The position numbers and the translations under genes are program-made. From Litorivivens lipolytica (lineage in GTDB: Bacteria > Pseudomonadota > Gammaproteobacteria > Pseudomonadales > Spongiibacteraceae), in contig NZ_JACHWY010000001.1 in the NCBI RefSeq assembly GCF_014191715.1, positions 1,302,001-1,366,000 of the forward strand: a stretch of 64,000 nucleotides of DNA. Reading direction: 5' to 3'. The first letter of the stretch is position 1. Each line of letters starts with the position of its first letter. Below the pieces are notes generated by a model. It searched no databases, was not told where the DNA came from, and saw only the letters and a program-made list of their open reading frames with translations. Positions 1 to 64,000 of this stretch are shown one piece after another.

Positions 1-226
1 CAAGCCGGGTGATGAAATCCGCGCGTTCAATGCGGCGACGACCGGTTCGCATCAGCGCCTTGTGCCCCTGCTCACGAATACGGGCGATACCGCCGAAACG
101 TTCGCCAACGGCGAGTCCAACCTCGTAGAATGCCAGTGCGAGAAAAAACAGCAGAGCCCAGATTACAGGCTCCAATAGCACACTGGTAATCTGATGAAGC
201 AGGCTCAGTGAATAACCAGCAAACAT
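1..226 (-). CDS. Probable MotA/TolQ/ExbB-type membrane protein (partial, N-terminus only)
   Basis: Only the first 75 or so residues are present; the gene runs off the left edge. The start is the ATG at 224-226, preceded by an AGGAGAA ribosome site 5 to 6 bases upstream. The protein opens with a short amphipathic stretch, one clear membrane segment (about residues 14-36, rich in Leu, Phe and Ala), then a basic, Arg-rich cytoplasmic part. It begins 12 bases after the stop of the CobN-like gene, so the two are surely co-transcribed. In known CobN/HmuS loci the next gene is usually a MotA/TolQ/ExbB proton-channel protein followed by a DUF2149 protein; the assignment here rests on that context plus the membrane topology and is an inference. 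Confidence 0.55.
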   Translation of the reverse strand, partial: MFAGYSLSLLHQITSVLLEPVIWALLFFLALAFYEVGLAVGERFGGIARIREQGHKALMRTGRRRIERADFITRL

Positions 227-238
227 TGAATTCTCCTC

Positions 239-3200
239 TTAATGTGCCCGGCGACCACGCCAGAATCCGACGATCACTAACCCAGCCGTAATTAGCGTAA
301 GCAGCCACAACAAGGTTTGTGTCGCCGCCTCGCCCTTTTCGTTAGCGGCTGCCGTAACGTCCCGCAGTTCAGCCACCCGCACCATCTCACTACCACCTTC
401 CTGCGACTCGGGAATTCGAGCCCGCGCCAGCACCTGCTCCAAAGCCTCGGCCTGATCAGATTCGAGCAAAGTCTTGATGCGTTCGAAGACCGGATGGTTG
501 GGGTGGGTATGACCACTGCCGGGCAGGCCATCGACTAAGACGTTGTCGGCAAACTGACGGGCCAGCTGCTGCTGTGTCGCTTCGCCAGCTTCCCAGAAAC
601 CTTTGTCGATGGCGACCAGCATGATGGCCAGCATATTGGTCTGAACGTGGCGACGGTGGCCCTCACCCAGAAACTCGTCCAGCCCCAGTTCATGACTGTC
701 ATCGACGTAAACGGCTTTCACAGACTCCCAGGCTTCATCACGAATAATGTCGGGGCTGGTCACCTGCCAGCCCCAGAGGTACTCCACAAACTCGCTACCC
801 ATCGTGCGGGCACCGGCATAACCCTCTTCCATCAGAGGCTTGATCCATTGCGGGTTCAGAAAACGCCCGCGCAGCTCACTGAGTAGTGCGGTTTCCAGTG
901 CTTCTATGCGGGCCCGATCCGCGTTGGCGTGGTTGATCACAGCACTGTCCGGCTGACTGCCGCTAATTTTTTCGACGGCCATATTCAAGCCACCGAGATA
1001 ATCAAAAGCGTCGTTGTTGTCGATCAAACCATAGAGGTTGCTGGCACGACCCAGGTAGGTATTGGAAATCCCCTCTAGCTGCTTCTCAAACAGGGGCTGC
1101 ACCGCTTCACCGGACAAACCTCCGCCATAGGCATGCCCCATCCGTTTGATAAAGACCTCTGCCAGTTGCTCGCGATCATTCCAGGCACCAGAGCGCTCTG
1201 CCAAACGATTGATACCGGCACCGTAGGCGCCGGGAGCAATACCGAAGACTCGCAAACTGGCCTGACGACCGGCTTCAGTGGCGGCACCCGGCGAGGCACT
1301 CAACAACTCCCGCGCCTCATCGACCCAGTTAGCCGCAACCAGATTGCGTTCGAAGGGCTCACGCCCGCCTTCACGAGATTCGCCGAGCGACGCAAGTGCC
1401 GCGTCCAGCGCGGGAATTAGTAGCGGATAGTTTTCGCGAATAAGATCTGCACTGGCGTCCAATGCCAGCAGACTAGCACGATCAAGCAACACCAGATGTT
1501 CACCATAGAGATCACGGAACAGGCCCGAGGTGGTAAACACCACGTCCAAGCGGCGGGATTGCTCTGCCCCAAGCGGCAGCCTCTCCAAGCCTTTGATAAT
1601 CCCACGACTGTTCCAGACTGGGCGCACGCCGAGCAGCTTCATACCAAAGGCAATCATTGCGCCTTCATCACGTACCGCATCGGATGCCCACAAAATCACA
1701 CCCTGTTTATTGCGCTGACCCGGCACTAACCCGTCAATGTCCAAGGTCTCCCCTTTCAACACCGCGCCGGCCAGCTCACTGCCCTGTTCAAAGCCCACAC
1801 GGGTCGGCAGGAGGCTCCCATCCAAAGCATAGAAGTTACGCCCGGTGGGCAAGGCCTCTGGGGTACGGATCGGATCATTGCCCTTACCCGGTTTCACGAA
1901 GCGGCCATTCAAACCCGCCAGCAGGGCCTGCATTTCAGCTGCGGGGGAGCGGATCAGATTTTCCTTCCAACGCGCCCGGGAATTGCTGTCGGTAGTCCCC
2001 TGTACCATGGACTCCAGCAGGGTTTCGACGCCTTCGTCTGACCAGTCTCGGCCAAACACGTGAAGCCCCAGCGGCATAAAGGCTTCCTGCAAGTTGGTGA
2101 GATAATGCCCGACTTCGTGTAAGAGGAACTCTTCATCGACGTCGTCAAAACCGACGCCGCGTACTGCAAGCTCCTCATCCATGCTCGCGACCAATTCCTC
2201 GCGCAAGTTCATTTCATCGATGCGCTGGCGCATGGTTGAGACGGCCCGTGAGCGAGTGCTCGCATCTCCAGCCGCCTCGGCGCTTTCGATCAATTGCCGC
2301 AATTCCAGAAGATCGTCGTAGAGTTCAGTCGCCGCCAAAGGCGGCGTCAAATGATCGACCATCACCGCCTGCCCGCGACGCTTGGCCTGAATACCCTCAC
2401 CCACCCCGTCAACGATGTAGGGGTAGATGCCCGGAACTTCACCCGCAACCAGCGCCGGATAATCATCTTCGTCCAGACCGACACTGCGGCGCGGCATGAA
2501 CTCATAGGTTGAGTGTCGACCCACATGAACCATGGCATCCGCCCGAAAAACATCACGTAGATAATGATAAAAGGCGAGATACTGGTGCGGTGGCGGGAAA
2601 GACAGATTGGCATGCAGCAGCTCCTCGTGTATCTCCCAACCTCGAGGTGGCTGCGGGCCGATAAAGACCTTGCCGAACTGGAGCCCGGGGATCAGCAATT
2701 GATTCTGCCAGACCATGACTTTACCCGGTGCCTGTCCCCAACCGCGCAAGCCTTCGATATTTAAATTGATCAGTGCCCGTAGCGGGGTTTCTGCTTTCTG
2801 CCACGGGAGGGAAATCGCTTGCCCCCGCGCGGCATCATTCAATAGATCTTCATAGGCGTTTTCGAGCTGATCGAGCAAGGCCAGTGCCCGCGTCCTACCA
2901 GGGTGCCGCAAGCCATCGAGGGCATGGTGAACATCGGTGACAACGTTATGTAAGACATCCTTTAACAGGGCCAACCTGCGCTGTCGTTCTGAGAGAGAAT
3001 CAAGCTGCAGCGCCTCTACCGCACCCTCGCGCAGGCGCACTGCAAGTTGCGCCAGTGGACCATCGGTCATCTCCGCCTGAACACTGGCGGGCAGTGTCTT
3101 GAACCACTCGGAATACGTCTCGGCACTCAGCGTAACCGCGCGCTTGCTCATCGCAGCCAGCGCCTCGCGATCGTTGGGCAAATTGACACCTTGTTCCTGC

Positions 3201-4585
3201 AAGCTATCCAGCAGAACCTCGGCATCTTTAGGCAGTGGGCCGGTGTCGTAGCCAGCTGCTTTCAAAGCACGCAGTATTTCCAACAGGCTTTCCGGCACAT
3301 TGAGGTTATCAGCACCAATATTGTGACGACCGGGCGGATGATTGTAGTAGACAATGGCAATACGCTTATCGGCATTGGCTTTGCCTTGCAATCGCAGCCA
3401 GCTTTCGGCGCGGCGGGCGTGTGCCTCAACAGCCCCACCGAGCGGTTTAGTTTGGCTGATACGCGCACCGGTGCGTTCATCTTCCTCCGTCTGGCTTGCC
3501 AGTGCCAGAATCGCTGGCTGGCTTACACCCTGCAGTTCCGGCATGGCCACGCGATAGTGAACGGAATCTCTCGGCACACCTTGATTGGACAGCGCATAAT
3601 CCGCCGCACTCAGGTCCGTCAGCCGCAGGCCTTTCATCACCGGCAGATTAATCTCTGCAAGGAGATAATCCACCTCAGCGCGACCATCACCTCCCCCGAT
3701 AACAAAATCCTGAAGACTGACAATTACCTGACCAGCGTGCGTCTTGGTGGAATTGATCAAGGCCACCGCCTCGACGCTCGGTTGCCCCCAACCTGCCAGT
3801 AGAGAGACACACTGGGCATTGAGCGCAGCGCAGTAGCGACGATGGAGCGCCCACTCGCCGGACAGATCTGCGCTGTCATGATCCAGTAACCAGATCAGCG
3901 GGCGCTTGCGGTCTAGTTTGCTGGCAAGCTTGTCTGGCGCAAGCCAAAGCACACTGTCCGCGTCGTGCAGAGCAACACGGAGCGGTGCAATCACTTCCAG
4001 CAAGGGCATCTGCTGACCGCGTGAGCGGATAAATTCAAACATCGACGCCGCGTTGGTTACCGAGCGGTTCACCCAGTAGGCCCTAACCTGCAGCCAATCA
4101 CGGAAACCCGGGAAATCACGCTGTTTCTGCGCAAGCGTCTGTGTATTCAGTACCGCTTCGCGGTCACCCACAACCGCTTCCGGCAGGCCATTTCTGAAGA
4201 TCTGACCCTGGCGGTCCTGCTGTAACAGAAACAGACGACGGTCGCTGTGAATCACAAAGCGCTGCTGGTTTTTGGGATAAGACAGCGCCAGCAAGCGATC
4301 CACGACATCGCCAAATACCGCAACCAACAACAGACTGTCGTGTTCAACAAGCAACGACTGAAGTTCTGAATCCAACAGCATCTCAAGCTGCTCGAGTGTT
4401 CGCACCGAAATACGCTGACCGGGGTCTCTATCGAGAATTTGATGCGCACCAGCTACCAGCGTAGGTGCCGAGCGCTCGGAGACTAGAGCCAGAACCGACG
4501 ATTGAGCAGATACGGCCCATCCGGATTGCAATGTCAGCAGACACGCAGCCAGCAGGAGGGTTATCCACTTACTTAAGTCATTCAT
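239..4585 (-). CDS. Secreted, membrane-anchored CobN-family protein (HmuS-like chelatase/dechelatase)
   Basis: A protein of 1448 residues in the CobN/magnesium-chelatase large-subunit family. Visible family signatures include PPGRHNIGADNLNVPESL in the N-terminal half, the HVGRHSTYEFMPRR block where cobaltochelatase has HxGTHG, and HEVGHYLTNLQEAF. I chose the ATG at 4583-4585 because it begins a good signal peptide (MNDLSKW, then a Leu/Ala-rich core ending near AVSAQSS); the longer upstream frame lies in the riboswitch leader. A single C-terminal membrane helix (last ~27 residues, followed by GRRAH) would anchor a periplasmic body. Cytoplasmic CobN works with CobS/CobT on aerobic B12 synthesis; a secreted, anchored form cannot. 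It resembles the HmuS group, reported to remove metal from haem in Bacteroides. Control by a cobalamin riboswitch suggests a corrinoid or cobalt substrate here instead. The family is sure; the substrate is not. Confidence 0.85.
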   Translation of the reverse strand: MNDLSKWITLLLAACLLTLQSGWAVSAQSSVLALVSERSAPTLVAGAHQILDRDPGQRISVRTLEQLEMLLDSELQSLLVEHDSLLLVAVFGDVVDRLLALSYPKNQQRFVIHSDRRLFLLQQDRQGQIFRNGLPEAVVGDREAVLNTQTLAQKQRDFPGFRDWLQVRAYWVNRSVTNAASMFEFIRSRGQQMPLLEVIAPLRVALHDADSVLWLAPDKLASKLDRKRPLIWLLDHDSADLSGEWALHRRYCAALNAQCVSLLAGWGQPSVEAVALINSTKTHAGQVIVSLQDFVIGGGDGRAEVDYLLAEINLPVMKGLRLTDLSAADYALSNQGVPRDSVHYRVAMPELQGVSQPAILALASQTEEDERTGARISQTKPLGGAVEAHARRAESWLRLQGKANADKRIAIVYYNHPPGRHNIGADNLNVPESLLEILRALKAAGYDTGPLPKDAEVLLDSLQEQGVNLPNDREALAAMSKRAVTLSAETYSEWFKTLPASVQAEMTDGPLAQLAVRLREGAVEALQLDSLSERQRRLALLKDVLHNVVTDVHHALDGLRHPGRTRALALLDQLENAYEDLLNDAARGQAISLPWQKAETPLRALINLNIEGLRGWGQAPGKVMVWQNQLLIPGLQFGKVFIGPQPPRGWEIHEELLHANLSFPPPHQYLAFYHYLRDVFRADAMVHVGRHSTYEFMPRRSVGLDEDDYPALVAGEVPGIYPYIVDGVGEGIQAKRRGQAVMVDHLTPPLAATELYDDLLELRQLIESAEAAGDASTRSRAVSTMRQRIDEMNLREELVASMDEELAVRGVGFDDVDEEFLLHEVGHYLTNLQEAFMPLGLHVFGRDWSDEGVETLLESMVQGTTDSNSRARWKENLIRSPAAEMQALLAGLNGRFVKPGKGNDPIRTPEALPTGRNFYALDGSLLPTRVGFEQGSELAGAVLKGETLDIDGLVPGQRNKQGVILWASDAVRDEGAMIAFGMKLLGVRPVWNSRGIIKGLERLPLGAEQSRRLDVVFTTSGLFRDLYGEHLVLLDRASLLALDASADLIRENYPLLIPALDAALASLGESREGGREPFERNLVAANWVDEARELLSASPGAATEAGRQASLRVFGIAPGAYGAGINRLAERSGAWNDREQLAEVFIKRMGHAYGGGLSGEAVQPLFEKQLEGISNTYLGRASNLYGLIDNNDAFDYLGGLNMAVEKISGSQPDSAVINHANADRARIEALETALLSELRGRFLNPQWIKPLMEEGYAGARTMGSEFVEYLWGWQVTSPDIIRDEAWESVKAVYVDDSHELGLDEFLGEGHRRHVQTNMLAIMLVAIDKGFWEAGEATQQQLARQFADNVLVDGLPGSGHTHPNHPVFERIKTLLESDQAEALEQVLARARIPESQEGGSEMVRVAELRDVTAAANEKGEAATQTLLWLLTLITAGLVIVGFWRGRRAH

Positions 4586-4729
4586 CCAGAAGCCTCGATT
4601 GCGGTGCACCTTTGCGGCGAAAACCGGTGAATTCAGAATGACAGCAGCGGATATGAGGAGTGGGTGGGCCGGGCGATCGTGGTCCGGCAATCCATCCGAA
4701 CCCGGCGCCCCGCCACTGTTCGCATTTCT

Positions 4730-4960
4730 GTTCCGGGCCGGTCTCCGGGCTGGCAGACGCGATCTCACGCCGCATTCAACCTTCCCATACCCATTGGATA
4801 CAGTGGCTGCAAATACCGTGGAGGCATATGCGCTGAATGCGTTTCTGCTTACCGTTGCGGGGGCAGCACAGGCTTTGCTTTGCGTAGCGATACATGACGC
4901 AGCGCGCACCTGTTTCCCGATTATCCCTTACCGCCGATAGCAGCTCGGGCACCTGAAACG
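4730..4960 (-). ncRNA. Cobalamin (AdoCbl) riboswitch
   Basis: Read on the minus strand, the leader has the hallmarks of a cobalamin riboswitch in order: a GGTGCCCGAGC 5' arm (near 4953-4943), the conserved core GCTGCCCCCGCAACGGTAA (about 4868-4850), the ACTGTATCCAATGGGTATGGGAAGG type junction (about 4803-4778, described by position), and a B12 box GCCAGCCCGGAGACCGGCC (about 4754-4736). About 150 bases separate the B12 box from the start codon of the CobN-like gene; that stretch contains GC-rich hairpin-forming sequence (about 4681-4712) that could be the expression platform. High cobalamin is expected to turn the downstream genes off. Confidence 0.93.
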
Positions 4961-4967
4961 AGGGGCA

Positions 4968-4995
4968 ATAATAAGGAGCTGAGGGGGACAGTCAA
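4968..4995 (-). promoter_or_regulatory. Sigma70-type promoter of the riboswitch operon
   Basis: On the minus strand a TTGACT -35 box (4995-4990) is followed after 16 bases by TATTAT (4973-4968), placing the start site right at the 5' end of the riboswitch aptamer. The -35 box abuts the T-run of the bcsC terminator, so the two units are packed back to back. Confidence 0.65.
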
Positions 4996-5020
4996 GAAAA
5001 AAGCGCCCCGTGGGGCGCTT
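4995..5020 (-). terminator. Rho-independent terminator after bcsC
   Basis: On the minus strand AAGCGCCCC and GGGCGCTT form a strong stem with an ACG loop (5020-5001), followed at once by a run of six T. It lies 4 bases after the bcsC stop and separates the cellulose operon from the riboswitch operon. Confidence 0.92.
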
Positions 5021-5023
5021 ATC

Positions 5024-8000
5024 TCAGTCGAAATCGCTGTAGGGAATGGGAGGTTCCGGCGGCGTGGGTACCGGACTCCAGCGATCCTTGAAGGTGTAGC
5101 GGGCGTAGATAACAAAATGGTTCGGCTCGTAGAAATCCGCGCGCTGTATGTCAGCCGCAGCACCCAGATACCAATGGTCGCTGATGCGTTTTTCTACCGC
5201 GGCTTCTACGGTAAAGCCAAAATCCTTACTGGATGAAGAGCCTTCACCATAGCCAAAGGGCTCGTCTTCTCTAGACCAGGAATGGCTGACGGATGCTCCG
5301 ACCATATACGAAAAGTCGTGGCCGCTGCGACCGAAATAACGCACCGGCAATGACACCGACACATAGTTCTGCGGACTGAAGTAGCCTGCGTTATCCAAGC
5401 CACGGTTGATCAGATTTTTATCGTACTGCAGGTGCATCAGGTTAACGCCGACCTGAATATTGTGCGGAACCGATTCTTTGGCACGCCAGTACACACCGCC
5501 CAGTACGCCGAAGCGGTCATTGTCTTCCACGCGCCCCTGCCCCGTCAGCTGGTGAGCCTGCAGACTGCCCCAGTAGCCAACCTTGCCACCGAGATCATAA
5601 CTCAGGCCGAGTTTACCGCCGGTGCGCACTACGCCACCCCATTCGGTGCCCTGGAATCCGCTGGCATCGGAGGGAACTTCCATCCCGCCGTAGGACAGGA
5701 GTGTGCCGACTTCGGGTCGACGCGACAGATCAAGGGTCCAGCCCACATCGCCAACATCACCCGACAGGCCAACACCGCCAACCCAGGTGCGCTCGCGAAA
5801 GCCGAGGGGTGTGGTACCGACATCTACCGACCAATCTTCTGCCCGCCAGCCAATGCCCAGCGCGATGCCGGTGTCTTTTTCCTGAAACTCGACACGCTGT
5901 GTTGTCAGCGGATTCAACGAAGGTCGATCAATATAATCGACATCGCCCGTATCGATACTGACATAGTCAATACGACCCAACAGGTGTCCGTCCCATTTTG
6001 AAATGGGATAAAGAATTTCTACCGGCACAAGAAAAGTCTCTTCCGTACCGTCGCGCTCGCTGATATCCAGACCAAACCAGATATGCCCGTCTTCGCGGGC
6101 ACGAATTCGATCGAAGGTGCTTCGGGCACTGCGGGTCAACCAATTCTTTTCTGCAGCAGCCCACAAGGCCTTGGGATCATCTTCGGCGCGAAGTCCGGTT
6201 TCCTTCTCCATCGCTTTGATGGCAAGGGCTTCGGATGCTTTCCAGGCTTCAATCTCTTCCGCCAGCACCATGGCGTTGCGGAGGTCGAGCGCACTGGCGT
6301 CTCCGCGACTTTCCACATCGCTGAGCAGCACTTCGGCCAATGCGTGATCATCCATCTGATGCAAGGTATCCGCAATCAGAATCACTTCAGCCGGGGTACG
6401 GCGATCAGGATCGACCAGCAAACGCTCACGATATTTTTCATACACGTCTTCATGCCCCAACTGGCGAGCCGTACGCAACACACCCAGCTCGGCCGCCAAC
6501 TGATGATCGCCTACCACGCCTGCCGCCCGCAGGTAGAACGCGTAAGCCACCTCGTACTCGCCACGCCCCTCAGACTCACGGGCGCGCAGCACAAGAAACT
6601 GCGCGTGCAGGCGACCGAGATTGCCTTTCTGTTCGGCAGACATTTTGCGAGGATACATTTCCGCGTACCAGTCACCGAATTCCTCTTGCTTATCTAGCGC
6701 AAGCAACAGTTCACCATAGGCGAACTGCCGGTCAATCGGCCAGGCATCGGTGGGCGTCAATCCGTTAACGATCTCCTCGGCGCGATTACGGCGTTGGATG
6801 GCCAGCCATTGGTTAGCCACTCGCATCAGGTTATCAGGATCGAAGCGATAGTCTTCCTCCATCTGGCCCAGCGTTTCGATCAGACCATCTTCGCTGCTTG
6901 CAACCGCCGCGGCGAGCTGCTGATCGAACTTTAGCCGGCGCAGGTTAGACTTCATCGCATCGCTGCGCTGACTTTCAGGAATAGATTCCAGTACCGCCAC
7001 TGCTTCGTCAGCACGGTCACGGCCGGATAGATAAAGGGCATAGGCAAACTGCATTTCAGCGGACTTGTCCGCGCGCGCCCAGCTGCGCATCAGGTTGTCA
7101 GCGCGCTGCGTATCACCGAGTTTAACCAGCGCGTCCGCAATATCGGAACGCTGCCATGGCGAAGTCGGGTTAAGTGAAATTGCTCGTAGAATATCTGCCA
7201 GAGCCGCTTCACGATCACCCCGAGCCACCGCGTAATCCATGCTGACCAGTGTCTTTTCCAGACGCCAGTCTTTGAGCCGATCAGCGATCTGTCCCTGTTG
7301 CGCTTTGGAGTAGCTAAGCGCCAGTTCCAGTGCCGCAACGCGATTACCCTGTTCGGAGCGCATTTCGACGCGGCCCCACAGCGAAGGTTCGTGCAGGGCA
7401 TCGACACTCAGCGCTTGAACATAGCGACGGTCAGCATCCGCATAGTTCCCGCGTGCGCGCTCGATACTCGCCAGACGCTGGTATGCCTCTGGTGCACCGG
7501 GGTTAATTTTGATGTTTTTGATCAGTAACTGTTCGGCATCGTCGTACTGACGGGCGGCAATCATCGCGTCCGCGCGATCCAGATTGGCCCAATACAAGGA
7601 AGTGTTGTACAACGCATCCCACTTCGAGGTGAGATCTGGATTAAGATTGTTGTTCTGGGCACGTTTAAAGTAAGTCAGCGCCTTGGCCTGACGACCTTCG
7701 CGCAAATACACCATCCCCAGGCCGCCAAGCACTTCTTCGTCATTGGGGAAGTCTTTCAGAGCTTCCAACAGCTTCCATTTAGCACGCTGGGTTTGATTGC
7801 GATTAAGCAGCGCCAAGCCTTCCTTCTTTGCACGGTAGCGGGGGTTTTTCAGTCTTTCCTGCTCGGCCTTGAGTGCCAGTCGCGCATTTTTGTAGCGCTC
7901 CTGAATATCGATATCATCCGGGTAGCGATTCGCCAGTTCTTCGAATTCAGCGACAACGTCAGTACTGATCGGACGGCTATTCAATTCGCGAATCCAGCTA

Positions 8001-8761
8001 TCGGCCGCGCGACGGCCTATACCGTAACCGTAGGCCAAGCGCTTATAGGTATTTAACGCCCACTCATTGCCGGGGTTGTTCCGCATGAGGTGCTCGGCCA
8101 GCGCCAGTTCGATGGCCGGAAAATCCGGGTATTGAGCATCGAGGTTCTTAAGCGACTGATAGGTATCCAGCCAACGCCCTTCAATCGCGGCCTGCGTATT
8201 GAGGTACTCGAGCTCCAATGTCAGCGTCGGCCGTCCCTCAGGAAACAGTGAGTCATAGACTTCCAGAGCCTTGCCATAACGGCCCGCAGTCGCCAGCAGA
8301 CGCGCCTGTTGCAATTCATGCTTACGTGTGGTTTCCGAATCGATAAAGTGCGACAGCAAACGCGCACCGGTTGAATTGGGATAAGTGCTGGAATAGTTTT
8401 CGAGAATTTCGCGGGCGCGCTGATCATTGCCGGCATAAACCGCCTGATAAGCCTCGAAGAAAAACACGCGCTGGTGACCCGGTGCAATGGCCTTAAGCTT
8501 GTTTAAGGCCTCGCTGAGAAGATCAGGGCGGTTCATTACCTCGGCAAGGTGCAACCTGCGCACCAGTTCGCGCATATCCTTTTCGTCGGGGGCAGCCAAG
8601 GCAGGGCCAGCAGGCTCTTCCGAAGGCTCTATATCCACTTTGGTCTCACGCTCAGGGCCTGTATCTTCAGGCGCCCAGTAGCGCTGGTATACCCACCAGA
8701 CAATTGCGCCCAGCACCAGCAGTGGCAAGGCCTGAATCACTGTACGACCGGTTATGCGCAC
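5024..8761 (-). CDS. bcsC: Cellulose synthase operon protein BcsC (TPR scaffold and outer-membrane pore)
   Basis: About 1245 residues, the usual size of BcsC. A short N-terminal membrane/signal segment (TVIQALPLLVLGAIVWWVYQ) leads to a long array of tetratricopeptide repeats through most of the protein, and the last ~330 residues are an outer-membrane beta-barrel ending in the terminal aromatic pattern FKDRW...PPEPPIPYSDFD. BcsC guides the glucan from the inner-membrane synthase through the periplasm and across the outer membrane; the TPR region can also bind the modified polymer. Two starts are possible: ATG at 8773-8771 or GTG at 8761-8759. I prefer GTG because GGGAGG sits just before it. 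A 170-base gap with a hairpin separates it from bcsB. Confidence 0.93.
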   Translation of the reverse strand: MRITGRTVIQALPLLVLGAIVWWVYQRYWAPEDTGPERETKVDIEPSEEPAGPALAAPDEKDMRELVRRLHLAEVMNRPDLLSEALNKLKAIAPGHQRVFFFEAYQAVYAGNDQRAREILENYSSTYPNSTGARLLSHFIDSETTRKHELQQARLLATAGRYGKALEVYDSLFPEGRPTLTLELEYLNTQAAIEGRWLDTYQSLKNLDAQYPDFPAIELALAEHLMRNNPGNEWALNTYKRLAYGYGIGRRAADSWIRELNSRPISTDVVAEFEELANRYPDDIDIQERYKNARLALKAEQERLKNPRYRAKKEGLALLNRNQTQRAKWKLLEALKDFPNDEEVLGGLGMVYLREGRQAKALTYFKRAQNNNLNPDLTSKWDALYNTSLYWANLDRADAMIAARQYDDAEQLLIKNIKINPGAPEAYQRLASIERARGNYADADRRYVQALSVDALHEPSLWGRVEMRSEQGNRVAALELALSYSKAQQGQIADRLKDWRLEKTLVSMDYAVARGDREAALADILRAISLNPTSPWQRSDIADALVKLGDTQRADNLMRSWARADKSAEMQFAYALYLSGRDRADEAVAVLESIPESQRSDAMKSNLRRLKFDQQLAAAVASSEDGLIETLGQMEEDYRFDPDNLMRVANQWLAIQRRNRAEEIVNGLTPTDAWPIDRQFAYGELLLALDKQEEFGDWYAEMYPRKMSAEQKGNLGRLHAQFLVLRARESEGRGEYEVAYAFYLRAAGVVGDHQLAAELGVLRTARQLGHEDVYEKYRERLLVDPDRRTPAEVILIADTLHQMDDHALAEVLLSDVESRGDASALDLRNAMVLAEEIEAWKASEALAIKAMEKETGLRAEDDPKALWAAAEKNWLTRSARSTFDRIRAREDGHIWFGLDISERDGTEETFLVPVEILYPISKWDGHLLGRIDYVSIDTGDVDYIDRPSLNPLTTQRVEFQEKDTGIALGIGWRAEDWSVDVGTTPLGFRERTWVGGVGLSGDVGDVGWTLDLSRRPEVGTLLSYGGMEVPSDASGFQGTEWGGVVRTGGKLGLSYDLGGKVGYWGSLQAHQLTGQGRVEDNDRFGVLGGVYWRAKESVPHNIQVGVNLMHLQYDKNLINRGLDNAGYFSPQNYVSVSLPVRYFGRSGHDFSYMVGASVSHSWSREDEPFGYGEGSSSSKDFGFTVEAAVEKRISDHWYLGAAADIQRADFYEPNHFVIYARYTFKDRWSPVPTPPEPPIPYSDFD

Positions 8762-8919
8762 ATTTCCTCCCATACTTGTCGGCGCGCGTCAGCCTCTAGG
8801 CTACGCAATATCGCGTCGACAACGTCGAATACACTCTTCCCCACACTAGATCTCAGCCCAAAAGCTGAACGCCGAGGTGACCGAGCCCGGCCACAGTCAG
8901 CGCTCAAATAGACTGAGAA

Positions 8920-8938
8920 CCGCCGCTACCCGCGGCGG
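8920..8938 (-). other. Strong hairpin in the bcsB-bcsC gap
   Basis: CCGCCGC and GCGGCGG form a perfect 7-bp stem with a 5-base loop, 9 bases after the bcsB stop; flanking GAG/CTC bases can extend it. There is no T-run, so it is more likely an mRNA-stabilising or partial attenuating structure than a terminator. Confidence 0.5.
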
Positions 8939-8946
8939 CTCGGAGA

Positions 8947-11178
8947 TCACTTGCTTCCCTGCACCCGGCGGCGAGCGATCAGGGTCACGATCCGCCACAG
9001 CAGTGTCGCGAGCAGAATAACGATCAGCACCGAGGCGAAAGCCAGCAAAACCGGATGCTCAGCCAAGTGATACCAAAGCAGGTTGATCAGCGGCAGTGAG
9101 CCTACGTAGTAGGTGTCACCCACATGGTAGCTCGCCACCTTGTCTCCGCGGAGAGTCACAACAGAACCGAACATGAAGTTGTGTTTGCCGCCATCCGCCA
9201 GAGCGCGTTGCACCATACGAAAATCCGTATCGTGCGCAGCAAGTATCGCAACCATGCTGCGGTCGCTGGTGATGGGAGACTCACGACCGACGATGGCCGC
9301 AAAACCGCCGTTGGCCGAGATGTTCACGTTCTGACGCTCTTCGTTATCAGTATCATTGCGCCAGCGGCGGTACTCGTGACGGGTATTGCGCAGCGGCAGC
9401 CTCAAGAAACGCTCGCTCGCATCGACGGCCAGGTTGAGGTTTTCTGCATCGCTGGCACGGCCAGACAATGAAGGGTCGGTACCGATGGCCAGAATATCCT
9501 TGTCGGCAAGTACCGCTTCATCCCAACTGCTCACCACACTCAGGTTTAAACCGGGAAAGCCCGAACGGCCACCGAAGTAACCACTCAGGAACAACAGTGT
9601 TTCGACTTCTTCCTTGCTGGGGTTTTCCGGCAGAACAAACACGGTATCCGACAAATCCGCCATCCGGATGAAGGGATAGGCAGAGGTCGCAAAAGCGTGC
9701 AGGTTCGGCATCTCCAAGTAATGCGGGAAGCCAGTAAAATCCAGGGTGGAGTTCGGGTTAATTACAGCACTGTAGTTGTTTGCCGCTGTCGTCAGACAGG
9801 GGCGATCCGACACGCCCGAGAAGGCAAACTCAAAGCTCATTTCATTGTTGTTGCCTACGCGGAAAGACGGTACTCGAACGGTGTCACCATCTTCTTTTAG
9901 TGCTTCTTCCAGCAGAGGAATGCGAACGCGTTTTTCAGCTCCATTTACACCCTCGGTGGTCAATTGGAAACCTTCTACAAACCCGCCGTTTACGCTGAAG
10001 CTCATATTCGAATCGGTATCGTCGCTGACCGGCGGTGTATAGCGATAACTCAGCTCTAACGGAATGCCCCGACTCTGCCAGGTAAACAGATCCGGCGGTA
10101 TCGCAAAGTTGACCTTGACCGGTGCCGGCAAACGTCCAGACACCTGCAATTGCGCGGGGTCATCAACGAGCTCACCGAGCTGAATCTTACGATCAGTGCG
10201 CACCCAGTTAGGTGCATCGTAGGGTTCGCGCGGCTTAATATCAGTAATCTCATTCACAGTAGCGACTGAACCACTGAACAGGTCGGTACCCAGTGCCAGA
10301 CCGCGAACGGCAGTTTTCAAATCGGCCTCATCGCGCCCCTGAATCAGCAACAGCTTGACGTAAGGGTTATCCGGATGAGAGACCATCTGTAGCGTCGGCT
10401 TGCTGACTTGCGGGAAATCGCGCAGGAAATCCGGGCGGTTGCGATTGGTCACAAACACAATAGCGTGCTGTTCCGGCACACGGTTCACAAAGACCGGGAA
10501 TCGGGCTTCACGCCAATCTGCCTGGGCACCAAAAAAGGACGTTGCCATCGCGGCAACTTCAACCGTACCGAGATGGAAATTCGGACCAAATACGATAGGC
10601 AGTGAGAGCTTTCGGAAATCCCGGTCATCAAAGAACGGGGCCGGCAGCATACTCAAGTCATTCGACAACTTGAGTTTCCGCTTATTCAGGTGCAGACGGC
10701 TGCCCTTACTCATCGCCATCCAGATGCTCGGGTCATTCGGATTCCAGCATTCTTTATCCAGGTGGCCAATCAGCTGTATACGGACCTGGTTAAACTCACC
10801 AAAGAATTTTGGATTCAGGTAGACACGCGAACTCAGTGGGTCGCCTTTTTGCACATCCTCGAAATGCACGACCTTCTGAAGCTCATCATTCAGATAAACC
10901 TTGAGGTGTGAATACAAGGGCGCCAGCGCAGGCGAGGCGGTGAAATCCATATCGATGTAGGCGGATTCAACGACTTCATCCAGCCGAGAACCAAAGCCCA
11001 CCGTCCGCGAGCCTTCGCTGCCACGGATTTCAAAACCGTTCGCAAAGCCCATCTCTGCCACCGTGCGACTGTCCTGGACCAAACTGCGAGGATCCGGCTC
11101 TTCTTTTGGTTGCTGGGCCAGCGCCACAGCGCTGAGCAAGGTGAGTGGCACCCCAAACTTCATGATTCTTTTAAACAA
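8947..11178 (-). CDS. bcsB: Cellulose synthase periplasmic subunit BcsB
   Basis: About 743 residues. The protein starts with a signal peptide (MKFGVPLTLLSAVALAQQ), continues as a large periplasmic body with alternating carbohydrate-binding-like and flavodoxin-like domains typical of BcsB, and ends in one C-terminal membrane helix (HPVLLAFASVLIVILLATLLW) followed by basic residues. BcsB docks on BcsA, and its C-terminal helix is required for synthase activity. For the start, AGGAG overlapping the bcsA stop is 7 bases before a TTG at 11178-11176, giving MFKRIMKFG; the ATG at 11163-11161 lacks such a site, so TTG is my choice, though not certain. Translation is probably coupled to bcsA. Confidence 0.93.
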   Translation of the reverse strand: MFKRIMKFGVPLTLLSAVALAQQPKEEPDPRSLVQDSRTVAEMGFANGFEIRGSEGSRTVGFGSRLDEVVESAYIDMDFTASPALAPLYSHLKVYLNDELQKVVHFEDVQKGDPLSSRVYLNPKFFGEFNQVRIQLIGHLDKECWNPNDPSIWMAMSKGSRLHLNKRKLKLSNDLSMLPAPFFDDRDFRKLSLPIVFGPNFHLGTVEVAAMATSFFGAQADWREARFPVFVNRVPEQHAIVFVTNRNRPDFLRDFPQVSKPTLQMVSHPDNPYVKLLLIQGRDEADLKTAVRGLALGTDLFSGSVATVNEITDIKPREPYDAPNWVRTDRKIQLGELVDDPAQLQVSGRLPAPVKVNFAIPPDLFTWQSRGIPLELSYRYTPPVSDDTDSNMSFSVNGGFVEGFQLTTEGVNGAEKRVRIPLLEEALKEDGDTVRVPSFRVGNNNEMSFEFAFSGVSDRPCLTTAANNYSAVINPNSTLDFTGFPHYLEMPNLHAFATSAYPFIRMADLSDTVFVLPENPSKEEVETLLFLSGYFGGRSGFPGLNLSVVSSWDEAVLADKDILAIGTDPSLSGRASDAENLNLAVDASERFLRLPLRNTRHEYRRWRNDTDNEERQNVNISANGGFAAIVGRESPITSDRSMVAILAAHDTDFRMVQRALADGGKHNFMFGSVVTLRGDKVASYHVGDTYYVGSLPLINLLWYHLAEHPVLLAFASVLIVILLATLLWRIVTLIARRRVQGSK

Positions 11179-11189
11179 GGTCTTTCTCC

Positions 11190-13871
11190 TCACAAGGCTT
11201 TTGCCTCTACCCTTACAGGTGCGAATGATTTTAATGAATTCAAAATAAAGCTGACGCCGTGCACAATCCACGGCAGTGGTCGCGGGCCGTGCTCAAGCGA
11301 TATTTTTAAGCCACGCATGGCCGCCATAAAGACCTGACCAAAGCTGACTCCGGGACGATCGACCTGATAGTCGCGCTGCCAGCGCACCCAATGATCCGCC
11401 CGGGCAAAAGTACACTGAACGTAATCAATCTTTTGCTGACGCGTCATCGGCTCAAGCCGGAGGCCAAGCATCTGGTTATTGGAGAACACGATTCGCGTCG
11501 GGAACGAGAACGTCCGGTTCGCACGCTGCAATACAATCTCTACGTGAGAGTAATTACCCACCACCGTCGCATCATCCATATCAACCCGCAGCCCGCCCAT
11601 GGAGAAATCGCGCAAGGTTGCTTGATAGCTACGGCCGTTGGGCAGTTTGATACTGGTAGGCATGCGAACATCCACCCGCGGTGCGGAACGAACCTGCCTC
11701 ATTTCACCGGCTACCGCTACCGCGGCACACAAAAGAATCAGGTTGTACAACACCCAGGCCATATTCACGAGCACCGCCGCAATTTCTTCCTGAGGACCAT
11801 AGCCTATGCGGAATACCCCCCAGATAATCCCGGCAACATTCAGCAAGACCAGGAACACATAAGGTTTGGATATCACCCAGTCGTAATAGAAGTTTTCAAC
11901 CTTGCCGCCCTTGGCAGTCACATTGAACTTACCCTTGTGCGGCGCGAACAGGGCGACCGTCGTCGGTCTCGCCACATACCAGGCGAGCACGATTTCATAG
12001 ACCTCACCCCAGAACGAGTAACGGTATTTACCCTGTGTGGTGGAGTTCACCACCGAGGCAAGTACCATGTGGGGTATGACATACAACAGCAGAAGCGCCG
12101 CCGGTGCATAAATAATATAAGTATGCAGCAGCAGGAAGGCCAACGGCGCCACCAGGAAGATCAGCCGGGGAATCCCTGCAAGAAAGTGCAGCATGGCGTT
12201 GAAATAACACAAGCGCTGGCGCCAATTCAGGCCCGGGCCTGAGAGCGGATTATCCAATCGCATAATCTGGGCCATACCCCGGGCCCAACGGATACGCTGC
12301 CCGACATGGGCTGACAAGGTCTCTGTAGCGAGACCTGCCGACACGGGCGCCCGCAGGTAGGCCGAATTATAGCCCTTGCGATGAAGACGCAATGAGGTGT
12401 GCGCATCTTCGGTAACGGTTTCTACCGCGATACCCCCGACTTCTTCCAGCGCATCCCGGCGCATGACGGCACAGGAGCCACAGAAAAAAGACGCGTTCCA
12501 AAGATCATTCCCGTCTTGAGTAATCCCGTAAAACAGCGACCCTTCGTTCGGAATCTTGCGGAAGTTACCCAGATTACGTTCAAACGCATCCGGCGAGTAA
12601 AAATGGTGGGGGGTCTGCACCAGGGCCAGCTTGGGATCTTTGAGAAACCAACCCATCGCGACCTGAAAGAAGGCCCGGGTAGGAATGTGGTCGCAGTCAA
12701 AAATGGCCACATACTCGGCATCGGTTAACTTCAAGGCATGGTTAACGTTGCCCGCCTTGGCATGCTCGTTAGTTGGACGACGAATGTAGTTAACACCGAC
12801 TCCCGCAGCAAAGTCTCTAAAGCTGTCGCGCTTGCCATCATCGAGAATATGAATCCGCAGCTTCTCACGCGGCCAATCCAAGCCCAAGCAGGCGTAAACG
12901 GTGGCGCGAACCACGTCCAGATCCTCGTTGTAGGTCGGGATCATCAGGTCGATGGTCGGCCATTCAGCGGTATCCTCTGGCAGTTTCTCCGGCGCTCGAC
13001 GCAGAGGCCACATGGTCTGGAAATAACCCAGCAATAACACCAACCAGGCATAAGCTTCGGCCAGCATCAAAATGATGCCGAGGATAAGACCCAGAGTGTC
13101 ATCGAAGTTGAGTGTTGAGGAGACCCGCCACCAGATATAACGAAAGCTGACGATCAACGACAGCACCATCAGCAACAGCGCTGGGTAACGGCCCGGCACC
13201 TGTCGCACAATCAATGCGGTTACGACGAGAGCAATAACAAAACTCGCCTGAGCCGTCAGGCTAAAGGGGACCGTTACACAAATGAAGGCCAGAAAGGTAA
13301 CGACAACTAACACAAGAACCAGAGGCAAGCCCACCAAGCCCTTGGCCTTAAAAGATTTTGCTTCATCAGTGTGCGGTTGATCGTATAAATCCGCTCTGTG
13401 ATCCGAACCACCTACCAACCGCCGAAATTTGCGCATTGTTAGGCGTGTCAACGCGACCATTCGGAACAGCAACTTACGCGAACGAAGGTCGGCAAGACGG
13501 TAAAATTGTCGAATTCGGCGAATCCGTCGGCGGGATGGCCCGGTGGTCGTGACCTGCTTGAACAGCAGCAGCCAGAGAAACTGCACCGGCATCCGCAACA
13601 AGTCGCCCAAGCGCGGCCGACTGAGGTCAACATGAGGGAACATCACCTTCATCAAACGCCAGCTTGGTACACCAAGAATCTCCGGCTTGAGGAAACAATA
13701 AGAGAAGTACAGCCAGGTACCTACCAGTACTCGCCCAATTCTTGAGTAGCCGCGCGGACTGCGATAAGCCGCGTAGCGCTCTTCAAACATGCGCTTGGTT
13801 TCGGGTTTGAACAACCAGCGCAGCACGCTCAATTCAGAGCGGCGTACCGTTAGGCGATCGGCACTGCTCAT
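11190..13871 (-). CDS. bcsA: Cellulose synthase catalytic subunit BcsA
   Basis: About 893 residues; a family 2 glycosyltransferase in the inner membrane that polymerises UDP-glucose into beta-1,4-glucan. In order: N-terminal extension, membrane helices, then the catalytic motifs DDG in ILDDGKRD (~residue 343), FDCDH (~390), the TED motif in VTEDAHTSLR (~486) and QRIRW (~525), more helices, and a PilZ domain with RSAPR (~727) and DFSMGG, the two halves of the c-di-GMP site. All residues known to be needed are present, so the enzyme should be active and c-di-GMP dependent. The ATG at 13871 overlaps the bcsQ stop (ATGA) with GGGGG upstream; an earlier in-frame ATG at 13898 is possible but less likely. 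Confidence 0.97.
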   Translation of the reverse strand: MSSADRLTVRRSELSVLRWLFKPETKRMFEERYAAYRSPRGYSRIGRVLVGTWLYFSYCFLKPEILGVPSWRLMKVMFPHVDLSRPRLGDLLRMPVQFLWLLLFKQVTTTGPSRRRIRRIRQFYRLADLRSRKLLFRMVALTRLTMRKFRRLVGGSDHRADLYDQPHTDEAKSFKAKGLVGLPLVLVLVVVTFLAFICVTVPFSLTAQASFVIALVVTALIVRQVPGRYPALLLMVLSLIVSFRYIWWRVSSTLNFDDTLGLILGIILMLAEAYAWLVLLLGYFQTMWPLRRAPEKLPEDTAEWPTIDLMIPTYNEDLDVVRATVYACLGLDWPREKLRIHILDDGKRDSFRDFAAGVGVNYIRRPTNEHAKAGNVNHALKLTDAEYVAIFDCDHIPTRAFFQVAMGWFLKDPKLALVQTPHHFYSPDAFERNLGNFRKIPNEGSLFYGITQDGNDLWNASFFCGSCAVMRRDALEEVGGIAVETVTEDAHTSLRLHRKGYNSAYLRAPVSAGLATETLSAHVGQRIRWARGMAQIMRLDNPLSGPGLNWRQRLCYFNAMLHFLAGIPRLIFLVAPLAFLLLHTYIIYAPAALLLLYVIPHMVLASVVNSTTQGKYRYSFWGEVYEIVLAWYVARPTTVALFAPHKGKFNVTAKGGKVENFYYDWVISKPYVFLVLLNVAGIIWGVFRIGYGPQEEIAAVLVNMAWVLYNLILLCAAVAVAGEMRQVRSAPRVDVRMPTSIKLPNGRSYQATLRDFSMGGLRVDMDDATVVGNYSHVEIVLQRANRTFSFPTRIVFSNNQMLGLRLEPMTRQQKIDYVQCTFARADHWVRWQRDYQVDRPGVSFGQVFMAAMRGLKISLEHGPRPLPWIVHGVSFILNSLKSFAPVRVEAKAL

Positions 13872-14635
13872 GCCGCCCCCACCAAACTGGCCTGACACCA
13901 GATCGCGAGTGCATGAAATTCGCGGGTAGCCTCGCTGTCTGGGGAATACTGATCAACGGTACGCAGACTCAGCAAAGCCTCCGCCAACGCATTGTCGGTA
14001 CCGATCTGACTAGGTACCACTCGCGCAGGAAACTCCTGCCTAAGCACCAGAGACATATCCCTGTTAGCCTCCACTTCCGACGCCGTCCGGTTCAACACCA
14101 AACGATAATCAGCAGCGGCGGCACTGACCCGCGGGTTGAACTTCAGACTAATGTAGCTAGGCGATTCCGGCGGCACAGCCAACAAACGCAGAGAGGCTGC
14201 CTCCGAAAAGGTATAAAGAAGGGATTCAAAGGCAGTACCGTGAGGAGAAACCAGCGGCGGCGCATCCACAACTAACCAATCTACCGCTGGCGAAAACCCT
14301 GCCAACACCTGCTCGGCAAAGCGCGTCAGCACGCTCTGCGAAAGTTCCTGAAACCCGTCGTATTCATTGTGATCAAGCTCCCCAAAAGGAATGACCCGAA
14401 GACCATCCTCTACACCGAAGACCGCACCTTCCCAGGACTGATCGGCGACCAAACGTCGCGCCCAGCCGTCGGGTTCCCGAGGATCGACACTGGCATGAAA
14501 ACGAAGGTCGTTGTTCTGACACAGATCCAGCATCAAACAACTGCGGCCAAGCTTCTGCAAGGCTGAAGCGAGGTTGGCGGCCACGGTACTGCTGCCGCCG
14601 CCACCGCGCACACCGCGGACTACCACAACACGCAT
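13868..14635 (-). CDS. bcsQ: BcsQ, ParA/MinD-like cellulose biosynthesis ATPase
   Basis: About 255 residues. The N-terminus MRVVVVRGVRGGGGSSTVAANLA is the deviant P-loop of BcsQ, in which RG replaces the KG of MinD/ParA, and LMLDLCQNND and WLVVDAPP follow as the expected ATPase elements. BcsQ and BcsR act together in E. coli as a cytoplasmic regulatory pair that supports assembly and polar placement of the synthase. The start codon shares its A with the bcsR stop (TGATG) and the stop overlaps the bcsA start, so R-Q-A are translationally coupled. The order and sizes match type II cellulose operons. Confidence 0.9.
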   Translation of the reverse strand: MRVVVVRGVRGGGGSSTVAANLASALQKLGRSCLMLDLCQNNDLRFHASVDPREPDGWARRLVADQSWEGAVFGVEDGLRVIPFGELDHNEYDGFQELSQSVLTRFAEQVLAGFSPAVDWLVVDAPPLVSPHGTAFESLLYTFSEAASLRLLAVPPESPSYISLKFNPRVSAAAADYRLVLNRTASEVEANRDMSLVLRQEFPARVVPSQIGTDNALAEALLSLRTVDQYSPDSEATREFHALAIWCQASLVGAA

Positions 14636-14808
14636 CAAGACCCAGACTCCTCTGCCTTTTCAGTGTTTTCGGAATGCAGAAGACGCAGCAGGGGCCACTT
14701 ATCGGTAACCGCTCGATATTCCAGTCGCTCAGTGATCTCTTGATAACTCAGATCCTTGCGACCAAACGCCTGATAAACAGCACGAATGTCTTCGCTTAAC
14801 TCAGACAT
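14635..14808 (-). CDS. bcsR: BcsR, small cellulose biosynthesis protein
   Basis: A 57-residue protein, MSELSEDIRAVYQAFG..., with the family pattern of a short helix, DLSYQEI, and RAVTDKWPLLRLL near the middle to end (the WPLL motif of BcsR/YhjR). The ATG at 14808-14806 follows GGGGGTC. The TGA stop overlaps the bcsQ ATG by one base. In E. coli BcsR binds BcsQ and stabilises it as a c-di-GMP-linked regulatory complex. Its position as first gene of the minus-strand operon is the standard type II arrangement. Acidic, charged C-terminal tail. Confidence 0.85.
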   Translation of the reverse strand: MSELSEDIRAVYQAFGRKDLSYQEITERLEYRAVTDKWPLLRLLHSENTEKAEESGS

Positions 14809-15059
14809 GACCCCCTATTCCCCTTATTATTTAACTGCGCTTTGGCCGGAACACTACCACCTCCGATAAAACGCAATGGTACCAACGCTTTATCTAGTCA
14901 CACACCAGCAACTCTTGCAACTTTTACTTCTTCCAAGCGGAATTATTTATCAGTATATTCAAGCTGTTGTTGGCCATTGATCCTGTTTGAGTTAATTCAC
15001 GTATATACTACATTTGATATTCATAACTATTTTAGTTCGCCTCGAGGAGTCCCGGCTAT
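14809..15059. promoter_or_regulatory. Divergent promoter region between bcsRQABC and bcsEFG
   Basis: A 251-base AT-rich spacer between divergently transcribed arms of the cellulose locus must carry both promoters. I see TA-rich boxes (for example TATACT near 15003-15008) but no pair with good -35 spacing that I would defend, and no clear operator palindrome. Confidence 0.5.
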
Positions 15060-16664
15060 ATGGCAGAATCGAACACGCTTCCCGTTTCTCTGCGCTCGCT
15101 CCACGCCGGGGAGCTATACTTCTGTTTTACACCCGCGCTCACGGATACCGCAACTGCATTAATAGACTTGGATCAGGTCTGTAAACGCATCGCCGTGGTC
15201 ACTCAGGTATCTCGAGACACCTATTTCGGGGCCACCTCACAAGCTCAACACCCGGCCCTGACTAACGTTTTTAGCCGCGCCACCTCAGCCTGGTTTGCCC
15301 GCTCCGATGTAGGCGGCTCAGACCATAACTTTTACGAACTACTGCGCGATGTCCGGCGCGCCCATATTGAGAAAAAATCGCTGCTGGTTGTCGTGCTAGA
15401 GGAAGCCGCCTTTAAATCCGGTAAAGACGAGCGAATGAAGGTCGAGTTCGAGCGCTGGCGTGAATACGCCCGCGAGCGTTCCCTTTCTGTACTGTTTCTG
15501 GTGTCAGGCGAGTACTCGTCCGTCAAACCGGTACTGATGCGACTCAACACCTGCATTGCCGGGCTGGCCTCGCTGCAAACCCTGGGCTCTGCCTGCTGGA
15601 ACCTTCAGGTCTACTACTGGCACACGCAAAGCGATGTACTCGCCGATGCCGTCTACGAACTTACCCAGACCGGGGAAACCCAGTTCGAATTAACAGAACA
15701 ACGCGCCAGCACATCGTCGTCGATAACGCCTGATCATGAGGGTGAAAGCGCCGATCATGACGCCATCTACATTGCAGCTGATGCCATCGATCAGGAGTTC
15801 GGTGAAACTGACAAAAACCAGTTCACCCTGATTGCCGACTCCAACCGGGAGCTGGTAGACCGCCTGCCCGACGTCGAGTCCGCCACTGTCGTGTTTGCTT
15901 GCACTGCAGCCTTTCAAGCTCGGGACCTAGCCTCCTTCTGTTATACGTTGCGTCGCAAATACGGTCGCAATCTCAAGTTGATCGTTCGCGAGACAACCCG
16001 CTGCCTGCGCTACACCGATGAACAACTGTTACTCAAGGCCGGCGCCAACCTGATCCTGCCTCACTCCGTCGACTATGCCTCGTTCATGATGTTTGTGGAT
16101 TCGCTGCGCGGCCAGTGGTTTGGTCGCTCGCTGCCACCCAGTCTTGACGATCTGCTCGACTCCTGGACGATCAGCGGCCTGTCGGGATTTTTCGAGCCGG
16201 AAACCTTTGTCGGTCACGCCCGCCACATTTTTGCCATTTCGCGCCAGCACGATACCGAAAGTACGCTGGTAGCATTAACGCCCTACAGCAACATCAGTGC
16301 AGAAGACTGTCTTAGCCTCTGCCGAATACGCCGTGAAGGCGACTTGATTACGATGGGAGATGGTCGCCTGTTTATTCTGTTCCGGGCCTGTCGCCCGGCC
16401 GATGTGGGCGTCGCATTGAAAAAATGTTTTGTACTTCCGGTTGATGATATCTTCGACAGTCGACAGCTGTTTAATTCGCCGTCCATGGTTGACGATGCGT
16501 TGGGCAAGATCGTGCACATGACCTGCGATCTGGATAGCGATAGTGGCAATGCACTGATGCAACAAGAACAGAGCCAGAAGGTCGTCAACGCGGCTTCGTC
16601 AGTTTATCGAGAAGATGGTCTGCGACTCGCCACACGACAGAGCCTTAAGCTGGTCAAGTCGTAA
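15060..16664 (+). CDS. bcsE: BcsE, c-di-GMP-binding activator of cellulose synthesis
   Basis: 534 residues, close to E. coli BcsE (about 520). The N-terminal half is a degenerate ATPase-like region, the middle a receiver-like domain (RRKYGRNLKLIVRE, then LLLKAGANLILP), and the C-terminus a GIL domain, a catalytically dead GGDEF-like fold. The c-di-GMP-binding RxGD motif is intact as R425-E-G-D428 (in RIRREGDLI). BcsE binds BcsR/BcsQ and the tail of BcsF and raises cellulose output. It is the first gene of the plus-strand arm, with GAGGAG upstream of the ATG. Sequence between residues ~215 and 250 is a low-complexity Ser/Asp/His linker. Confidence 0.9.
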   Translation: MAESNTLPVSLRSLHAGELYFCFTPALTDTATALIDLDQVCKRIAVVTQVSRDTYFGATSQAQHPALTNVFSRATSAWFARSDVGGSDHNFYELLRDVRRAHIEKKSLLVVVLEEAAFKSGKDERMKVEFERWREYARERSLSVLFLVSGEYSSVKPVLMRLNTCIAGLASLQTLGSACWNLQVYYWHTQSDVLADAVYELTQTGETQFELTEQRASTSSSITPDHEGESADHDAIYIAADAIDQEFGETDKNQFTLIADSNRELVDRLPDVESATVVFACTAAFQARDLASFCYTLRRKYGRNLKLIVRETTRCLRYTDEQLLLKAGANLILPHSVDYASFMMFVDSLRGQWFGRSLPPSLDDLLDSWTISGLSGFFEPETFVGHARHIFAISRQHDTESTLVALTPYSNISAEDCLSLCRIRREGDLITMGDGRLFILFRACRPADVGVALKKCFVLPVDDIFDSRQLFNSPSMVDDALGKIVHMTCDLDSDSGNALMQQEQSQKVVNAASSVYREDGLRLATRQSLKLVKS

Positions 16665-16699
16665 CGCAAATCAGCACGACAAGTGGAATTAGAACAAAT

Positions 16700-16715
16700 C
16701 CTCCGACAACGGAGG
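16700..16715 (+). other. Small hairpin between bcsE and bcsF
   Basis: CCTCCG and CGGAGG form a perfect 6-bp stem around ACAA in the 76-base gap between bcsE and bcsF. It could modulate translation of bcsF or mRNA stability; no T-run follows. Confidence 0.35.
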
Positions 16716-16740
16716 TAGTGAGGGGGCACTTACAGGCAAC

Positions 16741-16926
16741 ATGAATCCTGAAAGCTTTATAATTACCGTCAGCGTCTCGCTGGCGATTGGCATGTTGATC
16801 GGCTACTTCGCGCGCGAAGTTTTTCACGCAATTTGCAGGGCTGTCCACGATCTCTATGCCACCCCTAAACGCCTGAAGCGCTTCCACGCACCTACATCTA
16901 ACCGACAGGATTCCAGCACCGAATGA
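16741..16926 (+). CDS. bcsF: BcsF, small inner-membrane cellulose protein
   Basis: 61 residues, as expected for BcsF/YhjT. One N-terminal membrane helix (about residues 6-24, FIITVSVSLAIGMLIGYF) is followed by a basic cytoplasmic tail with AREVFHAICRAVHDLY and KRLKRF. In E. coli BcsF recruits BcsE through this tail and interacts with BcsG. The stop overlaps the ATG of the first bcsG by 4 bases (ATGA), so the two are translationally coupled. Confidence 0.85.
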   Translation: MNPESFIITVSVSLAIGMLIGYFAREVFHAICRAVHDLYATPKRLKRFHAPTSNRQDSSTE

Positions 16927-18545
16927 GTACCCCTGAGAATAACAACGAGTCAGGTCCCGCGTTAGCAGGCCTCGGCTGGTGGAATATCTATTTCAAATTG
17001 AAGTTCGCTCTTTTTTATCAGGGCAAAATCGGCTTTCACGCACTGGAAAATTTGAGCTTTGCGGCCTTTTTGCTGATCCCCCTGAAACAGCGGGCGCTCA
17101 ATATACTCCGCAATATCGTTGCGATTCCGGTTGCGCTGTGGCTATTCCACTACGATTCCTTTCTGCCGCCACTCAGTCGCCTGACGGCACAGATGAACCA
17201 GCTACTGGAATTTGAAACCAGCTACCTGATCGAACTACTGATGCGCTTCGTGCCCGCCAGCGCCGTGCTGTCGCTGATTGTTCTGATCGCCGTTTACTAT
17301 CTGCTATCGCGTTTTTTCCGCGTCAGCGTCGTGGTAGTTGTGGCCCTGGTGATCCTCGCATTTACCTCTCTCCCCAAAGAACAATCGGCTCGCCCGGTAG
17401 GTGGCAATACTGCGGCGCCGACGCTAACCAGTACCAGCGATGACAGCCTGACCAGCAACGAAGGCATTAATCGCTACCTCAGCGACTTTTTCCGGACCGA
17501 GCAAGATCGCATGGTCGATTTTTCTCCCGCGCTTCAGGCCCGGAAAGACTTTGACATTCTGTTGCTGAGCGTCTGCTCCCTTTCCTGGGAAGATCTGGCT
17601 GTGACCAAGCTGGCGGATCACCCCTTTTTCAGCCGCTTCGACGTGATCTTTAATCAGTTCAATGCAGCGACCTCATACAGTGGCCCCGCCCTGCTCCGCC
17701 TGACGCGCGCCAGCTGTGGTCAGCCGTCTCACGCGGCGCTGTACGAAGACACACCCGCTCAATGCGACCTGTTCGAGAACCTCGCGAAACTGGGGTATAG
17801 CGAAGAACTGGTCATGAACCACAACGGCGAGTTCGATAGCCTGCTCGAAAAAATGCGTCTCTATGGCGGCATGGAATCGCCCCTGTTCCCACAAGGCGGT
17901 ATGACCGCCGCTCAGAAAGCCTTTGAAGGCTCGCCCGTCTACAGCGACCTGCAAATGCTGAGCCGTTGGTGGCAGTCCCGCCTGCTCAACGCGCAACCCG
18001 GCAAGCCCGTCGCCGCGCTGTACAACACGGTGTCGTTGCACGGGGGTAATCAGGTCATCGGTGAAAAGCCCAGCTTTGGTGAAGAAAGTTTTTCGCTGCG
18101 CGCAAAAACGCTGTTTGCCGAGTTGAACGAGTTTTTCGACATACTCGAGCGCTCCGAACGTGACATCGTTGTCGTGCTGGTACCGGAACACGGGGCCGGC
18201 TTGAGTGGCGACAAAATGCAAATACCGGGGATGCGCGAAATCCCCTCCCCAACCATCACACACATCCCCGTCGCCGTGAAATTTTTTGGTCAGGGAATGG
18301 AGCGCCGCGACAAGGTCGCCCATGTCGAACAGCCCACCAGCTACCAAGCGCTCGCACAATTACTGGATAACGTGGTTGAACAGGATATTTACGGCAAGCG
18401 CCGCTACATGGCTTCTGAAGTAGCTCGGGGCCTGCCAGAAACCGCAGAGGTTTCTCAAAACGAAGGTAGCACCGTCATCAAGCTGGGGGATAACCACTTC
18501 ATCTCACTGGATGACCGCACCTGGAACGAATACCCCACTGAGTAA
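16923..18545 (+). CDS. bcsG: BcsG, cellulose phosphoethanolamine transferase (first copy)
   Basis: 540 residues. Four to five N-terminal membrane helices (residues ~35-150) precede a linker and a periplasmic zinc-dependent alkaline-phosphatase-fold domain that moves phosphoethanolamine from phosphatidylethanolamine to glucose O6 of cellulose. By alignment with E. coli BcsG the zinc ligand Cys is C218 (in VCSLSW), the Tyr-Ser nucleophile pair is Y252-S253 (in TSYSGPA), and the Glu-His zinc ligands are E422-H423 (in VPEHGAG); all are present. It should be active. It overlaps bcsF by 4 bases and is followed 146 bases later by a second full-length paralogue. Confidence 0.94.
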   Translation: MSTPENNNESGPALAGLGWWNIYFKLKFALFYQGKIGFHALENLSFAAFLLIPLKQRALNILRNIVAIPVALWLFHYDSFLPPLSRLTAQMNQLLEFETSYLIELLMRFVPASAVLSLIVLIAVYYLLSRFFRVSVVVVVALVILAFTSLPKEQSARPVGGNTAAPTLTSTSDDSLTSNEGINRYLSDFFRTEQDRMVDFSPALQARKDFDILLLSVCSLSWEDLAVTKLADHPFFSRFDVIFNQFNAATSYSGPALLRLTRASCGQPSHAALYEDTPAQCDLFENLAKLGYSEELVMNHNGEFDSLLEKMRLYGGMESPLFPQGGMTAAQKAFEGSPVYSDLQMLSRWWQSRLLNAQPGKPVAALYNTVSLHGGNQVIGEKPSFGEESFSLRAKTLFAELNEFFDILERSERDIVVVLVPEHGAGLSGDKMQIPGMREIPSPTITHIPVAVKFFGQGMERRDKVAHVEQPTSYQALAQLLDNVVEQDIYGKRRYMASEVARGLPETAEVSQNEGSTVIKLGDNHFISLDDRTWNEYPTE

Positions 18546-18691
18546 CGACGCTTCCTGTCCTGAACCCCCGATCTTCCGGACACAGGACGCAATACGGTTA
18601 AACAACACGACAACAGGCACTGCGCCAGAGTACCGGCGCGCAGAGTGATTCAGGCGCCGGCTTGGCGCTATTGGCTATTTACAGGGGCAGC

Positions 18692-20245
18692 ATGGAATTC
18701 AAGCACGTAAAAGCGCTAGGCTGGTGGAATGTCTATTTCGCAGCCAAGATCGCGCTCTACTTTCAGGATTTGGCCGGCTTTATTCTGATTGCCAACCTTG
18801 CCCTCGCCCTTTTCTTGCTGATAAAAACCCAATATGCGGGAGCCGCCAAGGCCCAACAGCTGGTCGGTGTCGTCGTCGCCATCGGCCTGATGTATTTTGA
18901 AAATCTTCTGCCTCCCTTCTTCCTGCCAGCGGAACAGGGTGGCGGTTTCATGACCTGGCTCGGCACGCTGGCCTGGCCGATGTTGCTCACAACCGGCCTA
19001 ATTGCGCTCGCCTATCAGTACTTTTTGCGCTTTATTGAACCCGGTGTTGTCGTCGCTTTTCTCGCGGTGTGCGTACTGGTAGACAAGACCAACATTCTCA
19101 ACATGCTAGGCGCAGATGACGCCAGTGTTCAGCAGGTAGCCGCCTCAAATGGCACAGAGCAACGCGCCATAGAACTGACGTCAGACCAAGCTCTGAATGC
19201 ATCACTGGCCGAGTTTTTCGATATGGAAAGCCAGCGACGCGAGCCGATTCAAAGTATCGCCGACGATGCTGACTTTGATATTTTAGTGTTAAGCGTCTGC
19301 TCCCTTGGCTGGGACGACCTGAACATGATTGGCCTATCGAACCACCCTCTCTTTGAGCAATTCGATATCGTCTTTGACCGCTTTAATGCCGCCACTTCCT
19401 ACAGCGGACCGGCGGTCATCCGTCTGCTCAATGCCAGCTGCGGACAAAAGCCGCACAGCGAGCTATTTAGCGACCGCTACCCCAAATGTCAGCTAGCCAC
19501 CCAACTCGCGCAGTTCGAACCCGTACTGATGATGAACCATGACGGTGCCTTTGATAACTTCCTCAGCTTCATCAATGACCAGTCAGGTTTTGACGCTGAA
19601 CTGGAACCCCACACGGATATCCGCATTGCCCAGAAGTCATTTGACGGGACGCCCATCTTTGATGATCTGGAAATTCTGATGCGCTGGCACCAACAACGCT
19701 CGCAGCGCGATCGCAATGAATTTGCGTTCTATAACACCGTCTCTCTCCACGACGGAAACCGGATCATCGGCCAGAAAGCGGTCGGCAACGAAAGCTATCG
19801 CCTGCGCGCTAGCGCCTTTCTGGACCAGCTCTCTCAATTCATCAAAACACTGGAAAACAGCGAGCAAAATACGCTCCTGCTGATTGTGCCGGAACACGGC
19901 GCCGGCCTGCGCGGCGACCGTATGCAGTTGCCGGGCATGCGCGAGATTCCGGCTCACAGCATCACCCATGTACCGGTAGCAGCCCGCCTGATTGGCGCAA
20001 AACGTCGCGGCCCTGTGGCCCGCGTGACCGCCCAGACCAGCCATCTGGCCCTGTCTGTACTGATCAACAATGTCATTCAGCAGCAGCCATTTCAGGCGGA
20101 GAGTTATACGCCGGCCTCTCTGGTCAGCAACCTTCCTCGCACACGTCGTGTTTCACAGAATGAAGGCAGCACAGTGATGGAGGTTGACGGCACTGACTAT
20201 GTGACGCTCGATGAGCGCACTTGGTCGGCTTATCCCGCCAACTAA
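18692..20245 (+). CDS. Second BcsG-type phosphoethanolamine transferase, tandem paralogue
   Basis: 517 residues, full length and clearly related to the preceding gene: both begin ...LGWWNVYF/LGWWNIYF and share CSL(S/G)WxDL, NAATSYSGPA, NTVSLH(G/D)GN and VPEHGAGL. Catalytic residues are kept: C203, Y237-S238, E401-H402. The start is the ATG at 18692, after AGGGG; an upstream TTG frame adds ten residues without a reason. The paralogues differ widely in their membrane region, so the duplication is not recent. It may act on the same cellulose with other timing or site choice, use another head group, or act on another glycan. It lies 11 bases before the next gene, so those two are one unit. Confidence 0.9.
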   Translation: MEFKHVKALGWWNVYFAAKIALYFQDLAGFILIANLALALFLLIKTQYAGAAKAQQLVGVVVAIGLMYFENLLPPFFLPAEQGGGFMTWLGTLAWPMLLTTGLIALAYQYFLRFIEPGVVVAFLAVCVLVDKTNILNMLGADDASVQQVAASNGTEQRAIELTSDQALNASLAEFFDMESQRREPIQSIADDADFDILVLSVCSLGWDDLNMIGLSNHPLFEQFDIVFDRFNAATSYSGPAVIRLLNASCGQKPHSELFSDRYPKCQLATQLAQFEPVLMMNHDGAFDNFLSFINDQSGFDAELEPHTDIRIAQKSFDGTPIFDDLEILMRWHQQRSQRDRNEFAFYNTVSLHDGNRIIGQKAVGNESYRLRASAFLDQLSQFIKTLENSEQNTLLLIVPEHGAGLRGDRMQLPGMREIPAHSITHVPVAARLIGAKRRGPVARVTAQTSHLALSVLINNVIQQQPFQAESYTPASLVSNLPRTRRVSQNEGSTVMEVDGTDYVTLDERTWSAYPAN

Positions 20246-20256
20246 ATTCCGAACTG

Positions 20257-21438
20257 ATGACAATACCTCACCTCAAGGCCCTGCCCGCCCTGTTCACCGC
20301 GTTGTGGACGGGTGCGGCAATGGCGCAAACAACCCTCGACACCCAATTGCTCGGCCTGGCTTCACAGACCGATGTTTCCTCGTTTCTATCAAACCCGGCC
20401 GCCGTGCATGCCAGCTCGCCCCGCTATCGCTTTGTGCTGAACTCGGCCGGCGGCGGTTACTTTAACGACCAACAGCGCCTGCTGGACGATTTTGAAGACG
20501 CCGAGGAAGAAGGCGAGAGACTGGAACGACTATCGCAGGAGCGATTGCTGTTCCCAACCGACTTTGAGCGGCAAATTGCAATTTTTGAGCGCATGGATGG
20601 CAAGCTGTTCACCTTGTCTGGCGGCAATATAAGCGCCGTGTCACTGCCCGTTGAACGCCTTGACCTGACACTGGTTAGTTCGGTTGTCAGCCGCCTTGCC
20701 ACAGCCTTCCGCTACGACCCGGAGGATGCCAACCGCCTGCGCACCGCTCCGATACTCGGCATTGCGCAACGCCCTGACCTTGAATCCCGAATCATTATTC
20801 AAGGCATCGCCATCAGCGATATTGGCATTAATCTCTCGCACAACTGGGAACGCTTTGAAAACACGCGGGTAGGCATCACGCTAAAATATCAGGGTGTTCG
20901 GCTACTCGACAAAGCCATTGAAATCGACGACTACGAGGAAATCACCCTCGACGAGTTCGAACGCAACATCGAAACCGAACACCATATCAACGCCGACGTC
21001 GGCATCTACAAACAATGGACGCGTTACTGGTACAGCTCACTGGTAGTCAAATCCTTGAATAGCAAGTCCTACACCAGCAAGGCAGGCACCGAATACCGCC
21101 AACACCCGGGTGTCGCAGTCGGTCTCGCGTACACCGGCGATCGCAGCCTCGGCTCACTGGACTGGGATATTGTGCCCAGCCAGCGCCGCTATGGCCTGCT
21201 GGACGATGAACAACGCGTGCGATTGAGTGGTCAGTATCGCCTCAATCGACGCTGGCACCTCAGTGCCGGCGTGGAAGCCATCATTGAAGGCCGCGACAGC
21301 GACTCCCTGTCGCTGGGCGCGGGCTATCACTGGGAAAATGGTGCCGCCATCAATATGGCCTTGATCTATGCCGACGAGCGCGAGTTTGGTGGTTCGATTC
21401 AAGTGCGCTTCCCCTTCTGGAAGCGCGACGACGCGTAA
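20257..21438 (+). CDS. Secreted outer-membrane-type protein resembling the TraF_2 family
   Basis: 393 residues. The ATG at 20257 opens a signal peptide (MTIPHLKALPALFTALWTGAAMAQ). The mature protein has a SNPAAVHA segment near its start, a charged helical insert (residues ~75-110, DDFEDAEEEGERLERL), and a second half of alternating hydrophobic/polar strands (GVAVGLAYTG, VRLSGQYRL, LSLGAGYHW, GGSIQVRFPFW) typical of outer-membrane barrels. The layout recalls plasmid_TraF/TraF_2 and FadL-like proteins; the family name is tentative. No other conjugation gene is nearby, so it is probably not a transfer protein. It starts 11 bases after the second bcsG and ends 3 bases from a convergent gene, so it likely serves the cellulose system. 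Confidence 0.6.
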   Translation: MTIPHLKALPALFTALWTGAAMAQTTLDTQLLGLASQTDVSSFLSNPAAVHASSPRYRFVLNSAGGGYFNDQQRLLDDFEDAEEEGERLERLSQERLLFPTDFERQIAIFERMDGKLFTLSGGNISAVSLPVERLDLTLVSSVVSRLATAFRYDPEDANRLRTAPILGIAQRPDLESRIIIQGIAISDIGINLSHNWERFENTRVGITLKYQGVRLLDKAIEIDDYEEITLDEFERNIETEHHINADVGIYKQWTRYWYSSLVVKSLNSKSYTSKAGTEYRQHPGVAVGLAYTGDRSLGSLDWDIVPSQRRYGLLDDEQRVRLSGQYRLNRRWHLSAGVEAIIEGRDSDSLSLGAGYHWENGAAINMALIYADEREFGGSIQVRFPFWKRDDA

Positions 21439-21441
21439 GAC

Positions 21442-23688
21442 TTAAAACTGCAGACTAAGATCGACGCCATAACTGCGCGGCTCACCAAAGGCGCCTACCC
21501 GAGTTGACCAGGGAAAGGCGCCGATAATGTCCAGCTGGTATTCCTCATCTCCCAGATTCTTGCCCCACAGGGATACGGCCATGGTGCCGCCAAAGGCCTC
21601 GAGATCTCGCAGCCCGAGTCTGGCATTCAATAAGCCATAGTCTGCAATTTCGGCGTCGGTGATGACACCGGAATCCGCTGCCGGCCACTGGCTGTCGCGC
21701 CAGGAATAATTGATATTGGCCAACAGGCTGACAGTGCCCCAGAGATAGGGTGTATAAGTTAGGTCAATTGTATAACTGGAATCCGGCGCGCTCGGCAGTG
21801 AATAACCTTCCGCGTCATTTGCGCCAGTGTTAGGGTTAATAACCTCCTCAACTTCGGTGTCGAGCACTGCGTAATTCAGGTTTAGCATCAGATCGTGCAA
21901 CAACATGGCGGTGATATCGGCTTCCAAGCCCTTGATCGATGCTTTACCCGCGTTGAACACCACCACATCTGCGGGATTACCTTGAGTCGCAAAGCTCAAC
22001 TGGATGTCTTCATAGTCGCTCTGAAAAAGCGCTGCGTTAAACCGAACCCGACGATCAAACCACTCTGACTTGATACCCAATTCCGTGTTGGCCACGGTCT
22101 CTTCACCAATGGGCGTCGTTAGACTCTGACGACTGACGCCTCGTCCGGTATAACCTCCCGTGCGATAACCCTCTACATATTTGACGTAGAGGTTGAGGTG
22201 ATCGCGCGCATCCCAGGCCACGGTAAAGGCCGGGCTGGTATTGGAATACTCGGATTCAGTTTCAACGCTCTCAAAATCTTCGCCGCCAAATACCACGCCC
22301 CAGAAACCATTCTGGCGATCACCATTTACATAGCGCGTGTCCTCGGTTTTACGCAACCCAAGTGTGAAATGCCAGCGATTATCGAGCCAGACAGGACTGT
22401 AGGTCAGCTGACCGAAAATAGCCGAGGCTTCATTTTCCGCTCGGGTCGTTCGCGTCTGTAACTCTTCTTCCACCGGCTCGGCAAATGCTGATATTGGTAG
22501 CGGCAAGGGTCCGCTGAAGGTTTCGGCTGCCAAGGCTATAAAATCCGTGGTGAACTCCCTGCCCGCCTCTTCAAAGTAATACAGCCCCGCGACAAAAGAG
22601 AGCTGTTGATCCCACGCTGTACCGGTGATCTGAAACTCCTGACTGAACTGGCGATGCGAGGTTTCGAAAGGATCGTTGGCAAACAGGCGGTCTGTGTTCG
22701 GGTTGGCGCCGTAATCCTGATAAATCCATTCGTCCATTTCCCGATAGCCGGTCAACGACTTTAACTGCAGTGTCTCGCTAAAATCCCAGTTCACAATCAA
22801 ACTTTGACCTTTGACCCGAAGACCACTGTCGTCAATCGGTTTGCGTGGTTTGACCGCATCAATGAAATCTTCAGACCACGTTACATCTTCAAAGCCCGCA
22901 TTGGGACGACCGATGGTCTGGTAGTAAAAGGTTCCGATATCGTTGTCGGTATAATCGTAGGCGTAATCGACGGTCACCGTATCTGACAGATCGTATCGCA
23001 ACGCCAGTCGAGCGCCCTGCTTGCGCTCATCACCAAAATCCGGTCCTTCACCGAGATTTTCCACCCAGCCGTCGCGCTCGCTGTAGACATAACCCAATTT
23101 CGCACTCAAGCCAGCGATTTCCGGCAAATCAATATCGGTCTTTACTTCGCGACGCTCGTAGTTGCCGTAGGTAAAACTCTGCTTCCAGCCAAAATCGCCA
23201 CTGGGCGCACGCGGAATAATATTGATCGCTCCGCCCGTCGCATTGCGCCCATAAAGCGTCCCTTGCGGCCCGCGCAGAACTTCAATACGTGCCGGATCAA
23301 CGATCTTGTTGGCGAGCCCGGACGAGCGCGATACATACACCCCATCGATATACACACCCACCGCAGGATCCTGCGTGATTTGTACATCGTTATTTCCGAT
23401 TCCGCGAATAAACACCCGCAGCGAGGACTGGGAATTGGGAAACTGCCGCATGGCCATATTCGGCACACTGAACTGAATATCCGCCAGATTACTGATACCC
23501 AGCTTTTCGATGTCTTCACTGTTAAAGGCCGACAGGGAAATGGGCGTATCTTGCAGCGAGGCTTCCTTTTTCTCGGCCGTGACCAGCACTTCCTCCAAAG
23601 CCGGTGCACTGCCCTGAGCCTGACTCTCCCCATGACACAAGGCGGCCCAACCAAAAATGGCAAACACTCCCAGCGTACTACGTTTCAT
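21442..23688 (-). CDS. TonB-dependent outer-membrane receptor
   Basis: 748 residues. Start ATG at 23688-23686, with GAGGT 8 bases upstream, opens a signal peptide (MKRSTLGVFAIFGWAALCHGESQAQG). A TonB box-like LEEVLVTAEKK is followed by the plug domain (RVFIRGIG, DPAVGVYIDGVYVSR, EVLRGPQGTLYGRNATGGAINII) and a 22-strand barrel ending in the classic Phe (YGVDLSLQF). This is the FecA/CirA-like group common in sphingomonads and marine gammaproteobacteria for aromatic, terpenoid or steroid uptake. It is last gene of a three-gene operon with another receptor and a flavin dehydrogenase, so its ligand is probably the substrate of that enzyme. Confidence 0.93.
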   Translation of the reverse strand: MKRSTLGVFAIFGWAALCHGESQAQGSAPALEEVLVTAEKKEASLQDTPISLSAFNSEDIEKLGISNLADIQFSVPNMAMRQFPNSQSSLRVFIRGIGNNDVQITQDPAVGVYIDGVYVSRSSGLANKIVDPARIEVLRGPQGTLYGRNATGGAINIIPRAPSGDFGWKQSFTYGNYERREVKTDIDLPEIAGLSAKLGYVYSERDGWVENLGEGPDFGDERKQGARLALRYDLSDTVTVDYAYDYTDNDIGTFYYQTIGRPNAGFEDVTWSEDFIDAVKPRKPIDDSGLRVKGQSLIVNWDFSETLQLKSLTGYREMDEWIYQDYGANPNTDRLFANDPFETSHRQFSQEFQITGTAWDQQLSFVAGLYYFEEAGREFTTDFIALAAETFSGPLPLPISAFAEPVEEELQTRTTRAENEASAIFGQLTYSPVWLDNRWHFTLGLRKTEDTRYVNGDRQNGFWGVVFGGEDFESVETESEYSNTSPAFTVAWDARDHLNLYVKYVEGYRTGGYTGRGVSRQSLTTPIGEETVANTELGIKSEWFDRRVRFNAALFQSDYEDIQLSFATQGNPADVVVFNAGKASIKGLEADITAMLLHDLMLNLNYAVLDTEVEEVINPNTGANDAEGYSLPSAPDSSYTIDLTYTPYLWGTVSLLANINYSWRDSQWPAADSGVITDAEIADYGLLNARLGLRDLEAFGGTMAVSLWGKNLGDEEYQLDIIGAFPWSTRVGAFGEPRSYGVDLSLQF

Positions 23689-23704
23689 TGTTATTACCTC
23701 GACT

Positions 23705-26296
23705 TCAATAAACCCATCGCACATCGACCCCGTAGCTGCGCGGCGGTGCCAGTGAACCGGTATTGGTGCCAATGGAATCTCCCACACCACCGGAATTACT
23801 TAGATAACGCTCGTCAAAGGCGTTATTAACATACAGAGTTACGGCGGTACTGCCCTCAGGGTTTTCCCACCCCAGGCGCATATCGACCACGGTGAATGGC
23901 TCGTCACCACTGGCAAGCGGGTCACGTCGATAGGCGTCATAGGCCGTATTATCGATACCAAAATAACGCTCACTCCGATAGCGCACATCCAGCCGCGGCG
24001 TAATTCGACCTACGCCAGTCTCGGCGGTGTACTGGATGCCGATCGATGCGTTGTCCTGGGGTGATACCTGAAACGGTTCGTCAGAGCGATCGTTCAACAC
24101 GACGCCCTGACCGATGGCCTGAGTAAACAGGTCGGCATCCTTGTAATCTTCATAGGAATAGTTGTTATTACTGTAGGCAAAATTGATGTTCAGCGAAGGC
24201 ACGGGTATCCACTGCACCTCAATTTCTCCACCGACAATACTAGAGGCCCCGGCGTTTTGGAAAATGACCGCATTGTTGCCTGCCGAGTCCTGTTTTACCT
24301 GAATTAGCTGCATCTCATCAAAATCCATGGAGTACGCAGCAAGGTTGACGCGCAATGACCGGTTGAGCGCTTCCAGCTTCAAGCCTAGTTCGCGATTTTC
24401 AACGGTTTCCGGTTCGACGCGTTCCAGCCCATCAATACCACGCGGTTCGAAGAATCCGGATTTAAATCCAAAACTCCAGGTGAGGTAAAACAATCCCGAG
24501 TCCAGCCCTGCGCTGTCCAGCAAACCATCGCTAAAACTGTAGGAAAGGGAGCCCATCGGCGTGGTTTTGGAAAAGGTTTCAGAGCGCTCGTAATAGCGAG
24601 GGTTGGCAAGATCAAAGGGATAATCGGGCAAGCCGTCGCCATTGGTATCAGGAAACAACGAATTGGCGATAGTGACAGGATCACCCAAGCCTGGAATACC
24701 GGCCCACGTTCCATTAAAGGGATTGAAACCACCCGCGCCGGGCCCAAAAAACCCACTTGTGGCCAAGCGCTGGGAAACCGCGTCGACATCCGACTGGTAG
24801 ACCGTCAGATCGGAAGAACGCTTTTCCGAGGTATAACGGACACCGGCCGTGACCTCCCACAAGTCGGTAAGGTGCCAGGAGGCCTGCCCAAACGCCGCAA
24901 AGGTGATATTTTCCAGCCCGAATTGGGAATAGGAAATGGGAGTTAGTGTTCCGACCATCGGCGTCGTCCCCGCCGGATTCGTCGTTGGACCAGGTGCCTG
25001 TGAGGTGGCCAGTTTGCTAAGATTTTCAAGATCCAGCCCCGCAAGCGCGGTAAACAGAGAAAAGGGTTCTTCATTTGTTTCCCGCATTCCAAACAGGCCC
25101 AGCGTGTAAGAAAGGTTCTCAGACTGGGTAGAACCGTTGAACTGCAGCTCCAGGCTTAGTGAATCGCGCTGACTCTTCTGGTCAGGATCGAGAAACGAGA
25201 CACCGTAGGACTCACTATACTTTGCCGGACCGCCGTCGTTATCGCCCAGCCACTGAGGTCCTTTTTCCGCACCACGTAAGCCCATCACTGCCTTGATCGT
25301 GTGGTACTCGCTTAACTCCCACTGCAGAGTGCCCGCCACCACTGCCGACTCCAGATCGCGCTTCATATAGGGATTAGGACCGATCCGCGTATTGAAATCA
25401 CCCTGCACCTCTCGGGAGTTTGATTCACAGTTTTCTTTAAACGCTCGCGGGTTTTGTGGGTCCGTATCCCCCGCCCACATAATATAAAGCCCCCGCATAA
25501 ACAGAGAGTTTTCGTTAATCACATTACAGTGATCCGTCGCAATCTGCTCGTTCACGCGGCCATAATAGGCAAAGGCATCTAGACTCATGGTGGAGCTGAT
25601 ATCCCAGCGCAACTGGGTGATCAGCGATTGACGATCGTTGTCACCGCCGCGCGTTGTTCCCACCAGCTCATCTTCAATATAGCCGTCATCCTTGATCGTA
25701 TTGGCCGCGATCTTCATAAACAAGTGGTCGGTAATCGGAAAGTTGATACTGGCTTTAGCGCGGCGCAAACCTCGATTTCCCATGCCAACGTCCAGATATC
25801 CTTCAACGGTGTCAGAGGGCTTTAGCAGAGACATAACCATGGCGCCGCCGGTCGTATTCTTACCAAACAGGGTTCCTTGCGGCCCGCGCAACACCTGAAT
25901 ACTCGACACGTCTACGGTATCCAGAAGTTGGCCGTCAGCACGCGGTAAAAACAGATCATCGAGATAGACACCGACCGCTGGGTCGACCCGGGCAAAACCT
26001 GTGCGCTCTCCAACCCCACGAATAAAAATAGCGCTCGAGCGATTCTTCATAACCTCCAGACTGGGGACCACCTTGGCGAGATCCTGCACATTACCCAGAC
26101 CTCGCTCGCGCAAATCATCACCAGACAAAGCACTGACCGCAATCGGTGTTTCCTGAATATTTTCAGCCCGCCGCCTAGCGGTAACAATAACCTCTTCCAG
26201 GGCCGTACCTTGGCGTTCTGCTGCGATTGCTGGCAACGACGCGGGAAGTCCAAGGAGAGTTACTACGAGTAACCAGCGAGCACCTGCTTTTATCAT
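23705..26296 (-). CDS. TonB-dependent outer-membrane receptor (second)
   Basis: 863 residues. Signal peptide MIKAGARWLLVVTLLGLPASLPAIAAE, a TonB box region (LEEVIVTARRR), plug motifs FIRGVG, DPAVGVYLDD and QVLRGPQGTLFGKNTTGGAM, then a large barrel with long extracellular loops (one rich in Gly/Pro around residues 505-560) ending YGVDVRWVY. It lies 32 bases after the flavin dehydrogenase and 16 bases before the other receptor, so all three are co-transcribed from the promoter near 27.8 kb. The two receptors share the plug pattern but differ strongly in the barrel, suggesting two related ligands or a receptor pair. Confidence 0.93.
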   Translation of the reverse strand: MIKAGARWLLVVTLLGLPASLPAIAAERQGTALEEVIVTARRRAENIQETPIAVSALSGDDLRERGLGNVQDLAKVVPSLEVMKNRSSAIFIRGVGERTGFARVDPAVGVYLDDLFLPRADGQLLDTVDVSSIQVLRGPQGTLFGKNTTGGAMVMSLLKPSDTVEGYLDVGMGNRGLRRAKASINFPITDHLFMKIAANTIKDDGYIEDELVGTTRGGDNDRQSLITQLRWDISSTMSLDAFAYYGRVNEQIATDHCNVINENSLFMRGLYIMWAGDTDPQNPRAFKENCESNSREVQGDFNTRIGPNPYMKRDLESAVVAGTLQWELSEYHTIKAVMGLRGAEKGPQWLGDNDGGPAKYSESYGVSFLDPDQKSQRDSLSLELQFNGSTQSENLSYTLGLFGMRETNEEPFSLFTALAGLDLENLSKLATSQAPGPTTNPAGTTPMVGTLTPISYSQFGLENITFAAFGQASWHLTDLWEVTAGVRYTSEKRSSDLTVYQSDVDAVSQRLATSGFFGPGAGGFNPFNGTWAGIPGLGDPVTIANSLFPDTNGDGLPDYPFDLANPRYYERSETFSKTTPMGSLSYSFSDGLLDSAGLDSGLFYLTWSFGFKSGFFEPRGIDGLERVEPETVENRELGLKLEALNRSLRVNLAAYSMDFDEMQLIQVKQDSAGNNAVIFQNAGASSIVGGEIEVQWIPVPSLNINFAYSNNNYSYEDYKDADLFTQAIGQGVVLNDRSDEPFQVSPQDNASIGIQYTAETGVGRITPRLDVRYRSERYFGIDNTAYDAYRRDPLASGDEPFTVVDMRLGWENPEGSTAVTLYVNNAFDERYLSNSGGVGDSIGTNTGSLAPPRSYGVDVRWVY

Positions 26297-26328
26297 TATC
26301 CTAGCCCCTGTTTGCGGATTTTCTGTTC

Positions 26329-27771
26329 TCAGTTTGCAGCCGCCTGCCGACCTGCCAAACGCCCGAAAAAGGTAACATCGGCAACCGACATGCCACTGGC
26401 ATAACCGGCAGACGTTCTGGGAATACCGGCAACAGTGCGACCAGCTCCGTACAAACCTGAAATCTCACTGCCATCCGGGCGCAGCACTTCGCCGGTGGGT
26501 CGAACCTCCAGCCCACCCAGGGTAAATACCGGTGGCCGTATCTGGTCGAGCGCGTAGCTGACAAGAGCAAAAGGAGCGCAGTCGAGTGGCATTAACCAGT
26601 CTTTGGCCTTATGAAAAAGAGGGTCTTCGCCTTTTGCAGCATGGCGGTTATAAAACTCGACTGTATGCTGCAGCGCCCCCTCCGGAAAACCCGCTTCCGA
26701 CTCGACTTCCGCGACACTCTCGCCGACGGCCACAATATCCACCTCTAGATAGGCAGGGCGCTCAAAGTGGCGATTGTCGATAAACATATAAACCCGGCCA
26801 CCCGTCTGCTGTACCGCATAGTGGCCCAGCCGGGCGAGGTACACATCCTCATTCACAAAGCGCTGGCCCTGTTCATTCACGAAGATGCCGTAGGTCAGCT
26901 GCGGCGGCGGATAATGAGCAATGCCGACAAAGGCCTCGCCCATATTAATCACGTTGCCACCGGCAGCCTGACCCAGACGAATGCCATCGCCCCGATCACC
27001 GGGGTTGCCGTGCCGGGTCGCAATTGAATCGAGATCTGGCAGGTACTTCCGGGTCATGGTCTCGTTCATGATAAAACCGCCGGTACAAAGCACGACGCCC
27101 CGTGTGGCTGCAATCGACACATCGCGGTTGTCGATGCGGGCAATGGCCCCAACCACGCGCCCCTGGTCATCCTGCACCAGAGCAGTCAAACGGGCATCGC
27201 AGCGGATATCAGCACCAGACTCTCGAACACGCTCCATCAGGTGTCCCATAAACACCAGTCCGCCGCTGTGATCGGCATCGGCCGGCAAATGTCCGCGCGG
27301 CGCTGCCGCAGCGGTCTCCGTAAAAGGCCAGGCCCGCTCATTACCGGTGTACTGCAGCGAATCGCCGGTCATAGCCACCACATCCCGGCCGCTGAAGAAG
27401 CCTCGTTTATAGGGCACGCCAAGGCTTTCTGCCCAGTCGAAATGCTCGACAGCACCTTCGCAGAATAGTTTGAGACGCTCTTCGTCGCAGTTATCACCGA
27501 AGCAGGCTTTTAAATAGCGGTAAAAGTTGTCGACCGAATCCTCAATACCCAAATCATGCTGCAAGGCCGTGCCACCGCCGAGGTACATCTCGCAGGCAGA
27601 CATCTGGGTAGACCCGCCACCGCCACTGGAAGATTCCAGCACCATCACCTCGGCACCGGCCCGGCGAGCCTCCAATGCCGCGCTGGCACCGGCGCCACCA
27701 AAACCCGCAACCAGCACATCCGTTGCCAGGTCAAATTCGGGGATATCCCGCAGGGGGACAATATCGCTCAC
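26329..27771 (-). CDS. FAD-dependent dehydrogenase of the fumarate reductase/ketosteroid dehydrogenase family
   Basis: 480 residues. N-terminal dinucleotide fold VLVAGFGGAGASAALEARRAGAEVMVLES, and a C-terminal FAD-binding block GLYGAGRTVAGIPRTSAGYASGMSVADVTFFGRLAG, the pattern of the FAD_binding_2 family (flavocytochrome c fumarate reductase, 3-ketosteroid delta-1- and delta-4-dehydrogenases). The start is GTG at 27771, with GAGG 5 bases upstream. No signal peptide, so cytoplasmic, unlike flavocytochrome c. With receptors, P450 and SDRs nearby, a desaturase of a cyclic ketone is the best guess, but the substrate cannot be read from sequence. An operator-like palindrome lies 64 bases upstream. 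Confidence 0.85.
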   Translation of the reverse strand: MSDIVPLRDIPEFDLATDVLVAGFGGAGASAALEARRAGAEVMVLESSSGGGGSTQMSACEMYLGGGTALQHDLGIEDSVDNFYRYLKACFGDNCDEERLKLFCEGAVEHFDWAESLGVPYKRGFFSGRDVVAMTGDSLQYTGNERAWPFTETAAAAPRGHLPADADHSGGLVFMGHLMERVRESGADIRCDARLTALVQDDQGRVVGAIARIDNRDVSIAATRGVVLCTGGFIMNETMTRKYLPDLDSIATRHGNPGDRGDGIRLGQAAGGNVINMGEAFVGIAHYPPPQLTYGIFVNEQGQRFVNEDVYLARLGHYAVQQTGGRVYMFIDNRHFERPAYLEVDIVAVGESVAEVESEAGFPEGALQHTVEFYNRHAAKGEDPLFHKAKDWLMPLDCAPFALVSYALDQIRPPVFTLGGLEVRPTGEVLRPDGSEISGLYGAGRTVAGIPRTSAGYASGMSVADVTFFGRLAGRQAAAN

Positions 27772-27833
27772 AATCGCCTCACTTTTATCGTTATATCCGC
27801 AATCACGCAGAAGAGGGTCTATCTATACCACTA

Positions 27834-27855
27834 AAACATTTCCAGTGAAATGTTT
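27834..27855. promoter_or_regulatory. Operator-like palindrome, copy 1
   Basis: AAACATTT-N6-AAATGTTT, a perfect inverted repeat with spacer CCAGTG, about 64 bases upstream of the flavin dehydrogenase start and in its promoter region. The same half-sites and spacing recur at 29306-29325. Length and symmetry fit a TetR-type dimer. Confidence 0.7.
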
Positions 27856-27910
27856 CAAGGCAAGCCAAATGAGTGAGACTGAAGAAGAGTATGCAAAGGA
27901 AAGGGGGGCA

Positions 27911-27934
27911 GCCCCATCGCCAGCGCGACGGGGC
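27911..27934 (-). terminator. Probable terminator hairpin after the P450 gene
   Basis: On the minus strand GCCCCGTCGC and GCGATGGGGC pair (one G-U) around GCTG, 10 bases after the P450 stop. The tail is C- and T-rich rather than a pure T-run, so efficiency is uncertain. Confidence 0.5.
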
Positions 27935-27944
27935 CACAGAGATA

Positions 27945-29204
27945 TCAGGCGGCCGCCTGCTTCTCGGGATCGAAGGTGATAGGCATCGCCTTGATCGTGT
28001 TGATAAAGAATGAACGCATGTAGGTGATATCACCGGCAAACTTCGGGTTACGCAGGCGCGGAATCATTTCCTCGAAAATAATGCGCAGTTCGAGTCGAGC
28101 CAGATTCATACCCAGGCAGAAGTGCTCACCAATACCAAAGGCACGGTGCTCACGATTGATCGCTTGATGACGCTTGTGGCGGTGAATATCAAACTTCATC
28201 GCATCGTCACCAAACACATCCTCGTCGTGATTAACCGCATGGTAGTGCAACACGATCTTATCGCCCTTTTTGAAGTTATAGCCGTTCCATTCAATGTCTT
28301 GAGTTGCGGTACGGCGCATGGCGATGAACGCTGTGTTGTAGCGCAGCATTTCCTCGACCGCCATCGGGATGTCTTCGGGATGATCTACCAGATGCTGCAA
28401 CTGATCCGGGTTTTCCATCAACAGACGCATACCGTGCGCCGTGGCGGTACGCGTACTCTCGTTACCACCGACCATAATCAGGATAAACATCCAGGCGAAC
28501 ATTTCTTCGGTCACTTTAACGCCATCAACCTCACCTTCCAGCAAAGCCTGAACCACTTGACTGGTCGGGTTCTCTCGCTGCTTTTTGGCAAGCTCCATGG
28601 CATACATGATCACTTCCATGGACACCGCGTTACCCTCATCCGGGCCCGTTGCAACATCCGGGTCATCAGCAAAGGCCATGACATTGGTCCACTCAAAGAA
28701 CTGTTTGCGGTCTTCCTGAGGCACACCCAACACCTCCAGAATAGCGATCAAGGGCAATTCCGCAGCAACGTCCTCTACAAACTCACACTCGCCTTTAGCC
28801 GCAACGCGATCAATGATGTTTTTCGCCTGTTCGCGGAGCCAGGGCTCCATTGCCGCCACGGCGCGAGGCGTAAACGCGTCACGCACGACCTTGCGGTATT
28901 TCATGTGCTTGGGCGGGTCCATGGAGATAATGAAGTTTTCGTTCATAATCTCCTGGATTTCCTTTTGCTCAGGGGGCATTTCCATCGGAAAGGGGCCTTC
29001 AGCCGCCGAGGAGAACAGATCCGGGTTCTGAGAAACAAAGTCCAGCGCATCACGCTTAACCGCCGCCCAATAGGGTACTCCGTTGTCAGGGTCATCAAAC
29101 TTTACAAAGGAACCCTGCTGGCGCAGCTTGCCCAGCTCCGCATAGGGCATGCCATTGACGTAGGCATCCAGGTCCAGCAAGTGGGTAAACGGACATTGAC
29201 TCAT
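27945..29204 (-). CDS. Cytochrome P450 monooxygenase
   Basis: 419 residues, a soluble bacterial P450. Visible signatures: I-helix MVGGNESTRTATAHG (the acid/alcohol pair for oxygen activation), K-helix EEMLRY (ExxR), and the haem loop FGIGEHFCLGMNLARLELR with the Cys thiolate ligand. No membrane anchor. The sequence resembles the CYP125/CYP142/CYP124-like group that hydroxylates sterol and branched terpenoid side chains; the subfamily call is tentative. No ferredoxin or ferredoxin reductase gene is adjacent, so electrons must come from elsewhere. GGAAGGGAAG precedes the ATG. The divergent promoter shared with the next gene carries the second copy of the operator palindrome. Confidence 0.93.
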   Translation of the reverse strand: MSQCPFTHLLDLDAYVNGMPYAELGKLRQQGSFVKFDDPDNGVPYWAAVKRDALDFVSQNPDLFSSAAEGPFPMEMPPEQKEIQEIMNENFIISMDPPKHMKYRKVVRDAFTPRAVAAMEPWLREQAKNIIDRVAAKGECEFVEDVAAELPLIAILEVLGVPQEDRKQFFEWTNVMAFADDPDVATGPDEGNAVSMEVIMYAMELAKKQRENPTSQVVQALLEGEVDGVKVTEEMFAWMFILIMVGGNESTRTATAHGMRLLMENPDQLQHLVDHPEDIPMAVEEMLRYNTAFIAMRRTATQDIEWNGYNFKKGDKIVLHYHAVNHDEDVFGDDAMKFDIHRHKRHQAINREHRAFGIGEHFCLGMNLARLELRIIFEEMIPRLRNPKFAGDITYMRSFFINTIKAMPITFDPEKQAAA

Positions 29205-29305
29205 AATTACTTCCCTTCCAGTGTGATAAACGAGGCCTTTTCGCGCTTGAAACGCTATGACCCCTTATTTAATGATTTGGTAACTCACGCTAGCATACTG
29301 CCCAT

Positions 29306-29325
29306 AACATTTTGGTTAAAATGTT
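29306..29325. promoter_or_regulatory. Operator-like palindrome, copy 2, in a divergent promoter
   Basis: AACATTT-N6-AAATGTT with spacer TGGTTA (the repeat extends to AACATTTT/AAAATGTT around GGTT). It lies between the divergent P450 and MDR genes, 102 and 108 bases from their starts, and matches the 27.8-kb copy in half-site and spacing. Confidence 0.72.
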
Positions 29326-29432
29326 TTTATGTCAAACAGATGCATTACTGTCTTGTAATCAGAAAGCTTTTGACCCAACGGCCCAGCTTTCCTAGATTGC
29401 GCCCAATTACGGCATTTCAGGAAGTTTAGACC

Positions 29433-30464
29433 ATGCAGTGGAAACATATCGACCTCAAAGCCTTTGGCGGCCCCGAGAATATGGAGGTCGTGACTGAGCA
29501 GGCGCTTCCTGAGCCTGCGCCCGGTGAGATCCGGGTGAAAGTGCTAGCCGCGGGCACCGGTTTCACCGATACGATTATCCGTCAGGGTCAGTATGTCGAT
29601 GTCAAAGACAAGCCGCCGTTTACCCTGGGCTATGACTGGTTTGGAGTTGTGGATGCTCTTGGCGAAGGCGTCACCCGCTTCAAGGTGGGCGATTTTGTGG
29701 CCGATATGCCCGCAATTGGCGGCTACACCCAGTATCTTTGCGTCAGCGAAGACCGGGCCATTCCCTGTCCCGAGGGGCTGAACCCGGCGTCTGCGGTGTG
29801 CATGATTCTGTCCTACACTACCGCCTACCAAATGCTGACCCGCGAATGCACCCTCAAACCCGGCGACAGTATTCTGGTTCACGCCGCGGGCGGCGCCGTG
29901 GGCACCGCCCTGTTGGAACTGGCGCGAGAAATGGGGCTTACGGTCTACGGTACCGCCTCCAAGGGCAAACACAGCCTGCTCGAACACTTTGGTGCCACAC
30001 CCATCGACTATCACAATGAAGACTTCGTCGAGCGCATCACCAGAGAAACGGGCGGCAAGGGAGTCAACGCCGTATTCGACACCATTGGCGGAAAATACTG
30101 GTCGCGCTCCTACCGCTGTCTTGGCAAGGGCGGCAAACTGGTGGGCTTTGGCGCCCTGCAATTGACGACGGGTGAAGAAAAAGTCCCCTCGCTTTTGTTC
30201 GGCTTCTTCAAACTGCTGGTTTTATGGAGATTGCTCCCGAACGGTAAAGACAGCGGTTTTTACAACATCCTCACGCGTCGCGAGAAGAAGCCGGAAGAAT
30301 TCAAGGAAGATGTGGCTACGCTCATGCAGTGGCTGAAAGCCGGTCGCCTGAACCCCGCCATCGCAGCCATCCGCCCCCTGACCGACGCAGCAGCAGTGCA
30401 CCGACAAATCGACAAGGGAGAGATTGCAGGCAAGGTTGTACTGGACTGCCAACTCACAGAATAG
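29433..30464 (+). CDS. MDR-family NAD(P)H-dependent oxidoreductase
   Basis: 343 residues of the medium-chain dehydrogenase/reductase superfamily, quinone-oxidoreductase-like. GroES-like N-terminal domain (residues ~30-125, with GYDWFGVVDALGEGV), then a Rossmann domain with the cofactor motif AAGGAVGTALLELARE. Zinc-ligand cysteines and histidines of true alcohol dehydrogenases are missing, pointing to the zinc-free enone-reductase group. It is first of a plus-strand operon: the luciferase-like gene starts 9 bases after its stop. Probably reduces an enone or CoA-ester double bond in the island's pathway (inference). Confidence 0.88.
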   Translation: MQWKHIDLKAFGGPENMEVVTEQALPEPAPGEIRVKVLAAGTGFTDTIIRQGQYVDVKDKPPFTLGYDWFGVVDALGEGVTRFKVGDFVADMPAIGGYTQYLCVSEDRAIPCPEGLNPASAVCMILSYTTAYQMLTRECTLKPGDSILVHAAGGAVGTALLELAREMGLTVYGTASKGKHSLLEHFGATPIDYHNEDFVERITRETGGKGVNAVFDTIGGKYWSRSYRCLGKGGKLVGFGALQLTTGEEKVPSLLFGFFKLLVLWRLLPNGKDSGFYNILTRREKKPEEFKEDVATLMQWLKAGRLNPAIAAIRPLTDAAAVHRQIDKGEIAGKVVLDCQLTE

Positions 30465-30473
30465 GACTCAGCG

Positions 30474-31337
30474 ATGAAATTCTGGCAATGCTTGGCCATG
30501 CTCGACATGGACGAACTACCGACACTGGCCAAGCATGCCGAAGATCTCGGCTTCGAAGGCATCACCCTCGGCGAACACCTGATCACATTTGCCGAGCAAT
30601 ACGAGCACTACGACTACAGTAAAAACAGCCAGATTCGCTGGTATCCGGAGACCCACTGGCCCGAGCCCTGGGTACAGATTGGCGCACTGTCACAGGTCAC
30701 CACCACCCTCAAGTTCCTCAATACGCTTTATGTACTGCCCCTGCGCGATCCCTGTCATGCAGCTAAACTGATCTCCACTGCGGCCAACTTGTGCAATGGT
30801 CGACTGATACTGGGCGCCGGTATAGGCTGGCAGAAATCGGAATTTGAGCTGGTTAACCAGAACTTTCACAATCGGGGCAAACGCTGCGACGAAATGCTTG
30901 AAGTGATGAAAAAACTCTGGACCGGTGACTCGGTGACTTATGACGGCGATTATTATCAGTTCCCAGCCCTGCAGATGTCACCGGCGCTCAAGCACGAACT
31001 ACCCATCTGCATTGGCGGATTCAGCGAGGCGGCGCTGAAGCGAGCCGCTCGCAACGATGGCTGGGTCGGCGCTCAACATGAGATGGATGATATTGAAAAG
31101 CTGATTCCAGCCCTTCGCCATTTTCGCGAGCAGGCAGGCCTGCCCTGGGATTCCTTCGATATCGCCCTCGGGCTCTACGACAACAGCGAAGCCAATCTCG
31201 AACGCTGCCGGGAGCTTGGCGTGACTATGCTTTACCGCGAAGCCTTCTGCGACGAAAACGGCATGGCGAGCACCATGACACTGGATGAAAAATTACGTGA
31301 TATGGAGCATTTCGCCAAAGCCCACATCCAACGCTGA
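30474..31337 (+). CDS. Luciferase-like monooxygenase family oxidoreductase (LLM, F420/FMN type)
   Basis: 287 residues. A bacterial-luciferase-like TIM barrel: GITLGEHL near the start, LSQVTTTLKFLNTLYVLPLRDP, and LILGAGIGWQKSEFELVNQNF, the segment typical of the TIGR03619 group of probable F420-dependent enzymes. The final third has PICIGGFSEAALKRAARNDGWVG. F420 is rare in gammaproteobacteria, so FMN may be the cofactor instead; the sequence cannot decide. It sits between an MDR enzyme and a molybdopterin enzyme in one operon, so it likely oxidises or reduces a pathway intermediate. Confidence 0.85.
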   Translation: MKFWQCLAMLDMDELPTLAKHAEDLGFEGITLGEHLITFAEQYEHYDYSKNSQIRWYPETHWPEPWVQIGALSQVTTTLKFLNTLYVLPLRDPCHAAKLISTAANLCNGRLILGAGIGWQKSEFELVNQNFHNRGKRCDEMLEVMKKLWTGDSVTYDGDYYQFPALQMSPALKHELPICIGGFSEAALKRAARNDGWVGAQHEMDDIEKLIPALRHFREQAGLPWDSFDIALGLYDNSEANLERCRELGVTMLYREAFCDENGMASTMTLDEKLRDMEHFAKAHIQR

Positions 31338-31380
31338 ACATGAATCGCCAACAATAAACCGCCCGCAAGAGGCCAGCAAA

Positions 31381-33576
31381 ATGTCCGAAACCAAAACCAC
31401 TTTCTGCCGTATCTGTGAAAACCAGTGCGGCCTTGTTGTGACGGTCGATAACAATCAGATTACTCACGTTGAACCGGATACCGAGCATGTTGCGTCAAAG
31501 GGTTTTGCCTGTATCAAAGGGCTTAGCATTGAAAAAATGCGCACCACGCCGGATCGGCTCACCACACCGCTCAAGAAAACTGCAACCGGCTTTGAGCCCA
31601 TTAGCTGGAAGCAGGCACTGAGCGAAATCGGCGAAAAAATACGACAGTTGCGCGGCGACCACGGCGACGAGTCGGTCGGTGCCTACTTTGGCAACCCCAT
31701 CAGTTTCAGCCCCCTGATGCCGATCTTCTGGACGGCTTTCACGCAGGGCCTGAATACTCACAAAACCTACAATACCGGCAGCCTCGACTGTAACAACAAG
31801 TTTCTGGTGAGCCAGCATCTTTACGGTTCACCCATGGCGCTGACATTCCCGGATGTCGACAAGCTCAACTGCCTGATTATGATCGGCGCCAACCCCGCAA
31901 TCTCAAAAATGAGTTTTATCAACTTGCCCGATCCGGTCCGTCGCCTGCAAGCGGTAGAACAGCGTGGCGGCAAGGTCTTTAATATCAACCCGCGCCGCAC
32001 AGAAACCGCCAAAGCCGTTGGCGAGCAGGTCTTTATCCGACCGGATACGGACGTTTTTATGCTACTGGGATTTCTGCACGAAGTCCTTGCACGCGAGGCC
32101 GTTGACCGACAGCGAATCGACGCGCATATGACGGGCTTTGATCAACTCCAATCTCTGTGCGCCGAATGGGCGCCCGAGCGTCAAGCCGAAGTCACCGGCA
32201 TCAGTGCAAGCGCGCTCCGCGAACTCGTCGACGCCTACCTGAAGGCCGACGGCGCTGCGCTCTATGCGTCCACTGGCATTAATCAGGGAAGCAACGGCAC
32301 GCTGGCCTTCTGGTTACTGGAAGTGATCAACGCGGTAACCGGCAATCTTGACCGCAGCGGCGGCTCGTTGATGGGGCTGGGTATTTTTGACTACGGCAAG
32401 GCCACCAAAGATGCGGACAAAGACGCGTTTCATTCACGGATCGGCAATACCCGTAATTTTCTGGGCGCCCTGCCCGCCGCCTTGATGGCCGATGAAATTC
32501 TGGCTCCGGGCGAGGATCAAGTTCGCGCCATGTTTGTACTGTCAGGCAACCCACTGCTGACGGCTACCAACAGTGACAAGCTGGCAAAAGCCCTGGAACA
32601 GTTAGAACTCTTGGTCAGTATCGACATTGTGCGCAACGAAACCGCAGAGTATGCCGACTACATTCTTCCCGGCACCCACTTTACCGAGCGACCGGATATC
32701 CCCTTTTCTTTTGTCAGCCTGTCGGGCCTGTCGCCCCAGCCCTGGTATCAATATACCGATCGGCTGGTCACACCACCCGGAGAATGTCGCGACGAACTCT
32801 GGATCATGCAACAACTGGCCAAAGTTTGTGACGCGCCTTTCTTTGGATCAAACGCCTTGCAAACACTCATCAATACCGGTGAAGCCTTAGGCAAACTGCC
32901 CCTTATCGGCCAACGATTGACACCCATGCCCGAGCGCCTGCTCGGACTGATCAGTCGCATGGGTAAACAGGGCGGGCTGAGGACACTGCGCAAACATCCC
33001 CACGGTAAGTCCCTGCCTATTATCGAAGGGAACTCCTATCTCGGCAGGCGGGTACTCACAGACGATGGCAAGGTACATCTCGCACCACCCACCTTTATCG
33101 AGCTTGCCGAACGTCGGCTGGAACGCAGCTTTGAAAAGGCGAAACAGGAGCAGAAGCAATTTCGCCTGATTACCAAACGCGAGCGCTTCAGCCACAACAG
33201 CTGGACACATAACGACACAGCCTTCGTCAAAGGCAAGCGTCAGACGAATTATCTGTATCTGCATCCGGACGATGCCGAGCGATTGGGTTGCCACGATGGC
33301 AGCATGGTCGAAGTGAAAACCGCGGTCGGCTCCGTCACTCTACCGGCCGCCCTGAGTGACGACATGATGCCCGGCAGTGTTGCCCTGCCCCACGGCTGGG
33401 GACACCAGCAAGCCAGTGGACTGAGCGTAGCCAGCAAAACCCGCGGCGTAAACGCCAACATACTGGCCTCGGACCGCCACGATGAAATAGAACCCCTATC
33501 CGGAATGGCTCAATTCACGGGTTTCGCCGTCGAGTTGAAGGTATTAGCGGAAGGCTCTGCCGTTGCGGTGAACTAG
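31381..33576 (+). CDS. Molybdopterin-dependent oxidoreductase (DMSO reductase superfamily)
   Basis: 731 residues. An N-terminal [4Fe-4S] motif C-x2-C-x3-C (CRICENQCGL) with the fourth Cys in GFACIKG, then the molybdopterin domains (NTGSLDCNNKFL, IGANPAISKM, PGTHFTERPDIPF) and the C-terminal cap domain (HGWGHQQASGLSVASKTRGVNANIL). No Tat signal, so cytoplasmic. Start ATG at 31381 after AGAGG. No small iron-sulfur or membrane subunit is adjacent, as in the single-subunit acetylene-hydratase/formate-dehydrogenase-like branch. Its role beside a P450 and a luciferase-like enzyme is unclear: an oxygen-independent hydroxylation or hydration is possible. It ends 4 bases into a convergent gene. Confidence 0.9.
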   Translation: MSETKTTFCRICENQCGLVVTVDNNQITHVEPDTEHVASKGFACIKGLSIEKMRTTPDRLTTPLKKTATGFEPISWKQALSEIGEKIRQLRGDHGDESVGAYFGNPISFSPLMPIFWTAFTQGLNTHKTYNTGSLDCNNKFLVSQHLYGSPMALTFPDVDKLNCLIMIGANPAISKMSFINLPDPVRRLQAVEQRGGKVFNINPRRTETAKAVGEQVFIRPDTDVFMLLGFLHEVLAREAVDRQRIDAHMTGFDQLQSLCAEWAPERQAEVTGISASALRELVDAYLKADGAALYASTGINQGSNGTLAFWLLEVINAVTGNLDRSGGSLMGLGIFDYGKATKDADKDAFHSRIGNTRNFLGALPAALMADEILAPGEDQVRAMFVLSGNPLLTATNSDKLAKALEQLELLVSIDIVRNETAEYADYILPGTHFTERPDIPFSFVSLSGLSPQPWYQYTDRLVTPPGECRDELWIMQQLAKVCDAPFFGSNALQTLINTGEALGKLPLIGQRLTPMPERLLGLISRMGKQGGLRTLRKHPHGKSLPIIEGNSYLGRRVLTDDGKVHLAPPTFIELAERRLERSFEKAKQEQKQFRLITKRERFSHNSWTHNDTAFVKGKRQTNYLYLHPDDAERLGCHDGSMVEVKTAVGSVTLPAALSDDMMPGSVALPHGWGHQQASGLSVASKTRGVNANILASDRHDEIEPLSGMAQFTGFAVELKVLAEGSAVAVN

Positions 33577-34355
33577 CGACTGGGACAAAGCAACTCGTCA
33601 TCAGACGCAGGTAAAGGCTTCAGCTTGATGGCGCGATACCACACCAGATCGCCGTGGTCCTGCAGCAGGATATGGCCACGCCGCGCCATGCCATAGTTTT
33701 CCCGCTTGGTGAACTTACTCTGCGCAACGGCCTTACGCCAGCGTTCGCTACAGCGATCAATCTCAACGACCTTCACGTCATTCAGCCAGTGAGTTAGGCG
33801 CGAGCCCTCTACCCGAATGCGCGCCGTATTCCATTCTCCGACCGGCAGCGCGGCATCCTCACTACTGGAGACCAGATCATACAAATCTCCGGCGCGATGC
33901 GTGCGAATGGCGCCGTCTGAATGGCGCTTATTATCCAGCACCTGCATTTCCACACCCAAGCGCCAGGGCAGGTCTTCGTTGTCGTCGGGAATCAGATAGA
34001 AAATTCCGCTATTGCCGCCTTCCGAGATTTTCCAATCGATACTGAGCTCAAAATTTTCAAAGGTCTGCTCGGTCATCAGATCGAGCAGGGGGTGTTCCAC
34101 GAAGGGGTTGATAAAGTTCAGCGCATAGCGGAATTCAGAAACCGCGCGAACCATTTTTAGGCTGCCGTTTTCGATTTCCCAGCCTTCGACCGGCGCACCG
34201 GGCTCAGCGCTATAATTGCGCCAACCCGCGAAGGAATGGCCGTCGAAGAGAAGTTGCCAGCCTTGCGCAACTTCTTCATCAGAAAGGGTATTGGCGGCAA
34301 ACGCCGGCAGCGAGCAGAGCCATAGCGTGAGCGCTGCCAGCCACCGCAGTTTCAT
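33573..34355 (-). CDS. Secreted DUF1080 (3-keto-disaccharide hydrolase fold) protein
   Basis: 260 residues. Signal peptide [21 protein letters not shown], then the DUF1080 lectin-like beta-sandwich: [59 protein letters not shown] and [22 protein letters not shown]. Family members are periplasmic, act on or bind glycosides, and some split 3-keto-glucosides. Its ATG overlaps the stop of the acyl-CoA dehydrogenase (ATGA), so it is translated with the kinase/dehydrogenase pair, an odd partnership for a sugar-type protein; it may act on a glycosylated or otherwise polar form of the substrate. The 3' end overlaps the convergent molybdopterin gene by 4 bases. Confidence 0.88.
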
Positions 34356-35551
34356 CCCCGCAATTCCATCTTGGCCACCTGATTGCGGTGAACCTCGTCG
34401 GGACCGTCCGCCAGTCGCAGGGTGCGCGCCATGGCGTAGGCGTAAGCTAGACCGAAGTCATCGCTCACACCACCACCGCCGTGGGCCTGAATCGCCCAGT
34501 CGATCACCTGACAGGCCATCTGTGGCGCAGCAATTTTGATCATGCCGATCTCTTTTGCGGCAACCTTGTTGCCAACCGTGTCCATTTTCCAGGCCGCATT
34601 CAGTACTAGAAAACGAGTTTGATCGATCATAATTCGAGCTTCGGCAATGCGCTCTGCCCACACGGTTTGCAGTGCAACCGGCTTACCGAAAGCGACGCGG
34701 TTTTTCAGGCGATCACACATTTTTTCCAGTGCGCGCTCAGCCAGACCAATCAAACGCATGCAGTGGTGAATCCGGCCCGGACCAAGGCGACCTTGCGCAA
34801 TTTCAAAACCACGGCCCTCGCCCAGCAGCATATTGCTGGCGGGAACGCGCACGTTTTCAAACAGAATTTCCGCGTGACCGTGAGGCGCATCGTCGTAGCC
34901 AAACACCGGCAGGTGGCGCAGCACAGTGACTCCGGGAGTATCCCGCGGCACCAGAATCATGGATTGCTGGCGATGACGGTTTTCATTTTCCGGGTCGGTT
35001 TTGCCCATGAAAATAAAGATCTTGCAGCGCGGATCGTTACCACCGGAGGACCACCACTTGCGACCGTTGATCACATACTCATCACCATCGCGTACGATGG
35101 AGCTTTCGATGTTAGTGGCATCTGATGACGCTACCGCCGGTTCCGTCATCGCGAAGCAGGAGCGAATTTCACCTTCCAGCAAGGGCTCCAGCCACTGCTT
35201 TTTCTGCTCTTCGGTGCCGTAGCGCGCCAGCACTTCCATATTGCCAGTATCCGGCGCATTGCAGTTAAACACTTCCGGCGCCCATAACACGCGGCCCATC
35301 AGTTCACACAGCGGTGCGTATTCCAGGTTTGTCAGCCCGGCGCCGTGTTCGGATTCCGGCAGGAAGAGGTTCCACAAGCCCAGCTCTTTGGCCTTTACCT
35401 TGAGCTCTTCAACAACAGCCGTGTGTTCCCAGCGATCGCCGGTGTTCACTTCATCGATAAAACGCTGCTCATTCGGGTAGATATGCTCATCCATAAAGGC
35501 GCTGACGCGCGCGATGAGTTCCTGAGTTTTTTCCGAGTATTCAAAATTCAT
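34352..35551 (-). CDS. Acyl-CoA dehydrogenase, ACAD10/11-like
   Basis: 399 residues. Start ATG at 35551-35549 with AGGGAG 6 bases upstream. Acyl-CoA dehydrogenase signatures: [21 protein letters not shown] (FAD/substrate loop), [31 protein letters not shown], and near the C-terminus [47 protein letters not shown], the last typical of the ACAD10/11 branch. Immediately upstream is an APH-type kinase, the pair that in mammalian ACAD10/11 and the bacterial levulinate pathway handles 4-hydroxyacyl-CoA. Its stop overlaps the DUF1080 start. Confidence 0.93.
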
Positions 35552-35573
35552 ACGATTCTCCCTGCGTGCGATC

Positions 35574-36650
35574 TCAGCCGCGCGCCTTGATTTTTTCAAC
35601 CTGTTGCCACGCCATTTCTGCCAGCGGCATTACCGCTGAACCCATTTGTTCGGCCTGTTTGCTGGCGGCGGTACCGGCTTTCACCCGGCCCATAATGCCC
35701 TGCAGAATGCCCGCCAGACGGAACATGTTGTAAGCCATATAAAAATCCCAATGGCTCGGATCGATATCCTTGCCGGTGCGCGAGCAGTAGGCCTGAATAT
35801 GCTCCTCTTCCGTGGGAATACCGATGGCTTTCAGATCAACGCCGGCGAGACCGCGAAACGCGCCCTTGGGGATATGCCAGGTCATGCAGTGGTAAGCAAA
35901 GTCTGCCAGCGGATGGCCGAGGGTCGACAACTCCCAGTCCAGCACCGCGACAATGCGCGGTTCGGTTGGGTGCAACATCACGTTATCCAGGCGAAAGTCG
36001 CCGTGCACGATGGCGGAGTCATCACCGGGCGGAATGTTTTCCGGAAGCCATTCAATCAATCGCTCCATCGCCGGAATGGTTTCGGTTTCCGAGGCTTTAT
36101 ACTGCTTGGTCCAACGGCTTATCTGGCGGGCAAAATAGTTGCCCGACTTGCCGTAATCTTCCAAACCAATTGCTGTGTAATCGACATTATGCAGCGCCGC
36201 AATAACGCGATTCATTTCCTCGAAAATCGCCGTGCGTTCGCCCGGACTGAGATCGGGCAATTCCGGATCCCAAAGCACCCGCCCTTCCACGCAATCCATA
36301 ATGTAGAAGGCGGTACCGATAACGGACTCGTCTTCACACAAGCAGTAGGTTTTGGCAACGGGCACATCGGTTTCTGCCAGCGCGGTAATCACCGTGTATT
36401 CACGATCTACCGCATGGGCCGAGGCGAGCAGTTCACCCGGCGGCTTGCGACGCAGCACGTAGTGCTTACCGCCCGCCGACAGCTTGTAGGTCGGGTTGGA
36501 CTGCCCGCCCTTGAACTGGCTCACCTCCAGTTCACCACTGAAGCCTTCCACATGCTCGCGCATATAGGCCTCAAGGCTGGCAACATTGAACTGATGCTTT
36601 TCCTGAACCGCCATCGTGCCGGAAAAGGTTCCGGCCAATTTATCAGCCAT
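35574..36650 (-). CDS. APH/ACAD10-type phosphotransferase (putative hydroxyacyl-CoA kinase)
   Basis: 358 residues with the aminoglycoside-phosphotransferase kinase fold: [12 protein letters not shown] (nucleotide loop), [15 protein letters not shown] (catalytic Asp in HGD) and [21 protein letters not shown] (metal-binding DxD). This subfamily accompanies acyl-CoA dehydrogenases of the ACAD10/11 type and is related to LvaA of levulinate degradation; it is not an antibiotic-resistance enzyme. The likely reaction is ATP-dependent phosphorylation of a hydroxyacyl-CoA, allowing elimination to an enoyl-CoA. It starts 3 bases after the MDR stop and ends 22 bases before the dehydrogenase start, so the three form one unit. 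Confidence 0.88.
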
Positions 36651-36653
36651 GCC

Positions 36654-37637
36654 TTACACCTCCCCCGGCGTAATCACCACCTTGCCCGAGACCTTGCGAT
36701 CCATCAGCGCGCGGATGGCTTTGGGCCCGTCTTCAAGAGAGTAGGTGCCGGCTATATGCGGTTTGAGCTTGCCCGCCTGCAGCCATTCGAACAACGCAAA
36801 CAGATCCTTGATATTGTTGTCTGGCTCGCGTTTAACGTAGTCGCCCCAGAACACACCGCAGATCGAGCTGCCTTTAAGCAGCGTTAGGTTCAGCGGGATT
36901 TTCGGGATTTCACCGTTAGCGAAACCAATCACCAGAAAGCGACCACGCCAGCCGGTAGAGCGCAGCGCGATTTCACTGAAGGGGCCGCCGACCGGGTCGT
37001 AGACCACATCCACGCCCTTGCCGCCAGTCAGCTCTTTCAGGCGAGCCTTCATGTCTTCGCTTTCGTAATTTAGTAGCTCGTCCGCGCCATGCTCTTTGCA
37101 GACCGCAAGTTTTTCAGCGGTAGACGCAGCCGCAATTACGCGAGCACCGAGCGCCTTGCCGATTTCAATGGCTGCCAGCCCCACGCCGCCAGAGGCACCC
37201 AGCACCAGCAGGGTCTCCCCTTCTTCTAATTCGCCGCGATCCACCAGCGCGTGGTAGGAGGTGGCGTAGGTCATCACAAAGGCAGACGCTGTGACAAAAT
37301 CCATTTCCGGAGGCATCGGGATAACTGCTGCGGCATCCGCCAATACCTGCTCCGCAAAGGCGCCCCAACCGGTAAAGGCGATGACACGGTCACCCGGTTT
37401 TACATGTTTTACGCCTTCACCAACACTCTTCACCACACCGGAACACTCGCCGCCGGCAGAGAACGGCAGCTCGGGTTTGAACTGATAGAGATTTTGAATA
37501 ATCAGTGTATCGGGAAAGTTCACCGCCGCCGCTTTCACGTCCAGTACGACCTGACCCTTGCCGGGTTCCAGATCAGCGACCTCTTCTACCACCAGAGTTT
37601 CGGGTAGGCCATGTTGTTTACACAATAATGCTTTCAT
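36654..37637 (-). CDS. NADPH:quinone oxidoreductase-like MDR enzyme
   Basis: 327 residues. GroES-like domain with AAAVNFPDTLIIQNLYQFKPELPFSAGGECSGVV and Rossmann motif LGASGGVGLAAIEIGKALGARVIAAAS; no catalytic zinc ligands. GGKGVDVVYDPVGG and the C-terminal SGKVVITPGEV fit the QOR family. Many such enzymes reduce enones or act as acyl-CoA reductases. SD AGGAGA lies 5 bases before the ATG. It leads an apparent operon with the kinase, acyl-CoA dehydrogenase and DUF1080 gene. Upstream is a 119-base gap carrying a palindromic repeat, so it may have its own promoter or be read from the SDR genes. Confidence 0.9.
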   Translation of the reverse strand: MKALLCKQHGLPETLVVEEVADLEPGKGQVVLDVKAAAVNFPDTLIIQNLYQFKPELPFSAGGECSGVVKSVGEGVKHVKPGDRVIAFTGWGAFAEQVLADAAAVIPMPPEMDFVTASAFVMTYATSYHALVDRGELEEGETLLVLGASGGVGLAAIEIGKALGARVIAAASTAEKLAVCKEHGADELLNYESEDMKARLKELTGGKGVDVVYDPVGGPFSEIALRSTGWRGRFLVIGFANGEIPKIPLNLTLLKGSSICGVFWGDYVKREPDNNIKDLFALFEWLQAGKLKPHIAGTYSLEDGPKAIRALMDRKVSGKVVITPGEV

Positions 37638-37664
37638 ACGTTCTCCTTGTACTTTTCATATCTA

Positions 37665-37742
37665 CCGTCATTGCGAGGCGGAACGACGAAGCAATCTGGT
37701 GCTAATACTACGGAGTTTGCTTCGCTTCGCTCGCAATGACGG
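37665..37742. repeat. Palindromic GTCATTGCGAG-type repeat
   Basis: The gap begins CCGTCATTGCGAGGCGGAAC and ends with the inverse, CTCGCAATGACGG; inside are GAAGCAATC and TTGCTTCGC arms, so the whole 78 bases can fold into one imperfect hairpin. The GTCATTGCGAG/GAAGCAA pattern is a widespread, REP-like palindromic family in many bacteria. It lies between two genes of one strand, so it could affect read-through or mRNA stability. Confidence 0.8.
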
Positions 37743-37756
37743 GGAGGTTGTAGGAA

Positions 37757-38584
37757 TTAACCCATCGGGCTGGTCGGTTTGCGATCTTCGAGAATATCCG
37801 TCATCCGCAGCTGAACAGTTTTACGCGCGCCGTTGTGCGGTAGAATGTAAAAACGCTCGCTTTTCACCCCCTCCAGCGTAATGCGCGCGACATCTTCCGC
37901 ACTCAGTTTTCCTGCCTCGATTGCCGCCCTTACAAACTCTGCATAGGCCGCGCCAGCAGGGTTACTGTCACTTAACTCCGCCGGGCGATTGCGCTCGGAT
38001 TCTGCGATACCGGTTTTGAAAAAGGCCGGGCACAGAACGGATACACCAATATCCGCTTTGGCGATCTGCAGGTCGTGATACAAACACTCAGACAGGGTCA
38101 CCACACTGTGCTTTGACACGCAGTACACACCAGAGCCCGGGACTGAAGTCAGCCCCGCCAGTGAAGCCGTGCTGACCACGTGGGCCGGCTCACCCTGCTC
38201 CAGCATGCGCGGTACAAAGGCCTGAATGCCGTGAACCACACCCATCACATTCACGCCCATCACCCATTCCCACTCGGCGGCGGTGCTGCTCCATACCGGA
38301 CCGGACGCGGCAACACCGGCGTTGTTAAACAGCAGGTGGGCCTTGCCGAAGCTGCTGTAGGTCAGCTCTGCCAGCGCATCCAGCTCATCGCGCTTGGTAA
38401 CATCGGTGCGACGCAGAACGGATTCTGCGGCACCCAGCAGAGTACGGGTTTCTTCCAGACCTTTCTCATCCACATCCGCCAGCACAAGTTTCATGCCTTC
38501 GGCGGCGCAAAGTTTGGCCAGCTCACGGCCTAGGCCGCTGCCGGCCCCGGTGATAATCGCTACGCGATCTTTCAAGATTTCCAT
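37757..38584 (-). CDS. Short-chain dehydrogenase/reductase
   Basis: 275 residues, classical SDR. Cofactor motif TGAGSGLG at residues ~11-18, LVLADVD (acidic residue at the end of beta-2 favouring NAD), NNAGV, catalytic Ser in STASLAGL and Y-C-V-S-K (YxxxK). The C-terminus is longer than average, ERNRPAELSD... followed by VKSERFYILPHNGARKTVQLRMTDIL, as in several lipid- and steroid-related SDRs. It starts 13 bases after the next SDR on the strand, so the two SDR genes are one unit. Likely oxidises or reduces a hydroxyl/ketone of the island's substrate. Confidence 0.9.
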   Translation of the reverse strand: MEILKDRVAIITGAGSGLGRELAKLCAAEGMKLVLADVDEKGLEETRTLLGAAESVLRRTDVTKRDELDALAELTYSSFGKAHLLFNNAGVAASGPVWSSTAAEWEWVMGVNVMGVVHGIQAFVPRMLEQGEPAHVVSTASLAGLTSVPGSGVYCVSKHSVVTLSECLYHDLQIAKADIGVSVLCPAFFKTGIAESERNRPAELSDSNPAGAAYAEFVRAAIEAGKLSAEDVARITLEGVKSERFYILPHNGARKTVQLRMTDILEDRKPTSPMG

Positions 38585-38597
38585 TTTTGCGCCTCGC

Positions 38598-39368
38598 TTA
38601 TGCTGTCAGATAGCCGCCATCAACATTCAATGCGGCACCGGTGGTGTAACTGGACGCTGATGAGGCCAGATACAAAACGGCACCCGCCATTTCGCTCGGG
38701 TCGGCGACGCGCTTCATGGGTACGTGCTGCATGGCGTGTTCACGGATTTCGTCGTTGTTAACCAGCGCAGAAGCGAACTTGGTGTCGGTCATGCCGGGCA
38801 GCAGCGCATTCACGCGAATTCCCATCGGCGCACACTCTTTGGCAAAGGCCTTGGTCATTGAGATCACCGCCGCCTTGGTGACTGAGTAAATACCCTGCAT
38901 ATCGCCCGGAATTACGCCATTCACAGAAGCCACATTTACGATACTGCCGCCGCCGTTGGCGGCCATCAGCTTCGCGCCTTCCTGACACATCACGAAGTAG
39001 CCGCGAATATTCACATCGACGGTTTTCTGGAACATGGATATCGGGGTTTCCGTGATATGACCAAAGTGAGGGTTGGTCGCGGCGTTGTTGACCAGAATAT
39101 CCAGCTTGCCGTGCTGGGATTTGATGTGGTTGAACATGTTTTCGATCTGTTCCAGCTCGCCAATATGGCAAGCCACAGCTTCGGCCTTGCCGCCGGCATC
39201 ACGGATGGAGGACGCCACCGCCTCGCAGCCATCAATCTTGCGGCTGGACACAATCACCGACGCACCGTGCTCGGCCAACAGCCGGGCGATTGCCTCACCA
39301 ATACCACGGCTGGCACCTGTTACCAGCGCTACCTTGCCACCCAGATCAAAAGACGTAGATCGTTCCAT
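38598..39368 (-). CDS. Short-chain dehydrogenase/reductase (FabG-like)
   Basis: 256 residues, classical SDR. TGASRGIG cofactor motif, VSSRK (Arg after beta-2 suggests NADP or no strong bias), NNAATNPHFG, catalytic Ser in NVASVNGV and Y-S-V-T-K, and the common C-terminal VLYLASSASSYTTGAALNVDGGYLTA. GGGAG lies 6 bases before the ATG. It is the first gene of a minus-strand run and is divergent from the LysR gene, so it is the natural target of that regulator. Other SDRs with NNAATNPHFG include DHRS4/glucose-dehydrogenase-like ketone reductases. Confidence 0.9.
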   Translation of the reverse strand: MERSTSFDLGGKVALVTGASRGIGEAIARLLAEHGASVIVSSRKIDGCEAVASSIRDAGGKAEAVACHIGELEQIENMFNHIKSQHGKLDILVNNAATNPHFGHITETPISMFQKTVDVNIRGYFVMCQEGAKLMAANGGGSIVNVASVNGVIPGDMQGIYSVTKAAVISMTKAFAKECAPMGIRVNALLPGMTDTKFASALVNNDEIREHAMQHVPMKRVADPSEMAGAVLYLASSASSYTTGAALNVDGGYLTA

Positions 39369-39480
39369 GCGAACTCCCTTAAACGGTTATTTTGGACTTG
39401 CCAGCAGCTTAGACAGCCCCTTACTATTATTCCAATCAATTAGAGTTATCACTTTGTATTAATCTCATGCATAGATACTA

Positions 39481-40380
39481 ATGCACATAAATAGAGTAGA
39501 CCTGAATTTGCTGGTTGTCTTCGACGCCATCTACAGCGAGGGCGGAATCACTCGCGCGGCCGACAAACTCCACCTGACCCAACCCGCCGTCAGCCATGCG
39601 CTGGGGCGCCTGCGCGATCTGTTTGATGACCCTTTATTTGAGCGCGACGGGCGACTGATGATGCCCACGCCCAAGGCCCGCAGTCTGATTGGCACCGTGC
39701 GTCGCTCCCTGCGCGACCTGCAGATCATGTTCAACGATATCGAACGCTTCGATCCGGCCACGAGCGAGCGCGGCTTTACGGTGGGAATGCGGGATCTGCT
39801 GGAGGTGAGTGTGCTGCCTGTACTGGCTCAGCGTATGGCCAAAGCAGCACCAACGCTGAAACTTGCCTCGGTGCGACTCGATCGCCCCAATCTGGAAGCG
39901 GAACTGGCCACCGGCGTATTGGATGTAGCAATAGATGTATTGCGGCCGGTCTCTGACGACATTGCCTACCAGCGCACTGCTCAGGACCGCATGGTGGTGC
40001 TGGCCAGACCTCATCACCGCGTTGTGAGTCAGGGCCTGACGCTGGAAGACTATCTGGAACAGGACCATATCCAGCTCAGCTCACGCCGCTCAGGGCAAAG
40101 CTTTGAAGATCTGGAATTGAGCCGCCTCGGTATTCAGCGCCGGATTCGCCTGCGCTGCCAGAACGCCTTTGCCGCCCTGCGCATCGTCAACGAAACCGAT
40201 ACCCTGCTGACACTGGCAGAGAGCTATGCCCGGGAACTTGCCCCCCAATTTGGGTTGAAGGTGTTACCGCTCCCCTTTAAAACCACGCCCTTCGACGCCT
40301 ACCTCTACTGGCACAAGAATGTGGATAACGACCCTTCGAATCGCTGGTTGCGGGAGCAGATTCAGAGCATGATCCGCTAG
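39481..40380 (+). CDS. LysR-type transcriptional regulator
   Basis: 299 residues. N-terminal winged helix: NLLVVFDAIYSEGGITRAADKLHLTQPAVSHALGRLRDLFDDPLFERDGRLMMPT, a textbook LysR DNA-binding domain, followed by a periplasmic-binding-protein-like effector domain (residues ~90-299). It resembles the NodD/LinR/PnbR-type branch by its MHINRVDLNLLVVFDAIY start. It is transcribed away from the SDR operon across a 112-base gap, so control of that operon by the ligand is likely. Its 3' end overlaps the convergent epoxide hydrolase gene by 4 bases. Confidence 0.94.
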   Translation: MHINRVDLNLLVVFDAIYSEGGITRAADKLHLTQPAVSHALGRLRDLFDDPLFERDGRLMMPTPKARSLIGTVRRSLRDLQIMFNDIERFDPATSERGFTVGMRDLLEVSVLPVLAQRMAKAAPTLKLASVRLDRPNLEAELATGVLDVAIDVLRPVSDDIAYQRTAQDRMVVLARPHHRVVSQGLTLEDYLEQDHIQLSSRRSGQSFEDLELSRLGIQRRIRLRCQNAFAALRIVNETDTLLTLAESYARELAPQFGLKVLPLPFKTTPFDAYLYWHKNVDNDPSNRWLREQIQSMIR

Positions 40381-41345
40381 GCAAAAATCTCCGCCAGATA
40401 CTCCAACAGCAATCGATTTACCTCATCGGATTTTTCCAGCTGCACCAGATGCCCTGCCCCCGGAATCATATCTACCCGCTTGAGGTTTGGGAACTGGGCT
40501 CGCATCAAGCTGATCGGATCGTCGCCGTGAAAGCCTTCCAGATCCACGTCGAACTCGCTACCCAGAAAATAGGCCGGTACCTGCGACTGCTTACCCTCCA
40601 GAACCTTGCGCTCCTGCCATTTGATATCCATTGAGCGATACCAGTTGAGCCCCCCGGTAAAGCCGGAGCGAGCATATTCACTGTGGAAAAACTCAAACTC
40701 CAGCTCGCTGAGCCAGGCCCAAGGCAAGGGCGGCGCGTCGTCCATCGATTCGATATAGGTGGCCGAGGGCGGGTACTTCCAGGTCGCAAAATAATCCCCC
40801 TCTCCACTCAAGGCCCAGAACACCTTTTGCAAAAACTCGCGAGGCGCTGCCGCCAGATCACGATCGGCGGGGCCGGGCTCACGAAAATAGTTGATGTGCA
40901 GAAAATGATCCTTGCCCATCTCCGCATACTCCGTCAGCGGCGGAATATCCGGATTATGCGGGGCCGCTGGGTTTTCCAGCCCGATAACCGCCGTCACTCG
41001 CTCCGGGTGCAAATGGGCCAGGTCATAAATGGCAAAAGCACCAAAATCGAGGCCACAGAACACCGCTTGGTCTATACCGAGATAGTCGAGCAAGGCCAGC
41101 AGGTCACCGGTAATGGCCGCGACGGAATAGGCCTCTTTGTCTGCCGGCGCTTCGGTCTGGCCCATCCCGCGCATGTCCGGGGCAATCACCCGGTAGCCGG
41201 CCTGACTCAAGGCGCTGATTTGCCTGTGCCAGCTAAACCAGAGATGGGGAAAGCCGTGGCAGAGCACCACTGGCGGGCCTTCGCCGGCTTCGACCCAGTG
41301 CGTGTGGATACCGTTAAGTGTGGCGTGGTGGTGAGTCAGAGGCAT
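40377..41345 (-). CDS. Epoxide hydrolase-type alpha/beta hydrolase
   Basis: 322 residues. HGFPHLWFSW carries the HGxP oxyanion motif, GLDFGAF the nucleophilic Asp in the elbow, and GAGHLVQLEKSDEVNRLLLEYL the catalytic His near the end; the acid is likely in FLGSEFDVD. The Asp nucleophile and oxyanion motif place it in the soluble epoxide hydrolase branch rather than the Ser-esterases. Start ATG at 41345-41343, preceded by AAGGAGATTTTC, a strong ribosome site. It could open epoxides made by the island's P450 or other monooxygenase. It is transcribed away from the liu operon. Confidence 0.9.
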   Translation of the reverse strand: MPLTHHHATLNGIHTHWVEAGEGPPVVLCHGFPHLWFSWHRQISALSQAGYRVIAPDMRGMGQTEAPADKEAYSVAAITGDLLALLDYLGIDQAVFCGLDFGAFAIYDLAHLHPERVTAVIGLENPAAPHNPDIPPLTEYAEMGKDHFLHINYFREPGPADRDLAAAPREFLQKVFWALSGEGDYFATWKYPPSATYIESMDDAPPLPWAWLSELEFEFFHSEYARSGFTGGLNWYRSMDIKWQERKVLEGKQSQVPAYFLGSEFDVDLEGFHGDDPISLMRAQFPNLKRVDMIPGAGHLVQLEKSDEVNRLLLEYLAEIFA

Positions 41346-41454
41346 GAAAATCTCCTTATTTCTCGCAGAGTAGTAGCTGCCGCGGCAGGAATCCATGAAG
41401 GCTGGTTCATGTGATCACCTTGAATCAGGGCAAAAAAACGAGACAAAGCTGCCG

Positions 41455-41484
41455 TTGACGTTAACGTAAACTTGGCGCTAGAAT
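41455..41484 (+). promoter_or_regulatory. LiuR box and promoter of the liu operon
   Basis: TTGACGTTAACGTAAA (41455-41470) is a near-perfect palindrome matching the known LiuR operator. It overlaps a promoter: TTGACG -35, 18-base spacer and TAGAAT -10 (41479-41484). The long spacer with the operator at the -35 fits a MerR-family control mode. Confidence 0.82.
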
Positions 41485-41512
41485 CCTGACATCATCAAAA
41501 CGGGGCCGTGTT

Positions 41513-41926
41513 GTGAGCGCGACAAGCACCAAAAGCCGCACCTACTCGATTTCGCAACTCGCGGAAGAGTTTGCCATTACCACCCGCACCATCCGTTTTT
41601 ATGAAGAAAAAGGCCTGCTGCAACCCAAACGCAACGGCCAAACCCGCATTTACAGCGCCGCCGACCGGGTCAAGCTGATTCTGATTCTTCGCGGCAAACG
41701 CCTTGGCCTGTCGCTGGAGGAAAGCAAGGACATCATCGAGATGTACCACCCCGATCAGGACAACAGCCATCAGCTGCAAACCCTGATCGACAAGATTCGT
41801 GAAAAACGCGAACAACTCAAAACACAACTAGATGACTTGCGCACCATGATGCGCGAGCTGGATGAAGCGGAGGCGCGCTGCGCCGATGCACTGACAGTAA
41901 TGAAAAACGTCACCACATCCTCATGA
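41513..41926 (+). CDS. liuR: LiuR, MerR-family regulator of leucine/isovalerate degradation
   Basis: 137 residues, GTG start. The N-terminal winged helix has YSISQLAEEFAITTRTIRFYEEKGLLQPKRNGQTRIYSAADRVKLILI, the LiuR signature, followed by a long coiled-coil dimerisation helix (residues ~85-125) and a short C-terminus with a single Cys (EARCAD). LiuR represses the liu genes until a branched-chain acyl-CoA or related inducer is present. It heads the operon and lies just after a LiuR box, so it is autoregulated. Confidence 0.93.
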   Translation: MSATSTKSRTYSISQLAEEFAITTRTIRFYEEKGLLQPKRNGQTRIYSAADRVKLILILRGKRLGLSLEESKDIIEMYHPDQDNSHQLQTLIDKIREKREQLKTQLDDLRTMMRELDEAEARCADALTVMKNVTTSS

Positions 41927-41945
41927 TCTTCAGGAAGGGCAAACC

Positions 41946-43115
41946 ATGAACACACCGTATCCCACACTTAATTTCGGCCTCGGCGAAGAGATCGACATGC
42001 TGCGCGACATGACCTACAACCTCGCGCAGACCGAACTCGCGCCTCGCGCCGAAGCCATCGATCGCGACAACCAGTTCCCCATGGACATGTGGAAAAAATT
42101 CGGCGATCTCGGTCTGCTCGGCATTACCGTCAGCGAGGAATACGGCGGCAGCAATATGGGCTACCTCGCTCACTGTGTGGCGATGGAAGAAATCAGCCGC
42201 GCCTCGGCCTCGGTGGGTTTGTCCTACGGCGCACATTCCAACCTGTGCGTGAACCAGATTTTCAAAAACGGCAACGACTAACAGCGTCGTAAATATCTGC
42301 CCAAGCTCTGTAGCGGCGAACATATCGGCGCACTGGCCATGTCCGAGCCCAATGCCGGTTCTGATGTAGTAAGCATGAAACTGCGCGCCGAGAAAAAAGG
42401 CGACTGCTACGTACTTAACGGCAACAAGATGTGGATCACCAACGGTCCAGATGCCCACGTCTATGTGATTTACGCCAAAACCGATATCGACGCCGGTCCA
42501 CGCGGCATGACGGCGTTCATTGTTGAACGGGACTTCCCCGGTTTTTCTCGCGCCCAGAAGCTCGACAAACTGGGTATGCGCGGCTCAAACACCTGCGAAC
42601 TGGTGTTTGAAGATTGTGAAGTGCCGGCGGAAAACATTCTCGGTGGCGAAGGCCGTGGCGTAAACGTGCTGATGAGCGGTCTCGACTACGAGCGAACGGT
42701 TCTCTCTGGTGGCCCGGTCGGCATCATGCAGGCCTGCCTCGACATCGTCGTGCCTTATATTCACGACCGCAAACAGTTCGGCCAGAGCATCGGTGAATTC
42801 CAGCTGATGCAGGGTAAAGTGGCCGACATGTACACCGAACTGAACGCCAGCCGCGCCTATTTGTACGCGGTAGCTCGCGCCTGTGATCGTGGCGAAGAAA
42901 GCCGTAAAGACGCGGCTGCGGTGATTCTGTACACCGCAGAGCGCGCGACCCAGATGGCCCTGCAAGCCATCCAGACGCTGGGTGGTAATGGTTATATCAA
43001 CGAATACCCCACCGGCCGACTGCTGCGCGACGCCAAGCTCTACGAGATTGGCGCCGGCACGTCAGAAATTCGCCGCATGCTGATTGGTCGGGAATTGTTT
43101 AAGGAAACTGCTTAA
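41946..43115 (+). pseudogene. liuA: Isovaleryl-CoA dehydrogenase with an in-frame stop
   Basis: Isovaleryl-CoA dehydrogenase, first oxidative step of leucine degradation, FAD-dependent. The full reading frame is 390 codons and typical in length, with [54 protein letters not shown] and the C-terminal [42 protein letters not shown]. Codon 112 (42279-42281) is TAA, where relatives have a small residue in the NGNEAQ segment; the frame resumes without shift. Fragments: residues 1-111 and 113-389. It is either a recent nonsense mutation or a base-call error; everything downstream is intact and codon use is normal. The encoded ORF upstream and downstream has no new ribosome site that would make a split enzyme. 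Confidence 0.85.
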
Positions 43116-43120
43116 AGGCG

Positions 43121-43211
43121 CCCTCACCCCAACCCTCTCCCAAAGGGAGAGGGTACCCACATAGCCAGTTTGGGCGCCCCCTCTCCCGCTGGGAGAGGGT
43201 TGGGGTGAGGG
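43121..43211. repeat. Nested palindromic repeat (CCCTCACCCCAACCCTCTCCC type)
   Basis: CCCTCACCCCAACCC at the left and its inverse GGGTTGGGGTGAGGG at the right enclose two smaller hairpins, CCCTCTCCCAAAGGGAGAGGG-like (43133-43153) and CCCTCTCCCGCTGGGAGAGGG-like (43179-43199). It is a common intergenic REP-type family in proteobacteria. It fills the liuA-liuB gap and can form a strong mRNA structure. Confidence 0.85.
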
Positions 43212-43247
43212 AGGTTTGAATGCCTTCAAGTTAAAAGGAAAAAAGCA

Positions 43248-44852
43248 ATGATCATCAACAGTACAATCAACCCTCGCTCCGAAGACTTCGAAGCCAACCG
43301 CCAGCATATGCAGGCTCTGGTCGACGACCTGCGCGAAAAAATCGCACAGATCAGTCAGGGTGGCGGTGAGAAATACCAGAAGCGACATACCGAGCGCGGC
43401 AAGCTGCTGCCCCGCGAGCGTATCAATGCCCTGCTCGACCCGGGCTCGCCCTTTCTGGAACTCTCGCAACTGGCGGCGTGGGAAGTGTATGACGACTACG
43501 TTCCTGCAGCCGGCATCATCACTGGCGTCGGTCGCGTAGCCGGTCAGGAGTGCATGATCGTTGCCAACGATGCCACGGTAAAAGGTGGCTCCTACTATCC
43601 GCTGACCGTTAAGAAGCACCTGCGAGCCCAGAGCATTGCTGCTGAAAATAACCTCCCCTGTATCTACCTGGTAGATTCCGGCGGCGCCAACCTGCCGCGT
43701 CAGGATGATGTCTTTCCGGACCGGGATCACTTTGGCCGTTTCTTCTTTAACCAGGCCAATATGTCCGCTAAGGGCATTCCCCAGATCGCGGTCGTTATGG
43801 GTTCCTGCACCGCCGGTGGCGCCTATATCCCCGCCATGGCAGACGAATCCATCATCGTTAAAAATCAGGGCACCATCTTCTTGGCCGGCCCGCCGCTGGT
43901 GAAAGCGGCCACCGGTGAAGTCGTGACAGCCGAAGAACTTGGCGGCGCCGACGTACACTGTAAAACCTCCGGTGTCTCCGACCACTACGCCAACAATGAT
44001 CACCACGCCTTGCAACTGGCCCGCAACGCAGTTTCGCGCCTGAACCGTCGCAAGCCCCAGCAGTTAGACGTGATTGAATCGCAGGAGCCGAAATACGCGC
44101 CGGAAGAAATTTACGGGGTGATACCCAAAGATACCCGCAAGCCCTTCGACGTTCGCGAAGTGATTGCCCGTATCGTCGACGGTTCCGACTTTGACGAATT
44201 CAAAGCCCTCTACGGCACCACCCTCGTCTGCGGCTTTGCCCGTCTGTACGGCATGCCCGTGGGTATCGTCGCCAACAACGGCATCCTGTTTTCCGAGTCA
44301 GCCCAGAAAGGTGCGCACTTTGTAGAGCTGTGCGCCCAACGCAAGATTCCACTGGTGTTCCTGCAGAACATCACCGGCTTTATGGTCGGCAAACAATACG
44401 AAACCGGCGGCATCGCCAAGCACGGTGCCAAAATGGTCACCGCCGTCGCCTGCGCCCAGGTGCCGAAATTTACCGTACTGATCGGTGGCTCGTTTGGTGC
44501 GGGTAACTACGGCATGTGCGGCCGCGCCTATGATCCGCGCTTTATGTTTATGTGGCCGAATGCCCGTATCTCAGTAATGGGTGGCGAGCAGGCTGCTGGC
44601 GTACTGGCGCAGATTAAACGCGACCAGTTGGAGCGTGAAGGTAAAGAGTGGTCGGCTGAAGAAGAAGCCGAGTTCAAAAAGCCGACGCTGGAGATGTATG
44701 AGCATCAGGGGCATCCGTATTACGCCTCGGCGCGGCTTTGGGATGATGGGGTTATTGATCCTGCGGATACCCGGCGGGTGCTTGGGTTGAGTTTGGCGGC
44801 GTCGCTTAATCGGGAGATTGAGGAGACTAAGTTTGGGGTTTTTCGGATGTGA
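43248..44852 (+). CDS. liuB: Methylcrotonyl-CoA carboxylase beta (carboxyltransferase) subunit
   Basis: 534 residues. Carboxyltransferase domains in order: [111 protein letters not shown], and [72 protein letters not shown]. It carboxylates 3-methylcrotonyl-CoA with the biotin subunit LiuD. AAGGA precedes the ATG. The gap to liuC contains a 500-base repeat element, unlike the tight spacing in other liu operons. Confidence 0.96.
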
Positions 44853-44895
44853 TTTGCGGCGCTGTCGCTGTTGGTAATGGATGTTGGTAAAACAG

Positions 44896-45397
44896 GTTTC
44901 GCCCTGCTGGGCGAGTTACCTTTCTTGCTTGTCCAAGAAAGGTAACCCAAAGAAGGACACCCCTGTTCCGGCGCCCTTCGGGTTCCCTGCGATGCTCAGT
45001 TTGCATCGGTCGCTGCGCAACTCGACCTCCGCGGCTATCGCCGCTACGGGACTCGAACAGTGCTCGCTCTGGCCCGATGCAAACCTGCGCTTCTCGGCGC
45101 CTCCAAAGGGGATGCAGGGTGCCAACAGCAAGTTCGCTGGCACTTTTCGCTCCAGCCCGGCAGCCCCCTCTGGAGCAGCTGAGCACTGGAGCAGCTGAGC
45201 ACTGGAGCAGCCGGCGGATGAAGCAAACGGGTGTCTGAGCCCGATAGGGCGAGTTTCCGTTTGCGCCGCCGGATGCGAAGCGCGCAAGGGATCGGTTGGA
45301 GCGTAGCGGAAACCGACTGCGGAACAGGGTGTCCTTTTTTCTTGGTTACTTCTTTTTTGGACACGCAAAAAAGAAGTAACTCGCCAGCAGGCGAAAC
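44896..45397. repeat. About 500-bp element with long inverted terminal arms (MITE-like)
   Basis: The left end GTTTCGCCCTGCTGGGCGAG and the right end CTCGCCAGCAGGCGAAAC are inverted copies; inside them GTTAC...GGTAACC...AAGGACACCC(C)TGTTCCG at 44916-44972 is mirrored by CGGAACAGGGTGTCC...GGTTAC...GAAGTAAC at 45321-45380. The arms are about 75 bases each, with interior stretches that can self-pair. The middle has translatable frames on both strands but none with start site or family signal. It occupies nearly the whole 586-base gap between liuB and liuC; the remaining ~85 bases show nothing else. Confidence 0.82.
45172..45211. repeat. Tandem 16-bp repeat inside the element
   Basis: GGAGCAGCTGAGCACT is present twice without change (45172-45187, 45188-45203) and then half again. 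Such short exact tandem units suggest a replication-slippage site that may vary between strains. Confidence 0.9.
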
Positions 45398-45438
45398 CGG
45401 CAGGCAAAATTCAGCAACAACAAGTAGCGAACAGAACG

Positions 45439-46221
45439 ATGACAAACCTACTCACAAACATCGACGAAAAAGGCATAGCGACGCTATCGCTAAACAAGCC
45501 TGAAAAGCACAACTGCTTCGATGACACCCTCATCCTCGAAATCACCGAAGCCGTAAACGCCTTGGCGAACAACGACAAAGTACGTGTCCTCGTACTCACC
45601 GGAGAAGGCAAAAGCTTCTCCGCTGGCGGCGACCTAAGCTGGATGCAACGCATGGCCAACTACACCCATGCCGAAAACGAACAAGACGCCGGCCAACTCG
45701 CCGAAATGCTCCGCGTACTAAACGAATTTCCCAAACCCACAATCGCACGCGTACAAGGCGCAGCCTTCGGCGGTGCGGTCGGCTTGGTAAGCTGCTGCGA
45801 TATGGCAGTAGGCACCCCGCGCGCCAGCTTCAGCCTCAGCGAAGTCAAAATCGGTCTGATCCCCGCAACGATCAGCCCCTATGTGATTCAGGCCATTGGT
45901 GTACGCGCCTCACGCCGCTATTTCCAGACCGGCGAGCGTTTCAACGCAGAAACCGCCCTGCAACTCGGCCTGCTCAGCGAAGTTGTTGACGAAGAATCTC
46001 TGGACGAAAAGATCAACGAACTCGTTACCACCCTGCTGGCCAACAGCCCGCAGGCTTTGGCGCAGGCCAAGCAACTGGTGCTGGACTATGCCAACCGTGA
46101 AATTACGCCCGACCTGATCAAAGACAGCTGTACGCGTATCGCTGATATCCGTGTATCGGAAGAAGGTCAGGAAGGACTCAAAGCTTTCCTCGAAAAACGC
46201 TCACCAAACTGGGTGAAATAA
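45439..46221 (+). CDS. liuC: Methylglutaconyl-CoA hydratase (enoyl-CoA hydratase family)
   Basis: 260 residues, crotonase fold. GKSFSAGGDLSWMQRM forms the first oxyanion strand; VQGAAFGGAVGLVSCCDMAVG the second; the Glu in SFSLSEVKIGLIPATISPYV is the expected catalytic acid of the AUH/LiuC group. It hydrates 3-methylglutaconyl-CoA to HMG-CoA between LiuB/LiuD and LiuE. It ends 2 bases before liuD. The first ~130 codons use more A/T-ending codons (CTA, ATA, AAA) than the rest of the gene or its neighbours; that part adjoins the inserted element. The start at 45439 follows AACAGAACG, a weak ribosome site. Confidence 0.92.
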   Translation: MTNLLTNIDEKGIATLSLNKPEKHNCFDDTLILEITEAVNALANNDKVRVLVLTGEGKSFSAGGDLSWMQRMANYTHAENEQDAGQLAEMLRVLNEFPKPTIARVQGAAFGGAVGLVSCCDMAVGTPRASFSLSEVKIGLIPATISPYVIQAIGVRASRRYFQTGERFNAETALQLGLLSEVVDEESLDEKINELVTTLLANSPQALAQAKQLVLDYANREITPDLIKDSCTRIADIRVSEEGQEGLKAFLEKRSPNWVK

Positions 46222-46223
46222 CT

Positions 46224-48221
46224 ATGTTCAAAAAGATACTCATAGCAAACCGCGGTGAAATCAGCTGCCGCGTTATTAAAACCGCCAAGAAAATGGGCAT
46301 TCGCACTGTCGCTGTTTACAGCGATGCGGATCGCAATGCGCTGCATACCAGCCTTGCGGATGAGGCCGTGCATATTGGCCCGGCACCAGCGGCAGAATCC
46401 TATCTGGTGATCGACAAGATCATAGAGGCAGCCAAAAAGACCGGCGCGGAGGCGATTCATCCCGGCTACGGATTTCTGTCGGAAAACGCCGACTTCTGTC
46501 GTCGCTGCGCTGAGGAAGGCATTGTCTTTATCGGCCCACCAACCGGCGCCATTGAAGCTATGGGTTCAAAATCTGCCGCCAAGCAGATTATGGAAAAGGC
46601 CGGCGTACCTTTGGTGCCCGGTTACCACGGCGAGGATCAGGACGAAGCCATCCTGAAAAAAGCGGCCGACGATATGGGTTATCCGGTGCTGCTGAAAGCC
46701 GCTGCCGGTGGCGGTGGTAAAGGGATGCGTCAGGTGTGGAGCAGCGATGAGTTCTCTGCGGCACTGGCGGCAGCGAAACGCGAGTCCAAAAAGTCCTTTA
46801 ACGATGACAAGATGCTGGTCGAGAAATACCTGACCGGCCCACGTCACGTTGAAATTCAGGTCTTCTGTGACAGCCACGGCAACGCAGTGCATCTGTTCGA
46901 ACGCGATTGCTCGGTGCAACGCCGTCACCAGAAGGTCATTGAAGAAGCCCCGGCCCCCGGTATGACCGAAGAGCTTCGCGCCGCGATGGGTGAAGCCGCG
47001 ATAAAAGCAGCGCAGGCAATTGATTATGTTGGCGCCGGCACCGTGGAATTCCTGCTGGATTCCGACGGTTCGTTCTACTTTATGGAAATGAACACCCGCC
47101 TGCAGGTAGAACACCCGGTCACCGAACTGATCAGTGGTCAGGATCTGGTGAGCTGGCAACTGAAAGTCGCCAACGGCGAAACCCTGCCCTGCAAACAGGA
47201 AGATCTGCAGATTCGCGGCCACGCCTTTGAAGCGCGGGTATATGCCGAAGATCCGGATAATAACTTCCTGCCCCAGACCGGCGTGCTGCGCTTTCTGAAA
47301 GAACCCGAACAGGGTGACCATATTCGCGTGGACACCGGCGTGGTGGAAGGCGATGAAATCAGCGTCTACTACGATCCCATGATTGCCAAGCTGATTACCT
47401 GGGATGAAAACCGCGACCGCGCGCTCAAGCGCCTGCAGAATGCGCTGGCCCAATACAACATTGGCGGCGTGGTTACCAACCTGCCCTTCCTCTACAACCT
47501 GGCGGCTCACCCGGCTTTTGAAAACGCCGAGCTGACCACCGGTTTTATCGAACAGCACAATGACGAGCTGTTCAAGGACAACGACGAAGATATCAGCCAA
47601 CTGTTGCCACTGGCGGCGCTCTATGCCTTGCTGGAGCAGGCCGAGCAGCAGCGCGCGCAAGCTGAAAAAAGCAGCGAACCGGATTCACCCTGGAATACGC
47701 CTTTTGGCTGGCGCAGCAGCCTGCCCGCCTATTGCCACGTGGATGTTCGCTGGCAGGAGCATGAGCATCGCGTCACGGTTGAACCGATGGGCGAGCAGTT
47801 CAAGCTCAGCTTCGAAGGTCAAAGCGCATTAGTGAGTGGATCACTTCAAGACAGCCGACTGAGTGCCATTGTCGATGGTCACCGTGTAACCGCCACCGTC
47901 AGCAAGTTTGGTGACGACTACCACGTGTATCTGGCGGATCGCGCGTTCAGTTTCTCGCTGGTGCAACCCGACACCGGCGAGATGGATGATTCGGCGGGCG
48001 CTGGCAACTTTGCGGCACCGATGAATGGCACCATTGTGGCCTGTTCCGTTGAGGCAGGCGCCGAAGTGAAAAAAGGCGCCACACTGATGATTATGGAAGC
48101 GATGAAAATGGAGCACACCATCACCGCTCCGGCCGACGGCAAAGTGGTCAGCTTTTTCTTTAATGCGGGCGACCTCGTCGATGGTGGTGCCCAACTGCTG
48201 GAATTTGAGGTAACCGAATAA
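46224..48221 (+). CDS. liuD: Methylcrotonyl-CoA carboxylase alpha (biotin) subunit
   Basis: 665 residues. In order: biotin-carboxylase N-domain ([61 protein letters not shown]), ATP-grasp domain ([73 protein letters not shown]), a linking domain, and a C-terminal biotinyl domain with K628 in the EAMKMEH motif. It provides carboxybiotin to LiuB. The stop overlaps the liuE ATG by one base, which shows tight coupling. Confidence 0.96.
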
Positions 48222-49126
48222 TGCTGCCAAACAAAGTACGTGTTGTTGAAGTCGGCCCCCGTGATGGCCTGCAAAATGAAAAGACCCCGCTGGACGCCGC
48301 GGACAAGATCGAGCTGATTCACGCACTGGCCGACGCTGGCGTGACCACGATCGAGAGCGGCAGTTTTGTAAACCCGAAATGGGTGCCGCAGATGGCCAGC
48401 AGCGAAGAGGTGTTTCAAGGTATTCAGCGCAAGAGCGGTGTGACCTATTCCGCCCTCACACCGAACCTGAAAGGTTTCGAACGGGCGCTGGCGGTAAAAG
48501 CCGACGAAGTCGCGGTATTTGCTGCGGCCTCGGAAGCTTTCGCCCAGAAAAATACCAACTGCTCCATCGCCGAAAGCATCGAACGTTTTGTGCCCGTTAT
48601 GGAAGCCGCCAAAGCCGCCAATATGCCGGTGCGGGGCTATATATCCTGCATCGTCGGCTGCCCCTATGAGGGAGATATCGCACCGCAGAAGGTGCTGGAA
48701 GTAACTAAAACCCTGCTCGATATGGGCTGCTACGAAGTTTCACTGGGCGATACCATCGGCGTCGGCACCGCCGCTAGCTGCCAGCGTTTACTGGAAGTGC
48801 TCGGCGCTGAAATCCCCATGGAGAAACTGGCGGTTCACTACCACGACACCTACGGTCAGGCCCTCGCCAATATTCTGAAATCACTGGAGATGGGCGTTGC
48901 GACCGTAGACAGCTCCGTCGCGGGCCTCGGCGGTTGCCCCTATGCCAAAGGGGCCAGCGGCAACGTGGCGACGGAAGATGTGATCTATCTGCTCAACGGC
49001 TTGGGTATTGAGCATGGCATCGACCTCGACAAACTGATCGACGCTGGCAATGCGATCTCCAATCGCCTGAACCGCCCGAACAACTCACGGGTTGCCAACG
49101 CCATCACCGCCAAACGGGAAAAGTAA
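48221..49126 (+). CDS. liuE: Hydroxymethylglutaryl-CoA lyase
   Basis: 301 residues, DRE-TIM-like barrel. [16 protein letters not shown] at the N-terminus holds the catalytic Arg-Asp pair, [13 protein letters not shown] and [14 protein letters not shown] are family blocks, and [29 protein letters not shown] carries the active-site Cys loop. It splits HMG-CoA to acetyl-CoA and acetoacetate, the last step of leucine breakdown. The gene overlaps liuD by one base, and aacS starts 4 bases after it, so the acetoacetate made is activated at once. Confidence 0.95.
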
Positions 49127-49130
49127 TTCC

Positions 49131-51092
<1,962 letters not shown>

Positions 51093-51272
51093 TCAATCAT
51101 CAAAGGGCACCTTCACGGTAGGTAGAACCCCGAACTACCTATCGGCTTCCAGAGCGATACACTCACGCTTTGACTGATTGTTCGCTTACTGTGGAAAGTA
51201 CTTATCATCCGGCAATGTAGCTAGGAGCGTATTCACTTCACAGGCTGTCGATGTCGACTCGGGGAAATAGTT

Positions 51273-52517
51273 GTGACAAATCTTCTGAAAGGAACGCTTA
51301 CAGGTGTGCAGTCCACTAGCCGGCAAAAGTCTATCTTGCTAGTCGAAGATGATGATTTCCAGCGGCAGGTACTGAAAACCCAGTTCAGCTCACTCAATGT
51401 TGACATCCTCGAAGCCTGCAACGGCATAGAAGCCCTTGAGCATGTAGACCGGTATGGCCACTGTATCTCACTGATCCTCTGCGACCTCGACATGCCAAAA
51501 ATGGACGGTATGGAGTTCGCGAGACACCTTGGAACCCGTGAAGTTGCACCTAATCTGGCTTTGCTGAGCTCCAGCGATACGAGCATGCTAAGCAGTGTGG
51601 ACACGATGTGCCGAGCCTATGGCATCACCACCATCGGCACCTTTCAAAAACCCCTTTCCCGAGATCAGATTAGCAAGATACTGAAAGAGCTTTCGCTAAC
51701 CGAGACCAATAGTGATGCACCCCGTTATGCCCAACAGAAGGCCTTTACGGAAACAGAGATAGTTGCGGCACTGGAGAGCCACCAGATTCAACCTCACTTT
51801 CAGGCCAAGTTAGATTTGTCGTCCAATACGATTGTCGGCGCTGAGGCTCTTGCACGATGGCTACACCCAACCCTGGGTTTGCAGGCGCCCTTCAGCTTTA
51901 TCCCTGTACTCGAACAGGGCCAGTATATCGATGCACTGACATTCTCACTGCTTCGGCAGGCAGTCGCTAAACAACAAGAGTGGCTGGAGCAAGGCCACAA
52001 GATGTCTATTGCGGTAAATCTGTCACCGAATTCGCTCCACGATCTTTCCTTCGCCGACCGACTTACAGAGATTGTAACCGACGCCGGAATAGCGACCGAC
52101 AACGTGGTTTTTGAGGTAACAGAAACGGCGGCAATGCAGGACCTAGCCCCCGCACTCGAAAATCTTGCGCGACTGAGGCTGCGCGGCTTTGGACTCTCTA
52201 TCGACGATTTCGGCACCGGGTTTGCCAGCATGGAGCAACTCGGCCGCATTGCCTTTACCGAACTGAAAATCGATCGAAGTTTTGTCTCCACCATGCTGGA
52301 GAAAAACGAAAGCCGAGCCATTGTCGAGTTCAGTATCAATATGGCCCAAAAACTCGGCATGCGATCCGTCGCGGAAGGTGTCGAGCACGGCGAAGAGCTG
52401 GAGCTGCTCAGAGAGCTGGGTTGTGATCATGTACAGGGTTATTTTGTGGCCAAGCCCGTCGACGTCAATGCGTTTATGACACAGTTGGCAAGGGGTAACC
52501 GATGTACCGCCGCCTGA
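51273..52517 (+). CDS. Response regulator with EAL domain (c-di-GMP phosphodiesterase)
   Basis: 414 residues, GTG start. Receiver domain (residues ~18-140) with acidic pocket VEDDD and phospho-acceptor D71 in CDLDMPKMDG. The EAL domain follows: E191-A-L in GAEALARWLHP, VNLSPNSL, EVTETAA, SIDDFGTGFASME, ELKIDRSFV and AEGVEHGEE, i.e. the metal and substrate residues of an active phosphodiesterase are present. It should hydrolyse c-di-GMP when phosphorylated. The gene overlaps the hybrid kinase by 16 bases, so the kinase is its partner. By lowering c-di-GMP it could restrain the BcsA/BcsE cellulose machinery of this genome. Confidence 0.93.
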   Translation: MTNLLKGTLTGVQSTSRQKSILLVEDDDFQRQVLKTQFSSLNVDILEACNGIEALEHVDRYGHCISLILCDLDMPKMDGMEFARHLGTREVAPNLALLSSSDTSMLSSVDTMCRAYGITTIGTFQKPLSRDQISKILKELSLTETNSDAPRYAQQKAFTETEIVAALESHQIQPHFQAKLDLSSNTIVGAEALARWLHPTLGLQAPFSFIPVLEQGQYIDALTFSLLRQAVAKQQEWLEQGHKMSIAVNLSPNSLHDLSFADRLTEIVTDAGIATDNVVFEVTETAAMQDLAPALENLARLRLRGFGLSIDDFGTGFASMEQLGRIAFTELKIDRSFVSTMLEKNESRAIVEFSINMAQKLGMRSVAEGVEHGEELELLRELGCDHVQGYFVAKPVDVNAFMTQLARGNRCTAA

Positions 52518-55500
52518 AGCACTGGGTTGCCAGTCACCGTGCAAACGCAGAAAAGCCGCGGACTGCCGGGGTAGCTAAAGACATATTTGCTGGCGCCTTA
52601 ACCAAGCAGGCGATTGCAGACATTGATTACGCGGATACCCACGGTCAGGCCTATCGCTGGTATCTGGACTTGGAAAGCCAACGGCTCACCCTGGAGTCCC
52701 TCTCCAACGATGCCTCCACGACCACCACGAATGATTTCCAGCAATGGCTGGAGGAATCGCTGAGCACGAAGGTGGCAGAACAAATCGAATCGGCGATAGG
52801 TCAGGTGCGAGAAAATGGCGCATCCGAAGCGACTCAGCGCGGCCACCTAACGATCGACGACCACAATCGTCATATCAGTGTTTACTATGAACTGGACAAT
52901 ACTGCGAATAGCTTGAGCGGTATTGCGCTGGATATGTCGGTACTGGTCAGCGCCCGTGAAGCCATCGGCAGTAGCCAATCGTTGATCGAGAGTCTCATCA
53001 ACAGCAACATCGACTGCGTTAAGATTCTTGACCGAGAGGGCTGCCTGTTAGACATGAATTCGAACGGTCAGGAGTTGATGGCGGTAAAAGATTTCGAGCT
53101 GATTCGCGGACAGTATTGGCCGGATTTTTGGTCACGAGATGAAGACAGAGAAAATGCCTGCCGCGCCGTTGAAGAAGGCGTCAATGGTCGCAGCCATCGC
53201 TTTACCGGGTATACCGCGACCATGGCCGGAGAACCCAAATGGTGGGAGGTGACTGTTTACCCCATTTGCGGTGGCGATCAGCCCGACTATCTGCTTTCTG
53301 TGTCACGCGATATTTCTCACGAGCGAAAACTCTCCGCGGAGCTCGCCGTCGCTAATGCGCTGTTAGAGGAAGATATCGATGTACGTACTCGCGAACTGAC
53401 TCACCAGCAGGAATTAAACCGCCTTCTGCTGGAGTCCATGTCTGAAGGTGTGGTTGCCTGCAATGAAAAGGGCGAGCTGATTCTCTTTAACAAAACCGCA
53501 CGCGACTGGCACGGCATGGACCCACGCAACGTGCCCTCTGACGAATGGGCCAATTATTACAGTCTTTTCGACGCAGATGGTTTAACCCCGCTCCAGCCTG
53601 AACAGATCCCGCTAATCCGAGCCTTCAATGGCGAACGCGTCACCAATGCCGGCATGGCCATAGCGCGAACAGGCGAGCCCACAAGGCACATACTGGCCAG
53701 CGGTGGCCCTATTTTCGACAAACAGGGTAAGCAGATCGGCGCGGTGGCCACCATGCGCGACGTGACCGAAGAGCGGGAATCTCGACTCGCGCTGGAGAAA
53801 GCCGCTCGCGAATTACGCGGTGCCAACGTACTGATCAAGCAGGAACGCTCTCTGCTCGAGAACCGCGTGGAAAGCCGTACCCGTCAGCTGAAAGTACTCA
53901 ATGAAGAGCTCGAACAGGCAACGCAATCGGCGCAAGCGGCCTCGAGGGCGAAGAGCGCATTCCTTGCCACCATGAGCCACGAAATCCGCACGCCCATGAA
54001 CGGTGTTGTAGGCATGCTGGATGTACTCGCCAGTGAAGGTCTCTCGGAATCACAGCAGGATGCACTGGAGACCATTCGGCAATCATCTTTTGTGCTATTG
54101 CGCCTGATCGATGACGTTCTCGATTTCTCGAAAATTGAAGCGGGCAAGATGGAGCTGGAGCAGTCGCCGGTTGATCTACGCGTATTGCTTGAAAACGTGT
54201 GCACGCTGCTGTTGCCACTGGCCAAAGACAACAACGTTTTGCTGTCCCCCTTCGTCGACCCTGTTTTGCCCCACATGATGTTGGGAGACAGCACTCGCTT
54301 GCAGCAAATTTTTTATAATCTCATTGGCAATGCCGTCAAATTTTCGGGCCGTAAAGCCGGTCGCCCCGGACTGGTCGGCATTTACGCCCGGCCTAGCACC
54401 TCTCAGCCAGGGCACGTCGACATCAGTATTGAAGACAATGGCATCGGCATTCCAGAAGAGGTTATTCCGCGACTTTTCAACTCCTTCACGCAGGCAGAAT
54501 CGTCAACCACGCGAAAATTTGGTGGAAGCGGTCTTGGGCTTGCCATCACCAAACGCCTTGCTACCTTGATGGGCGGAGAGATCGCCCTGCAAAGCGTTGT
54601 GGGTCAGGGTACTTGCGTAACCTTGACCATGCCCTGTGACAAAGCGCCCGGCAAGATACCCTGCTTTGAACTAGCCGGTGTAGATTGCGAAATCAACAGC
54701 GCTAATCCCTGGCTGCTGCGCAAGTTGGACGGGTACCTTCGCTTGAGCGGCGCTCGCATTACGGCAACACGAGACGATATTGAACCTGAGGGTGAAATAG
54801 AAGCGAGTATCACAATTGCTGCGACTGACACCTCTGATGAGGTGCGACTCGACATCCTACTCGCAGACAAACATTCAGTAAGCCAACACAGCAGCGGGCA
54901 TCTCACCCTGAATAGCCCCTTCCTCAGTTATCGGGAGCTTGTGCGGGCACTCAAGATCAGCGCTGGCATCACTGACTTCGATACCAACTCAAGCCCCCAC
55001 CGGTCTGGTTGGCAAAGTGCCGAGTTGCACACCCTCGACCATGAAGTAAAAATTCTGGTTGCTGAAGACGACAAGACAAACCAATACGTCATTCGGCAGC
55101 AACTCAAATTGCTGAATATCCAAGCCGATATCGCCGGCAACGGCCGCGAAGCCGCGGAACTGTTCAAACGTAATCGCTATCATCTGGTGCTAACCGATCT
55201 CCATATGCCCGAACTTGATGGGATGGAACTACTTGGCCAGATTCGGGAGCACGAGAAGCAAAACGCGCAAGCGCGAACCCCTGTGATCGTGTTATCGGCC
55301 AATGCTATCCGCGGCGTATCGAATAACGCCGCCGCGCGCGGATTCGACGCTTACCTGACTAAACCCATACAGCTCGATACGCTAGGTCGAGAGCTGCAAC
55401 GCTGGATCAACCACGACGCGAACCCAGCAGAAACGGCAGCGCCTGGCCTTGAGTCCGACTCATGGGCTAAAACCTTTAAGGTAGAGCAGTTGCACTCGGT

Positions 55501-55819
55501 GATTTCGGACGATCCGCGGTTGGTAAGAACCACACTGAGCAATTTTCAGAGCACCGCCAGGGTTCAGCTCGATGAATTGTGCCATGTGATTGAGACCGGA
55601 AAGCTGGATCAGGTGGCATCCCTCGCCCACAAGCTGAAAGGCAGCTCGAGCATGGTGGGAGGAGAGACAATGAGCGATCTCTGTAAGCAGCTGGAAAAAG
55701 CCTCCCGCGCACAGGACTCGGATCAAACCGGCGTCATCGGGGCAGAAATCTGTGAGGAATTCTCCCGCCTATGCACGGCGATCGACTGTCACCTTGCCGA
55801 TATCCCCTTGGCATCCTGA
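52502..55819 (+). CDS. Hybrid sensor histidine kinase (PAS-HisKA-HATPase-REC-Hpt)
   Basis: 1105 residues, cytosolic: no membrane helices. In order: an N-terminal region of unknown fold (residues 1-160), PAS (~165-290), a short coiled coil, PAS (~300-425), coiled coil (~430-480), HisKA with H493 in TMSHEIRTPMNG, HATPase with DNGIGIPEEV and GGSGLGLAI, a degenerate receiver-like segment (~700-830), an intact receiver with D899 in TDLHMPELDGMEL, and an Hpt domain with H1043 in LAHKLKGSSSM. It thus has a full internal phosphorelay to the partner EAL regulator. The second receiver-like region lacks the usual Asp pattern. Confidence 0.92.
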   Translation: MYRRLKHWVASHRANAEKPRTAGVAKDIFAGALTKQAIADIDYADTHGQAYRWYLDLESQRLTLESLSNDASTTTTNDFQQWLEESLSTKVAEQIESAIGQVRENGASEATQRGHLTIDDHNRHISVYYELDNTANSLSGIALDMSVLVSAREAIGSSQSLIESLINSNIDCVKILDREGCLLDMNSNGQELMAVKDFELIRGQYWPDFWSRDEDRENACRAVEEGVNGRSHRFTGYTATMAGEPKWWEVTVYPICGGDQPDYLLSVSRDISHERKLSAELAVANALLEEDIDVRTRELTHQQELNRLLLESMSEGVVACNEKGELILFNKTARDWHGMDPRNVPSDEWANYYSLFDADGLTPLQPEQIPLIRAFNGERVTNAGMAIARTGEPTRHILASGGPIFDKQGKQIGAVATMRDVTEERESRLALEKAARELRGANVLIKQERSLLENRVESRTRQLKVLNEELEQATQSAQAASRAKSAFLATMSHEIRTPMNGVVGMLDVLASEGLSESQQDALETIRQSSFVLLRLIDDVLDFSKIEAGKMELEQSPVDLRVLLENVCTLLLPLAKDNNVLLSPFVDPVLPHMMLGDSTRLQQIFYNLIGNAVKFSGRKAGRPGLVGIYARPSTSQPGHVDISIEDNGIGIPEEVIPRLFNSFTQAESSTTRKFGGSGLGLAITKRLATLMGGEIALQSVVGQGTCVTLTMPCDKAPGKIPCFELAGVDCEINSANPWLLRKLDGYLRLSGARITATRDDIEPEGEIEASITIAATDTSDEVRLDILLADKHSVSQHSSGHLTLNSPFLSYRELVRALKISAGITDFDTNSSPHRSGWQSAELHTLDHEVKILVAEDDKTNQYVIRQQLKLLNIQADIAGNGREAAELFKRNRYHLVLTDLHMPELDGMELLGQIREHEKQNAQARTPVIVLSANAIRGVSNNAAARGFDAYLTKPIQLDTLGRELQRWINHDANPAETAAPGLESDSWAKTFKVEQLHSVISDDPRLVRTTLSNFQSTARVQLDELCHVIETGKLDQVASLAHKLKGSSSMVGGETMSDLCKQLEKASRAQDSDQTGVIGAEICEEFSRLCTAIDCHLADIPLAS

Positions 55820-55944
55820 TCTTCTCTGGTCGCCAGATCATCGGGCTGGACGATGGGACAGCAGTGGCCGGCTAAGGTAGTATCTACTCACTGATTACAT
55901 CGCCTCACCTCGTGTGCGGGCAGACGAGATATAGGTATTACCCA

Positions 55945-58296
55945 ATGAAACCAGCCCTGATTCTGATGTCAGTGGCACTGGTACTGAGCGGCTGTAAAGG
56001 CGACAGCAGCAGTACCCCGCCCGCAACCGTCAATGCCCCCAGCCCGGCCGAACGCGTCAAGGAATCTGCAGTCGCACAATGCGTGATCAATGATCCGCGC
56101 CGCTTGGTCGTCAGCAGCACCCCCGATGCCCCTGGCCCTCTGGAAGTCACCGTCGACACCCCACTTCAGCCCGCCAGTGAATGCGCCGACAACCAGCGCT
56201 TTCAAGTTGGCACCGGCATTTACGACATTACCGCCACCATAGCCGATACCGCGAGTCTCGCCTGGGTAAATCCGCAGCAGGTCTTTAGCGCCCTTCACAC
56301 CCGCGTTTACTCGCGCGCCTTTGTCATTGCCTCGCCCTGCAACGGCAAGCGGATACTGTTTGTATCTCTGGATACCGGCCTGATGAGCGCAACCCTGCGC
56401 GATGCCATTCTCGCTGAGATTGCCGCCGACCCGGAGCTTTCGCCCCACTACAACGGCAATAACGTGATGCTGTCGGTGACCCATACCCATTCCGACCCAG
56501 GCATTGGGCTAAACGAACAGGGCAATGGTCTGCAGGTTATCGCGGGCGGGACTTATCAGGCGATCCGTAATGCGCATCTGAATCTGGAAGCTAACCCCGA
56601 GCCAGCCAGTATTCGCCTATCTGCGGGAGAATTGCTGAATACCAATATCAATCGCTCCAAACCCGCCTACGCCCTGAATCCGGCCGACGAGCGCGCCCTG
56701 TTTACCAACACGGCGGGCAACGAAACCCAGGTGAATAAGCGCATGGTGCAGCTGGAGCTGAGTCGTGGTGGTCAGCCAGTTGGGCTGATCAACTGGTTCG
56801 GCGTTCACCCCACGGTGATTGGTCCGGCCGAAAAATATGTCAGTGGCGATGTAAAAGGCTACGCCTCATTAGGTTTTGAAGAGCTGATGGGGACCGACTA
56901 TCGGGCTGACCCTTCTACCGGCACCTATGTAGCCGCCTTTGCCCAAGCCGATGAGGGCGACGCCTCACCCAATATCGCCATCGAAGACTTTCCCTACCCC
57001 AGTAAACAACGCGGCGGCGGAGAGAATGATCTGGATGCCAATGCCATCTCTGGCGTCAAACAACTGGCCAAGGCCTTGGAACTGTTTGGCACAGGCAGCG
57101 CAATTACCGGCCCGGTGGATTTTCGCTTTGCCACCGTTCCCATCACGGACATTACTGTTACTGACCAGACCGTGCTCAAAAGCCTGAACCACTCTGATGA
57201 CGAAGAAATACGCACCTGCGACGGTATTCTCGGCGTATCTTTTGGTGCCGGCGCAGAAGACGGCCCCGGCCCCACCAAGGAAGGCTACACCTGTAGCGAC
57301 GACCCCGATGTGCTGAATGCGGCGCTGGCCGATATCCAAACGCTCGAGGGCCAGCCCCTGGAGGGCTTCCCCGGTGGCTGGCCCAAGGAAACCATCCCCG
57401 GTCAGGTGCTGTCGGCGGCGGTGATGTGTAACGCCCATAATATTCCAGGTCACAACTTTAGCTGTCAGGCAGAAAAACCGGTGTTGCTACCTCGCGGCGA
57501 CAAAGATCTGCCATTCCAGCTGTTCCGGGTAGGGAATTTCGCTCTTTTGGGCCTGCCCTGGGAAGTTACCACCATGGCCGCGCGCCGAATCCGCTCCCTG
57601 CTTTTGGAAGAACTGGCGGCCGAAGGCATTGATAATCTCGTGATTGCGGGCCTGGTTAATAACTACGTGCACTACCTGACCACGCGCGAGGAATACGCCT
57701 CACAGCAATACGAAGGCGCCTCCACCCTTTACGGCCCCTGGACACAGGCGGCGGTCGCTCAGGAATCCCTGCGACTGGCGCGCGCCATGGTCAATGGCGA
57801 TGCCCAGCCCGATGCGCCAGCAACCGGCGAACGCGCGGATCTTACACTGGTGGCTGGCCCGACGGAGTCGCCCCACCATGAAGGCGACCCCGGCAAGGTG
57901 ACGCTGCAGCCACCCTCAATCGTATCGGCCGGCGATATTCTGCAAACCCGGTTTGTAGTGGGCCACCCCGGTAACGATCTGCGTATCCAGCAGAGCTATG
58001 TCACCGTCGAGCGCATGCAAGCCGATGGCAGCTGGCAAACCGTGGTAGAAGACCGCTCGCCGGAACTGATCTACGAGTGGGAAGCGCTGGTACAGCCCCC
58101 GCTGGCACTGGAGCGCCCGCTAACCAGTTCTGGTGGCACTGCGCTGGTGATCTGGAATATCCCCCGGAATGCAGCCGCCGGAACCTATCGAATTCGGGTC
58201 GAGGGCGCCTCTCGTGTGCTGTCTGCGGAAGCAAGCTCCTATGAAGCCATCACCGAGACCTTTGTGATCAGCGGCCCCGTGGCGGAGTGCCCCTGA
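55945..58296 (+). CDS. Lipoprotein neutral/alkaline ceramidase
   Basis: 783 residues. Start ATG at 55945, signal with lipobox LSGC, lipidated Cys at residue 17. Family motifs of the non-lysosomal ceramidases: YDITATIADTA at the start of the catalytic domain, VTHTHSDPGIGLNE (zinc His cluster), WFGVHPTVIGPAEKYVSGDVKGYASLGFE, AFAQADEGDASPNI, NYVHYLTTREEYASQQYEGASTLYGPWTQ, and a C-terminal beta-sandwich (residues ~650-783). The catalytic Ser is expected in the ...DEGDASPN segment. It would hydrolyse ceramide amide bonds outside the cytoplasm; it sits alone between signalling and unrelated genes. Confidence 0.9.
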   Translation: MKPALILMSVALVLSGCKGDSSSTPPATVNAPSPAERVKESAVAQCVINDPRRLVVSSTPDAPGPLEVTVDTPLQPASECADNQRFQVGTGIYDITATIADTASLAWVNPQQVFSALHTRVYSRAFVIASPCNGKRILFVSLDTGLMSATLRDAILAEIAADPELSPHYNGNNVMLSVTHTHSDPGIGLNEQGNGLQVIAGGTYQAIRNAHLNLEANPEPASIRLSAGELLNTNINRSKPAYALNPADERALFTNTAGNETQVNKRMVQLELSRGGQPVGLINWFGVHPTVIGPAEKYVSGDVKGYASLGFEELMGTDYRADPSTGTYVAAFAQADEGDASPNIAIEDFPYPSKQRGGGENDLDANAISGVKQLAKALELFGTGSAITGPVDFRFATVPITDITVTDQTVLKSLNHSDDEEIRTCDGILGVSFGAGAEDGPGPTKEGYTCSDDPDVLNAALADIQTLEGQPLEGFPGGWPKETIPGQVLSAAVMCNAHNIPGHNFSCQAEKPVLLPRGDKDLPFQLFRVGNFALLGLPWEVTTMAARRIRSLLLEELAAEGIDNLVIAGLVNNYVHYLTTREEYASQQYEGASTLYGPWTQAAVAQESLRLARAMVNGDAQPDAPATGERADLTLVAGPTESPHHEGDPGKVTLQPPSIVSAGDILQTRFVVGHPGNDLRIQQSYVTVERMQADGSWQTVVEDRSPELIYEWEALVQPPLALERPLTSSGGTALVIWNIPRNAAAGTYRIRVEGASRVLSAEASSYEAITETFVISGPVAECP

Positions 58297-58387
58297 TACA
58301 CTTTAAGGATGCGTAACCGGCAGGCAGCAGCACGCAACCGTGGAAAACCCACACGATTGCACAGTGAAAAATGCCTGTGAACGCTCA

Positions 58388-58410
58388 CACAGCGCCAGAT
58401 TGGCGCTGTG
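58388..58410. other. Perfect palindromic hairpin between ceramidase and next gene
   Basis: CACAGCGCCA and TGGCGCTGTG pair without mismatch around GAT. No T-run follows on either strand, so it is not a typical terminator; it may be a regulator site or mRNA structure for the gene starting 38 bases later. Confidence 0.5.
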
Positions 58411-58447
58411 ATATCATCCCGCCGTCTTTTTGTGAGCTGGATCGACC

Positions 58448-59716
58448 GTGACTGAGTCCTTTAACGTTGCCATTGTTGCCCAGGAATACCCGCCTGCTGT
58501 CATCCAGCGACTGGCCGGGTTGCTGAACACTTCGCCGCGCAAACTCGCTGCCCGGCTTGAGCGCGGTGATCTGGTGGTTAAAAAAGACGTCGATGAATCC
58601 ACCGCCCAGCAATATGCCGTCGTCATCTACGAAAAGACCGGTGCAGAAGCCATCGTGCTGGGCGGCCCCGACCTGAGTAATATCGCCGTAGACAAGCCCC
58701 TGGCCACCAAGGCAGAAAGCGCCACCAGCATACCGCCCCGACCACTTATGATAAGCATTGGCTGCGTTGTGGCAGCGCTTTTGGTCCTACTCACCGTGTT
58801 GATGCTGCGACCCGGCCCTGAGTCGGCACTGGAAGACGCCAGCGTCGCCCTGCAGCAAGGTTCGCCCGAACTGTTCGAGCAATCAGTGGATTTTGAAGCA
58901 CTGGCCGAAGACCTTTACCCTGCACTGCTCGCGCAAGCGCTGACCCGCGATACCCTTCGCTCCCGCGACCGAGACACCTGGGTGAAAGAAGAGCGCCAGT
59001 TCATTCAGGCCGCCCTGAACGGTAAGCCTTTAGCTACGGACAGCTCTACCTCACGCCTGCTGACACTGCTCGGCCTGCCCACGCCGGAAAATCTTAATCC
59101 GGTCGTTGTAAAGAACGGAGAGCAGACTACCGCACAGCTCACCGTTGTCCGTGAAGACCTCGATCAGAGCTACACCCTTAAACTGGGCATGGGCAACACT
59201 GAGGGCAACTGGCAGGTTCAACGCTGGCTGAATGCCAGCGACGTGCTGAAAGCCATTCACGATCACGAGCAGGGCCGACTCATTGAAGTCAATCAGGCCA
59301 TTGCACAGGAATTGACCGAGGTATTGGGCAATTTCACCTATCAGGAGCGCATCGCCGGTGTGCATCGTTTCAGCCTCGGACAACTGCTGATCAAAGCCAA
59401 CCTGAGCAATCAGAATCCCCAAAGTATCCAGTCATTTTCAGGTGAGATGTTTGTCTACGGCGTTGAAACCCGGAACGTTTATGCCAGCAAATATTTTGCC
59501 TGGGAAGCGGTCGACCGGCTGCTGCCACCGGGCGGCAGAGCCAGCTTCGAAGTGTTTTACGGGCTGGACCGGGACTACCCGGACCTTCTAAAAGCGCTGG
59601 AAAAAAAGGCTGAAAAGCTGGAGGTTGGCTACCGCTTGCACGCGGTTACCTTCCGCGATGGCGTAGTACTCAGTACGTACAAAAGCTACGATAGCCTGCG
59701 TCCGACAGCGGATTGA
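58448..59716 (+). CDS. Unrecognised membrane protein with an L7/L12-like N-terminal domain
   Basis: 422 residues, GTG start. Residues ~4-75 (FNVAIVAQEYPPAVIQRLAG...LVVKKDVDESTAQQYAVVIYEKTGAEAIVL) match the hydrophobic pattern of the ribosomal L7/L12 C-terminal fold, including the closing GAEA. A short linker leads to one membrane helix (about residues 97-120, PLMISIGCVVAALLVLLTVLML), and the remaining 300 residues would lie in the periplasm, rich in Leu and acidic residues and without family motifs I know. I do not recognise a function. It stands alone, ending 17 bases before the convergent recQ. Confidence 0.75.
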   Translation: MTESFNVAIVAQEYPPAVIQRLAGLLNTSPRKLAARLERGDLVVKKDVDESTAQQYAVVIYEKTGAEAIVLGGPDLSNIAVDKPLATKAESATSIPPRPLMISIGCVVAALLVLLTVLMLRPGPESALEDASVALQQGSPELFEQSVDFEALAEDLYPALLAQALTRDTLRSRDRDTWVKEERQFIQAALNGKPLATDSSTSRLLTLLGLPTPENLNPVVVKNGEQTTAQLTVVREDLDQSYTLKLGMGNTEGNWQVQRWLNASDVLKAIHDHEQGRLIEVNQAIAQELTEVLGNFTYQERIAGVHRFSLGQLLIKANLSNQNPQSIQSFSGEMFVYGVETRNVYASKYFAWEAVDRLLPPGGRASFEVFYGLDRDYPDLLKALEKKAEKLEVGYRLHAVTFRDGVVLSTYKSYDSLRPTAD

Positions 59717-59733
59717 TTGCCGCCTTCAGACAA

Positions 59734-61866
59734 TCAGCCCAAACTGGCGCGCACGCAGCCAAGTACGCCATAGTCATACTCGCCGTCGAACATTTCAAAA
59801 ACCGGTTTGAGTGAGGGCCCATCCTGCAGGGCCATGGCATTTCTCAAACTTTCCAGTTCTGACGCATCCAGCGTCAGCACATCTTCCAGCTCCAGCTCGC
59901 CTCGGGCAATACCCTGGGCCAGATGACGGTAAACGGTGCCAATCGTCAGATCCCGGCGATGGGCAATTTCCAGCGGGCTTAAACCTTCGCAGCTAAGCAC
60001 GATGGTTTCTTCCACTGTATTGCTGATCGCAGGCTCTTCGGCAAACTCGGCAATTACCTCAAGAAAGCCTTCCCCGTAAGCATCGAGTTTGCGAGCTCCT
60101 ACACCGCTGATGCGACCAAATTGCTCCAGTGTTTTCGGCGCTCGTTCAACCATGTCTGCCAGCGTGGCGTCATGAAAAATCTGGTAGGCAGGCACGCCCT
60201 GCTCATCGGCCAACGATTTGCGGTGAGCGCGCAGGGCCTCCCACAGTTTGCTGTTGCCGCCGGTAAAGGCCGAAGAGGTTTTGTGGGTTTTCTGTTTTTC
60301 CGGCTTAGGCATTTTACGCAGAGTCAGCGTTTGCTCTCCGCGCAAAACGGGCCGCGCGGCGTCGGTCAGAAAAACACTGCCGTGCCCTTCATAGTCCACC
60401 CCCAGTAAACCGACCGCCATTAACTGGCGAAAGAGTGTTCGCCATTCGCCCTGATTCAACTCACTGCCAATGCCATAGGTTGAGAGGCGGTCATGACCAA
60501 AACTCTGAATACGCTCGAACACCTGACCACTGTTCGCACCGCGCAGCACGTCCACCACGTAATTCACCCCGAAACGCTGGCCAGTGCGGTATACGCAGGA
60601 TAAGGCTTTCTGGGCTGCGACTGTGGCATCCCAGGTTTGCGGCGGGGTCAGACAGTTATCACAGTTACCACAGGGTTCATCCAGCTCCTCGTCGAAATAG
60701 CGCAGCAGCACTTGCCGACGACAGGCGTGGGTTTCACACAGGCCCAGCATCGCATCGAGCTTGTGACGTTCCACCCGTTTGCGCGCTTCCTCGGCAGTGC
60801 TCTGCTCCTGCATCTGGCGCAGGGTGATAACATCCTGCAGGCCGTAGGCCATCCAGGCGTCACTGGGCAAGCCGTCACGACCTGCACGCCCCGTTTCCTG
60901 ATAGTAGGCCTCGATACTCTTTGGCAGATTCAAATGCGCCACGAAGCGAACGTCAGGCTTGTCGATCCCCATACCGAAGGCGATCGTTGCCACGATAATT
61001 ACGCCGTCGTCCCGCAGAAAGCGTTCCTGATTGTCCTGCCGAATATCCGAGCTGAGACCCGCGTGGTAGGGCAAAGCGGTAAAACCCTGCCTGGTCAGCC
61101 ACTCAGCCGTCTCTTCTACCCGCTTGCGCGACAGGCAGTAGACAATGCCCGCCTCGCCCTCGTGGTTATTGAGAATAAAACGCTTCAACTGTTCGCGGGC
61201 ATTCCCCTGATTCTCGCTGATGTGATAGCGGATATTGGGGCGGTCAAAACCGCTATTGAAGACTTCAGCGTCATGGAGATTGAGCCGTTCAATGATCTCT
61301 CGACGCGTGGGCAAATCGGCGGTAGCCGTCAGCGCAATTCGCGGCACCGCTGGAAAGCGCTCGTGCAAAATACAGAGCTGTTGGTACTCCGGTCGGAAGT
61401 CATGGCCCCACTGGGAAACGCAGTGAGCCTCATCGATGGCAAACAGGGAAATGGGGGTCTGCTCCATCAGCCCCAGCATGCGGGGTGTCACCAGCCGCTC
61501 GGGCGCAACATAGATCAGATCGAGATCACCCTGTCGGAACAGGGATTCCACCCTGAAGGCTTCGTCCGCATCCAGTGAGGAATTAAGGTATTCCGCACGT
61601 ACCCCGTTCTGCTGGAGTGCCTGAACCTGATCGCGCATCAAGGCAATCAATGGCGAAACCACCACCGCCGTGCCCTCACGGACCAGTGCAGGCACCTGAT
61701 AACACAGGGATTTACCACCGCCCGTGGGCATCAGCACCAAGGCGTCGCCACCGCCAATCACCTGATCGACAATGGCCTGCTGCTGGTGTCGGAACTGTTC
61801 ATAGCCGAAAACGCTGCGCAGCACGTCCTGTGCCGGGCCGGTCGCGTTTTGAGAGGAAAACAACAT
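59734..61866 (-). CDS. recQ: ATP-dependent DNA helicase RecQ
   Basis: 710 residues. Helicase motifs: [16 protein letters not shown] (I), [18 protein letters not shown] (II), LTATAD (III), [40 protein letters not shown] (V/VI). The zinc domain cysteines are in [11 protein letters not shown] and CGNCDNC, then winged helix and HRDC ([33 protein letters not shown]); a further C-terminal ~100 residues with a helix-turn-helix like [25 protein letters not shown] resembles the RQC-associated extension of longer RecQ proteins. Start ATG at 61866, after AGGGA; a preceding TTG is unlikely. It repairs and restarts blocked forks. Confidence 0.96.
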
Positions 61867-62068
61867 CAATCGTCCCTGGATAAAAGGGGCTATTGTCTCG
61901 AATTTAGGCGCCCATGGAAACGCTGCAGGATTGAGACATATTCCCCGCTGCCGAGGAAACTCTCATCGTACCTGCAATTCAAACGTGTTATGTTTGAGAT
62001 AGGCAACAGAAGAAATAGCATTCTGCTCGACCGAAGAGTTGCCACAGTGCCAGAGAGGCGCACATTAT

Positions 62069-62500
62069 ATGCAATATATATCGCCCCCCAGCTACACCAA
62101 ACCAGTTTCGCTTGAGATGGAATCTCATTGGGCTGAAACAATTTTGACCATGCACGAAAATGCGCGGGTAAACCTTAATTATCCTAATGAGCGGCCAACC
62201 TACGACTTCAGCCTTCGAAGTGCAAACGCGGTGGCATTGGCCGACGTCGAAAAGAACCACATTTCAATCAATCGCATCCTAGCCGAGCTGAATCACACTG
62301 AAGAATTTGTCAGTGCCTCGGTAGCCAATGAAATCGCACACCTGATTAATCAGGAGCGCTACGGCGACCTGGAAAGCTTCATCTCGTGGGGCAAAATTGT
62401 AAGATCACTCGGTGAAACGCCCAATAAGACCCGTTACAAAGCGGCAGGTCACAACAATCACGGGCATGGTGTCATGCCTTTTGTCTCAATCAAGCAATAA
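62069..62500 (+). CDS. SprT-like protein with a degenerate zinc site
   Basis: 143 residues. The middle follows SprT closely: a NYP...PTYDFSLRSANAVALADVEKNHISINRILAELNHTEEFVSASVANEIAHLI stretch lines up with SprT up to its HELAH zinc motif, but the first His is Asn (N87-E88-I89-A90-H91), and the second SprT segment (PHGKEW) is shortened to DLESFISW. C-terminal zinc-ribbon cysteines are missing; the tail has GHNNHGHG instead, His-rich. It could be a non-proteolytic remnant or a protein with another metal site. Start ATG at 62069; ATG at 62117 is an alternative. Weak GAGG upstream. Confidence 0.65.
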   Translation: MQYISPPSYTKPVSLEMESHWAETILTMHENARVNLNYPNERPTYDFSLRSANAVALADVEKNHISINRILAELNHTEEFVSASVANEIAHLINQERYGDLESFISWGKIVRSLGETPNKTRYKAAGHNNHGHGVMPFVSIKQ

Positions 62501-62661
62501 ATCTACCTTCAGACTGCCGGCTTTCTGACGCAGGCAGTCTCACAACTTGTAAAACTTTCATCGAGGGGCGGCCAATTTTTTGTAGCCCCGCTGCTGACAG
62601 ATTAATCCTGCCGCAAAGTTCAGGTAGACTACTCAGACATCCAATTCAGACTAGGTAAACC

Positions 62662-63687
62662 ATGCGCATTCTTGTCACAGGTGCCACCGGCTTTGTCGGT
62701 TCACACGCGGCATTGGCACTGCGTGAAGCAGGCCATGACGTGCGCTTGCTACTACGCAACCCAAGTAAACTGGAACAAATTCTGGCACTGCACGACATCG
62801 CATCTACCGCACCGTTTACCGATATCGTTGTCGGCGATGTGACAGATGCGGAGCTGGTCGCAAAGGCCTTGAAAGACTGTGACGGGGTCATCCATACCGC
62901 CGCGTTCGTCTCGACAAAGAAAAAGGATGCCGACAAGGTCATCAGCACCAACGTTGGCGGTACTCGCAACGTCATTGGTCAGGGCTGCGAGCTCGGACTG
63001 AAACATCTGATTCACATTTCTAGCGTGGCGGCTATTTACGCTCCGGATCATCCCATACTCACCGGAGAAGAACCCCCGGCCGGTTCAGAGTCAGCCTACG
63101 GCCATTCAAAAGCCGAATGCGAACGGTACGTGCGCGGCTTACAGGACGCAGGGTACCCGGTCTCCATCCTGTATCCGGCCAGTATTATCGGCCCCCACGA
63201 CCCCGGGCTGTCTGAACCCATGAACGCGCTACGGATTTTTTGCTCCCGCATGGGTGTCGTTACCAGCAGCGGCAATCAGTTTGTGGATGTACGGGACATC
63301 GCCACAGCATGTGTCGCCATTATTGAGAAGATCAAACAACCGGAACGGATTCCCTTGGGCGGCCACTACTATCCGTGGAAGGAGCTGATCAATACGCTCT
63401 ACGATCTGACCGGCAGACGGGTGCCCTACGCTCCTATTCCCGGCCCCCTGCTGCGCGCGATGGGAGTTGCTGGCGACGGCGTTGTCGCTTTGACGGGCGC
63501 CGATATTCCGATCACCTCTGAAGGGATGCAGTACGCGACGCGGTGGGTGCGAACCGATGACAGCAAGTACGAGCAACTGCTCGGCCTGACTTTTCGCGAC
63601 CACCGGGAGACCCTCGCAGACAGTCTACGCTCGCTGCAACGCGCTGGGCATATAAAGCAAAAACACCTCGGAAAACTGGCGCTGTAA
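62662..63687 (+). CDS. Extended SDR (NAD-dependent epimerase/dehydratase family)
   Basis: 341 residues. GATGFVGSHAALALREAGHDVRLLLRNPSK is the cofactor fold (TGATGFVG), VDGVIHTAA and HISSVAAIYAP follow, and the catalytic Y-x3-K is in SAYGHSKAECERYV. This is the dihydroflavonol reductase / 3-beta-hydroxysteroid dehydrogenase-like branch. It ends KQKHLGKLAL. Its substrate cannot be read; it is alone, with 161 bases upstream and 111 bases downstream and no operon partner visible. Confidence 0.88.
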   Translation: MRILVTGATGFVGSHAALALREAGHDVRLLLRNPSKLEQILALHDIASTAPFTDIVVGDVTDAELVAKALKDCDGVIHTAAFVSTKKKDADKVISTNVGGTRNVIGQGCELGLKHLIHISSVAAIYAPDHPILTGEEPPAGSESAYGHSKAECERYVRGLQDAGYPVSILYPASIIGPHDPGLSEPMNALRIFCSRMGVVTSSGNQFVDVRDIATACVAIIEKIKQPERIPLGGHYYPWKELINTLYDLTGRRVPYAPIPGPLLRAMGVAGDGVVALTGADIPITSEGMQYATRWVRTDDSKYEQLLGLTFRDHRETLADSLRSLQRAGHIKQKHLGKLAL

Positions 63688-63798
63688 CCCTAGCTCATCA
63701 TTTACTTTACGCACATCACCTGACCGCCTTTGCCTCCCGGCCCTTCGGCAGCCTGTGCTAAAGTTTCGCGAACGTTGAATGTAGAAACCAAGTCGGCT

Positions 63799-64000
63799 AT
63801 GCCCTTAATTCATAAAATTAATCATCCGCAAGTTGAAGGTATTCGGGTCGGACGCACCGGGCCAGCTGGCAACTACCGCATCAACACCACCTGTATTGTT
63901 TATCGACTGGGTGACACCATCATCGATACAGGCCCAACCAAGGAATGGAAAACGGTCAAACGTTTTCTTGATGAACGGGGTGTCCGGCGGGCACTGCTAA
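63799..64000 (+). CDS. Metallo-beta-lactamase-fold hydrolase (partial, N-terminus)
   Basis: 67 codons are present, open at the right edge. The start MPLIHKINHPQVEGIRVGRTGPAG leads to the first strands of a metallo-hydrolase: NTTCIVYRLGDTIIDTGPTKEWKTVKRFLDERGVRRALL, with the Asp-Thr-Gly of the first beta hairpin; the HxHxDH zinc motif is expected just past the edge. Confidence 0.7.
   Translation, partial: MPLIHKINHPQVEGIRVGRTGPAGNYRINTTCIVYRLGDTIIDTGPTKEWKTVKRFLDERGVRRALL

Follow-up and report, generated by a model that had tools for sequence, protein, structure and literature searches.

Why would a protein of the CobN family be placed under a cobalamin riboswitch, carry what looks like a signal peptide and a membrane anchor, and be encoded beside an ExbB-type gene? 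We addressed this question in a 64-kb window (the whole stretch analysed, 64,000 nucleotides) of the Litorivivens lipolytica genome and in related loci. The features considered are collected in Table 1.

The operon and its leader

Table 1. Features of the locus, in window positions unless a contig position (G000:C1) is given
Feature	Position	Strand	Basis
DUF2149 gene, beyond the window	longest ORF G000:C1:1301479-1301823; start uncertain, frames overlap	minus	PF09919, E 1.5e-9
ExbB/TolQ-like gene, 150 aa	1..226 (5' part); whole gene G000:C1:1301774-1302226	minus	PF01618
CobN-family protein, 1,448 aa, predicted periplasmic	239..4585, ATG at 4585	minus	PF02514
C-terminal membrane helix, residues 1424-1441, then WRGRRAH	263..316	minus	sequence
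DNNDAFDYLGG, residues 1189-1199	989..1021	minus	alignment
HEVGH, residues 823-827, clade-specific HExGH	2105..2119	minus	alignment
HVGRHSTYEF, residues 687-696	2498..2527	minus	alignment of 84 family members
Putative signal peptide, about residues 1-27 (approximate)	4505..4585	minus	sequence, signal-peptide-like
Leader, aptamer to start codon	4586..4718	minus	minimum-energy fold
Cobalamin riboswitch aptamer	4719..4971	minus	RF00174, 86.2 bits, full length
Sigma-70-like promoter, TTGACT-16-TATTAT	4968..4995	minus	10/12 consensus matches
Intrinsic terminator	5001..5020	minus	pattern search, shuffle-controlled
BcsC-like gene upstream	5024-8773, stop at 5024	minus	

The riboswitch matched the entire model (positions 1-189, E 7e-20) against a gathering score of 31.5 bits, and it was the sole Rfam match at or above the gathering score within the window. 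Of 18 Rfam hits, a home-made riboswitch pattern recovered just 10, and the Rfam models were used in its place. The promoter pattern was observed once, with 0.3 expected from shuffles, and the terminator pattern once, with 0.4 expected. Since it is located just beyond the stop codon of the BcsC-like gene, the terminator most likely ends that gene. The riboswitch, promoter and terminator had been read directly from the letters in a preliminary description of this DNA, and the covariance-model search that it proposed agreed with this reading of the riboswitch. In the minimum-energy fold of the leader the ATG is buried in a long hairpin, which suggests translational control; this fold was no better than those of shuffled leaders (z -1.1; 26 of 200 equally good).

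The CobN-family protein matched its profile with an E-value of 1.7e-244 and is the one PF02514 protein carried by this genome. A longer frame starting at a GTG at 4909 was dropped because it crosses the riboswitch. Using a simple hydropathy script, we found the N-terminal hydrophobic stretch in 83 of 84 family members; 72 had a C-terminal stretch with mean hydropathy above 1.6, and in all 84 the residues after the C-terminal stretch carried a net positive charge. By the positive-inside rule, WRGRRAH would be a cytoplasmic tail. The predicted extracytoplasmic location is well supported by these features, in line with the signal peptide and C-terminal anchor noted previously. CobN of the CobNST complex is expected to be cytoplasmic, whereas the signal-peptide-like N terminus and C-terminal helix predict otherwise here. 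In addition, the scores against the NCBIfam equivalog models for that CobN fell below their cut-offs (TIGR02257, 515 vs. 822 bits; NF004645, 632 vs. 1619 bits; NF004644, 613 vs. 1248 bits).

The next gene, starting at 226, encodes the ExbB-like protein (PF01618, E 5.5e-9, 36.3 bits against a cut-off of 22.9), as had been thought probable, and is followed by DUF2149. Extending the locus to the left recovered two of the three gene types sought; a BtuB-type gene was not seen there. These two genes correspond to HmuU (ExbB) and HmuV (DUF2149), the neighbors of HmuS. The pair resembles the ExbB-ExbD and TolQ-TolR motors in its ExbB family match, with an invariant Thr in GLMGT (83/83), and in the single membrane helix of DUF2149 with its invariant Asp (83/83). 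DUF2149 differs from ExbD in that it gave no significant full-length match in a profile comparison based on very few ExbD sequences, where the membrane motif alone aligned (E 0.014, probability 3%), and in that every examined genome had it next to a CobN-family gene.

The trio and its corrinoid surroundings

The CobN-ExbB-DUF2149 trio was found in 80 of 80 close relatives, 76 by a strict rule plus L057, L064, L083 and L084, where the ExbB frame opens earlier; L080 is truncated. In a sample of 299 Pseudomonadota, the CobN-family gene adjoined exbB and DUF2149 in all 13 DUF2149-bearing genomes. The trio is a fixed unit. DUF2149 and PF02514 were both detected in a control genome, that of the archaeon M. 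acetivorans, an organism with no outer membrane to energize.

Next, we analyzed the riboswitch in the relatives. Of 49 relatives, 44 carried RF00174 ahead of the operon on its coding strand (32 directly, 11 farther up with no intervening opposite-strand ORF >150 aa, and L036 by cmscan), a count that covers 49 of the 80 loci under stricter filters, is taken among the matches listed, with hits placed by contig coordinates, and comes from relatives that are not independent of one another. The conserved core motif was present in 41 of 43 placed hits versus 157 of 980 random intervals, and the two hits without it (L038 and L060) immediately precede a BtuB-like gene. No upstream riboswitch was found in L041, L043, L069 and L078 with Rfam or cmscan, and L053 has a divergent one only, which weakens the case for universal B12 control. 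Outside the 49, five loci were scanned with Rfam: L035, L065 and L091 carried a same-strand upstream riboswitch, and none was found upstream in L089 or in L045, whose contig begins inside the receptor gene. B12 control of the trio is supported, and its corrinoid link is well supported.

The genome of the window contains cobB/cbiA, cbiB, cobD, btuB, cobO, btuFCD, bluB, cobQ, cobU and cobT, i.e., a late salvage pathway, adjoining two further cobalamin riboswitches; no CbiC match was found in it. The earlier statement that no cob genes are visible may hold for the window, but the genome has this pathway. No btuB, haem-uptake or cob gene was seen among the ORFs in the 13 kb to the left (seven Pfam-scanned) and 9 kb of the window, so the neighboring haem or iron system that would have argued for haem did not appear there. 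A BtuB gene beside the trio was considered for this genome and not found; btuB lies on another contig with its own riboswitch. The idea that the trio replaces BtuFCD was ruled out in this genome, where BtuFCD-like genes are present.

Many relatives' trios adjoin BtuB-like receptor genes, cbiA, cobO, cobQ and btuFCD-like genes. Examples are the islands RS-btuB-cbiA-bluB-cobN-exbB-DUF2149-cobO-cbiB-cobD-btuF-cobQ (L042), RS-RS-btuB-cobN-exbB-DUF2149-cobO-cbiA-bluB-btuF-cbiB-cobD-cobQ-cobU-cobT (L075) and RS-btuB-cbiA-cobN-exbB-DUF2149-cobO (L108), with genes named by best match to proteins of the window genome; btuC, btuD and btuF labels may denote other ABC parts. BtuB-like receptor genes, called from hits to a broad TonB-receptor profile, occurred in 40 of 80 loci.

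Among 50 operon genomes (the window genome and 49 relatives, completeness not given), 45 gave no match to CbiC, used as the marker of corrin-ring synthesis, and five have it. In the sample, CbiC was present in 0 of 13 DUF2149 genomes versus 113 of 286 genomes without DUF2149, 173 being negative (Fisher p 0.002). Most operon genomes, judged by gene content, seem unable to synthesize the corrin ring. CbiA was kept in 31 of the 45 CbiC-less operon genomes and not found in the other 14, compared with 20 of 71 CbiC-less, CobS-positive genomes without DUF2149 (9 of 30 in the Gammaproteobacteria part of this baseline). In the unbiased sample the contrast was 7 of 11 versus 20 of 71, with a p of only 0.03. 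CbiA was counted at E ≤1e-20, even below the family cut-off, and the incomplete CbiA that G044 has at the edge of a contig was taken as present.

In L035, L040, L059, L072 and L087, a PepSY_TM membrane gene (by Pfam in four) occurs close to the trio, or to the receptor gene next to it, in the same orientation; reductases are believed to be among the members of this family. The PepSY_TM neighbor cluster comprises six loci, the copy in L020 being on the opposite strand. The largest cluster of unknown neighbors is a protein on the opposite strand, in eight loci.

Fold, catalytic core and metal sites

The protein belongs to the class-I chelatase superfamily (CobN/ChlH/HmuS) by its PF02514 match, whole-body fold and catalytic residues. 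In HVGRHSTYEF, both His residues are invariant (84/84), and His691 aligns with the catalytic His538 of HmuS. With Glu730, also present in 84 of 84, the equivalents of the HmuS catalytic pair His538 and Glu577 are kept throughout, and the catalytic core is intact. Arg690 and Ser692 are likewise found in all 84 and absent from HmuS, CobN and ChlH. The clade has in addition HExGH, with His823, Glu824, Gly826 and His827 each conserved in 84 of 84, and neither of its His residues was present in HmuS, three CobN, ChlH or 11 type-2 rows; this could be an extra metal site.

At the position of the HmuS metal ligand His1209, within the HmuS signature LSLDHxxEFMGG, the window protein has DNNDAFDYLGG, in which Asp1192 is conserved in 84 of 84 members, as in CobN; Asp was also seen in 8 of 11 type-2 rows, whose substrate is not known. 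Moreover, the Met-rich insertion of HmuS domain IV was absent, the window protein having at most 6 Met per 120 residues and 3 per 22. The B. theta HmuS is described with 21 Met in about 120 residues (PMC12583661).

By Z-score (VIA-align), the body is structurally closer to CobN than to HmuS: 45.3 for the CobN fragment 9fpc (rmsd 2.1 Å, 381 residues) and 45.0 for CobN 7c6o (788 residues), against about 35 for HmuS over 857-859 residues, an alignment with more residues than that of CobN. ChlH, at 42.3, also outscored HmuS, so the Z-score does not point to corrin alone. The comparison suggested in the preliminary description sides with CobN in metal site and Z-score, whereas Foldseek E-values rank HmuS first. 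The CobN-like clade was separate from HmuS in a tree built by a quick method with long branches, which does not fix the position of HmuS.

A proposed role and its alternatives

The reading we put forward, tentatively and with more doubt than assurance, is a periplasmic corrinoid metal chelatase acting in salvage by cobalt loading or metal exchange, with an ExbB-DUF2149 proton motor replacing the ATP-driven CobST. Low cobalamin would permit expression of the operon; the CobN-like protein would be exported, held by its C-terminal helix on the periplasmic side of the inner membrane, and would bind corrinoids delivered by BtuB. The class-I chelatase core might then insert cobalt into metal-free corrins, or swap a wrong metal (Cu, Zn or Ni) for cobalt, and the loaded corrinoid would be imported by BtuFCD and completed by CbiA, CobO, CobQ, CbiB, CobU, CobT and CobS. 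The periplasm lacks ATP, and the ExbB-like protein and DUF2149 would form the proton-driven motor powering the chelatase. Three points of this scheme are inferred: the CobN-like protein as the target of the motor, a corrin as substrate, and loading or exchange of the metal as the reaction. Cytoplasmic CobN is described as requiring CobS/CobT and ATP (PMC7689651). For the metal-free B12 ligand, insertion of Cu(II) is reported to be some 200-fold faster than that of Co(II), and insertion of Zn(II) is faster as well, with Cu lost upon reduction and cobalt held very tightly (PMC12174906); natural metal-free corrins are described as known but scarce (PMC11816046).

The same operon and salvage-island data also fit a membrane-anchored corrinoid receptor, opened and closed by the motor, that hands corrinoids from BtuB or carrier proteins to BtuF with no metal chemistry. 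The BtuB-like genes in half of the loci and the BtuFCD-like genes of this genome suit such a hand-off, and a riboswitch pattern of this kind is typical of uptake genes. We nevertheless consider it unlikely, since the invariant His-Glu pair goes beyond the needs of a binding protein, BtuF is already expected in that role and the clade adds the invariant HExGH. The BtuB-like receptors near many trios also leave room for a motor-receptor link, in which ExbB-DUF2149 would be a dedicated ExbBD pair for TonB/BtuB and the CobN-like protein an independent enzyme of the same operon, as has been proposed for HmuU/HmuV and HmuR of the hmu operon (PMC10100974) and for cobN-exbB-exbD-tonB of G. lovleyi (PMC3403914). 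This appears improbable: the pair adjoins the CobN-family gene in 13/13 and 80/80 cases, whether or not the examined stretch includes a receptor gene, the window genome encodes three ordinary ExbD proteins but no receptor next to its trio, and DUF2149 is present in M. acetivorans.

The preliminary description had offered a corrinoid de-chelatase as one of several options, and its extracytoplasmic protein, ExbB partner, B12 control and preference for corrinoid over haem are all supported. We give little credence to a HmuS-like enzyme that strips the central metal, be it to free cobalt for other uses or to detoxify wrong metals. The haem de-chelatase HmuS shares this membrane-anchored layout (PMC12583661) and likewise has ExbB and DUF2149 as neighbors (PMC10434189), and the PepSY_TM genes would suit a reductive step. 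Removal of cobalt is the less likely option because the operon is B12-controlled in cells without ring synthesis, where stripping cobalt during B12 starvation would waste the nutrient and make no physiological sense, and because the metal site is CobN-like, with Asp for His1209. The tight hold of corrin on cobalt (PMC12174906) also speaks against it. A haem de-chelatase for iron, regulated by B12 by chance, would share the HmuS-like homology and layout, but is very improbable given the upstream riboswitches and corrinoid gene neighbors, the lack of an adjacent haem gene in the 13 kb to the left and 9 kb of the window, the separate clade and the missing Met-rich insertion.

That a tetrapyrrole chelatase is run by a stator-type ExbB-DUF2149 motor instead of an AAA+ ATPase, has an HExGH metal site particular to its clade, and loads or exchanges cobalt in the periplasm in salvaged corrins that lack a metal or hold the wrong one, is a more doubtful proposition than the periplasmic chelatase as such. 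If true, HmuS-HmuU-HmuV would represent this motor-driven class for haem; the motor would be a new way of powering metal chelation, and the constant company of HmuU and HmuV with HmuS would be accounted for. The proposal gives a concrete, testable job to a clade that carries the name cobaltochelatase subunit CobN in family models, even though ring synthesis is not seen in most of its genomes, and would correct B12 predictions that rely on cobN. It also makes bacterial salvage of environmental metal-free or wrong-metal corrins a testable question.

Clusters similar to the trio are already in print. The hmu operon of Bacteroidota likewise has an exported, anchored CobN-family protein beside ExbB-type and DUF2149 genes, with the catalytic His and Glu retained; HmuS differs in its haem substrate, iron response, Met-rich insertion and His1209, in contrast to the B12 riboswitch, Asp, HExGH and corrinoid neighbors found here. 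CobN of CobNST (7c6o, 9uk9 and 9fpc) shares the body fold, Asp site and catalytic His and Glu, but is cytoplasmic, driven by ATP through CobS/CobT and devoted to de novo synthesis; around one CobN-clade gene examined (L095), no ExbB or DUF2149 gene was found in 19.9 kb. Some hmu-like operons are preceded by a cobalamin riboswitch and, like the trio, encode a CobN-like protein distinct from the cobalt chelatase that takes part in making B12 (PMC10100974). Their proposed role is metalloporphyrin salvage, and B. fragilis BtuS1/2 work on haem iron, whereas the present clade goes together with genes for corrinoid salvage and with missing ring synthesis. On plasmid pSZ77 of G. lovleyi, compared by description only, the published account places a CobN-like gene by ExbB/ExbD-type and B12 genes without CobS/CobT, but reports outer-membrane transport, with tonB and two receptors (PMC3403914).

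Gene order of the locus and its relatives

The preliminary description had taken an ExbB-type partner to be probable and had suggested looking to the left of the window for it and for DUF2149; both were found, the ExbB/TolQ-like gene being followed by a DUF2149 gene in the adjoining sequence. The terminator most likely belongs to the upstream BcsC-like gene. The minimum-energy fold of the leader would bury the start codon in a hairpin, but the fold energy was not unusual. The BcsC-like product, a TPR-repeat protein, scored 555 bits, below the BcsC equivalog cut-off of 858.

Features of the cobN-like locus (positions in the window)
Feature	Position	Strand	Remark
Window	G000:C1:1302001-1366000		Part of the 3.49 Mb Litorivivens genome (G000)
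Promoter-like site	4995-4968	minus	Precedes the riboswitch
Cobalamin riboswitch	4971-4719	minus	Full length; Rfam
PF02514 protein	ATG 4585 to 239	minus	1,448 aa
ExbB/TolQ-like gene	Start 226	minus	Continues out of the window
Terminator	5020-5001	minus	3' of the BcsC-like gene
BcsC-like gene	5024-8773	minus	Upstream

The relatives compared were the 80 best of 170 confirmed loci; by record names most came from Gammaproteobacteria and some from Betaproteobacteria, Nitrospirota, and Nitrospinota. ExbB-like and DUF2149 genes lay directly downstream of the cobN-like gene in 80/80. When 49 genomes, a set outside which locus L035 falls, were searched with RF00174, 32 had the riboswitch directly upstream and another 11 had it farther upstream on the same strand; L036, where an upstream riboswitch is also present, is added to these. 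A BtuB-like receptor gene was inside the locus in 40 of the 80 relatives. The other neighbors, counted by best match to the Litorivivens proteins in loci of at most about 24 kb, some of them cut, were cobO (20), btuD (17), cobD (16), btuF, bluB, and cbiB (13 each) and, more rarely, cbiA (12), cobU and cobT (11 each), btuC (10), and cobQ (7). The Nitrospirota salvage islands L035 and L038 contained several cobalamin riboswitches per 24 kb (five, and three placed, respectively, with RF00174). PepSY_TM membrane proteins, possibly a reduction step, were encoded near the trio or the adjoining receptor gene in L059 (8290-9855), L072 (8313-9827), L035 (17468-18910), L087 (17860-19371), and, by sequence similarity only, L040 (8323-9407); two of the five genes sit between riboswitch and cobN-like gene. 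Two-gene units were observed 3' of the trio in L072 (16012-19040) and L074 (15983-18882), the second protein being MotB/OmpA-like by eye.

Association with apparently missing ring synthesis

The Litorivivens genome contained three RF00174 riboswitches, the window's own included. The second precedes cobB/cbiA, cbiB, and cobD, and the third btuB, cobO, btuF, btuC, btuD, bluB, and cobQ, with cobU and cobT nearby; btuC, btuD, and cobT were named by reading and the rest by best NCBIfam match, with btuB, btuF, cbiB, and cobD scoring under their curated cut-offs. CobS, one DUF2149, three ordinary ExbD, and one PF02514 protein (three matching pieces in a single ORF) were present, and a search for CbiC gave no match. 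With late B12 genes, riboswitches, and CobS but no CbiC match, this organism most likely salvages corrinoids without making the ring.

An unbiased set of 299 Pseudomonadota genomes, Litorivivens among them, yielded 13 with DUF2149, and in all 13 a CobN-family gene adjoined exbB and DUF2149. The clade of the window accounts for four of these (its own unit, L106, L107, and L108), and the remaining nine are of the more distant type 2. CbiC was found in 0/13 of the DUF2149 genomes versus 113/286 of the others (Fisher p 0.002, kinship ignored), and in 5 of 50 operon genomes, Litorivivens among the 50. CbiA amidates cobyrinic or hydrogenobyrinic acid. It was present in 31/45 CbiC-less operon genomes versus 31/173 genomes with neither CbiC nor DUF2149, or 20/71 when CobS was also required. 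Among CobS-positive genomes of the unbiased sample, the values were 7/11 versus 20/71 (p 0.03, kinship ignored), with a baseline of 9/30 in Gammaproteobacteria.

The CobN-like protein and its putative motor

In the tree, a support of 100 set the 83 rows of the clade apart from HmuS, CobN/ChlH, and the type-2 proteins. The window protein did not reach the NCBIfam CobN equivalog cut-offs. His691 and Glu730 (HmuS His538 and Glu577) were invariant (84/84). Position 1192 is Asp in the window protein and in CobN, whereas it is His in HmuS and ChlH, and Ser692 replaces the superfamily Gly. HExGH (823-827), His416, His658, and, in 83/84, His1359 occurred only in the clade among the compared rows; the Cys252/Cys259 pair was nearly invariant (83/84) but aligned with Cys in L095, so its clade specificity is not clear. 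For a model of residues 262-1398 (42-sequence alignment, mean pLDDT 80, pTM 0.82), the Z-score favored CobN (9fpc, 45.3 over 381 residues; 7c6o, 45.0 over 788) above ChlH (42.3) and HmuS (34.8-35.3, lower, yet over 857-859 residues); the Foldseek E-value put HmuS first.

In the ExbB-like family, the Thr of GLMGT was kept in 83/83 rows and the second Thr of AFDTT in 81/83, and the Asp in the DUF2149 membrane helix in 83/83, a pattern that would be anticipated if the two proteins form a proton channel. Profile comparison did not demonstrate homology of DUF2149 to ExbD. Since the pair constantly accompanies CobN-family genes, whether or not the stretch covered also contains a receptor gene, and DUF2149 occurs in M. 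acetivorans, we infer that the motor serves the chelatase. The related HmuU/HmuV have been ascribed to TonB and the receptor (PMC10100974), and their role is left undecided in the accessible part of PMC13227078.

Earlier reports and type-2 units

This kind of system is known in outline, and the clade, its motifs, and the proposed mechanism are new. In the portions of the sources available, a third type of CobN was named by Rodionov 2003 (via PMC6460266), hmu-like operons preceded by a riboswitch were considered likely cobalamin-linked (PMC10100974), a cobN-exbB-exbD-tonB cluster without CobS/CobT was described (PMC3403914), cobN annotations in genomes lacking ring genes were cautioned to denote perhaps other chelatases (PMC8123684), and most superfamily members were given no assignment (PMC12583661). 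No paper proposing a proton-driven chelatase or a link to missing ring synthesis turned up in a literature search that covered few subscription papers.

Type-2 units, in which CobN-family genes adjoin exbB and DUF2149, were seen at L098, L102, L104, and L109-L114, often with a BtuB-like receptor gene, and in the order exbB-DUF2149-cobN at L109-L113. The Asp-His site is HmuS-like in L104 and L114, and haem may thus be the substrate. In the first 3.2 kb of the Zoogloea loci L077 and L079, a second cobN-exbB-DUF2149 unit lies some 6.5 kb from the first, and it was type 2 by tree.
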